Program-made: the position numbers and the translations under genes | Part shown: positions 1 to 35,524 of the stretch, in pieces | Layout: every line of letters starts with the position of its first letter | Numbering within the stretch: the stretch's first letter is position 1 | Notes under the pieces: generated by a model | Databases searched by the model: none | Told to the model about the DNA's origin: nothing | The model's input: only the letters and a program-made list of their open reading frames with translations | NCBI GenBank assembly: GCA_009787135.1 | Contig: WRGP01000253.1 | Location: 1-35,524 of the forward strand | Length of the DNA stretch: 35,524 bases | Reading direction: 5' to 3' | From: Bacillota bacterium | GTDB lineage: Bacteria > Bacillota > Clostridia > Christensenellales > Aristaeellaceae

Positions 1-81
1 CCTCCATTCGCAAAGGACGCATAAATTTATAAGACGAAATTTTGCTTCCTAATTCCCTCGGCTTTTCTGTTAAACTGCCGA

Positions 82-414
82 ATGTGGGAACAAGTCAAAA
101 CGGCGATTTTCTCAGGCGAGTTGCGTGAGGACGACATGCTCCCGTCGATACGCCAGCTTGCGCGGGATTTGAAAATCAGCGTTATCACGACGATACGCGC
201 CTACGGCGACTTGGAACAGGAGGGGTTTATAGCGAACGTGCGGGGCAAGGGCTGTTTCGTTCTGCCACGCAATTCGGAACTGGCGCGGGAAAACGCGCTG
301 CACAAAATGGAGGACGGGCTGAGCGCCGCCATCGCCGCCGCAAAAGCGGAGGGCATCACCAAAGAGGAAGTAATTGAAAGACTAAAACTGTTATGGGAGG
401 CGGATTATGTCTAA
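82..414 (+). CDS. GntR-family regulator, YtrA type, N-terminally short
   Basis: This is a 110-residue DNA-binding repressor of the GntR/YtrA subfamily, which usually controls the ABC transporter genes that follow it. The winged helix covers about residues 5-65, with the typical stretches LPSIRQLARDL and SVITTIRAYGDLEQEGF, then GKGCFV closing the wing. A short helical C-terminus follows, with no large ligand domain, as in YtrA. Relatives normally have about 15 more N-terminal residues (a strand and a PIYEQI-like helix start). Here the reading begins at MWEQVKTAIF, and the in-frame upstream sequence back to the stop at 22-24 does not resemble the family. No clear Shine-Dalgarno precedes the ATG. 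The gene may be 5'-damaged, in keeping with the broken permease downstream. It overlaps the ABC gene by 8 bases, so they form one operon. Confidence 0.8.
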   Translation: MWEQVKTAIFSGELREDDMLPSIRQLARDLKISVITTIRAYGDLEQEGFIANVRGKGCFVLPRNSELARENALHKMEDGLSAAIAAAKAEGITKEEVIERLKLLWEADYV

Positions 415-1267
415 TGTTTTAGACGTGCGCGGACTTCGCAAAAGTTATGGCTCATTCACATTGAACGATGTGACCTTTGTTGTGCCGCGCGGTTTTATCA
501 CAGGGTTTATCGGGCCTAACGGGGCGGGTAAGACGACTACCCTCAAGTTGATCTTGGGCGTTATACGAGCGGATTCCGGCAGTGTAAAAGTATTCGGGCG
601 CGATAACGGCGGCGGCTCCGTTCATAATGACGAAATCGGCGTTGTGACGGATGCGCCAATGTACGTTGACGATTGGACAGTCAGCGATGTTGAAGCGGCC
701 ATATCTCCGTTTTACCGGGGATGGGACAAAAGGGCATTCGCAGAGTACACCAAACAATTCGGGCTTGACCCCAGGAAGAAGGTCAAGGAACTGTCGCGCG
801 GTATGAAGGGTAAACTCCAAATTGCCGCCGCGCTTTCCCATAACGCGAGGCTTTTACTCCTTGATGAACCGACAAGCGGGCTTGACCCTGTGGCGCGCGA
901 TGAAATCTGCGATTTACTCCAAGCGTTTGTGACCGACGAGAACAAAAGCGTTCTGTTTTCCACGCACATCACGTCAGACCTCGAAAAGATCGCCGATTCC
1001 ATTGTGTTTATCCTCAATGGCAGTATCGTGTTTACCGGCGCAAAAGACGATTTGCTTGAAAAATATGCCCGTGTGACAGGCGGCCTGCGGGATTTGAACG
1101 GGGAGCAGAAAAAAATCGTCATAGGCTATCGCGAACACGGTACGGGCTTTGAGGGTATGGCCGAAACCGCAAACATCGGCAAACTGCCCAAAGGCGTTTT
1201 AGCCGAGGAAATCAGCTTGGACGAAATCATTGTTTTTATGAACAAGGGGGCGAAATTACATGCATAA
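407..1267 (+). CDS. ABC transporter ATP-binding protein (YtrB/BcrA-like)
   Basis: A 286-residue cytoplasmic ATPase subunit of an ABC-2 type exporter. Walker A is GPNGAGKT at residues 36-43. The signature region LSRGMKGKLQIAAAL is near residue 135, Walker B with the D-loop (LLLLDEPTSGLDP) near 155, and the switch histidine lies in STHI. The signature SRGMKGK replaces LSGGQ, which is common in the YtrB and BcrA groups. The start overlaps the GntR gene by 8 bases and the stop overlaps the permease relic by 8 bases, so translation is probably coupled. With the cognate permease broken, this ATPase may lack a membrane partner here. The substrate cannot be read from the sequence. Confidence 0.9.
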   Translation: MSNVLDVRGLRKSYGSFTLNDVTFVVPRGFITGFIGPNGAGKTTTLKLILGVIRADSGSVKVFGRDNGGGSVHNDEIGVVTDAPMYVDDWTVSDVEAAISPFYRGWDKRAFAEYTKQFGLDPRKKVKELSRGMKGKLQIAAALSHNARLLLLDEPTSGLDPVARDEICDLLQAFVTDENKSVLFSTHITSDLEKIADSIVFILNGSIVFTGAKDDLLEKYARVTGGLRDLNGEQKKIVIGYREHGTGFEGMAETANIGKLPKGVLAEEISLDEIIVFMNKGAKLHA

Positions 1268-1594
1268 GGCTCTATCCTTTATACAGTTGGATTTTATCAC
1301 GGTCAAGCCGTATCTTACGGTAAAAAGCCTTCTCCTTTTCGTTGGCGTCGCGTTGTTTATGATCATCAGCAATGACAGCGCCGCCGCGGCTATCGCGATA
1401 CTGATGGTGTTTGCCGCCCTATACGCCAGCTATCTGCCAATGACATCTTTTCGGGTGAGCGCATAAATGGATTGCTGGATTGGCTTGCTTCAAATCTTAT
1501 GGCAACGGTTCTGGCGGGTACGTCAATATGGTTTGTGAGTATGGCCTTGTCATACAGAACATCGCTTTCGTTTTATAGAAAACGCGATTTTTGA
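1260..1594 (+). pseudogene. ABC-2 permease relic, frameshifted and internally deleted
   Basis: The first reading frame (1260-1466, 68 codons) starts like ABC-2 permeases paired with YtrB-type ATPases: a short N-terminus, two hydrophobic segments and ALYASYLP. It then runs out of frame at about 1440. Reading continues in the +2 frame from about 1442 to the stop at 1592-1594, giving DIFSGERINGLLDWLAS, a hydrophobic segment and a C-terminus SLSFYRKRDF, which resembles the usual FYxKRDF end of these permeases. The two pieces total about 110 residues, while the family has about 200-220 with six membrane segments. So there is a frameshift near 1440 and most of the middle is lost. The match rests on remembered family features and was not searched. 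Confidence 0.7.
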
Positions 1595-1780
1595 TGCCGA
1601 AGATTATCAACCCGTGATGACGCAATTCATTTCCGTGAGGCAAAGCGGCAATGCCGAAGTGCGGGAAGTCCCGGGCGGGCGTCCCGGGGGGCGGCGTCCC
1701 CTTGCCCTCTTCCTTTGACGCGCGTCAATACGCAAACGCGCCCGGCACACGATCCCGCAAAATCCGCCAAAACTGCGGGG

Positions 1781-1809
1781 TTTACATTCGCAATGCCATT
1801 TGTTATACT
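1781..1809 (+). promoter_or_regulatory. σA-type promoter of fba
   Basis: TTTACA at 1781-1786 and TATACT at 1804-1809 are separated by 17 bases. Each box differs from consensus at one position. Transcription would start near 1816, 26 bases before the aldolase ATG. Confidence 0.8.
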
Positions 1810-1841
1810 CAACTTGCTATGAAACAAAAGGAGGAACCGCT

Positions 1842-2777
1842 ATGCCCCTTGTCAATTCACGCGATTTATTTCGCAAGGCGTACGAAGGCGGATACGCGAT
1901 CGGCGCGTTCAACGTCAACAACATGGAGATCGTGCAGGCCATCACCGAGGCGGGCAAGATCGAAAACGCGCCGCTGATTCTGCAGGTGTCCGCCGGCGCG
2001 CGCAAGTATGCCAAACACGTCTATCTCATGAAGCTCATGGAAGCGGCCGTTCTGGATACCGACCTGCCCATCGTGGTGCATCTGGACCATGGGCCGGACT
2101 TTGAAACCTGCAAAAGCTGCATTGACGGCGGGTTCACGTCCGTCATGATCGACGGCTCCCATCTCGATTTTGAGGCTAACATCGCGGTGACCAAGCGCGT
2201 GGTGGACTACGCGCACGAGCGCGATATCACCGTGGAGGGCGAGCTGGGCCGCCTGGCGGGCATTGAGGACGCGGTGAACGTGTCCACGGACGACGCGGCG
2301 TTTACCGATCCGGATCAGGTTGTGGAGTTCGTGGAGCGCACCGGCGTGGACAGTCTGGCCATTGCCATCGGCACCAGCCACGGCGCGTTCAAGTTCAAAG
2401 GCGAGCCGAGGCTGCGCTTTGATATCCTGGAGAAGGTGTCCGCAAAACTGCCGGGGTTCCCCATCGTGCTGCACGGCGCGTCATCCGTCATCCCAGAGTA
2501 TGTGGACATGATCAACCGCTACGGCGGGGATATGCCCGGCGCGCAGGGCGTGCCCGAGAGCATGCTGCGCCAGGCCGCGAAATCCGCGGTGTGCAAGATC
2601 AACATTGACAGCGACCTGCGCCTCGTCTTCACGGGCGAGCTTCGCAAATATCTGGCCGAGCATCCCGGCCACTTTGACCCGCGCCAGTACCTGACGCCGG
2701 TCCGCGACAGCCTGCGCGAAATGGTGCGGCATAAGATCGTACACGTGCTTGGCTGCGACGGGAAGGCGGCCGAATGA
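1842..2777 (+). CDS. fba: Class II fructose-1,6-bisphosphate aldolase
   Basis: A 311-residue zinc-dependent aldolase that interconverts fructose 1,6-bisphosphate with glyceraldehyde 3-phosphate and dihydroxyacetone phosphate in glycolysis. The start at 1842 has AAAGGAGG at 1827-1834. An alternative TTG at 1800 lies inside the promoter and is unlikely. Visible family residues: catalytic D82 and zinc ligand H83 in HLDHGPD, the loop ligands in VEGELGRLAG (about 131-140), H180 in GTSHGAFKF and H211 in VLHGASS. The length and the NNMEIVQAI start fit the clostridial class II group. Tagatose-bisphosphate aldolases are close relatives and cannot be excluded. It has its own promoter and no evident operon partner. 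Confidence 0.93.
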   Translation: MPLVNSRDLFRKAYEGGYAIGAFNVNNMEIVQAITEAGKIENAPLILQVSAGARKYAKHVYLMKLMEAAVLDTDLPIVVHLDHGPDFETCKSCIDGGFTSVMIDGSHLDFEANIAVTKRVVDYAHERDITVEGELGRLAGIEDAVNVSTDDAAFTDPDQVVEFVERTGVDSLAIAIGTSHGAFKFKGEPRLRFDILEKVSAKLPGFPIVLHGASSVIPEYVDMINRYGGDMPGAQGVPESMLRQAAKSAVCKINIDSDLRLVFTGELRKYLAEHPGHFDPRQYLTPVRDSLREMVRHKIVHVLGCDGKAAE

Positions 2778-2940
2778 ACCGGGGATTCTCTGCGAAATCC
2801 TCACCCTACTAGGATGACGCAGGGCGGAAAACCCTTCGAGATTTTCATCCGTTCGGCGGCGATGCCGGATTGCAACGGATGGGCTGTGCCTGCCGGGCGG
2901 GATACGGCCCCTTGATAATCCCTTGGGAAGAGGAGACCTC

Positions 2941-4416
2941 ATGCGTAGAGCGTTTTGTTTCGTTTTACTATGCCTGCTGTTCCTCACCTCCCGCGCAGCC
3001 GCGCAGGAGGAGGCGTTTGCGTGGACGCTTCGCCTGGGCGGGGATGGCCTTACCCTCCCCAAAGCCATGGCGCTGGCCGCGGACGGCGGTGTGCTGATCG
3101 CCGGCGATACGGACAGCCAAGCGGGTGACTTTGGCCCTGGGCATGGCCTGCGGGACGGGTTTGTGCTGCGGCTGGACGGGCGTGGAAGGGTGCTGTGGCG
3201 GCAGCGGTATGGCGGCAGCGAGGACGATATGTTTACGCATGTGTTGGCCGCCATGGACGGCGGATGCGTGGCAATGGGGGTTTCCCCTTCGAATGACGGG
3301 CACACGCGCTCGCCGCGGGGCCTGACGGACGCGTTCCTTGTGCGCGTCAGCGCGGAGGGAGAAACGCTGTGGACGAAAAACTTGGGCGGCGCGGGCGACG
3401 ACGAGCTGCTCGACATTGTGGAAACACAGGCGGGCCAGTTCCTCGTCTGCGGCCGCTCCAAGAGCTACAACGGCGACCTTACCGTCAACAACGGCGGCTG
3501 GGACGCGTGGGTGGCCTTGCTTTCCCAAGAGAATGGCCGTCCTGTCTGGACGGACAGCCTGGGCGACCGCGGGGACGACATGTTCACAAAGATCATCCCC
3601 TCTGGGGACGGGTGGCTGCTCCTTGGCGAGTACGGGGAGGCGCTTCCGGCGGGCGACGACCAGACGCCCGCCTTTGAGGGCAAGCCCTTTGCCATGCTAT
3701 ATGGCGCTGATGGGAAAAGGGCATGGCCGGAGCCCATCATGCTGGGCGGATCGGGCATAAACCGCCTTACGGCCGCCGCGCCGACGGATATAGGCTGGGT
3801 GCTGCTGGGCGAGACGGATTCCCGCGCGCCGCTGATGCCCTCCGCGCTGGGCGGCATGGATATCTGGCTTCTGCACCTTCGCCGTGACGGCTCGGTGCAA
3901 TGGCAGCGCCGCTTTGGCGGCGGCAAGAATGACATGGCCTATTCGCTTACCGCCCTGCCTTCCGGCGGGTATGTTATTTTGGGCACCACCGCCTCTGATG
4001 ACGGGCATGTTACGGGCGCGCATGGCGCGCGGGACCTGTGGGTCTTGTGCGTATCCGCCAACGGGCAGATGATCTGGCAGCAGACGCTGGGCGGCGGTGA
4101 GGATTCCGTGCCGGCAGGCCTTATTGGTACGGCGAGCGGCGGATACCTGGTGGCCGGCGCCACCACCTCGCAGGACGGGGATATCGGCCGGCACGCGTCT
4201 GTGCGCACGGGCTTTCTGTCCACGCTCTCCGTAAACGGCAATCTGCTCGCCACAAAGCTGGTGGGCAAAAATGAGGAATGCAAGCTGCTGGATTTGCGCG
4301 CGGATCAGACCAGGGCATATTTGATGGGCGCCATCCGCGGTCTGCGGGACGGGGCGTTCGTGGAGGAACTTTTTATCGGGCGGCTGGCCGAGGAATGCTA
4401 TCCGGCGTGGGAGTAG
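2941..4416 (+). CDS. Secreted β-propeller-like repeat protein
   Basis: A 491-residue exported protein of unknown role. The ATG at 2941 has AAGAGGAG at 2928-2935 and begins a clear signal peptide (MRRAFCFVLLCLLFLTSRAAA, cut likely after AAA). The rest is about seven full repeats of some 55-60 residues plus an eighth partial one. Each follows a pattern of LGGxGDD, a hydrophobic strand, DGGxxxxGxTxSxDGD, a D-x-W/F-V strand, then DGxxxW. Repeats begin at LRLGGDG, RYGGSEDD, LGGAGDD, LGDRGDD, LGGSGIN, FGGGKND, LGGGEDS and VGKNEE. This layout suggests a single seven-bladed propeller with acidic, possibly calcium-binding turns. No membrane anchor or sorting signal is visible. It is separated from fba by 163 bases and from rex by a relic gene. 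A binding or scaffold role is inference. Confidence 0.75.
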   Translation: MRRAFCFVLLCLLFLTSRAAAQEEAFAWTLRLGGDGLTLPKAMALAADGGVLIAGDTDSQAGDFGPGHGLRDGFVLRLDGRGRVLWRQRYGGSEDDMFTHVLAAMDGGCVAMGVSPSNDGHTRSPRGLTDAFLVRVSAEGETLWTKNLGGAGDDELLDIVETQAGQFLVCGRSKSYNGDLTVNNGGWDAWVALLSQENGRPVWTDSLGDRGDDMFTKIIPSGDGWLLLGEYGEALPAGDDQTPAFEGKPFAMLYGADGKRAWPEPIMLGGSGINRLTAAAPTDIGWVLLGETDSRAPLMPSALGGMDIWLLHLRRDGSVQWQRRFGGGKNDMAYSLTALPSGGYVILGTTASDDGHVTGAHGARDLWVLCVSANGQMIWQQTLGGGEDSVPAGLIGTASGGYLVAGATTSQDGDIGRHASVRTGFLSTLSVNGNLLATKLVGKNEECKLLDLRADQTRAYLMGAIRGLRDGAFVEELFIGRLAEECYPAWE

Positions 4417-4427
4417 GGTTGGTATCG

Positions 4428-4607
4428 CTATGCGAGATGTTTTGCCATAAATAAGCAAGGGGTATCTTGATCCCAAAACAGCGGAAACACCTCAAGCGGC
4501 CGAAATCCCAAAGCAAAATAGAACCGCCTTGTTTTCGCATAGCTTTGGCTTTCTCTGGATGCATCCAGCGTCTTCACTGTTATATATTCCGCCTTGGCGT
4601 TTTCACA
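4428..4607 (-). pseudogene. GNAT acetyltransferase C-terminal fragment
   Basis: On the minus strand an uninterrupted frame of 59 codons runs from just after a stop at 4608-4610 to a TAG at 4428-4430. It has no start codon near its upstream end. It reads as the end of a GNAT fold: a strand (AEYITVKTLDA), then SYAKTRRFYFALGFRPLEV and a final strand (PCLFMAKHLA). Y-x-KTR-x-FY-x-x-x-GF-x-PLE is the usual GNAT motif-B ending. The acetyl-CoA loop of motif A is missing, and the region upstream is occupied by the rex promoter. It looks like the 3' third of a lost gene. Confidence 0.65.
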
Positions 4608-4632
4608 TCATCTTTAATACCCTCCCCAGGGC

Positions 4633-4662
4633 TTGCCTAAAAAATAGCAAACATGCTATAAT
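4633..4662 (+). promoter_or_regulatory. rex promoter with overlapping palindrome
   Basis: TTGCCT at 4633-4638 and a perfect TATAAT at 4657-4662 are 18 bases apart. A palindrome TAGCA-N4-TGCTA (4645-4658) overlaps the -10 box and could be an operator. It does not match the TTGTTAA-N4-TTAACAA form usually quoted for clostridial Rex, so autoregulation is only a suggestion. Confidence 0.7.
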
Positions 4663-4691
4663 GCTCTCACAAACGACACTGGGAGGCAAAC

Positions 4692-5360
4692 ATGCATCAG
4701 AAGGGACGCGTGCCCGACGGCGTTGTCCGCCGCCTGCCCGGCTATTATCGCTATTTGCGCGAGCTGGAAGCGGAGGGCGTAATACGCCTATCCTCACAGA
4801 CGCTGGGAGAGCGGATGGGCCTGACGCCTTCACAGATACGGCATGATATCAATTACTTTGGCGGGTTCGGCCATCAAGGGTATGGATACCATGTGCCGAA
4901 CCTGAAGCGGCGCATCGGGCAAATTTTGGGTGTTGACAGGGAGCATTGGCTCGTGATCGTCGGGGCGGGCAATATAGGCAGCGCCGTGGCGTTGTATCCT
5001 ACCTTCCGAAACGAAGGGTTTCGCATCCAGGCGCTTTTTGATATATCGCGGTCACGAATAGGGAAAAATGTGGGCAACGTCCCAATTCTGCCTGTCGGTG
5101 AATTAGAAAATTACCTTGCCGAGCATCCTATTGATATTGTCGTTATCGCCACGCCCGCGGAAAGCGCGCAGGAAATCACGCATATCGCGGCGCGGGCGGG
5201 CGTACGCGCCATATGGAACTTCGCGCCGGTGGATTTGGAGACGTCGGGGGAGTTGGAGGTCTTAAACGTACACCTCAGCGACGGCCTCATGGCGCTTTCC
5301 TTCCGCCTGCACGAGCGTGAAGTTTTGAGACAAGAATACCCGCAGTGGATCAAGGAGTAG
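4692..5360 (+). CDS. rex: Redox-sensing transcriptional repressor Rex
   Basis: A 222-residue cytoplasmic repressor that senses the NADH/NAD+ ratio and controls fermentation and respiration genes. The N-terminal winged helix (1-75) contains RLPGYYRYLRELE and the recognition stretch TPSQIRHDINYFGGFG. The Rossmann NAD(H) domain starts with VIVGAGNIG (residues 88-96). The dimer-swapped C-terminal helix is at about 200-222. Length is normal for the family. GGGAGG lies just upstream of the ATG. The VanW gene starts 6 bases after the stop with the end of rex supplying its ribosome site, so the two are co-transcribed. Confidence 0.95.
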   Translation: MHQKGRVPDGVVRRLPGYYRYLRELEAEGVIRLSSQTLGERMGLTPSQIRHDINYFGGFGHQGYGYHVPNLKRRIGQILGVDREHWLVIVGAGNIGSAVALYPTFRNEGFRIQALFDISRSRIGKNVGNVPILPVGELENYLAEHPIDIVVIATPAESAQEITHIAARAGVRAIWNFAPVDLETSGELEVLNVHLSDGLMALSFRLHEREVLRQEYPQWIKE

Positions 5361-5366
5361 CAGAGC

Positions 5367-6836
5367 GTGAGTCAATTCCGGAACGGCCAGCGGTCGGGCA
5401 TGTCCCAAAGAAAGCCTGTGCAAAAGAAAAGGAAGCGTAAATTTCCATGGTGGACACTGCCCATCATCATGGTGTGCCTGTGCGCGCTCGCATGGATGTG
5501 GTCGCTTGCGGACGCGCAGCTTAAGGCGTACGACCGGTTTTCTTCCATGCGCGCGGCGATCAGCAAAGACGCGTTCTATGGCCCCGTGTACATTGACGAC
5601 GTGCCGATGAGCGGGCTGACGCGCGAGGAAGCGCTTGCGCTATTGTCTTTACACCAGCAGGCGCAGGCCAGCGCCTTTGAGGTTACTGTCATGGCGGGGG
5701 ACGCGCGCTATAGCATTTCCTCCGCCGAGATCCCCATGACTTGGAATACGGAAGAACTTTTGGACAAGGCGTACATGATCGGCCGCATCGGCACGCTGGA
5801 AGAGCGCTATCAGCAGGTACAATCCTTGAAAACACCCGTCTACCTAAACAGCGAGCTGCGTTACGATAAGGACATGGTGCGCCGGCATATTGATACCATC
5901 GCGAAAGCCTTGGCAAAAGAGGGAAAGGACGTCTCCGTCGTCGCTTTTGACGTAAACACCCGCTCCTTCGGCTTTTCCGACGAGGTGGCGGGCCAGCGGG
6001 TAGACGCCGAGAAACTCTACCAGACAGTCATTGAACACCTGGATAACAGGGTGTACGGCGCGGTCATCCCCGTGGAGATAGAGCTTGTATCGCCGAAGAT
6101 AACCCGGGCCGATCTGGAAAAAAACTATACGCGCATCGCAAGCTTTACGACAAAAACCACGGCGGATGAAAACCGCAACACAAACATCCGCCTGGGAGCG
6201 GAAACGGTCAACGGCACGATGATTGCCCCGGGCGCCACCATCTCCTTCAATGATACAACGGGGGAACGCACGCGCGAAAAAGGGTATAAAGAGGCCGGCG
6301 CGATTGAAAACGGCCGCACGGTGCAGGAGACGGGCGGCGGCATCTGCCAGGTCGCGACCACGATGTTCAACGCGCTCGTGCGCGCCGGCTGTGAAATTGT
6401 CCGCCGCACGCCGCACGCGTGGCCGTCCGATTACGTGCCGCGGGGCGAGGACGCCACCGTGGATTGGCCGCGGCTGGATCTGGTAATGCGCAATCCCTCC
6501 GGCACCCCGATGTTCCTCACCGCGTGGTATCAGGACCGGTCCGTGACGGTAGAGGTCTACGGCCTGTCGCTGGGCGATGGCGTTGCCATTGAACTGGAGT
6601 CCGAAACAACGTATACCAAAAAGCCGACGGATACCGTCTATACCTATAATCCCAGCCTGCCCGTCGGCACCACGAAGCTTTTGAAAAAGCCGCACACCGG
6701 CTATTCGGTGACAACCTACAAGGTTATAAAGCAAAACGGCCAGGTCCTCTCTCGTAAAGAGTTTTATAAAACAGAGTATCAGATGATAAGCGAGGAGTAT
6801 GAATACAACGATGGATACCCTCCCGCCGGGATTTAG
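5367..6836 (+). CDS. VanW-family envelope protein with G5 domain
   Basis: A 489-residue membrane-anchored extracellular protein, probably acting at the cell wall. The GTG start at 5367 follows AAGGAG at 5352-5357 inside the end of rex. ATG 5400 is an alternative. A basic stretch (KKRKRK) precedes one membrane segment at about 29-48. Residues 75-230 look like the repeated peptidoglycan-binding-4 type domain found ahead of VanW. The VanW domain spans about 265-395 (RLGAETVNGTMIAPGATISFN, ETGGGICQVATTMFNA). A G5-like domain (TDTVYTYNPSLPVGTTKLL) fills 410-480. This architecture matches clostridial YoaR/VanW proteins. It does not imply vancomycin resistance, since no vanA or vanB-type genes are nearby. 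Confidence 0.88.
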   Translation: MSQFRNGQRSGMSQRKPVQKKRKRKFPWWTLPIIMVCLCALAWMWSLADAQLKAYDRFSSMRAAISKDAFYGPVYIDDVPMSGLTREEALALLSLHQQAQASAFEVTVMAGDARYSISSAEIPMTWNTEELLDKAYMIGRIGTLEERYQQVQSLKTPVYLNSELRYDKDMVRRHIDTIAKALAKEGKDVSVVAFDVNTRSFGFSDEVAGQRVDAEKLYQTVIEHLDNRVYGAVIPVEIELVSPKITRADLEKNYTRIASFTTKTTADENRNTNIRLGAETVNGTMIAPGATISFNDTTGERTREKGYKEAGAIENGRTVQETGGGICQVATTMFNALVRAGCEIVRRTPHAWPSDYVPRGEDATVDWPRLDLVMRNPSGTPMFLTAWYQDRSVTVEVYGLSLGDGVAIELESETTYTKKPTDTVYTYNPSLPVGTTKLLKKPHTGYSVTTYKVIKQNGQVLSRKEFYKTEYQMISEEYEYNDGYPPAGI

Positions 6837-7263
6837 GCAGTTTCTAATCCGCGCCAGACGCGCGACGAGTGCCGTCTGCAGGGCGGAGAGCGGGCCTGCT
6901 GAAAGCGCGCCGCGCGATGTGCACTATGAAGAAGACGACGGCTGGCGCTATACCGACTCAAACCTGGGCGGTATGCGGCTGACAGGGCAGGAAATCGTCT
7001 GGAAAAATGGGCCGCCCGTGTGGGCGCTTAACTATTGCGGCCGGGTCGTGGGCGATAACTTTTCCGGCGAGTTTCTCGCCAAAGCGTTGCGCCACGTGAC
7101 GCCGGACGCGCCGTACCGTGGGCCGATTGAATACCAGAAAGGCCCCCTCTTGTATTGCAATATGTTCGCGGGGGATATTGCCTGGTTTTATGGCCGCGAG
7201 GAAATGTTTGCCAGCGGCGTAAGCGTGTATGAATGTATTTACCACGGCGGCGCCGTGCGGTAG
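6799..7263 (+). CDS. DUF5680-domain protein
   Basis: A 154-residue soluble protein with no signal peptide. The body resembles DUF5680: FLIRARRAT near the start, YTDSNLGGMRLTGQEIVW, W-x-LNYCGRV, FSGEFLAKAL, PYRGP and a C-terminal VYECIYHGG. In other Firmicutes this domain often follows an HTH or stands alone, and its function is unknown. The start is uncertain. ATG 6799 lies one base after the only AGGAG (6793-6797), which is too close, while ATG 6811 is 13 bases away. Either way it overlaps the VanW gene by 26-38 bases and belongs to the rex-vanW operon. Confidence 0.75.
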   Translation: MNTTMDTLPPGFRQFLIRARRATSAVCRAESGPAESAPRDVHYEEDDGWRYTDSNLGGMRLTGQEIVWKNGPPVWALNYCGRVVGDNFSGEFLAKALRHVTPDAPYRGPIEYQKGPLLYCNMFAGDIAWFYGREEMFASGVSVYECIYHGGAVR

Positions 7264-7296
7264 TATACTATTAAAAAATGAAGCGAAAGGATCCGC

Positions 7297-8529
7297 ATGT
7301 CTTTACCTTCTTCACCCGATAAACCAAACAGGCGCCGCATTGTCCTTGCCATACTGACGGGTATGATTATATTGATGGGCCTGCTGCTTTCATCCAACAG
7401 CCCGGCGCCGGGCACACCAGAGCCGTCTCTCACCCCTTTACCGGCCTATTTGCCGGCGCTGGAAGTGGATATCGGCATTGCTACGGCCTCCCCAACGCAA
7501 GCGGCGGAGCTTATTACCGCGCGCCCGGTTTATACAACCCAAGCACCCACGCAAGCGCCTGCGGCAACGCCCACGGAAGTACCTGCTTCCCTAAAGACCC
7601 CCGTGCCTGCGGAAACGCCAACTTTGGCAAAAACCCCCGCGCCTTCGGAAACGCCAGCGCCGGTCAAGACCCCCGCGCCCGCGGAGACGTCGATTATGGA
7701 CGCGCTTATCCATGACGCGATGAACACAGCGCGCACAGCGCAGTCCCCGCTTCCGGCCGTCACATCATGGGCTACAGCCCCGGTGCCGACGCCAACGCCG
7801 CTCTATTCGTACAGCACGGCTGATTTGCACATTGACATCCGAAAACATACCATCAAGAATGTCGTTTACTTTACGGCCGAGATTTGGCTGACGGACGTAT
7901 CGCAGCTCCGGTCCGCCTTTTCCAGCGACCGGTTCGACAGCGCCAAGGAGACGGTTAAGGATATCGCAAGCCGCAATAACGCGATCTTGGCGATCAACGG
8001 CGATTTCGCGACATTCAACAACGGCGGCATCATCATCCGCAACGGCGTCCTCTACCGCTCCAACCGCAGCACGCGGCACCTCTTGATGATCGATCAACAC
8101 GGGGACTTTATCCCCTATACGGATCCGCCGCAAAACGCGGAAGAGGCGGCGGCCGGTTTTGTGGAGCAGGGCATATGGCAGACGCTTGTGTTCGGGCCGC
8201 TGCTAGTACAAAATGGCCAGGCGGTGCCGCTGCCAGAAAAATTTTTCATCTCCACAGGCATGGCGCTGGAGCCGCGCACAGCCGTTGCGCAGATTGGGCC
8301 TCTCCATTACCTGTGGATTGTCGTGGACGGGCGTCAGGAAGGGTATTCCAAGGGCGTATCCCTTATAAGGCTTCAGGAGCTGTTTCTTCAATACGGCGCG
8401 CAGACCGCGTTTAACCTGGACGGTGGCGGGTCCACTACGCTCTATTATATGGGCAATGTGTTAAACCGCCCGGCCAACGCCGGAAGCAGGCAACGGGATG
8501 TGCCTGATATCCTCTATATCGGGCCGTAA
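7297..8529 (+). CDS. Phosphodiester glycosidase (NAGPA)-domain surface protein
   Basis: A 410-residue anchored extracellular protein. AAAGGA at 7286-7291 supports the ATG. One membrane segment covers about residues 14-30 after a short basic N-terminus. Residues 32-165 are a low-complexity Thr/Pro/Ala stalk with repeats such as TPAPSE and TPAPVK. The catalytic domain occupies about 168-410 and resembles the NAGPA/DUF2233 family (N-acetylglucosamine-1-phosphodiester glycosidase fold): AILAINGDF, GGIIIRNGVLYRS, EPRTAVAQI, WIVVDGR and NLDGGGSTTLYY. Such proteins in Gram-positives are thought to act on glycan phosphodiesters or exopolysaccharide. The substrate here is unknown. A TATACT at 7264-7269 could be its -10 box, but the best -35 candidate is 20 bases away. 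Confidence 0.85.
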   Translation: MSLPSSPDKPNRRRIVLAILTGMIILMGLLLSSNSPAPGTPEPSLTPLPAYLPALEVDIGIATASPTQAAELITARPVYTTQAPTQAPAATPTEVPASLKTPVPAETPTLAKTPAPSETPAPVKTPAPAETSIMDALIHDAMNTARTAQSPLPAVTSWATAPVPTPTPLYSYSTADLHIDIRKHTIKNVVYFTAEIWLTDVSQLRSAFSSDRFDSAKETVKDIASRNNAILAINGDFATFNNGGIIIRNGVLYRSNRSTRHLLMIDQHGDFIPYTDPPQNAEEAAAGFVEQGIWQTLVFGPLLVQNGQAVPLPEKFFISTGMALEPRTAVAQIGPLHYLWIVVDGRQEGYSKGVSLIRLQELFLQYGAQTAFNLDGGGSTTLYYMGNVLNRPANAGSRQRDVPDILYIGP

Positions 8530-8610
8530 GGCATTTCTCTTCCAGCCATTCCTGATAGCGTATGCCCCAAATAAGCCGGCGAGAGGTTTTCGATCGGGAA
8601 TGGGGTTTAT

Positions 8611-9738
8611 CTACCCTTGCGCACCGGCTGTTGTCGTCTGCGGCTGAGGCCCCGGCACAGGCTTTTTATGCCCGTGATGCCGCCTGCCGCCCCTGCCGCT
8701 ACCGCTTCCCGAGCGCGCCGCCTTCTCGCGGAAGTATTGCTCCAGCTCCTCATCCGGGGCGTAGACCGTGCGCGTCCACACGAACTCCCCGTCTGATTTG
8801 CGCCGCACCCGATAGCGCACGAGATGCTTGCCATGCTCTTTGCAGCCGCCCATCTTCATCCACCGGTCGCCATTCGCGACGCGGCGGGATTCCATCTTCA
8901 TCATATTGCCGCAGGTAGGGCAGCACACGGGCAGGGCGCTGCAATGTTGTTTGGCCTGCATGCGCGTTTCAAAGCCGCCCTCACTGCCGGCGGAGACGAA
9001 TTTTTTCTGCAGGAACAGACGGCTTTCATTGCGTTGACGCTTCGGTTTTGACGGCGGCTTTTCCAGATCGCTCATGCCTTTTTCCATGTCCAAGCCGCCG
9101 CAAATGCCAACGGTAATATACGCGTCGTCAAGCGCGTCATGGTGGGCGAGCCCGCTGTCGTCCACATCCAGCACCGTCGCCGCCGTGGCCAGCGCCGTCT
9201 GCACCCGGTCGCCGCGGACCTGGCGCGCATAGATCATCTGCGCGTCGTACCAGCAGGAGGCATCCAGCTCGCTCATTTTATAATAGGCAAGGTTGTTCTG
9301 AAATACGCGCAGGTCGTCCGTGCCCCATGTAATAAACCGCTCCGCGTCCGCGCTCCACTGCGAAAAACGCGCATACGCGACGGGGAAATCATCGCCCTGG
9401 TCTATTTCAGCCTGCGTTTTTTGAATGACGCGCGCGACATGCTTGCTCAGCTTACGGCGGCCCTGCAGGCGCACCGCCGCGGTAAAGGTATCGACGACGC
9501 GAAACGCGCCGTCCACCTTCACCGCGCCGATCTGGATGATCTCGTGCGGCATGACGATTCCATCCCGCGAAACCGGCGTGCGCACCCACTTGGGGTATTG
9601 GTTCCACTCCAGATCCACGACCACGTAGCGCACATCACTTTTTTCGTCGTAGGAGAGAACCGTCAGCGTTGGTCTTTTGACCCATATGCCGCGCAGCGCG
9701 TCCCAAATGCGGCGGAAGGGAGAGAGGGCCTGGTTCAT
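8611..9738 (-). CDS. 3'-5' exonuclease (DEDDh) with C-terminal zinc-binding tail
   Basis: A 375-residue protein whose N-terminal half is a DEDDh RNase T/exonuclease domain. D42 and E44 lie in VVVDLEW, the second aspartate in WGTDDL (about 141), and the final H and D in AHHDALDDAY (about 199-205). This puts it with KapD/ExoIII-like nucleases that trim RNA or DNA 3' ends. The C-terminal half (about 265-330) carries CCPTCGNMM and a later GGCKEHGKH, a probable zinc-ribbon-like site. A basic, Gly/Ser-rich tail follows (GSGSGRGGRR). The start is preceded by GAGGTA about 11 bases upstream. It ends tail-to-tail with the NAGPA gene 81 bases away, with no clear terminator between them. Confidence 0.85.
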   Translation of the reverse strand: MNQALSPFRRIWDALRGIWVKRPTLTVLSYDEKSDVRYVVVDLEWNQYPKWVRTPVSRDGIVMPHEIIQIGAVKVDGAFRVVDTFTAAVRLQGRRKLSKHVARVIQKTQAEIDQGDDFPVAYARFSQWSADAERFITWGTDDLRVFQNNLAYYKMSELDASCWYDAQMIYARQVRGDRVQTALATAATVLDVDDSGLAHHDALDDAYITVGICGGLDMEKGMSDLEKPPSKPKRQRNESRLFLQKKFVSAGSEGGFETRMQAKQHCSALPVCCPTCGNMMKMESRRVANGDRWMKMGGCKEHGKHLVRYRVRRKSDGEFVWTRTVYAPDEELEQYFREKAARSGSGSGRGGRRHHGHKKPVPGPQPQTTTAGAQG

Positions 9739-9799
9739 ACGCTATCATCTACCTCAGCTTTATCATTGTTATAGAAACAATTGGCTCAGGCTATAGCTT

Positions 9800-9989
9800 A
9801 TCACACCGCGCCAAATTGTGAAAGTACAAAAAAACGTTAAATCTGAATAAATCAGTGAATTTTAGAAAATAGCGTATATACTATGACACGCTGCCCTTAA
9901 ATTTTTAATATTATAATTAAATAAAATAATTATAAGGAGACTATGGGATGCTTGAAGGAGGAGAGAAGACCGCTATAGCACCCGGCTGA
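9800..9989 (+). other. AT-rich gap with a possible 13-codon ORF
   Basis: The gap between the exonuclease and J-domain genes is strongly AT-rich from 9825 to 9935, in contrast to its surroundings. At its right end AAGGAG (9934-9939) is 8 bases ahead of ATG 9948. That ATG opens a 13-codon frame (MLEGGEKTAIAPG) ending at 9989, which overlaps the end of the J-domain gene on the other strand. A second ATG at 9943 gives 11 codons. No convincing + strand promoter was found. Confidence 0.2.
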
Positions 9990-10491
9990 CAACACCGCGC
10001 GCCCATGTCCCCATGCGGTTGCCAATGTTTTTCTTCTTGCGCATTTCAACGCCGGCGCTGAGCGCCAATTTCCGGTATTCTATATCCTCGGGGCACATCC
10101 GCACCGCGGTGCGGAAACACGCGTGCGCGGCCTCGGCCTCGCCCTTTTTCAGCAGAACGCTGCCCTGCAGGGCAAACCAATCGGCATCGCGCTCCGGCGC
10201 TTTGTTTAGTATGCGAAGCGCGCTGTCCAGATGGCCCTGCTCGTACAGTTTTTGCGCCAATTGTTTGGCATCGGGCATAACAATGCGCTTATCCTGGCGT
10301 TCCATCGCCTGTCTAAGCGCTTCTTTATAGGCCAAGTTGATACGGACCAGCTCATCCTTTGCGGCGAGCTGCGCCGCGATATCCTGCATGCGGTCGGGAT
10401 GGCAGCGTTTCACGCAGGCATGGTATGCCGCGCGCACCTGCTCCGCACTCGCATCGCCGGCAATTCCAAGGGTGCTAAACGGGTTTTGCAT
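9973..10491 (-). CDS. J-domain protein with TPR-like C-terminus
   Basis: A 172-residue soluble co-chaperone-like protein. The N-terminal J domain (1-68) has the required HPD motif in KRCHPDRM, which in the family stimulates the ATPase of a DnaK-type Hsp70. Helices before and after are normal (NPFSTLGI, QVRAAYHACVK, RINLAYKEALRQA). Residues 75-150 form TPR-like helical pairs (LAQKLYEQGHLDSALRILNKAPERDADWFAL, then GEAEAAHACFRTAVRMCPED), and a basic tail ends the protein. There is no Gly/Phe region or zinc finger, so it is not DnaJ itself. GGAGG lies a few bases before the ATG. A strong promoter of its own is listed separately. Confidence 0.85.
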   Translation of the reverse strand: MQNPFSTLGIAGDASAEQVRAAYHACVKRCHPDRMQDIAAQLAAKDELVRINLAYKEALRQAMERQDKRIVMPDAKQLAQKLYEQGHLDSALRILNKAPERDADWFALQGSVLLKKGEAEAAHACFRTAVRMCPEDIEYRKLALSAGVEMRKKKNIGNRMGTWARGVVSRVL

Positions 10492-10529
10492 GCATCCGCC
10501 TCCGTAGGCATGAAAATGGTATGTTGCCC

Positions 10530-10558
10530 ATTATAGCACGCCCATGAGGATCTGGCAA
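10530..10558 (-). promoter_or_regulatory. σA-type promoter of the J-domain gene
   Basis: On the minus strand, TTGCCA (10558-10553) and a perfect TATAAT (10535-10530) are separated by 17 bases. The predicted start site is about 30 bases before the ATG at 10491. Confidence 0.8.
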
Positions 10559-10578
10559 GCAATGGAAAAGGCCAAGGC

Positions 10579-10614
10579 AAAAAAGTAATAAAAGTAATAA
10601 AAAAGTAATAAAAG
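10579..10614. repeat. Short tandem repeat of AAAAGTAATA units
   Basis: Three imperfect copies of (A)AAAGTAATA lie in the gap between engB and the J-domain gene. On the minus strand this is a T-rich tract downstream of engB. It might help to end transcription, but no stem precedes it. Confidence 0.6.
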
Positions 10615-10700
10615 CCCCAAAATCTGACATGCCGTTTCCGCGTATGGCTATAGAATTTGGAAGCTTTCGATAGGGAAATAAAAATAGCGCTTCGGGATGG

Positions 10701-11295
10701 CTACCCCCGCATGGCCGCCGCGAATTCGCCGCACACCTTTCCAAACAGCCCCAGCACCTCGTCCCGGCCCGTACCGTCCTCGGACGAGAAGGGGATCACT
10801 TCCCATGGCTGCACGCGCAGCGAGCGGCAGACGGCGTGCACATAGCGCATCCACTGCCCCCGGCTGATCTTGTCCGCCTTTGTGGCAATGACCGTAAAAG
10901 GAATGCCTGTGGCGCGCAAGAATTCATTCATGCCCAGATCCTGGCCCGTGGGCTCATGGCGGATATCCACCAGGTGCAGCACATGCGCAAGCAGCCCGGA
11001 ATCGGCGAAATACCCTTCCATCATCCGCGACCAGCGCAGTTGCTCCGCCTTGGACACCTTGGCGAAGCCATAGCCCGGCAGATCTACGAGGAAAAAATCG
11101 TCGTTGATACGGAATACGTTGAGCATCCTTGTCTTGCCCGGCGTACCGGACACTTTCGCGAGCTTTGACCGCGTGCAAAGGCAGTTGATCATCGACGATT
11201 TGCCCACATTGGACTTCCCCGCGACCGCGATCTCCGGCAGGCCAATGCCCTCATAATTCGCATAGCGTGAGAGCGACGTCACGAACGCGGCGCGT

Positions 11296-11309
<14 letters not shown>
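10701..11309 (-). CDS. engB: Ribosome-biogenesis GTPase YsxC/EngB
   Basis: A 202-residue GTPase needed for large ribosomal subunit assembly. G1 is GKSNVGKS at residues 31-38, G2 lies in [12 protein letters not shown]3 is DLPGYG, G4 is TKAD and G5 SSEDGTG. Length and motif spacing are normal for the YihA/EngB group. It starts with two ATG codons (11309 and 11306), with GGAGG just upstream inside the end of lon. The 14-base overlap with lon means the two are co-transcribed, the usual lon-engB order in Firmicutes. Confidence 0.95.
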
Positions 11310-13677
<2,368 letters not shown>

Positions 13678-13713
13678 GGTCTACTCCTCCTGTAGCGCCC
13701 TATGCGTATTTAC

Positions 13714-13741
13714 ATTATACAGGGTTATGCGGATAAGTAAA
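13714..13741 (-). promoter_or_regulatory. σA-type promoter of lon
   Basis: On the minus strand, TTTACT (13741-13736) and a perfect TATAAT (13719-13714) are 16 bases apart. The predicted start is about 30 bases ahead of the lon ATG. No CtsR- or HrcA-type operator was recognised. Confidence 0.75.
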
Positions 13742-13809
13742 GGGATTGGATAACGCAGCGCGCGGCGAGATGACACGCAAGCTATCGCCCGCTGAAACGG
13801 GAGACCATA

Positions 13810-15474
13810 TTATGGCTTCTCCGTCCCCATCGCTACCAGCCGCCGCACAGATCCGCGCACGGCCGACGTCTGCGCGTCCGTCTCGTCCGTCAGCATCCAT
13901 GACAGCACCTCTTCAAGCGTCTCCACCGCCACAACATCAATGCCCATGCTCGCGAAGCGCTCCAGCCAGTTGGCCTTTGGCACCAGCACGCGGGATAGCC
14001 CGGCGCGCTTGGCGGCCTCAATCTTTGAAGGCACGCCGCCTACGGGGTGCACCACGCCCCGCACGCCAACCTCGCCCGTGAGCGCCGCCCTGCCGTCCAC
14101 GCGCTGGCCCGTCAGTGCCGAGCAGGCGACCGCGGCCATTGCCACGCCCGCGGAAGGCCCGTCCACCGGGTTGCCACCGGGAAAATTGATGTGCAGGTCA
14201 TACTCATCCACAGGGTATCCCATGCCGCGAAGCAGCGTGAGCACATTCTCCGCGGACGCGCGCGCCATGCTCTTGCGGCGCACACGGTGGCCGTCCGGCC
14301 CCATCTCCTCCTCCTCCACAATGCCTGTCACCGTCACGCGGCCCCGGCCAGGCATGGCAACCGCCTCAATATCCATAACCGCGCCCTGGTGGGATCCATA
14401 GACGGCCAAGCCGTGTACGCGGCCTACCGTGGAGGCTGTGTTCACGTTTTGCTCTGGCTTGGCCGCGTAATGGCCGCTTTCCACCACCCACTCCACGTCC
14501 TCACACGTAATCTCACGGCGGTTATCCAGCTGGGCGACGCCCGCCGCCATCTGCACGATGTTCACCGCGTCGCGCCCGCAGGAAGCGTATCGGCCGATCA
14601 TCGCGGCCTCCTGCAGCTCCATCTGAAAGCCTGTACGGTTCGCGGCGTCCCCGGCGATGGCGCCGACCTCGTCCGGCTCCAGCGCGCGGAAATAGATTTC
14701 CATGCAGCGGGAGCGAAGGGCGGGCGGCAGGGATTCCGGGCCGCGCGTCGTCGCGCCGACGAGCCGGAAGTCCGCCGGCATGCCATTTTTGAAAATCTCA
14801 TGAATGTGGCGCGGCACATGGTGATCCTCGGGATTATAATACGCGGATTCAAACCGCACCTTGCGATCCTCCAGCACCTTGAGCAGCTTGTTCATCTGGA
14901 TGGGGTGCAATTCCCCAATCTCATCGAGAAACAGCACGCCGCCATGCGCGCGCGTGACCGCGCCCGGTTTGGGCTGCGGCACACCGTTGACGCCCAGCTG
15001 CCCCGCGCCCTGGTAGATGGGATCATGCACGCTGCCCAGCAGCGGGTCCGCGATGGCGCGCTCGTCAAAGCGGACGCAGGTGGCGTCCATTTCAATAAAC
15101 GGCGCGTCCGCCCGAAACGGCGTGCCGGGCGTGTGCTTTGCCGCCTCCAGCACCAGGCGCGCCGCGCACGTCTTGCCGATGCCCGGCGGGCCGTAGATGA
15201 TCACATGCTGAGGATTCGGCCCGCAGAGAATGGCCTTGAGCGCGCGGATGCCCTCCTCCTGGCCGATGATATCCTCAAACCGCGTCGGCCGCACGCGTTC
15301 CGCGAGCGGTTCGGACAGGCGGATGGCGTTGAGCTTCATGAGCTTGTCCATCTCGCGCCCGCCGCGGTGACTGCCCGTGGGCTGCACCTGTCTTTCCTTT
15401 CGGAGCTGTTTGTAGAAATATACACCCATCACGCAGGTGACCAGAAGCTGAATAAAGGTTAGCACATAATACAT
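13810..15474 (-). CDS. lonB: Membrane-anchored ATP-dependent protease LonB
   Basis: A 554-residue AAA+ protease of the LonB type found in spore-forming Firmicutes, where it is linked to sporulation. The start at 15474 (MYYVLTF) has GAGGAGGG five bases upstream. An upstream GTG frame at 15501 lies across that ribosome site and is unlikely. One membrane segment covers about residues 1-20. Walker A is GPPGIGKT and Walker B GGVLFLDEIGEL, with an AAA lid after it. The protease domain has the catalytic serine in DGPSAGVA and lysine in GGVPSKIEAAKRAG. It lies between clpX and lon, the conserved gene order. It has a 5' leader of its own containing a small CACCGC/GCGGTG hairpin at about 15499-15515. 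Confidence 0.93.
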   Translation of the reverse strand: MYYVLTFIQLLVTCVMGVYFYKQLRKERQVQPTGSHRGGREMDKLMKLNAIRLSEPLAERVRPTRFEDIIGQEEGIRALKAILCGPNPQHVIIYGPPGIGKTCAARLVLEAAKHTPGTPFRADAPFIEMDATCVRFDERAIADPLLGSVHDPIYQGAGQLGVNGVPQPKPGAVTRAHGGVLFLDEIGELHPIQMNKLLKVLEDRKVRFESAYYNPEDHHVPRHIHEIFKNGMPADFRLVGATTRGPESLPPALRSRCMEIYFRALEPDEVGAIAGDAANRTGFQMELQEAAMIGRYASCGRDAVNIVQMAAGVAQLDNRREITCEDVEWVVESGHYAAKPEQNVNTASTVGRVHGLAVYGSHQGAVMDIEAVAMPGRGRVTVTGIVEEEEMGPDGHRVRRKSMARASAENVLTLLRGMGYPVDEYDLHINFPGGNPVDGPSAGVAMAAVACSALTGQRVDGRAALTGEVGVRGVVHPVGGVPSKIEAAKRAGLSRVLVPKANWLERFASMGIDVVAVETLEEVLSWMLTDETDAQTSAVRGSVRRLVAMGTEKP

Positions 15475-15688
15475 GAAATCCCTCCTCACGAACCGTGCCA
15501 CCGCACAGCGCGGTGCCTATAGGATGGGATTTTTTTAGAGGGATGATGCAGTGAAACGCTGTAAAATTATGAAAAATGAAATGATAGCATGGACAAGCGA
15601 TAGCGCCAGGGTCAAGTTTACAATGATATTCCCTTACGCGGGGTACAGGTGGCAGCGCACCCTGGCGTCCCTCCCCGCTTTCTTACCA

Positions 15689-15731
15689 GCGGAGGCTGGC
15701 GGACAACGTCCTCCAGCCTCCGCCCTTTTTT
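15689..15731 (+). terminator. Strong hairpin with T-run facing the + strand
   Basis: Arms 15689-15704 and 15708-15723 pair over 16 bases with one mismatch around an AAC loop. A run of six T follows on the + strand (15726-15731), overlapping the clpX stop codon. On the minus strand, where clpX is transcribed, the stem is followed by TGGTAAG rather than T, so it is not a normal clpX terminator. It could end a + strand transcript from the lonB-clpX gap, or block antisense reading into clpX. No good + strand promoter was found. Confidence 0.6.
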
Positions 15732-17037
15732 ACACCGCGTCCGGCTTAACCTTCAGCGCGTCCGCCTTCATTCCGGTCGCTTGCTTGCGCCTTCTCGTGG
15801 GCGAGACGTCCAAAATCAGCTCCGGCGGCTTTTCGCCGCGCACCGTTTCCGCGGTCACAATGCACTTGCGCACATCGTCGCGGATGGGGAGCTCGAACAT
15901 GATATCCAGCAGAATGCCTTCGATGATGGCCCGAAGGCCGCGCGCGCCGCTTTTGCGCTCAATGGCCTGCTTCGCGATCGTTTTGAGAGATTCCGCGTCA
16001 AACTCCAGCTCCACCCCGTCCAGCTCCATGAGCTTCGTATATTGTTTGATCAGCGCGTTGCGCGGCTCGGTCAGGATCTTCACCAGCGCTTCCTCATCCA
16101 GCTTATCAAGCGTAACGATAATGGGCAGGCGGCCCACAAATTCCGGGATCAGGCCGAACTTGAGCATGTCTTCGGGCCGGATCTGGCGCAGAATCTCACC
16201 GATATCCTTATCGTTTTCGCCGCGTACCTCCGCGCCAAAGCCCAGCGTCTTTTTGCCAACGCGGCTCTCGATAATCTTATTGATGCCGTCGAACGCGCCG
16301 CCGCAAATGAACAGGATGTTCGTCGTGTCGATCTGGATGAACTCCTGATGCGGGTGCTTTCGCCCACCCTGCGGCGGCACACTGGCCACCGTGCCTTCCA
16401 GAATCTTCAGCAGCGCCTGCTGCACGCCCTCGCCGCTGACATCGCGGGTGATCGATGGGTTTTCACTCTTTCTGGCGATCTTGTCGATTTCGTCGATATA
16501 GATGATGCCGCGCTGCGCGGCCTGCACGTCATAGTCCGCGTTCTGGATCAGGCGAAGCAGGATGTTTTCAACGTCCTCGCCCACATAGCCCGCCTCGGTA
16601 AGGCTGGTTGCGTCCGCAATCGCGAAGGGGACGTTGAGAATTTTTGCCAGCGACTGCGCCAGAAAAGTTTTCCCGCAGCCCGTGGGCCCGAGCATAACGA
16701 TGTTGGATTTTTGCAGCTCCACATCGCTGGAGGCCGTCTGCGGCGCGTTGATACGCTTATAGTGATTGTAAACCGCCACCGAAAGCGAGCGCTTGGCCGC
16801 CTCCTGGCCGATTACATACTGATCCAGCACAGCCTTGATTTCCGTTGGCTTGGGAACCGCGCCCGGCTCAAACTCGCGCCGCTCGCCCAAATCTTCCGCG
16901 ATGATCTCGTGGCAAAGCATCACGCATTCATTGCAAATATAGACATTGGGACCCGCCACCAATTTGTGAACCTGCTCCTGCCGTTTGCCGCAGAAGGCGC
17001 ATTTGACCATCCTGTCGGTCTCTTTGTTATTAGCCAT
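15730..17037 (-). CDS. clpX: ClpX, ATPase subunit of ClpXP
   Basis: A 435-residue AAA+ unfoldase that feeds substrates to ClpP. The zinc-binding domain has Cys13, Cys16, Cys35 and Cys38 (CAFC and CNEC). Walker A is GPTGCGKT (117-124). Walker B lies in [11 protein letters not shown], the pore loop in AGYVGEDVE, and the arginine-finger/sensor region in [11 protein letters not shown]. Length is slightly longer than usual because of a basic C-terminal tail ([11 protein letters not shown]). GAGG at 17043-17046 serves the ATG. It follows clpP by 24 bases. Confidence 0.97.
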
Positions 17038-17061
17038 ATTTACCTCATGTCCAGCCTCTCG

Positions 17062-17646
17062 CTATGCCCGAGGCCTAAAAATCTCGTCAATGATACCGTA
17101 TGCCAAAGCCTCCTCCGCGGACATAAAATAGTCGCGCTCCACATCTCGCTCGACGCGCTCCAAAGGCTGACCGGTCATGCCGCTCATCAGCTCGTTCATC
17201 TTTTTCTTTGTTTTCATAATCCACTCCGCGTGGATGGCGACGTCCGTCGCCTGGCCGCGCGCCCCGCCGGACGGCTGGTGGATCATGACCTCAGCGTTGG
17301 GAAGCGCGAGGCGCTTGCCCTTTTCGCCCGCCATCAGCAGGAAGGCGCCCATGGACGCGGCCATGCCGATGCAAACGGTGCGGATCTTGGATTTCACGTA
17401 GTTCATCGTGTCAAAAATAGCCATGCCGGAGGTGATGGAGCCGCCGGGGCTATTGATATAGACGGAAATTTCCGCTTCGGGATTTTCCATCTCCAAAAAC
17501 AAAAGCTGGGCGACGACGGCGTTGGCCACGTCGTCGTTAATTTCGCCGCCAAGGAACACGATCCTGTCCTTAAGCAGGCGGGAATAGATATCATAGGAGC
17601 GTTCACCGCGGTTCGTCTGTTCGACAACATAGGGAATCAGGTTCAT
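17062..17646 (-). CDS. clpP: ClpP protease subunit
   Basis: A 194-residue serine peptidase that forms the proteolytic barrel for ClpX. The catalytic triad is Ser98 (GMAASMGA), His123 (MIHQP) and Asp172 (ERDYFM), at the standard numbering. The N-terminal axial loop ([25 protein letters not shown]) is normal. An AAAGGAGG site precedes the ATG. It stands between tig and clpX as in most Firmicutes. The 112-base gap from tig holds a hairpin and a run of seven C, with no clear promoter of its own, so it is probably read through from tig. Confidence 0.97.
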
Positions 17647-17721
17647 GTTCTCCCTCCTTTAACGGAATTTATAGTCCCCCCCACCGAACCCCTTCCCGGG
17701 GATTGTCAAGGAATCGCGGCC

Positions 17722-17753
17722 CCCCTGATTCCAATTCAGCAGAATTTCAGGGG
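17722..17753 (-). other. Hairpin just after the tig stop
   Basis: Arms CCCCTGA and TCAGGGG, plus an inner AATTC/GAATT pairing, form a bulged stem starting five bases after the tig stop. No T-run follows on either strand. It may stabilise or partly separate the tig message from clpP. Confidence 0.45.
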
Positions 17754-17758
17754 ACAGT

Positions 17759-19036
17759 TCACGCGTTTGCCTTCAGGAACGAAAGCGTGGCGATCATCGC
17801 GGCGTCCTCCGCGATATATTCCTTCTGCCGGTCGGTCAAGCTCTTGCGGAACTCTTCCAATTCCTTGCCGGTTTGCTCGGCATACCTGGCGGTTACCGCG
17901 TCAATATCCTTTTCGGCCGGCTGAATACCCTCGGCTTTGCGGATCGCCTCCAGCACCAGTTCACCCTTCACGCGCTTTTCGGCTTCCTCTCGGTACTGGC
18001 CGCGCAGGTCTTCTTCCGTCTGGCCAGAATACTTAAGAAAGTCCTCCATGCCGATGCGCTGGTATGCCATGCGCATGGCCATATCGCTGACCATTTTATC
18101 AATCTGCCGCTCCACCATGGATGGCGGCACATCAACGACGGCATTTTCTACAGCGGCCTCCAACAGCGCGATTTCAAAAGCCGCGTCCACGCGGCGCGTG
18201 GCTTCCGCCTGAAGCTTTGCCTTAATATCGGCCTTGTATTCCTCAAAGGTGTCAAACTCGGAGACATCCTTGGCAAATTCATCATCCAGCTCCGGCAGCT
18301 CGCGCGTTCGAATCGCGTTCACCTTTACGTGGAACACGGCGTCTTTGCCGGCAAGCTCCTCCGCGTGATATTCCTTTGGGAAAGTGACAGAAATGTCCTT
18401 TTCCTCGCCGATGCCCATGCCGACTATTTTTTCCTCAAACCCCGGGATGAATTGGCCCGAGCCGATGGTGAGCGTCTGATTCTGTGCCGCGCCGCCTTCA
18501 AAGGCAACGCCGTCCACCGTGCCCGCGTAGTCCAGCGTTACGATATCGTCGTCCCGCACGGGGCGGTTTTCGACTTCCTGCTCCCTCGCGTTGCGCTGGC
18601 GGACGCGGCCCACTTCCTGATCTACGGCCTCGTCGTCCACGGTATCGTCTTCACGCTCAACATTCAAATTTTTATATTCGCCCAGCGTGACTTCAGGCCG
18701 GACGTAAACTTCCGCCAGCACGGCCAAGCCGTCCTGGCTCGAAATGGTTTCAATGCTGATATCCGGCTGCCCGACAACCTGAATATCGTTCTCTTTGACG
18801 GCCTCTTCATACATATTGGGAAATACCGCGTCAAAGGCTTCCTCATAAAAAACGCTCTCGCCGTACATTCTTTCAATCAGCTTGCGGGGCGCTTTGCCCT
18901 TGCGGAAACCGGGCACGTTCATTCTGCCGCGGATTTTCAGGTACGCCTTTTGCAAAGCTTCCTCAAATGCCGGGGCATCAAGCTCCATGCGGAGCTTTAT
19001 TTTGTTTGTTGAAACCTTTTCCATAGTGGACTTCAT
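17759..19036 (-). CDS. tig: Trigger factor, ribosome-associated chaperone/PPIase
   Basis: A 425-residue chaperone that binds the ribosome exit site and folds nascent chains. The N-terminal ribosome-binding domain carries the signature VPGFRKGKAPRKLIERMYG (about 41-59). The FKBP-type prolyl isomerase domain covers about 160-245 (DDDIVTLDYAGTVDGVAFEGG, then FIPGFEEKIVGM). The helical C-terminal domain extends to residue 425. GGGAGG supports the ATG at 19036. A second ATG (19024) is possible but farther from it. It heads the tig-clpP-clpX run. Confidence 0.96.
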   Translation of the reverse strand: MKSTMEKVSTNKIKLRMELDAPAFEEALQKAYLKIRGRMNVPGFRKGKAPRKLIERMYGESVFYEEAFDAVFPNMYEEAVKENDIQVVGQPDISIETISSQDGLAVLAEVYVRPEVTLGEYKNLNVEREDDTVDDEAVDQEVGRVRQRNAREQEVENRPVRDDDIVTLDYAGTVDGVAFEGGAAQNQTLTIGSGQFIPGFEEKIVGMGIGEEKDISVTFPKEYHAEELAGKDAVFHVKVNAIRTRELPELDDEFAKDVSEFDTFEEYKADIKAKLQAEATRRVDAAFEIALLEAAVENAVVDVPPSMVERQIDKMVSDMAMRMAYQRIGMEDFLKYSGQTEEDLRGQYREEAEKRVKGELVLEAIRKAEGIQPAEKDIDAVTARYAEQTGKELEEFRKSLTDRQKEYIAEDAAMIATLSFLKANA

Positions 19037-19087
19037 GCGTTTTCCTCCCGTGTTTCTTTAAACGAATGGCAAAAAGCGCCATTTCTC

Positions 19088-19116
19088 ATCTTATCATAGA
19101 TATTCAGGCTTTGCAA
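19088..19116 (-). promoter_or_regulatory. Possible tig promoter
   Basis: On the minus strand, TTGCAA (19116-19111) and TAAGAT (19093-19088) are 17 bases apart. The -10 box matches consensus at four of six positions. A small AATGGC/GCCATT hairpin lies in the leader at about 19066-19084. Confidence 0.45.
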
Positions 19117-19278
19117 CCTTATCGCGCCTTCTCTTATCATATGTTTTTTACCGAAAAAAATTTTTCTTTTATTCTCCAGCTCACATGTACGCTATGCCAT
19201 TTCATCCGGTAATTAACAGCGTATTTTTTTCGTGGCGCGGCACAATAGCGTTGATAACGGAATAAGGAGGTGAAAACA

Positions 19279-19473
19279 ATGGCGAACAACAGCAACGTAC
19301 CGGAGGCCCGCGCCGCGCTGGACACCATGAAGTTCGAGATCGCGCGTGAGCTGGGGATTAACCTCAAGCAGGGCTACAATGGCGATCTTACGTCCCGTGA
19401 GAACGGCTACGTCGGCGGGTACATGGTGAAGCGTCTGATCGAACAGGCGGAGCGCCAGATGGCCGGCAAGTAA
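19279..19473 (+). CDS. α/β-type small acid-soluble spore protein
   Basis: A 64-residue DNA-coating protein of dormant spores that protects DNA and is broken down at germination. AAGGAGGTG at 19264-19272 serves the ATG at 19279. The conserved block covers most of the chain: MKFEIARELGI, which carries the germination-protease site around FEIA, then GYNGDLTSRENGYVGGYMVKRLIE. Forespore (σG) expression is expected for the family. GTATT at 19221 and CACAATA at 19241 could be σG boxes, but the spacing is short. Confidence 0.95.
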   Translation: MANNSNVPEARAALDTMKFEIARELGINLKQGYNGDLTSRENGYVGGYMVKRLIEQAERQMAGK

Positions 19474-19512
19474 TCCCACCATTTGATCCTTAGAAGAAAG
19501 GAGGACAATGCA

Positions 19513-19782
19513 ATGTTCACGCCTAACACACAGCCTGGTTCCACCAATACGCAGAACCAGCAGGGTCAGACCTCCAGCTCCAATTCCAGCACCCACGTCG
19601 TGCCGGAGGCGAAGAATGCTTTGAACAACATGAAGCATGAAATCGCCGGAGAACTGGGGATCAACCTCAAGCAGGGCTACAACGGCGATTTGACCTCGCG
19701 TCAGGCCGGCTACATCGGCGGCTACATGGTCAAGCGCATGATTGAGCAGCAGGAGCGGAGCATGAGCGGCCAACAGTTCTAA
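19513..19782 (+). CDS. α/β-type small acid-soluble spore protein with long N-terminus
   Basis: A second SASP of 89 residues. AAAGGAGG at 19497-19504 is eight bases before the ATG at 19513. The conserved part (about 32-85) has MKHEIAGELGI and GYNGDLTSRQAGYIGGYMVKRMIE, nearly the same as the first SASP. Ahead of it sits a Gln/Ser/Thr/Asn-rich extension of about 30 residues. It follows the first gene by 39 bases and ends in a strong terminator. The pair probably arose by tandem duplication. Confidence 0.94.
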   Translation: MFTPNTQPGSTNTQNQQGQTSSSNSSTHVVPEAKNALNNMKHEIAGELGINLKQGYNGDLTSRQAGYIGGYMVKRMIEQQERSMSGQQF

Positions 19783-19839
19783 GGAACCGGCAGCTGATCA
19801 TACCTCTCTTACAATGGCTGAAAATCCTCGAAAAATACA

Positions 19840-19886
19840 TGGGCGCGCGCAGATTCATTGCAGCCTGCGCGCACCCATTATTTTTT
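19840..19886 (+). terminator. Terminator of the SASP pair
   Basis: Arms 19840-19852 and 19865-19877 pair over 13 bases with one G·T pair and a 12-base loop. They are followed by TTATTTTTT (19878-19886). Confidence 0.85.
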
Positions 19887-20041
19887 CATGGTATCATGTA
19901 TCATGCGATTCATAGGGGCGATCCGCCTTTGTATCTTGCGGCTTCGCAACCGGAGGTTGACAAAAAACCAAGCGCGGCTGGTGGCTTGGCAACCTTGGCC
20001 CCTGCTATGATGGCATTGATTTTTAGAAAGGGGGACCCATC

Positions 20042-20671
20042 ATGAACATCGCGGACAGAATACAAAACTTGCGCAAAGCAAAAGGTATTTCCCAAGAAGA
20101 ACTTGCGGATAAGGTTGGAGTATCCCGCCAGGCCGTATCAAAATGGGAGAGTGAGCAGAGCGTTCCCGACATTGACAAGATTATCGTCATGAGCGACTAC
20201 TTTGACGTCACGACGGATTACCTGCTCAAGGGGATAGAAACTGAAAAGCAGGCGGACGCAAAGGCCGTCAACGCAAGCATATTTGTCATTGTCGCTACTG
20301 TTTTGAATTTTATCGGCTTGATCCTTTCCTGCGCGGTATGGTATGAAAAGCAGGCCGCTACGGCGCTTGTCATCGGGCTGGTTTTTATGGCGTTGGGCTG
20401 CATGGTCTTTGCCATTGGCCTGGCCAGTTCCACACGAAATGTGAACAAAGCAAAACGAACGTTTTGGACGATTAACATTTGGCTTTTATCCTTTATTCCC
20501 CTTTCCGTCGTCTACAACACCCTGTTTTCATACGGCTTCAGCCCTTATCCGCTGCTTTCATTCTCTCGGCTGGGACTTGTGGCACTTGCGGTTTTTTGGA
20601 TGGTGTATACGGCGATCTGCACGGGCGTGGTTCTCATACAAGTTAGGCGTGAAAGGCAATCCAATGAATAG
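20042..20671 (+). CDS. XRE-type HTH regulator with four membrane segments
   Basis: A 209-residue protein. Residues 1-65 form a Cro/CI-type helix-turn-helix (LRKAKGISQEELADKVGVSRQAVSKWESEQSVPDI, then YFDVTTDYLL). The rest has four hydrophobic segments at about 78-98, 106-127, 142-163 and 177-199, and a short basic tail. So DNA binding is joined to a membrane domain. Such proteins are common in Clostridia and are thought to sense the envelope or to act as self-contained regulators. The ligand is unknown. AAAGGGGG at 20027-20034 supports the ATG. TATGAT at 20006-20011 is a possible -10 box, and an inverted repeat CCAAGC/GCTTGG (about 19968-19989) upstream could be an operator. Confidence 0.85.
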   Translation: MNIADRIQNLRKAKGISQEELADKVGVSRQAVSKWESEQSVPDIDKIIVMSDYFDVTTDYLLKGIETEKQADAKAVNASIFVIVATVLNFIGLILSCAVWYEKQAATALVIGLVFMALGCMVFAIGLASSTRNVNKAKRTFWTINIWLLSFIPLSVVYNTLFSYGFSPYPLLSFSRLGLVALAVFWMVYTAICTGVVLIQVRRERQSNE

Positions 20672-20821
20672 GCCGGCGCCCGGCATCTATCGGCACTATA
20701 GAATGACCCGGACGAGCGCCTCGCGCCCGCCGGACAGCGTGGGCGCCGCCTATGCCGTGAGCGCGCGTTAGCCTGCCGCGACAACATCGTTGCCGTATAT
20801 CAACACCATGGCAGTGCCGGC

Positions 20822-21640
20822 TTACGGACCGGCGCCGCCATGGGATTGATTTCCCTCTCCCGCTCCGTTGGGCGAACTTGGATCGGCTGAATCATCCTCG
20901 CGATAATCCCGCTGGCCTTGCTGCCTATGCCGGCCGCCGTTTCGATGCTGCCGCCGGATTTGGTTTCTGATCGCGCCGATTCCACAATGGGTATAATCGT
21001 CAATGTTAGCTTCCGGGGCAAGTGCTTGAAGTTCCAAAAAAGCGAGGTACTTTCCGATGGACATATGATGGCTATGCGCGCTCTTCACGGCCGCTTCGCC
21101 GGCGCTGTTACAATGAACCCGAATGCCAGGGTATATGTCTATAAGGGATTGAACGCGGGAAGTGAGACAATCAATCATTGCCGTATCGCCAGCTTTTGAA
21201 TAAACGGTAAAATCCAAACAATCGCCGCTTTCAAGATAAGGCCGCAAGGCGTCGCTTTTTAATAACGTGTCGATTGCCCGCGTATAGGAAAATCCTTTTA
21301 CCTCCTCAGCTTGTAAAAGCATGGCCGCGTCTTCATGATAGGAAGTCACGGAGATAACCCTCCCAAAACGGTTTACCGACAGTTCAAGGCTCGGGTTCAC
21401 GTCCACGCTGATGAGCGACGTCTCGGTACAATAAAGCCCATATCCCCCGAACGCGGCAAGCACCAAAACAATAAAGCAAGCGGCGGCATAACATACCTCA
21501 AACCCGCGGACGTTGTTTCGCAGCGAGACGACATCGCCTTTTTGCCATCCCGCTTTTGCTTTGACTTCCATAAATTCCCCGCCGTTTTTCATCACAACGG
21601 CCACATTGCCTTTGACTTCCAAAACGATTCCGGTTTTCAT
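20822..21640 (-). CDS. rsgI: RsgI-type anti-σI factor
   Basis: A 272-residue single-pass membrane anti-sigma factor paired with σI. The cytoplasmic RsgI_N domain is at 1-48 (GIVLEVKGNVAVVMKNGGEF, then KKGD-like QKGDVVSLR). The membrane segment is at about 50-70. Outside follows the conserved domain with ISVDVNPSLELSVNRFGRV; its N82-P83 bond is where I recall related RsgI proteins cleaving themselves. This domain runs to GKYLAFLELQALAPE (about 200-215). The last 50 residues are a polar, Arg/Gly/Ser-rich tail with no recognisable sugar-binding or enzymatic sensor, unlike the long clostridial RsgIs. The ATG overlaps the sigI stop (ATGA), and AAGGAGG lies upstream, so translation is coupled. Confidence 0.9.
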   Translation of the reverse strand: MKTGIVLEVKGNVAVVMKNGGEFMEVKAKAGWQKGDVVSLRNNVRGFEVCYAAACFIVLVLAAFGGYGLYCTETSLISVDVNPSLELSVNRFGRVISVTSYHEDAAMLLQAEEVKGFSYTRAIDTLLKSDALRPYLESGDCLDFTVYSKAGDTAMIDCLTSRVQSLIDIYPGIRVHCNSAGEAAVKSAHSHHMSIGKYLAFLELQALAPEANIDDYTHCGIGAIRNQIRRQHRNGGRHRQQGQRDYREDDSADPSSPNGAGEGNQSHGGAGP

Positions 21641-22338
21641 TGCCTGTCGCCTCCTTCCGGCAGAAACGCCTGAATTTCCGGATAATCCCCGGACAATATC
21701 ACGGCAATGGCTACAATATACTGCCGGTGCTTTTCCAGCGTCTTTTCAGACAGCTTAAAACGCTCCGCAAGTTCCGCCTTGGGTATCCGGCGAGTTCGGA
21801 GGAATTGTTCCTTCATGGCAACGTCGGAAACTATTTCCCTCGCGATCATCGCGCACTGATTCCTGGATCGTTTTTGCTTGGGACCCATGCCAGCCAAACT
21901 GCTAAACGTAATATTAAACGCCGCCAAACCCGACGCGAGCAACTCAATCTCTTCTGACAATGACGATCGCTTCTGTTCTTTCTCATATTCCCCCTTTGCC
22001 CTGGCCATTTCATCGGGATTTTCCGTTTCCATGTTTTTATCCATACCAAGCGGCACTACCTTTGCGTGATACCGGGCGAGCTTCTTGCCTTCGTCGATCA
22101 GCCTGTTTCGTATACACGCCGCGGCAAAGGGTAAAAAACCTCCCGCATTTTCATCGTATTGCCGGACACAGTTCATAAAAACGGACATGGCGCTGCTCAG
22201 CCTGTCATCAAATTCCATTTGAAAAACCGGAGTTTTTGAAACTTCTTTTTTAATAAAAGGCATATAATCGCCGATCAGCCGGTCCAATTCGGCATTGTCT
22301 GTTTTCGCCTTTTTGAGGCGTGGCCATAAATCGTCCAT
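21637..22338 (-). CDS. sigI: RNA polymerase sigma factor SigI
   Basis: A 233-residue alternative sigma factor of the σI group, tied to heat or polysaccharide-sensing responses in Bacillus and Clostridium. The start at 22338 (MDDLWPRLKKAK) has GAGAGGA at 22344-22351. Starting at 22404 would place the start upstream of the promoter described below. Region σ2 has FDDRLSSAMSVFMNCVRQYDENAGGFLPFAAACIRNRLIDEGKK. The C-terminal σI-C DNA-binding part includes SRNQCAMIAREIV, RRIPKAELAERFKLSEKTLEKHRQYIVAIAVILSGDYP. Length and order with rsgI match the family. It is probably autoregulated through the CCCTATG/CGTA promoter. Confidence 0.92.
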   Translation of the reverse strand: MDDLWPRLKKAKTDNAELDRLIGDYMPFIKKEVSKTPVFQMEFDDRLSSAMSVFMNCVRQYDENAGGFLPFAAACIRNRLIDEGKKLARYHAKVVPLGMDKNMETENPDEMARAKGEYEKEQKRSSLSEEIELLASGLAAFNITFSSLAGMGPKQKRSRNQCAMIAREIVSDVAMKEQFLRTRRIPKAELAERFKLSEKTLEKHRQYIVAIAVILSGDYPEIQAFLPEGGDRQ

Positions 22339-22362
22339 TCCAAATCCTCTCACTATGTAGTA

Positions 22363-22390
22363 TACGGCAAAGCCTCTCCAATACATAGGG
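22363..22390 (-). promoter_or_regulatory. Putative σI promoter of sigI-rsgI
   Basis: On the minus strand CCCTATG (22390-22384) and CGTA (22366-22363) are separated by 17 bases. The C-rich -35 and CGTA -10 fit what is known of σI promoters. The predicted start lies about 18 bases before the sigI ATG. Confidence 0.7.
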
Positions 22391-22408
22391 AAAAATTTTT
22401 TCATCAGC

Positions 22409-22436
22409 CCCTATGATATAAAGCGGGCCATCCGTA
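22409..22436 (+). promoter_or_regulatory. Putative σI promoter of the divergent secreted gene
   Basis: CCCTATG (22409-22415) and CGTA (22433-22436) are separated by 17 bases, the mirror image of the sigI promoter. The two -35 boxes form an inverted repeat around an A5T6 tract. The start would lie about 30 bases before the ATG at 22474. Confidence 0.7.
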
Positions 22437-22473
22437 CTTCTATACATGATTTCAATTCGAAAGGACGATTGCC

Positions 22474-22788
22474 ATGAAAAAAATCATAGCCCTCGCGTTC
22501 GCGCTGATACTGGTTATGTCGGTATCAATTACGGCATCCGCGGCGGGTGAAAACAGGGGCGGCAGGGCCGCTGCCGCCTGGAACGGTTCGGGAATTTCCA
22601 ATGGGAAGATTGCCAGCGTTTCTTCGCGGCACAGGAAGCCGACGCAAAGGCGCGGCCGGAGGCCGCGTCAAGCGGCCAGCGACGCGGCGGGGCGGAAAAA
22701 GATCCGGCCGGTCGCTAAAATGCACGCCTGTCAGAACGCCGGCCGCCATAGGCGCCATCGCGCCGGATTGGCCATTGCCTCACCGTGA
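22474..22788 (+). CDS. Small secreted protein, probably frameshifted
   Basis: The ATG at 22474 has GAAAGGA at 22459-22465 and opens a good signal peptide (MKKIIALAFALILVMSVSITASAA). After about 44 codons the frame turns into Arg-rich sequence without protein character, and it stops at 22788 after 104 codons. In the frame one base earlier, the same DNA gives NFQWEDCQRFFAAQEADAKA and on to a TAA at 22716-22718, which looks much more like real protein. The likely original product is a secreted peptide of about 80 residues with a -1 frame error near 22590-22600. The divergent σI-type promoter suggests a role in the sigI response. No domain is recognised. Confidence 0.55.
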   Translation: MKKIIALAFALILVMSVSITASAAGENRGGRAAAAWNGSGISNGKIASVSSRHRKPTQRRGRRPRQAASDAAGRKKIRPVAKMHACQNAGRHRRHRAGLAIASP

Positions 22789-22825
22789 ATTGGGAAATCC
22801 GACGTGTTTTCCTTCAGCCAACACC

Positions 22826-22854
22826 TTGACTTTATCTCGTTTTCATCGTATACT
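22826..22854 (+). promoter_or_regulatory. σA-type promoter of the HPr-like gene
   Basis: TTGACT (22826-22831) and TATACT (22849-22854) are 17 bases apart. Each is one base from consensus. The leader to the ATG at 22950 is about 90 bases. Confidence 0.8.
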
Positions 22855-22949
22855 CAATACAGGCCAAGGCTGACTTGGGCTGGCGGCATAACGTTTTCTG
22901 TGGTACAAAGCGGCCGTCAACGAAATGCATGAAAGGAGGGGTTGCTTCG

Positions 22950-23177
22950 ATGCGAATGAAAATCAACCTGGATACGCAAAGCGCTGTTCTGGAGTTTTGC
23001 AAAATCGTCAGCAACCTTGATGGCGAGGTGCGCATAGTCGGTGTGGATGGCGGCCAGCAGGTTTCCGTCAACGCAAAATCGCTGCTCGGCCTCTTGTATA
23101 GCCAGACATGGAACGACATATGGTGCGAGTCGGAGAAGGATATCTATTCGCACATCTCCAAGTTCGCCGCGAGTTAA
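22950..23177 (+). CDS. HPr-like protein lacking the active histidine
   Basis: A 75-residue soluble protein with the HPr fold signature of the PTS phosphocarrier family. The helix-strand order fits: SAVLEFCKIVSNLDGEVRIV, then VSVNAKSLLGLLYS, which matches the regulatory serine loop (KSIMGVMSL) of HPr. The usual GIHARPA loop with the phosphorylated histidine is absent, since the N-terminus reads INLDTQSAVLEF. So it cannot carry phosphate at that site and is more likely a regulatory or orphan HPr-like protein, a type seen alone in Clostridia genomes. AAAGGAGG at 22933-22940 serves ATG 22950. A second ATG lies at 22956. It is monocistronic, between its own promoter and terminator. Confidence 0.8.
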   Translation: MRMKINLDTQSAVLEFCKIVSNLDGEVRIVGVDGGQQVSVNAKSLLGLLYSQTWNDIWCESEKDIYSHISKFAAS

Positions 23178-23196
23178 GCGTACCCGGGGCGATGGG

Positions 23197-23236
23197 CGGC
23201 GGCATGGCCAAAAAGGCTATGCCGCCGTTTCGTTTT
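23197..23236 (+). terminator. Terminator of the HPr-like gene
   Basis: Arms 23197-23209 and 23215-23227 pair over 13 bases with one G·T pair around an A5 loop. TTTCGTTTT follows. Confidence 0.8.
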
Positions 23237-23322
23237 GCACAGCATCACCGGAGAATACACCTCATGCCTCATGCCTTTGGCAAGTGTAGCGGAATAAGTT
23301 TCGTGGATGCAACCGCTCAAGC

Positions 23323-24360
23323 TCATCCCACCGCGGCAGCCTCCGGCGCCGGCGACGCCTCACCCTCGCCCGGCGCCGCGGGTTCAATAGGAGGAACCGC
23401 CGGCGCGACGGGTCGCGCCGCCCCAGCCGCCGTGCCCGCGCTGATCGCCGCCCGGTTATCATAAGCGTTCCGAATCGCCGCAAGAATATTCCCATGCGCG
23501 TCATTCAAACTCATCGTAGCGCTTGTCGTCACGTCCGCCAGCATGGTTTTCTCCTGCTCCGAGAGCTTGTCGTACTTGGCTTTGTCCGCCGCGTCCTCAT
23601 CGCTTGCCTTCAGCGGACGGCCATTGCGGTCGGAGCAATATTTCTTGAACCAATCATCGATTTCATCCACGGTCTTGCCAACAAACACGCGCTGGAAGGC
23701 GTCCATCTGCTGCGCCCAGGTGCCGGCGGTCATGACGTAGTTCGCGCCGCGCGCCCGCTTGGTCGTCCAATCCGCGACTTCTTTTAAGAAGGCGTCGTCA
23801 TTGACCGTAACGCCGGCCTGGCCGGGGAAGCCGGTGAACGTGGGCGCGGTACCCTCATGCCCGGGCGAAACTACCTCCAATTGGTCTATATGAACGTCCA
23901 CGATACGGCCCTGGCCATCAAAGAGCGCGGAAGCGCATACCACGTTGAAGCTGTAGACATCCGTGCCCGGGCCGACGCGGCCCGACGGGCTGATGCCAAA
24001 GCCCATGTCCGTGGGCGTGGCGGCGGAGGCCGCGGGCGCGCCGGAGGCCGTGCCCAGCGCGTTGTTGACAGCGTCAATGATCGCCTTGCTGGTGAGCGTC
24101 GCGCCGGATACCACGTCAACGCCTTCGGTGCCGTTCTTGGCCAGAATCTCCTGCGGGATCCGCTCCAGCGCCTTGCCGGCGACGCTTTCCGTCTCGTTAT
24201 GGCTGGTAACCTCAACGCCTACGAGATCTTCCCCATTCTTGCGGACGGTGACCATGAGCTCCCCGCCGTAACCATTGGCCTTGCCCGTGAGCTCCTCGGC
24301 GCGGGCGCAAGCGGTCAGGATCACCAGCAGGCATAGCGCCAGTGGGATAAGTTTTTTCAT
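23323..24360 (-). CDS. FMN-binding domain lipoprotein
   Basis: A 345-residue exported lipoprotein. The ATG at 24360 has GGAGGA upstream. The signal peptide ends in the lipobox LTAC with Cys18 as the lipid-bearing residue. An FMN-binding domain follows at about 27-102 (GYGGELMVTVRKNGEDLVGVEV, then DVVSGATLTSKAI). In RnfG and NqrC, the threonine of the SGAT motif (here T88) carries covalent FMN. A second, different region (about 125-290) resembles the repeated half often found in Firmicutes FMN lipoproteins. The C-terminus is Ala/Pro-rich. It probably moves electrons outside the membrane, but the partner is unknown: no rnf or ApbE-type flavin transferase gene is in the window. It converges with the HPr-like gene. 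Confidence 0.85.
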   Translation of the reverse strand: MKKLIPLALCLLVILTACARAEELTGKANGYGGELMVTVRKNGEDLVGVEVTSHNETESVAGKALERIPQEILAKNGTEGVDVVSGATLTSKAIIDAVNNALGTASGAPAASAATPTDMGFGISPSGRVGPGTDVYSFNVVCASALFDGQGRIVDVHIDQLEVVSPGHEGTAPTFTGFPGQAGVTVNDDAFLKEVADWTTKRARGANYVMTAGTWAQQMDAFQRVFVGKTVDEIDDWFKKYCSDRNGRPLKASDEDAADKAKYDKLSEQEKTMLADVTTSATMSLNDAHGNILAAIRNAYDNRAAISAGTAAGAARPVAPAVPPIEPAAPGEGEASPAPEAAAVG

Positions 24361-24496
24361 GTGCGATTCCTCCATTTCACTTTGTTCATAAATAAAGTAG
24401 CTTCTGGCAACCAGTATGCCCGTTGCGCGTATTCTTTATGAATAGTTTGGAAATGGAGAAGTGGGCGGTGCGGAACGAATTTTTCGTTGTTTTGGG

Positions 24497-25072
24497 CTAT
24501 ACCTCCGCGGTACCCGCGGCCTTCCTGAGCGCCTCCAGCCCCACCGCGCCCTCAATTTGATACACAACCTCACCCTTTACAATATGCAAATGAAGCGTAT
24601 CGCCGCTCTTCATAAAGACAGCCTGGCTGCCCGCCATCATCCATTCCTGATCCATTGCCGTAATGAAACCCTTGGCGGACAGCACCCGAAGGCAGCGCGC
24701 GGGCGTCAGGCTGGATACTTCCACCACCGCGCCGTCCGCGTTTGTATAGCGCAACCGTACCTCACGCACCGAAACGCCAACGCTTTTGGGCACCGTGTCC
24801 TGCACCACGGCCTTTTGCAGCATCCATTCCCTTCCGCCAAGCTTCAGAATAGGCGCGTTGAAATAATACTCGGCCTGGTAGAGGGTATCCGCCGTAAATT
24901 CGAGCGGCGACTGGGGAAGTTTTGCGAGCGGCGCGGCCGTTAGGCTTATTTCCGCCGCCATATCCGGCGTCTTCGTATCGCCCATGATCACCATCAGATA
25001 AAAAATCACCCCGCAAACAAGCAGCAAAACCGCTTGAACCAATCCGCGCAGCACGCGGCGCAGAAGCTGCAA
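24497..25072 (-). CDS. Unknown membrane-anchored protein
   Basis: A 191-residue protein of unknown function. The best start is TTG 25072, with AAAGGGG about 8 bases upstream. No ATG fits. One membrane segment at about 12-31 is followed by an extracellular domain rich in β-strand pattern (EYYFNAPILKLGGREWMLQKAVVQ, VREVRLRYTNADGAVVEVSSLTPARCL, GDTLHLHIVKGEVVYQIEG). The last parts alternate like a small β-barrel or lipocalin-like sheet. It lies 136 bases upstream of the FMN lipoprotein on the same strand and may be transcribed with it. Confidence 0.65.
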   Translation of the reverse strand: MQLLRRVLRGLVQAVLLLVCGVIFYLMVIMGDTKTPDMAAEISLTAAPLAKLPQSPLEFTADTLYQAEYYFNAPILKLGGREWMLQKAVVQDTVPKSVGVSVREVRLRYTNADGAVVEVSSLTPARCLRVLSAKGFITAMDQEWMMAGSQAVFMKSGDTLHLHIVKGEVVYQIEGAVGLEALRKAAGTAEV

Positions 25073-25090
25073 AGAAACATCCCCTTTCTT

Positions 25091-25240
25091 TCATTTTATC
25101 AAAGACGCCGTGTCCGCCACGGCCTCTACCGCATCAAACGTCTCAGCCGCCGGCTTCCGTCCCGGCAGGATAAGGTTTTCGCCGGGGAAAAGGTTACTAT
25201 GGTATGTATGAACAGGCGTGCGCTCTTCTATCCATCCGGT
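25091..25240 (-). pseudogene. LysM-domain C-terminal fragment
   Basis: Immediately after the stop of the oxidoreductase gene, in the same frame, 49 codons stay open to a TGA at 25091-25093. There is no start codon with a ribosome site. The sequence contains SNLFPGENLILPGRKPA, which matches the end of a LysM repeat (N-x-L-x-PGQ-x-L-x-IPG), then a short acidic tail. The first two thirds of the LysM repeat are missing. It looks like the 3' end of a lost peptidoglycan-binding protein. Confidence 0.5.
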
Positions 25241-26731
25241 TTATAACACAACCCTTTGCAGCGCCCTGCGCACCGCGCCCTTGCCCCCCATCATCTCCCC
25301 AAAGTACGCCCGTACCTTGTCCGCAAGCCCTGCTTTCACTAAATCCGCGCCAAACAATGTCACGTCAGACAGCAGATCGTCCGTAAGCCCGCCCGCCACG
25401 CGCGTCCGTACCTCGTCCGCGCGCGGGTCAGGGCTTGGCGTAAACGCGTTTCCCCCGTCGTCCACGCCCGTCAAATAGCGCAGCCAGGCCGCGAACACAA
25501 ACGGCACACAACACAGCGTTTGCCTATTTTTTGTCGCGGCGAGCGTCCACCCAAACCGGATAGGCAGCTTCTGCGACGTGTCCGCCGCGATGCGCTGCGG
25601 CGTGTCCGGCAGGAAGTGATTGGGCAGGCGGCTCGTGAGCACCTCGTCAAGAAACGCCTTGGGGGATAGGACACCCGGGTCCTCCGCCACAGGCAGGCTC
25701 TCTTCATAGCCCAGCTTTTCCACAAAGCGGCGCACATCCTCATCCTTCATTTCCGTTGAAATTTTTGTAAAGCCAAGAAGGCAGCCCAGCACCGCCAGCG
25801 CCGTGTGCAGGGGGTTCAAACACGTGCCAACCTTCATCTTCTCCACTTTGTCCACAGTTTCCCTGTCTGTAAACAAAATGCCCGCCATTTCCAGTGCCGG
25901 CCGGCCGGCCGGGAACGCATCTTCCACCACCAGATACTCCGCCTGCTCGGCGTTGACAAACGCGGCGGTCACGGTTCCCTTTGCGGTGCGCACGATATCC
26001 ATATCCTCAACGCCCATGCCGCGAAGCGTCTCCGCGATCTTTGCGTCCGGATGCGGCGTGATCTTGTCAATCATCGTGCTGGGGAAAGCCACGCTTTCCT
26101 TCAAATAAAGCAAAAAATCTTCGGGAGCCTTACCGTCCCGCACCATTGCTTCCGCGACGGGCAGCAAGGCCTGCCAAAACTTCTCGCCATTGCGGCTGCA
26201 ATTGTCCATGCTCACCATGGCGAGCGGCGCGGCGCAAGCAAAAAATCGCTGACGCAGCAACCGGCAAAGCAGTCCCATCAGCGGGTTTTGCGGCGTATAC
26301 GCCTTTTCGGTCACGGTGAGGCTGACCATCTGCAGCGAGGCCTTCGCGAACACCTCTTCCATATACCGAACGCCCTGATCATCCGCCTTGACCGCGCGGG
26401 CTATGCTGGCCAGCACGCGCTTATCCACTTGCCCGTCCGGCCGAAGTACGGCCAGCAGGCTCAGGCCGTCATACGGCTCGTACACGCGGTCGATGATTTC
26501 TCCGTCGTACGCCTCGCACGCGATAATGCCGCGGTCATACGCGCCCGCGTCCAGCACGCGCTGCAGCGCCGCGCACAAAAAAGCCCGAAAGATATTGCCC
26601 GCGCCAAAATGTACCCAGGCGGGCGATTCCTCTGTGCGCCGCCTCATCAACGCTATGTCAAACCGCGGAAGCGCGATGCCCGCCGCCTCCCACCAGGCGC
26701 GATTCTTGATGTCCGCAGCAGTAAGCTTCAT
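25241..26731 (-). CDS. Mannitol dehydrogenase-family oxidoreductase (fructuronate reductase type)
   Basis: A 496-residue NAD(P)-dependent polyol or hexuronate dehydrogenase. ATG 26731 has AAGGAG six bases upstream; an earlier frame start at 26752 overlaps that site. The nucleotide-binding N-terminus has WVHFGAGNIFRAF. The catalytic C-terminal domain follows LAMVSMDNCSRNG and contains SVAFPSTMIDKITP, whose lysine is the family's catalytic base, then CLNPLHTALAVLGC. Members reduce fructuronate or tagaturonate (UxuB/UxaB) or oxidise mannitol. No other hexuronate gene is adjacent, so the substrate stays open. A TATAAT at 26759-26754, at the end of recF, could start a transcript for it, but the -35 is poor. 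Confidence 0.85.
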   Translation of the reverse strand: MKLTAADIKNRAWWEAAGIALPRFDIALMRRRTEESPAWVHFGAGNIFRAFLCAALQRVLDAGAYDRGIIACEAYDGEIIDRVYEPYDGLSLLAVLRPDGQVDKRVLASIARAVKADDQGVRYMEEVFAKASLQMVSLTVTEKAYTPQNPLMGLLCRLLRQRFFACAAPLAMVSMDNCSRNGEKFWQALLPVAEAMVRDGKAPEDFLLYLKESVAFPSTMIDKITPHPDAKIAETLRGMGVEDMDIVRTAKGTVTAAFVNAEQAEYLVVEDAFPAGRPALEMAGILFTDRETVDKVEKMKVGTCLNPLHTALAVLGCLLGFTKISTEMKDEDVRRFVEKLGYEESLPVAEDPGVLSPKAFLDEVLTSRLPNHFLPDTPQRIAADTSQKLPIRFGWTLAATKNRQTLCCVPFVFAAWLRYLTGVDDGGNAFTPSPDPRADEVRTRVAGGLTDDLLSDVTLFGADLVKAGLADKVRAYFGEMMGGKGAVRRALQRVVL

Positions 26732-26754
26732 TCGCACTCCTTCTATCTTCATTA

Positions 26755-27861
26755 TTATAGGTGAAACGCCTCTTCAGAGGATATCGTTCCTTCTTTTACC
26801 CGGTACGCGGCTTCATATACCGCGCCGCCCAGGTCGCTCATATGCGTGCAGGTGATCAGGGTCTGCACGTCCCGCATGCGCCGAAGAAGCATTTTGCGCC
26901 GGTTCACGTCCAATTCGCTCATCACGTCGTCGAGGAGCAGGACAGGGCTTTCCCCAATGACCTCCCGCATTACATCCAGCTCCGCCAGCTTCAGGGACAG
27001 AGCCGCGGTCCGCTGCTGCCCTTGGGAAGCGAAGGCGCGCGTGTCATGGCCGCAAAGCGTCATGCGCAAATCATCCCGGTGCGGGCCATGGCTCGTCGTG
27101 CCTCTTCTTACATCCTCTTTGCGCGCGGCGCGCAGCATGTGTAACAACTCCTCCGCGTTTTCCGCGCCGCTTTCATAGGCAAGCGTTAAAATCTCCCGCC
27201 CGCCCGACAGCATGGCATGCGTTTCCCTCGCCGCCTCTTTTAGCGTCTTCACATGGCGCGCGCGGCGTGTGATAACCTCCCCGCCCGCTTCCGCGAGCAA
27301 AGCATCCCACTCGTCAAGCGTTGAAGAAAGGGAACCGGAAGGGTTTGCCATCAAACTTTTCAGCAGCCCATTGCGTTGGTTTAGGGCGCGTATATACCGC
27401 TGCAGCGCATAGAAATAGCCAGGCGACAGCTGTGATATTGCCATATCTAAAAAACGCCTGCGCCCCTCCGGCCCCTCCTTCACCAGGCGAAGATCCTCTG
27501 GGGAAAAGAGCACCGCGTTTACATGACCCATCAATTCACCAAGGCGCGCCGCAGGCGAGCCATTGATCTTGATGACTTTTTTGCGTTTATCCTGCGGAAT
27601 GATCCGTACCGTCACGTCATGCACGCCGTCAAGACGCTCCGCCGTAATGGCCACCTGCGCGAACCTGTCCCCCCAGCGAACCAACTCCTGATCCCTCGCC
27701 GTCCGGCCCGACCGCCCAACACAGCACAGGTAAATCGCCTCAATCAGATTTGTCTTACCCTGCGCGTTCTCCCCATGCAGCACCGTTATGCCTGACGCGG
27801 GCGCAAACGCCGCCTGCGCATAGTTACGAAACCCCGCGAGGCGCATCTCCCGTATGATCAT
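26755..27861 (-). CDS. recF: DNA replication and repair protein RecF
   Basis: A 368-residue SMC-like ATPase that helps load RecA at gaps. Walker A is GENAQGKT (30-37), the signature is ASQGQQRTAALSLKLAEL, and Walker B is VLLLDDVMSELD. The N-terminal start MIIREMRLAGFRNY is typical. The ATG directly follows the dnaN stop codon with no spacing, so it is translationally coupled to dnaN. The small YaaA/S4-type gene often found between dnaN and recF in Firmicutes is absent. Confidence 0.96.
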   Translation of the reverse strand: MIIREMRLAGFRNYAQAAFAPASGITVLHGENAQGKTNLIEAIYLCCVGRSGRTARDQELVRWGDRFAQVAITAERLDGVHDVTVRIIPQDKRKKVIKINGSPAARLGELMGHVNAVLFSPEDLRLVKEGPEGRRRFLDMAISQLSPGYFYALQRYIRALNQRNGLLKSLMANPSGSLSSTLDEWDALLAEAGGEVITRRARHVKTLKEAARETHAMLSGGREILTLAYESGAENAEELLHMLRAARKEDVRRGTTSHGPHRDDLRMTLCGHDTRAFASQGQQRTAALSLKLAELDVMREVIGESPVLLLDDVMSELDVNRRKMLLRRMRDVQTLITCTHMSDLGGAVYEAAYRVKEGTISSEEAFHL

Positions 27862-28968
27862 TTAAGCGGAAAACACGCGCACAGGGAGCGCCAAATATAT
27901 AAACTTATCCCCAAAGGTTGGACATAGCACGCACGGGCTTACGTTGGAATTGAACTTCAGTATAATGTTTTCATCCTCAATCGCGCGCAGCGTATCCGTG
28001 ATGTAGCGCACATTAAAGGCAATATCCAGTTCCCTGCCCTCAAACTCAATGGAAATCTCCTCGCGCACGTCGCCAAGTTCCGCGTTGGACGTAATGAGCA
28101 GCGTGCCTTCCTCCATATGCAGTTTGACCAGGTTATTCTTGCCCTCGCGCGCCATAAGGGAAGCGCGGTCCAGCGCCTCTTCCATATCTTTTTTCGATAC
28201 GATAATGCGCGTCTTCCATTCGCCTGGTAAAATCTGTTTGTAACGAATAAATTCGCCGTCCAGCAGCCTTGCGATGACGCGCGTCGTGCCCATGTCCGCC
28301 ATTAAATGCGACTTTCCCCATACCAGCGATACCATCGCGTCCGTATCCGAAAGGATTCTGGCGATTTCGTTGAGCACCTTGCCCGGCACCACAACGCTCA
28401 GCGCCGGCAGTTCCTGCCCAAAGCTCTCCTTGCGCAACGCCATCCTAAAACCGTCCAACGCCACAATGGACATATCCCCTCCCTCCGCCTCCAGCAAACA
28501 ACCTGTAAGGATGGGGCGCGTTTCATCCGTGGCAATGGCAAAGGTCGAGCGCTGGATCATCTCGCGAAGGTTCGCTTGCGGCATGACAATGGTTTGAGAT
28601 TCTCCCACCTCAGGCAGCGCCGGAAATTCCTCGGCGGGAAGTCCCGCCAGTTTGGTTCTGGAACCCGCGCATTTAATCGAAGCCGCGTTTTGCTCGTTGA
28701 CGGAAACCTCCATCTGCCCTTCCGGAAGCTTGCGTACGATTTCCGCAAGCAGCTTGCCGGGCATCACCACGCTGCCTTCCTCGGTAACATGCGCCGCCAC
28801 ATGCGTTTCAATCCCAAGCGCCAGATCCGTGCAGGTAAGCCTGATGCCTTCTTCACATGAAACCAGCAGGACCCCTTCCATGATCTGTGTCGTTGACCGC
28901 GCGGCAATCGCCCTTGTCACGATGTTCAACGCGGAGACTAAATCGGCGACCAGACAAGTAAAGCGCAT
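27862..28968 (-). CDS. dnaN: DNA polymerase III β sliding clamp
   Basis: A 368-residue ring-forming clamp that tethers the replicative polymerase. Three similar domains of about 120 residues are recognisable: 1-120 (VSALNIVTRAIAARSTTQIMEGVLL), 128-245 (RSTFAIATDETRPILTGCLLE) and 250-368 (ALDRASLMAREGKNNLVKL, with the C-terminal YLALPVRV). AAGGAGG lies upstream of the ATG. It is the first gene of dnaN-recF and points away from the putative origin. dnaA, normally just upstream of dnaN, is not there. Confidence 0.97.
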   Translation of the reverse strand: MRFTCLVADLVSALNIVTRAIAARSTTQIMEGVLLVSCEEGIRLTCTDLALGIETHVAAHVTEEGSVVMPGKLLAEIVRKLPEGQMEVSVNEQNAASIKCAGSRTKLAGLPAEEFPALPEVGESQTIVMPQANLREMIQRSTFAIATDETRPILTGCLLEAEGGDMSIVALDGFRMALRKESFGQELPALSVVVPGKVLNEIARILSDTDAMVSLVWGKSHLMADMGTTRVIARLLDGEFIRYKQILPGEWKTRIIVSKKDMEEALDRASLMAREGKNNLVKLHMEEGTLLITSNAELGDVREEISIEFEGRELDIAFNVRYITDTLRAIEDENIILKFNSNVSPCVLCPTFGDKFIYLALPVRVFSA

Positions 28969-29177
28969 GTGTTCATCCTCCTTGCAGACGAAGTTATAGT
29001 AAGAGTAGCCGTAGTAGTAGGGCTGTTCAAAACCTTGAAAACTTCAGAAAAAGGGTTTTGACGTATGTTTTTCCTGTGCGTTTCTCGGGCATAACAAGGA
29101 ATAAAGGCAACCTTTTAAATCAGCATAGAATTCGCTAAGAAAATCATAATTCCTGCAAACGGTAAAGTTCCGCGCTG
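28969..29177. other. Gap upstream of dnaN with a possible repeat fragment
   Basis: This stretch is less GC-rich than the genes around it. On the minus strand 29044-29180 is open and reads NYDFLSEFYADLKGCLYSLL and beyond, protein-like but without a start codon. It may belong to an interspersed intergenic repeat or a gene relic. No convincing dnaN promoter was found; TATAAC at 28998-28993 is a candidate -10 without a good -35. Confidence 0.25.
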
Positions 29178-29207
29178 TTTACAATTCTATGGAATTGGGT
29201 ATATAAT
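29178..29207 (+). promoter_or_regulatory. σA-type promoter of the DUF1858 gene
   Basis: TTTACA (29178-29183) and a perfect TATAAT (29202-29207) are 18 bases apart. The start site would lie about 27 bases before the ATG. Confidence 0.8.
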
Positions 29208-29240
29208 AACGAAAAAGGAAAAGCGGTAGGGGGATGTATC

Positions 29241-29450
29241 ATGGCGAACGTGGACAAATCCATGACCATACGACAGGTGCTGGAGGTTAACCGCGGGACG
29301 GCGCAAATTATGATGGGCTTTGGCATGCATTGTTTGGGGTGCCCGCACGCGAGCATGGAGACGCTGGAAGAGGCGGGCGTCACGCACGGTATCGATGTAG
29401 AGGAAATGGTACGGCAGATCAATGTGTTTTTGGAAGGGAAACAGGCGTAG
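29241..29450 (+). CDS. DUF1858 protein
   Basis: A 69-residue soluble protein. It shows the DUF1858 pattern: KSMTIRQVLEVNRGTAQIMMGFGMHCLGCPHASMETLEEAG, with two cysteines as C-x-x-C followed by Pro-His-Ala. Relatives occur alone or fused to redox and hybrid-cluster-type proteins, and the paired cysteines suggest a redox or metal role. The function is not established. AGGGGG lies upstream of the ATG. It has its own promoter and ends 40 bases before the first DnaA box, with no terminator before the origin region. Confidence 0.88.
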   Translation: MANVDKSMTIRQVLEVNRGTAQIMMGFGMHCLGCPHASMETLEEAGVTHGIDVEEMVRQINVFLEGKQA

Positions 29451-29479
29451 GCTGTGGAAAAAAGAAAGGAAGGATGAAA

Positions 29480-29690
29480 AAAGAAGGAAGTTATCCACAA
29501 AAACAAGAGTTTTGTGAATAACTCTGTGGATAAACGTGGATAACTTTTTTGGTTCTTTTTTTCCAATTCATTTTTTCCTCCGCGCCAACGCTTTTGCGGC
29601 AGGTTTGCATCCACAAGGAAAAGTTCACATTGTCCACAAAGCTTATCGGGTAGTAAAGAAAAAAAAAGTAAAAAAAATTTTGAGAGATGG
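29480..29690. other. Putative chromosome origin oriC: DnaA boxes and A-rich tract
   Basis: DnaA boxes (consensus TTATNCACA): perfect TTATCCACA at 29491-29499 (+), TTATTCACA at 29521-29513 (-) and TTATCCACA at 29533-29525 (-). One-mismatch boxes are TTATCCACG at 29543-29535 (-) and TTGTCCACA at 29630-29638 (+). Weaker ones lie at 29607-29615 and 29621-29629. Right of the last box come a short GC run (TCGGG), TAGTAA at 29651-29656, and an A-rich stretch (29657-29682) suited to unwinding. Nearby dnaN-recF points away on one side and galM away on the other, as expected at a replication start. Confidence 0.8.
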
Positions 29691-29774
29691 GATGAAAAAG
29701 GAAATGTGCCGCGTTTATATGGATGAAGTTCAAAAGCGCGCCAAAAGGATCCCCTCCCTTGCGGTGCATGGCCG

Positions 29775-29805
29775 CCCCCTGTGCGCAGGGGGTTTTTTAT
29801 TTTTT
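29775..29805 (+). terminator. Terminator between oriC and galM
   Basis: CCCCCT (29775-29780) pairs with AGGGGG (29787-29792) around GTGCGC, followed by T6 and a further T-rich run. It would stop transcription coming from the DUF1858/origin side. Confidence 0.8.
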
Positions 29806-29852
29806 TGTGGTACACTCGTCAAACTCATAAAAAAAGCAAAGGGTGATTCGAT

Positions 29853-30911
29853 TTGATTACATCTGCTTCCATGGGAAACCTTCCGTGCGGCACGGAGGTA
29901 AGGGCGTTTACCCTTCAAAACGCGTCCGGCGCTTCTATGAAGGTTTCCTCGCTGGGCGGTTGCCTGCTGTCCATCGTTGTGCCCGATCAAAAAGGCCGTC
30001 TCTCCGACGTTACGCTGGGATATCCCGCGCTGGAAACCTTGGCGCAGGCAGGCGGGTACATGGGTTTTCTCATCGGCCGCTTTGGCAACCGCATCGGAGG
30101 CGCGCAATTTGAACTAAACGGCAAAACGTATGCCCTGGCGAAAAATGACGGAGAAAACCATCTTCACGGCGGGCTTAAAGGGTTTGATAAGCGCGTATGG
30201 GGCGCGGAAATCAAGGGAGATACCCTTGCGCTTACCCTGCGCAGCCCGGACGGGGAAGAAGGATACCCCGGCACGCTGGATGTTACCGTTACCTATTCCT
30301 TTTCTGACGAAAACACGCTGGGCATTCGCTACGAAGCGGTTTGCGATCAGGACACCGTTCTTAACCTGACAAACCATGTGTATTTTAACCTGTCCGGTCC
30401 AGACTGCCAGACGCTGGACAGCCATGAGATCCTGATCAACGCGGATGCTTTTACCGAGGTATCCAGCCCCGCGTGCATTCCCACGGGCAGGCTTGCCCCC
30501 GTGGAAGGGACGCCGCTGGACCTGCGCGCGTTCCGCAACATTGGGGAAGGGCTTGCCCTTGAAGAGCGGGATACGCAGATGCGGTATGGCGGAGGATATG
30601 ATCATAATTTTGTCCTGCGCGGCTGGGATCAGACGCTTCGCCAAGCGGCAATCGTGCGCGACAAAGCCACGGGCCGCCGCCTGGAGACATGGACGGATCA
30701 GCCCGGCGTTCAGTTCTATTCGGGCAATTTCATCAAAGACGACAGGCCGGGCAAGTGCGGGCCGCCATACCGCAGGCGCCAGGGCTTTTGCCTGGAAACG
30801 CAGCACTACCCCGATAGCGTTCATCATCAAAACTTTCCCACTTGCGTGCTGAGAAAAGGAGAAAAGTATGAGACGGTGACGGAGTATCGGTTTTCGGCGG
30901 AAGCGTTCTAA
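29853..30911 (+). CDS. galM: Aldose 1-epimerase (mutarotase)
   Basis: A 352-residue enzyme that interconverts α and β anomers of galactose and other aldoses. The TTG start at 29853 has AAAGGG nine bases upstream. ATG 29871 would shorten it by six residues. Active-site residues are visible: H105 (NHLHGGLKGFD), H175 (NLTNHVYFNLSG) and E315 (CLETQHYPDS), the catalytic base. Length is normal. No galactose operon genes are adjacent. It ends tail-to-tail with the metallophosphoesterase gene; the stop codons overlap by four bases. Confidence 0.93.
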   Translation: MITSASMGNLPCGTEVRAFTLQNASGASMKVSSLGGCLLSIVVPDQKGRLSDVTLGYPALETLAQAGGYMGFLIGRFGNRIGGAQFELNGKTYALAKNDGENHLHGGLKGFDKRVWGAEIKGDTLALTLRSPDGEEGYPGTLDVTVTYSFSDENTLGIRYEAVCDQDTVLNLTNHVYFNLSGPDCQTLDSHEILINADAFTEVSSPACIPTGRLAPVEGTPLDLRAFRNIGEGLALEERDTQMRYGGGYDHNFVLRGWDQTLRQAAIVRDKATGRRLETWTDQPGVQFYSGNFIKDDRPGKCGPPYRRRQGFCLETQHYPDSVHHQNFPTCVLRKGEKYETVTEYRFSAEAF

Positions 30912-31714
30912 CGTGTGCGTGATAATACCACCACTGGAAGGTGAAACCGGTTATTCAGCCGAAATTGCAAACTGTGGTTCCCTAACCCGCGGCTGACGAC
31001 CATTTGGGAACCCGCGACAGCATACAGCCCGCTGGTATAGCGCGGGAACAGCCCCTGCCCGGGGGCAAAAACACCGCCTAGCAGCGGCAGGCGGAACTGC
31101 CCGCCGTGCGCGTGCCCCGCGACAATCAGCGCGGGGAACAGTTCCGCGTACTGCCCCGCGATCTGCGGCTGATGCATCAGCAGAAAGGTGGGAATACGGT
31201 CGTCTTTCCCCGCGCGGCCCGGCTGAAGGGCCTCGCGCATGCTGACACGCTGCGGGTTTTGCGCCTGTCTTTCGCGCTGTACGCCCTTTCGGAAGGCGTA
31301 GGGATCGGTGAGCCCCGTGACGCGCACGGGGCTCTGGCGAATCGATAGCATGCGCGTTTCATTTTCCAGCAGGATGACGCCCGTCTCCGCGTACATCGCG
31401 CGCAGGGCCGGGGTGCGGCGCGCGCCGCAGTCGTTGTTGCCAAGGACCGCGGCGCAAGGCGCAATGCGCGAAAGGTGGGCGAAAAACGGCGCGAGCGCCG
31501 GGACGCTTTGCGTGCCGCTGTCGATCGTATCGCCCGCGATAAGGACGCAATCCGGCTTCACGCGCCTCACCGCGTCCAGCATATGGTAATGGATTCGCTT
31601 GACGCGAGGCATGTGCAAGTCCGCCAGCACGGCAAAACGCGCGCCGACGAGCCGCTCGGACAGCATGGGGAGCGCCACATGAATCTCTTCCACATCCAAC
31701 ATTGAAACGTTCAT
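30908..31714 (-). CDS. Calcineurin-like metallophosphoesterase (YkuE type)
   Basis: A 268-residue two-metal phosphoesterase. Metal-binding motifs are in order: DLH (ADLHMPRVKRIHYHML), GDTID, GNNDCG, LLMHQP and GHAHGGQFRLPLLG. The GHAHGGQ ending is typical of the YkuE/YaeI membrane-associated group, but no signal peptide or membrane segment is visible, so it may be cytoplasmic. The substrate is unknown. The ATG at 31714 has only a weak AAAGAA upstream; ATG 31702 is an alternative. It is the last gene of the minus-strand run that begins beyond the right edge. Confidence 0.88.
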   Translation of the reverse strand: MNVSMLDVEEIHVALPMLSERLVGARFAVLADLHMPRVKRIHYHMLDAVRRVKPDCVLIAGDTIDSGTQSVPALAPFFAHLSRIAPCAAVLGNNDCGARRTPALRAMYAETGVILLENETRMLSIRQSPVRVTGLTDPYAFRKGVQRERQAQNPQRVSMREALQPGRAGKDDRIPTFLLMHQPQIAGQYAELFPALIVAGHAHGGQFRLPLLGGVFAPGQGLFPRYTSGLYAVAGSQMVVSRGLGNHSLQFRLNNRFHLPVVVLSRTR

Positions 31715-31808
31715 TTCTTTATTTTTTCACGCCTCTCTCGTAACCCTTGGGGATCATCAGGGGGAGGACGTTCCTAGCCCCCATTCTCCCGTGAAAATCC
31801 TTGAATTT

Positions 31809-32375
31809 TTACGGAGTGTCACCGCGCAAAATGGCATGGAGCGCTACGTCCACATAAGCGCCCTTGTTGTACAGCCGGCCGCGAAGCACGCCTTCCTTGC
31901 GCATGCCCGCTTTTTCCATCACGCGGCCGGAGGCGGGGTTGCTCGTTTCATACTGCGCCTCAATGCGGTTGAGACGCATCTCCTCAAAGCCAAAGCGGAT
32001 CACCTCGCGCAGGGCTTCGGTCATCAGCCCCTGGTTCCAATACGCGCGCGAGAGCGAATACCCTATCTCGGCGGAGTTATTTTCCCTGTTCCACCACATG
32101 AACCCAATCGTGCCAATCAGACGGCCCGTGGCGGTCAGCTCAATGCCCCAGCTGGAAGGGTCGCTCTGGCGGTATTGCCTGAGAATGTAGCGAATGTATG
32201 CCCGGGAATCATGTATGGTCCGGTGCGTATCCCATAATACATGGCGGCTCACCTCAGGGTCACGGCTGTAGGCGAAGATATCCTGCGCGTCCGCCATGGT
32301 TATCCTGCGAAGCAGCAGGCGCTTTGTCGAAAGGGTCGGCAGGCGTGTAAAAAGTCCCTCGTAAAACAGGTTCAA
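31809..32375 (-). CDS. GNAT acetyltransferase (RimJ/RimL type)
   Basis: A 188-residue N-acetyltransferase. It starts with the typical PTLSTKRLLLRRITMADAQDIFAY, then GIELTATGRLIGTIGFMWW, the motif A region AEIGYSLSRAYWNQGLMTEALREVIRFGF, and ends with NPASGRVMEKAGMRKEGVLRGRLYNKGAYVDVALHAIL. I start it at TTG 32375, where homologues begin. The longer frame to 32441 overlaps the upstream small gene and has no family similarity. AAAGGA is about 13 bases from TTG, a little long. It may acetylate ribosomal protein or a small molecule; the substrate is unknown. Confidence 0.82.
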   Translation of the reverse strand: MNLFYEGLFTRLPTLSTKRLLLRRITMADAQDIFAYSRDPEVSRHVLWDTHRTIHDSRAYIRYILRQYRQSDPSSWGIELTATGRLIGTIGFMWWNRENNSAEIGYSLSRAYWNQGLMTEALREVIRFGFEEMRLNRIEAQYETSNPASGRVMEKAGMRKEGVLRGRLYNKGAYVDVALHAILRGDTP

Positions 32376-32406
32376 AGCGTTGCCACACGTCCTTTCTGAC
32401 GCTATC

Positions 32407-32556
32407 TCACGTCTGCGACTGCCGCCCGTCCGGCAGCACATATTCCGTCAGCCTTGGCTTGCTGTTATGTTCCGACACGCCCGCGACGAGCGCCCACACG
32501 CCCAAGCCGATAAGCAGTGTCAGGAGGAGGAGGAACGAGATATAGGCCTTTTTCAT
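32407..32556 (-). CDS. Small single-pass membrane protein
   Basis: A 49-residue peptide starting at ATG 32556, with GAGGGGAG upstream. The N-terminus MKKAYISFLLLLTLLIGLGVWALVAG is one hydrophobic segment, followed by a short polar tail ending in RQSQT. It could be an uncleaved anchor with the tail outside. It sits 64 bases after the GH2-like gene and 31 bases before GNAT on the same strand. No family is recognised. Confidence 0.55.
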   Translation of the reverse strand: MKKAYISFLLLLTLLIGLGVWALVAGVSEHNSKPRLTEYVLPDGRQSQT

Positions 32557-32620
32557 AGACGGTCTCCCCTCAAGCATAGTAGTAGACGCGTTAGACGCAT
32601 TGATGGGATGCCCAACCATA

Positions 32621-34657
32621 CTACTTCAAATTCAACCCTTCTATCGCGTTTTCCTGCAAGATTCTGCGCTTTTCGTCAGGAAGCAGCGCGCCCCAGCCCG
32701 GGTATTCGGGCGCGGCGCTTTCAAAGGCAAGGCCAAAGGCGATGGTATCGCCCGTGTTGCGCACCGCGCCGTCTTCAAAGCGTATGGCCGCTAAGGCAAG
32801 GCGGACGAGAGGTTCCAGCGGCGCTTGATCTGACACGCATATTGCGTAGTCGCAAACATCCAGCGTTTGCGCGAAGCGCTCGGCGGTCACCCGCAGCAGC
32901 AGCGCGCAGGGATGGGTGGGCACCGCGGCCCTGATCGTGCCCAGCATCGCGTTTTCCGGCACGCTGTCATACCGAACCTGCGTCATGACACGTCCGTCCG
33001 GCTCGTATAGGCACGCGCGTACGGTGATAGGGCCCGGCGCCGCTTCCTCGCACAGCAGGAACAGCTCCGCCTCAAACAGCGCGCCATAGGAAAAGCTCAT
33101 GCTGGTCAGGCGCGCGCATGCGTGCAGGGGCCGCAGCGCGCTTTCAAGTGCCCGACAGGCGGGCCGTGGCGCGTCTCCGTCCAGCAGCGCGCCGCTATAG
33201 AGCGATACCGGCCACGTAAGCGCCTTCCCCACAAAGATGCCCGCCGCCTTTGCCACGCGTGCCCGCTCCGCCGCCTGCCGAAGGGTTTCGGCCTGAAGAA
33301 ACCGCAGAAACCGCACGGCAAACCGCGGGTCTGCACACTCCGCGCCGGTCCATTCGCGCAGGGTGTTACGATCAGGCGCCCCCTCGGCGTTGTGCTTCCA
33401 TAGGGGCGTATCCGGAGGCCAGTAACGCAATACGCCGGAGATGCCTTCCGGATCCCGCGAAAGCGCCGCGCACGCTACGGCGCATAAATTTCCATCCGTC
33501 ACGGGCGCCCCGGCGAAAAGGCTTTCCGGCCCCCATACGGCGGGCGCGTGCCCGATAAGCGGATGCGCGCCGTCTTGCGCTTCCGCCAACGCCTGTAATA
33601 CCCCGGCGCTCGCTTCATTTTCCAGTCCGTAGCCAACCAGCGACGGCCGGTGGCGCACGTGCCGAAGAACCGAAAGCGCCTCCCCGGCATCTGCCGGCAG
33701 CATAGGCAACAGCCAAAACCCTTCGCGGTCCAGCGTTTCGTAAAACGCGTCCGTTTGAAGGCCATACACCCGGAGGCAGTTGACCCGCGCCGTGCGAAGC
33801 CGCGCGAGCGCGGGGATGAGGGCGTCCTCTGGCAGTGGCGGCGCCTGGGGGGCGGACCAATCCGCGCCGACGAGGAATGGCCGCCGGCCAGTCCGCTCGT
33901 CCGCAAATCCGGTACGCAGCACGCGGTTGTCGCAAACCGTGCCGGCGCGCGTCACCGTCAGCCGGAGCAGTACAGGCTTGTTCGGCACGCCAACGCTCCA
34001 CCGGCAGGGTACCGGTAAGATCATCTCGTGCCTGAGCGTGGTGCGCGCGGCATGAAGCTGCTCCGTCGCTTCCTGTATGCCGAGCGTCTCCTCGCCCCAT
34101 AGGGCGGCGTAGCGAAATGTATACCGCCCCGGCACGTACGGCAGCACCGTGGGTTTCAGCGCGATCGTGCCATACCCGTCGCAGCCGAGGGGTTGCGCGT
34201 GCAAGTCGCATATTTTCAGCTGGCTTACGCCGCGCAGACAAAGTTCCCCGTCAATCCCCGCGCGCGCCTGGGGTGGCTGACCACAGGGCGGCTCGGGGTC
34301 GAACGCCAGCGCGAGCTCGCAGGCATCCCGCCCAGCCGCCTGCGCGGTGATCTCCGTCTCCCAGTCTCCGGCCGCAAATCGCGCCGTCGGCAGCCCGTCC
34401 ACGCGCAGCCATCCGCGGCCGCGCACGCCCGAGGCGTGGAGAAAAACGCGCTCGGCCTTCAGATGAGCAAGGGAAACATGCCCCACAAGCGACCAGGACC
34501 GCAGGGAGATCCATTCGTTCGCGCGGCTGTTTACCCCTATGCCCGGGTTCACCGCCAGGCCGGAGGCTAAGAGGATGTCCAAAAGACGGCCGGGGAGCGC
34601 CGCGGGAAAAGTATACCCGGCGCCTTGCCATGTCAGGTCGGTCAGCGTAAAAGGCAT
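32621..34657 (-). CDS. GH2 β-mannosidase-like protein with altered active site
   Basis: A 678-residue cytoplasmic protein with the GH2 β-mannosidase layout. The jelly-roll N domain begins PAALPGRLLDILLASGLAVNP (about 18-38) and SWSLVGHVSL (55-63). The barrel starts at FLVGADWSAP (261), followed by LRTARVNCLRVYGLQTDAFYETLDREGFWLLP (287-318). The acid/base position lies in GLENEAS (N347-E348). The barrel end GIFVGKALTWPVSLYSGALLDGD matches the GTLYWQLND-x-WP region of mannosidases. But the SEFG/SEYG nucleophile motif is not seen; the equivalent zone reads LREWTGAECAD. It is also about 150 residues shorter than typical. It may be an inactive or altered-specificity relative. GGAGGT precedes the ATG. 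A terminator separates it from the gene upstream. Confidence 0.7.
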   Translation of the reverse strand: MPFTLTDLTWQGAGYTFPAALPGRLLDILLASGLAVNPGIGVNSRANEWISLRSWSLVGHVSLAHLKAERVFLHASGVRGRGWLRVDGLPTARFAAGDWETEITAQAAGRDACELALAFDPEPPCGQPPQARAGIDGELCLRGVSQLKICDLHAQPLGCDGYGTIALKPTVLPYVPGRYTFRYAALWGEETLGIQEATEQLHAARTTLRHEMILPVPCRWSVGVPNKPVLLRLTVTRAGTVCDNRVLRTGFADERTGRRPFLVGADWSAPQAPPLPEDALIPALARLRTARVNCLRVYGLQTDAFYETLDREGFWLLPMLPADAGEALSVLRHVRHRPSLVGYGLENEASAGVLQALAEAQDGAHPLIGHAPAVWGPESLFAGAPVTDGNLCAVACAALSRDPEGISGVLRYWPPDTPLWKHNAEGAPDRNTLREWTGAECADPRFAVRFLRFLQAETLRQAAERARVAKAAGIFVGKALTWPVSLYSGALLDGDAPRPACRALESALRPLHACARLTSMSFSYGALFEAELFLLCEEAAPGPITVRACLYEPDGRVMTQVRYDSVPENAMLGTIRAAVPTHPCALLLRVTAERFAQTLDVCDYAICVSDQAPLEPLVRLALAAIRFEDGAVRNTGDTIAFGLAFESAAPEYPGWGALLPDEKRRILQENAIEGLNLK

Positions 34658-34714
34658 AGTACCTCCGCGGCGGATCTTGTTCCGCGTGACTGGCTATAAT
34701 TCCGTTTTTTTCGA

Positions 34715-34744
34715 CAAAAAAAGGAGGGACATACGTCCCTCCTT
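34715..34744 (-). terminator. Terminator of the proline-rich membrane gene
   Basis: AAGGAGGGAC (34721-34730) pairs with GTCCCTCCTT (34735-34744) over 10 bases with a four-base loop. On the minus strand the stem is followed by TTTTT (34719-34715). Confidence 0.85.
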
Positions 34745-34747
34745 TGG

Positions 34748-35524
34748 TTACGCCTCATCCTTTGGGCCGGTGTTCTGCGCGCCGCTGTTCTCTGGCGGCC
34801 TGCGCCGCCTTCTTGGCGTGGGCGTCGTGGGGTCTTCGTGGTCCGGTTCAACGGGCGGAGGCGCCACGGGCATGATGGGGCGCTGTGCTGCCGCGGGTGC
34901 TTGCGGAGGCCGCGCATAGGGGTTTTGCGGCGCGGGGACAACAGGCTTTGCCGTCTCTCCCGCCGGCGCGGCGGGCGTTTCGGGCGGCTTTGCGGCTGTG
35001 CCGTTCACGGGCTTTCCATCCACCTGCGCGCGCGGCAGGGGAGAGGTAACGTCCTGTATCTGTACGCCCGGCTGCCGCGGGGCAGCCTGCCCCTGCGGAC
35101 GCATGTAGGGATTGGCGGCGGGCTTGGCCTGCGTTTCCTGTTTGGCTTGCGCGCCTGCTACCCCCGGCTTGGCCTGTGCCGCCGGCGCTCCCGGCTTTGC
35201 CGGCGCGCCGGGCGGTGTGGTCGGCGGAACGGGCCTGCGCACGGCGGGCTTCGCCCCGTTTTCACCTTGCTGTGCCTGCGCCCTGCGTTTTTCGTCTGCC
35301 AGGCGCTTTGCCTGCACCTGGGATTGCTTGCGCCGCGCCTTATTATAGACGGAGTACCCGTACAACCCGCCCGCGACAATCACCAGCAGCACCACCAGCG
35401 CCAACAGCAGGCCGGGCGGGGAGAAGCCGCTGTTTTCCGTGGGGAAGGCCGGGGCAGGCGGAAGAAGCGTCGCGTCCGGGTCCGATGTCGGCAGCAGGTC
35501 GCCGAACAACTCGCCAGGGGGGGG
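34748..35524 (-). CDS. Proline/alanine-rich membrane protein, 5' end outside window
   Basis: At least 258 codons are visible and the frame is still open at the window edge. A TTG at 35509 could start it, but no ribosome site is seen, and the upstream codons (Pro, Gly, Glu) continue smoothly, so it probably extends further. One membrane segment (LLLALVVLLVIVAGGLYGYSVY) lies near the visible start, followed by a basic stretch (KARRKQSQVQAKR). The rest is a low-complexity chain rich in Pro, Ala, Lys and Gln, with repeats such as NPYMRPQ and NPYARPP. It ends in TPRRRRRPPENSG. It looks like a membrane-bound linker or the tail of a larger envelope protein. No domain is recognised. Confidence 0.65.
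   Translation of the reverse strand, partial: PPPGELFGDLLPTSDPDATLLPPAPAFPTENSGFSPPGLLLALVVLLVIVAGGLYGYSVYNKARRKQSQVQAKRLADEKRRAQAQQGENGAKPAVRRPVPPTTPPGAPAKPGAPAAQAKPGVAGAQAKQETQAKPAANPYMRPQGQAAPRQPGVQIQDVTSPLPRAQVDGKPVNGTAAKPPETPAAPAGETAKPVVPAPQNPYARPPQAPAAAQRPIMPVAPPPVEPDHEDPTTPTPRRRRRPPENSGAQNTGPKDEA

Follow-up and report, generated by a model that had tools for sequence, protein, structure and literature searches.

The question raised by this locus is whether a protein resembling GH2 mannosidases, in which the usual nucleophile motif had been reported missing, is a member of a new GH2 subgroup or a pseudoenzyme, both of which the original prediction had left standing. The window, that is, the whole analyzed stretch of 35,524 nucleotides (contig WRGP01000253.1), carries the gene near its end, and relatives of its product, called pseudo-GH2 below, have been sought in 308 genomes of the window's family and 297 genomes of the order. 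Our reading of the sequence comparisons, to which we give a probability of roughly 0.72, is that the window protein is an old, vertically inherited, cytosolic pseudoenzyme derived from GH2, non-catalytic and serving as a binding protein or scaffold. The following features of the window are used in the argument.

32621..34657, minus strand: pseudo-GH2 gene, 678 aa, ATG start (open reading frame; homologues in 38 further genomes; beta-mannosidase profile match; hhalign).
34238..34657, minus strand: N-terminal jelly roll (GH2 galactose-binding-like), residues 1 to about 140 (PF22666 in 17 of 18 members; AF2 strands, partly at pLDDT 70-80).
33893..34237, minus strand: Ig-like beta-sandwich, residues about 141-255, at the PF00703-type position (alignment; strands in the model, some of them at pLDDT about 75).
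33119..33892, minus strand: what is left of the TIM barrel, residues about 256-513 (barrel region of 237 aligned residues, where active-type GH2s have 296-319).
33614..33619, minus strand: N347-E348, on the GH2 acid/base Asn-Glu column, not conserved in relatives (alignment).
33476..33481, minus strand: gap between A393 and V394 at which the nucleophile is missing (alignment to the sister GH2s).
33254..33322, minus strand: conserved helix 446-468, including FLQAETLRQAAERAR, common to active-type GH2s and structural (near-invariant columns; model helix, low pLDDT).
32624..33118, minus strand: beta domains of the C-terminal part (residues 514-678), carrying the family motif N..A.G...LLPGE (LLPDE in the window; alignments, profile match).
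31809..32441, minus strand: RimJ/RimL-like acetyltransferase of the GNAT type, encoded downstream within the locus (PF13302 at E 4e-37; PRK10809 at E 2.7e-12, below its cut-off).
34748..35524, minus strand: C-terminal part of an SH3-repeat protein with a single TM segment, cut by the contig end (remainder on contig C198 beside a Nudix gene).

The open reading frame is a real gene, and its position and strand agree with those given originally. When the window protein (MPFTLTDLTWQGAGYTFPAALPG...) was read by eye, no N-terminal hydrophobic signal stretch was visible, which fits the earlier view that any substrate would be intracellular. Long open reading frames are present antisense to pseudo-GH2 genes (33250-34570 in the window and 1456-3750 in L002), and these are probably spurious frames of GC-rich DNA.

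Homology to GH2 is weak when a single sequence is used and strong when the protein family is used as a profile. With the window protein alone, the Pfam search returned only PF22666 (Glyco_hydro_2_N2) at E 0.0065, below its cut-off, the PDB search 5n6u at E 1.8, and the NCBIfam search no match. The profile of 18 members, among which PF22666 is the most widely recognized domain, matched the solved beta-mannosidases 5n6u (E 7.8e-20), 2je8 (2.5e-14) and 6byi (1.2e-14), and hhalign of the family against active-type GH2s of related genomes gave E 3.8e-64 in global and 8.6e-34 in local mode over nearly the whole length; a GH2 is called active-type here if it has the catalytic residues, a definition by sequence alone. 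Profile homology extends over jelly roll, sandwich and barrel. The mannosidase-like assignment of the original prediction thus stands, and the doubt whether the GH2 match would hold has been settled in its favor by both profile and hhalign. Two AF2 models from three-sequence alignments reached pLDDT 47 and 44, too poor to place any glutamate, and the top Foldseek matches of the former, taken as weak support, were GH2 beta-mannosidases.

Relatives were read out and compared from 38 further genomes (39 proteins with the window), the window's family (f1) being represented by 14 genera and a second family of the order (f23) by four; weak profile matches elsewhere in the genomes, mostly fragments within long open reading frames, were excluded as members. 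A contig search with the single window protein found no relatives, and a three-sequence alignment used as query found two loci. In a class-wide sample of 391 genomes searched at E 1e-25, no truncated members were found outside the order, only three full-length proteins of active type. Trees were quick ones, without bootstrap and with many rows of unusual composition; in these, a branch of full SH-aLRT support (100) separated 38 members from 19 active-type GH2s, and the full-length GH2s L140-L142 were the sister group of the pseudo-GH2 clade (support 99). Members from genus g33 (L056, L058, L132-L136) have diverged so far that the two tested gave no Pfam match, yet their genes still directly adjoin the Nudix gene, without GNAT.

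The motif SE[FYCW]G occurs in none of the 39 proteins, so that the reported absence of SEFG/SEYG is true of the window protein and of all its relatives. The column of the nucleophile Glu is a gap with well-anchored flanks in all seven barrel-retaining members aligned, the window included. Where L140-L142 have HGPWEYMGEPAYYRFFNRDDSLFRSETGCPA, G001, from the same genus as the window, has WGPESYPGPESLCRDMNADDALIRT-VSCPA, the flanks aligning residue by residue with the nucleophile Glu gapped, and at the site itself the sister GH2s read RS[E]TGCPA (LFRSETGCPA), G001 RT[-]VSCPA (LIRT-VSCPA) and the window CA[-]VACAA. The wider alignment of 38 members and 19 active-type proteins has scattered letters or gaps of the family in this column. 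Four members have Glu there, one of them G110, whose Glu is not a conserved nucleophile because its congener G026 has Val in the same column. The stretch pointed to earlier as a possible substitute is located downstream of the lost position, and its first residue, given as E436, was off by one (436 is Trp and 435 is Glu).

Each of the acid/base Glu, the nucleophile Glu, the Arg of RVWGG and the Trp of WQLND is present in 19 of 19 active-type GH2s, against 2 of 38 pseudo-GH2 proteins for a Glu in the acid/base column, 3 of 38 for the Arg and 0 of 38 for the barrel Trp. As to the acid/base site that had been proposed, N347-E348 does align to the acid/base column, but it is not conserved: Asn-Glu is found there in the window protein only, and the letters in others are QI (G001), SV (G061), DL (G026), DV (G110), AE (G035) and a gap (G028). 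Since relatives are without the pair, it cannot count as a retained or conserved site, and we have rejected it as such; its presence in the window protein is counted against the pseudoenzyme reading. Neither a nucleophile Glu in the context SE-F/Y/C/T-G nor a conserved acid/base Glu after Asn was found, and the two losses extend throughout a clade spanning two families of the order.

The protein had also been called short, and this is correct. Between the same alignment columns, the barrel region has 296-319 residues in active-type GH2s, 237-277 in eight members, of which the window has the fewest (237), and 86-166, of about 300, in 30 of the 38. Judged by length and alignment, a complete (beta/alpha)8 barrel is not present, and about 150 residues would be too few to form one. 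Conservation across the family is confined to the N-terminal jelly roll and sandwich, a helix that includes FLQAETLR, and the LLPGE-bearing C-terminal domain, and the invariant or near-invariant columns in helix 446-468 are R452, Q455, A456, A463 and R467.

The genes are arranged in a fixed order, Nudix hydrolase, pseudo-GH2, in some genera a Gfo/Idh-type oxidoreductase, and RimJ/RimL-like acetyltransferase. The Nudix hydrolase (best NCBIfam match NudE at E 5e-23, below its cut-off) is the most constant neighbor: in 34 of 39 loci its gene immediately precedes pseudo-GH2 and is read in the same direction; of the loci without it, three reach a contig edge (L040, L049, L055). In G001 (L039) an SH3-repeat membrane protein is encoded between pseudo-GH2 and the Nudix gene, which is divergent from the SH3 gene. 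In the window genome, contig C198 carries the Nudix gene together with the rest of the SH3 gene, an order that agrees with G001, and the join of the two contigs is inferred. The SH3-repeat protein at 34748-35524 has a proline-rich tail, and its other part lies at the start of C198, divergent from the Nudix gene. The GNAT gene is downstream in 27 of 39 loci; it is missing beside pseudo-GH2 in g26 and g33 loci, and the contig of L126 ends before its position. As in G001, dnaN (27862-28968) and recF (26755-27861) are about 4 kb from pseudo-GH2, and the locus is therefore probably near the replication origin. A mannitol dehydrogenase-family gene (25241-26752) directly adjoins recF.

For comparison, 20 further genomes were chosen by GNAT, mostly from genera without detected pseudo-GH2. 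Nudix and GNAT genes were direct neighbors in 13 of these and had only the oxidoreductase between them in two; pseudo-GH2 was present in one (G060), and no Nudix gene was nearby in four. In most genera of the window's family pseudo-GH2 was not detected, the Nudix and GNAT genes of the sampled genera being usually adjacent, and pseudo-GH2 is therefore dispensable, which we count against the pseudoenzyme reading. On the Nudix+GNAT tree rooted with f23, presence and absence require at least seven changes, and pseudo-GH2 is best read as an old gene that has been repeatedly lost. Because the f23 rows were selected for carrying the gene, its presence at the root is suggested rather than proven.

If the pseudoenzyme reading is correct, pseudo-GH2 would be unable to hydrolyze glycosides and would instead bind non-covalently by the surfaces of its beta sandwiches. 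Most likely it would partner or regulate some protein expressed with it, or else it would bind a small glycoside or a nucleotide sugar. In view of the constant Nudix neighbor and the surviving beta sandwiches, a function in binding or as a scaffold is the most economical one to suppose. Gene neighborhood alone is no demonstration of an interaction between Nudix hydrolase and pseudo-GH2, and we propose only tentatively that an order-level family of GH2 pseudoenzymes may have been whittled to a beta-sandwich scaffold that is dedicated to partnering or regulating the Nudix hydrolase encoded beside it, and the RimJ/RimL-like acetyltransferase.

Overlapping with the pseudoenzyme reading, and differing in naming a sugar as the ligand, is the rather unlikely idea that jelly roll and sandwich serve carbohydrate binding only, sensing or sequestering a cytosolic oligosaccharide. 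The galactose-binding-like domain of GH2 in 17 of 18 members would suit it, as would the sugar-type Gfo/Idh oxidoreductase in the locus of some genera and the GH38-like alpha-mannosidase gene (named by eye) adjoining the sister GH2. However, this domain usually shapes the pocket in GH2 enzymes instead of serving as a lectin, most members have lost the barrel pocket, and Gfo/Idh genes are also found in loci without pseudo-GH2 (L062, L075).

It is highly improbable that the proteins form an active GH2 subgroup with a shifted nucleophile or a different mechanism, in which another acidic residue of the barrel takes over. Points in its favor are N347-E348 in the window protein, GH2_19 members in which NE is replaced by TV, NA or NQ, their activity not being established (PMC12243196), and E378, which is invariant in the eight barrel-retaining members. 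This last residue aligns with no catalytic residue of active-type GH2s, and we have rejected it as a new nucleophile on the ground that its stretch is absent in most members. Against activity, most of the barrel is gone in 30 of 38 members, the NE pair is not common even to the congeneric protein, and the barrel Trp, together with the substrate-pocket Arg in most members, has been lost. With the nucleophile and the conserved acid/base lost and the barrel incomplete, a new subgroup, if that is taken to mean active enzymes, is unsupported.

Pairwise dN/dS was calculated with our own Nei-Gojobori script and was 0.16 for G109/G110 and 0.21 for G176/G178, while comparisons with G026 gave 0.33-0.36; in pairs farther apart it was 0.42-0.75, with dS near saturation. 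Between the window and G001, pseudo-GH2 has 47% identity, against 78% for the neighboring GNAT, 71% for DnaN and 63% for RecF, and such fast divergence, which could mean weak constraint, is counted against the pseudoenzyme reading. The least probable account, in which the gene of a former GH2 enzyme is decaying as a pseudogene and its frame is not yet broken, would suit this very fast divergence, the progressive barrel loss and the many losses across genera, but it is opposed by frames that stay open in all 39 genomes (18 genera), by the fixed gene order, by the occurrence in both f1 and f23, and by dN/dS well below 1 in close pairs (0.16-0.36 in the closest), and a pure pseudogene has been rejected by dN/dS and open frames.

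The pseudoenzyme named as one option in the original prediction is accordingly the one we retain: an enzyme homologue that has lost both conserved catalytic positions clade-wide, and the barrel core in most members, while the gene remains under purifying selection, with the N-terminal jelly roll, Ig-like sandwich, one barrel helix and C-terminal beta domains kept at dN/dS below 1. The family presents, with intermediates, a loss of catalytic residues and then of the barrel core, the accessory domains staying selected at one chromosomal place. Annotators would label such genes GH2 or hypothetical, and mannosidase counts that included them would credit these gut bacteria with too large a capacity for glycan degradation.

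Among known systems, the GH2 beta-mannosidases (5n6u of Dictyoglomus, 2je8/2vot of BtMan2A and 6byi, an exo-beta-mannanase of Xanthomonas) share with pseudo-GH2 an alignable jelly roll, Ig-like sandwich, start and end of the barrel, and C-terminal beta domain; pseudo-GH2 differs in having no nucleophile, no barrel Trp and no conserved acid/base, in its shortened or mostly deleted barrel and in the absence of a visible signal peptide. The sister GH2s L140-L142 (821 aa, from the class-mate genomes G617, G644 and G671) have in common with it the stretch DD.L.R..xCPA...WPP...LW.HR. Unlike pseudo-GH2, they keep GGNE, SETG and a full-length barrel, and their genes are adjacent to a GH38-like alpha-mannosidase gene, which suggests a mannoside-degrading ancestor. 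Outside GH2, the chitinase-like protein CHI3L1 has a glycosidase fold without catalysis. Heparanase 2 is a glycosidase-like pseudoenzyme that has kept its fold without catalysis (PMC12406646). These two are secreted animal proteins of other GH families, and their likeness to pseudo-GH2 is without close homology. Our literature search found no paper on GH2 pseudoenzymes and none on the Nudix-GH2 locus; altered GH2 acid/base motifs and pseudoenzymes of other glycosidase families are already known. The former have been reported for GH2_19 members (PDB 7XYR; PMC12243196), which resemble pseudo-GH2 as GH2 proteins with a replaced acid/base motif; in that case a change of the NE motif has been reported, whereas in pseudo-GH2 neither of the two conserved catalytic residues remains and the barrel is mostly gone.
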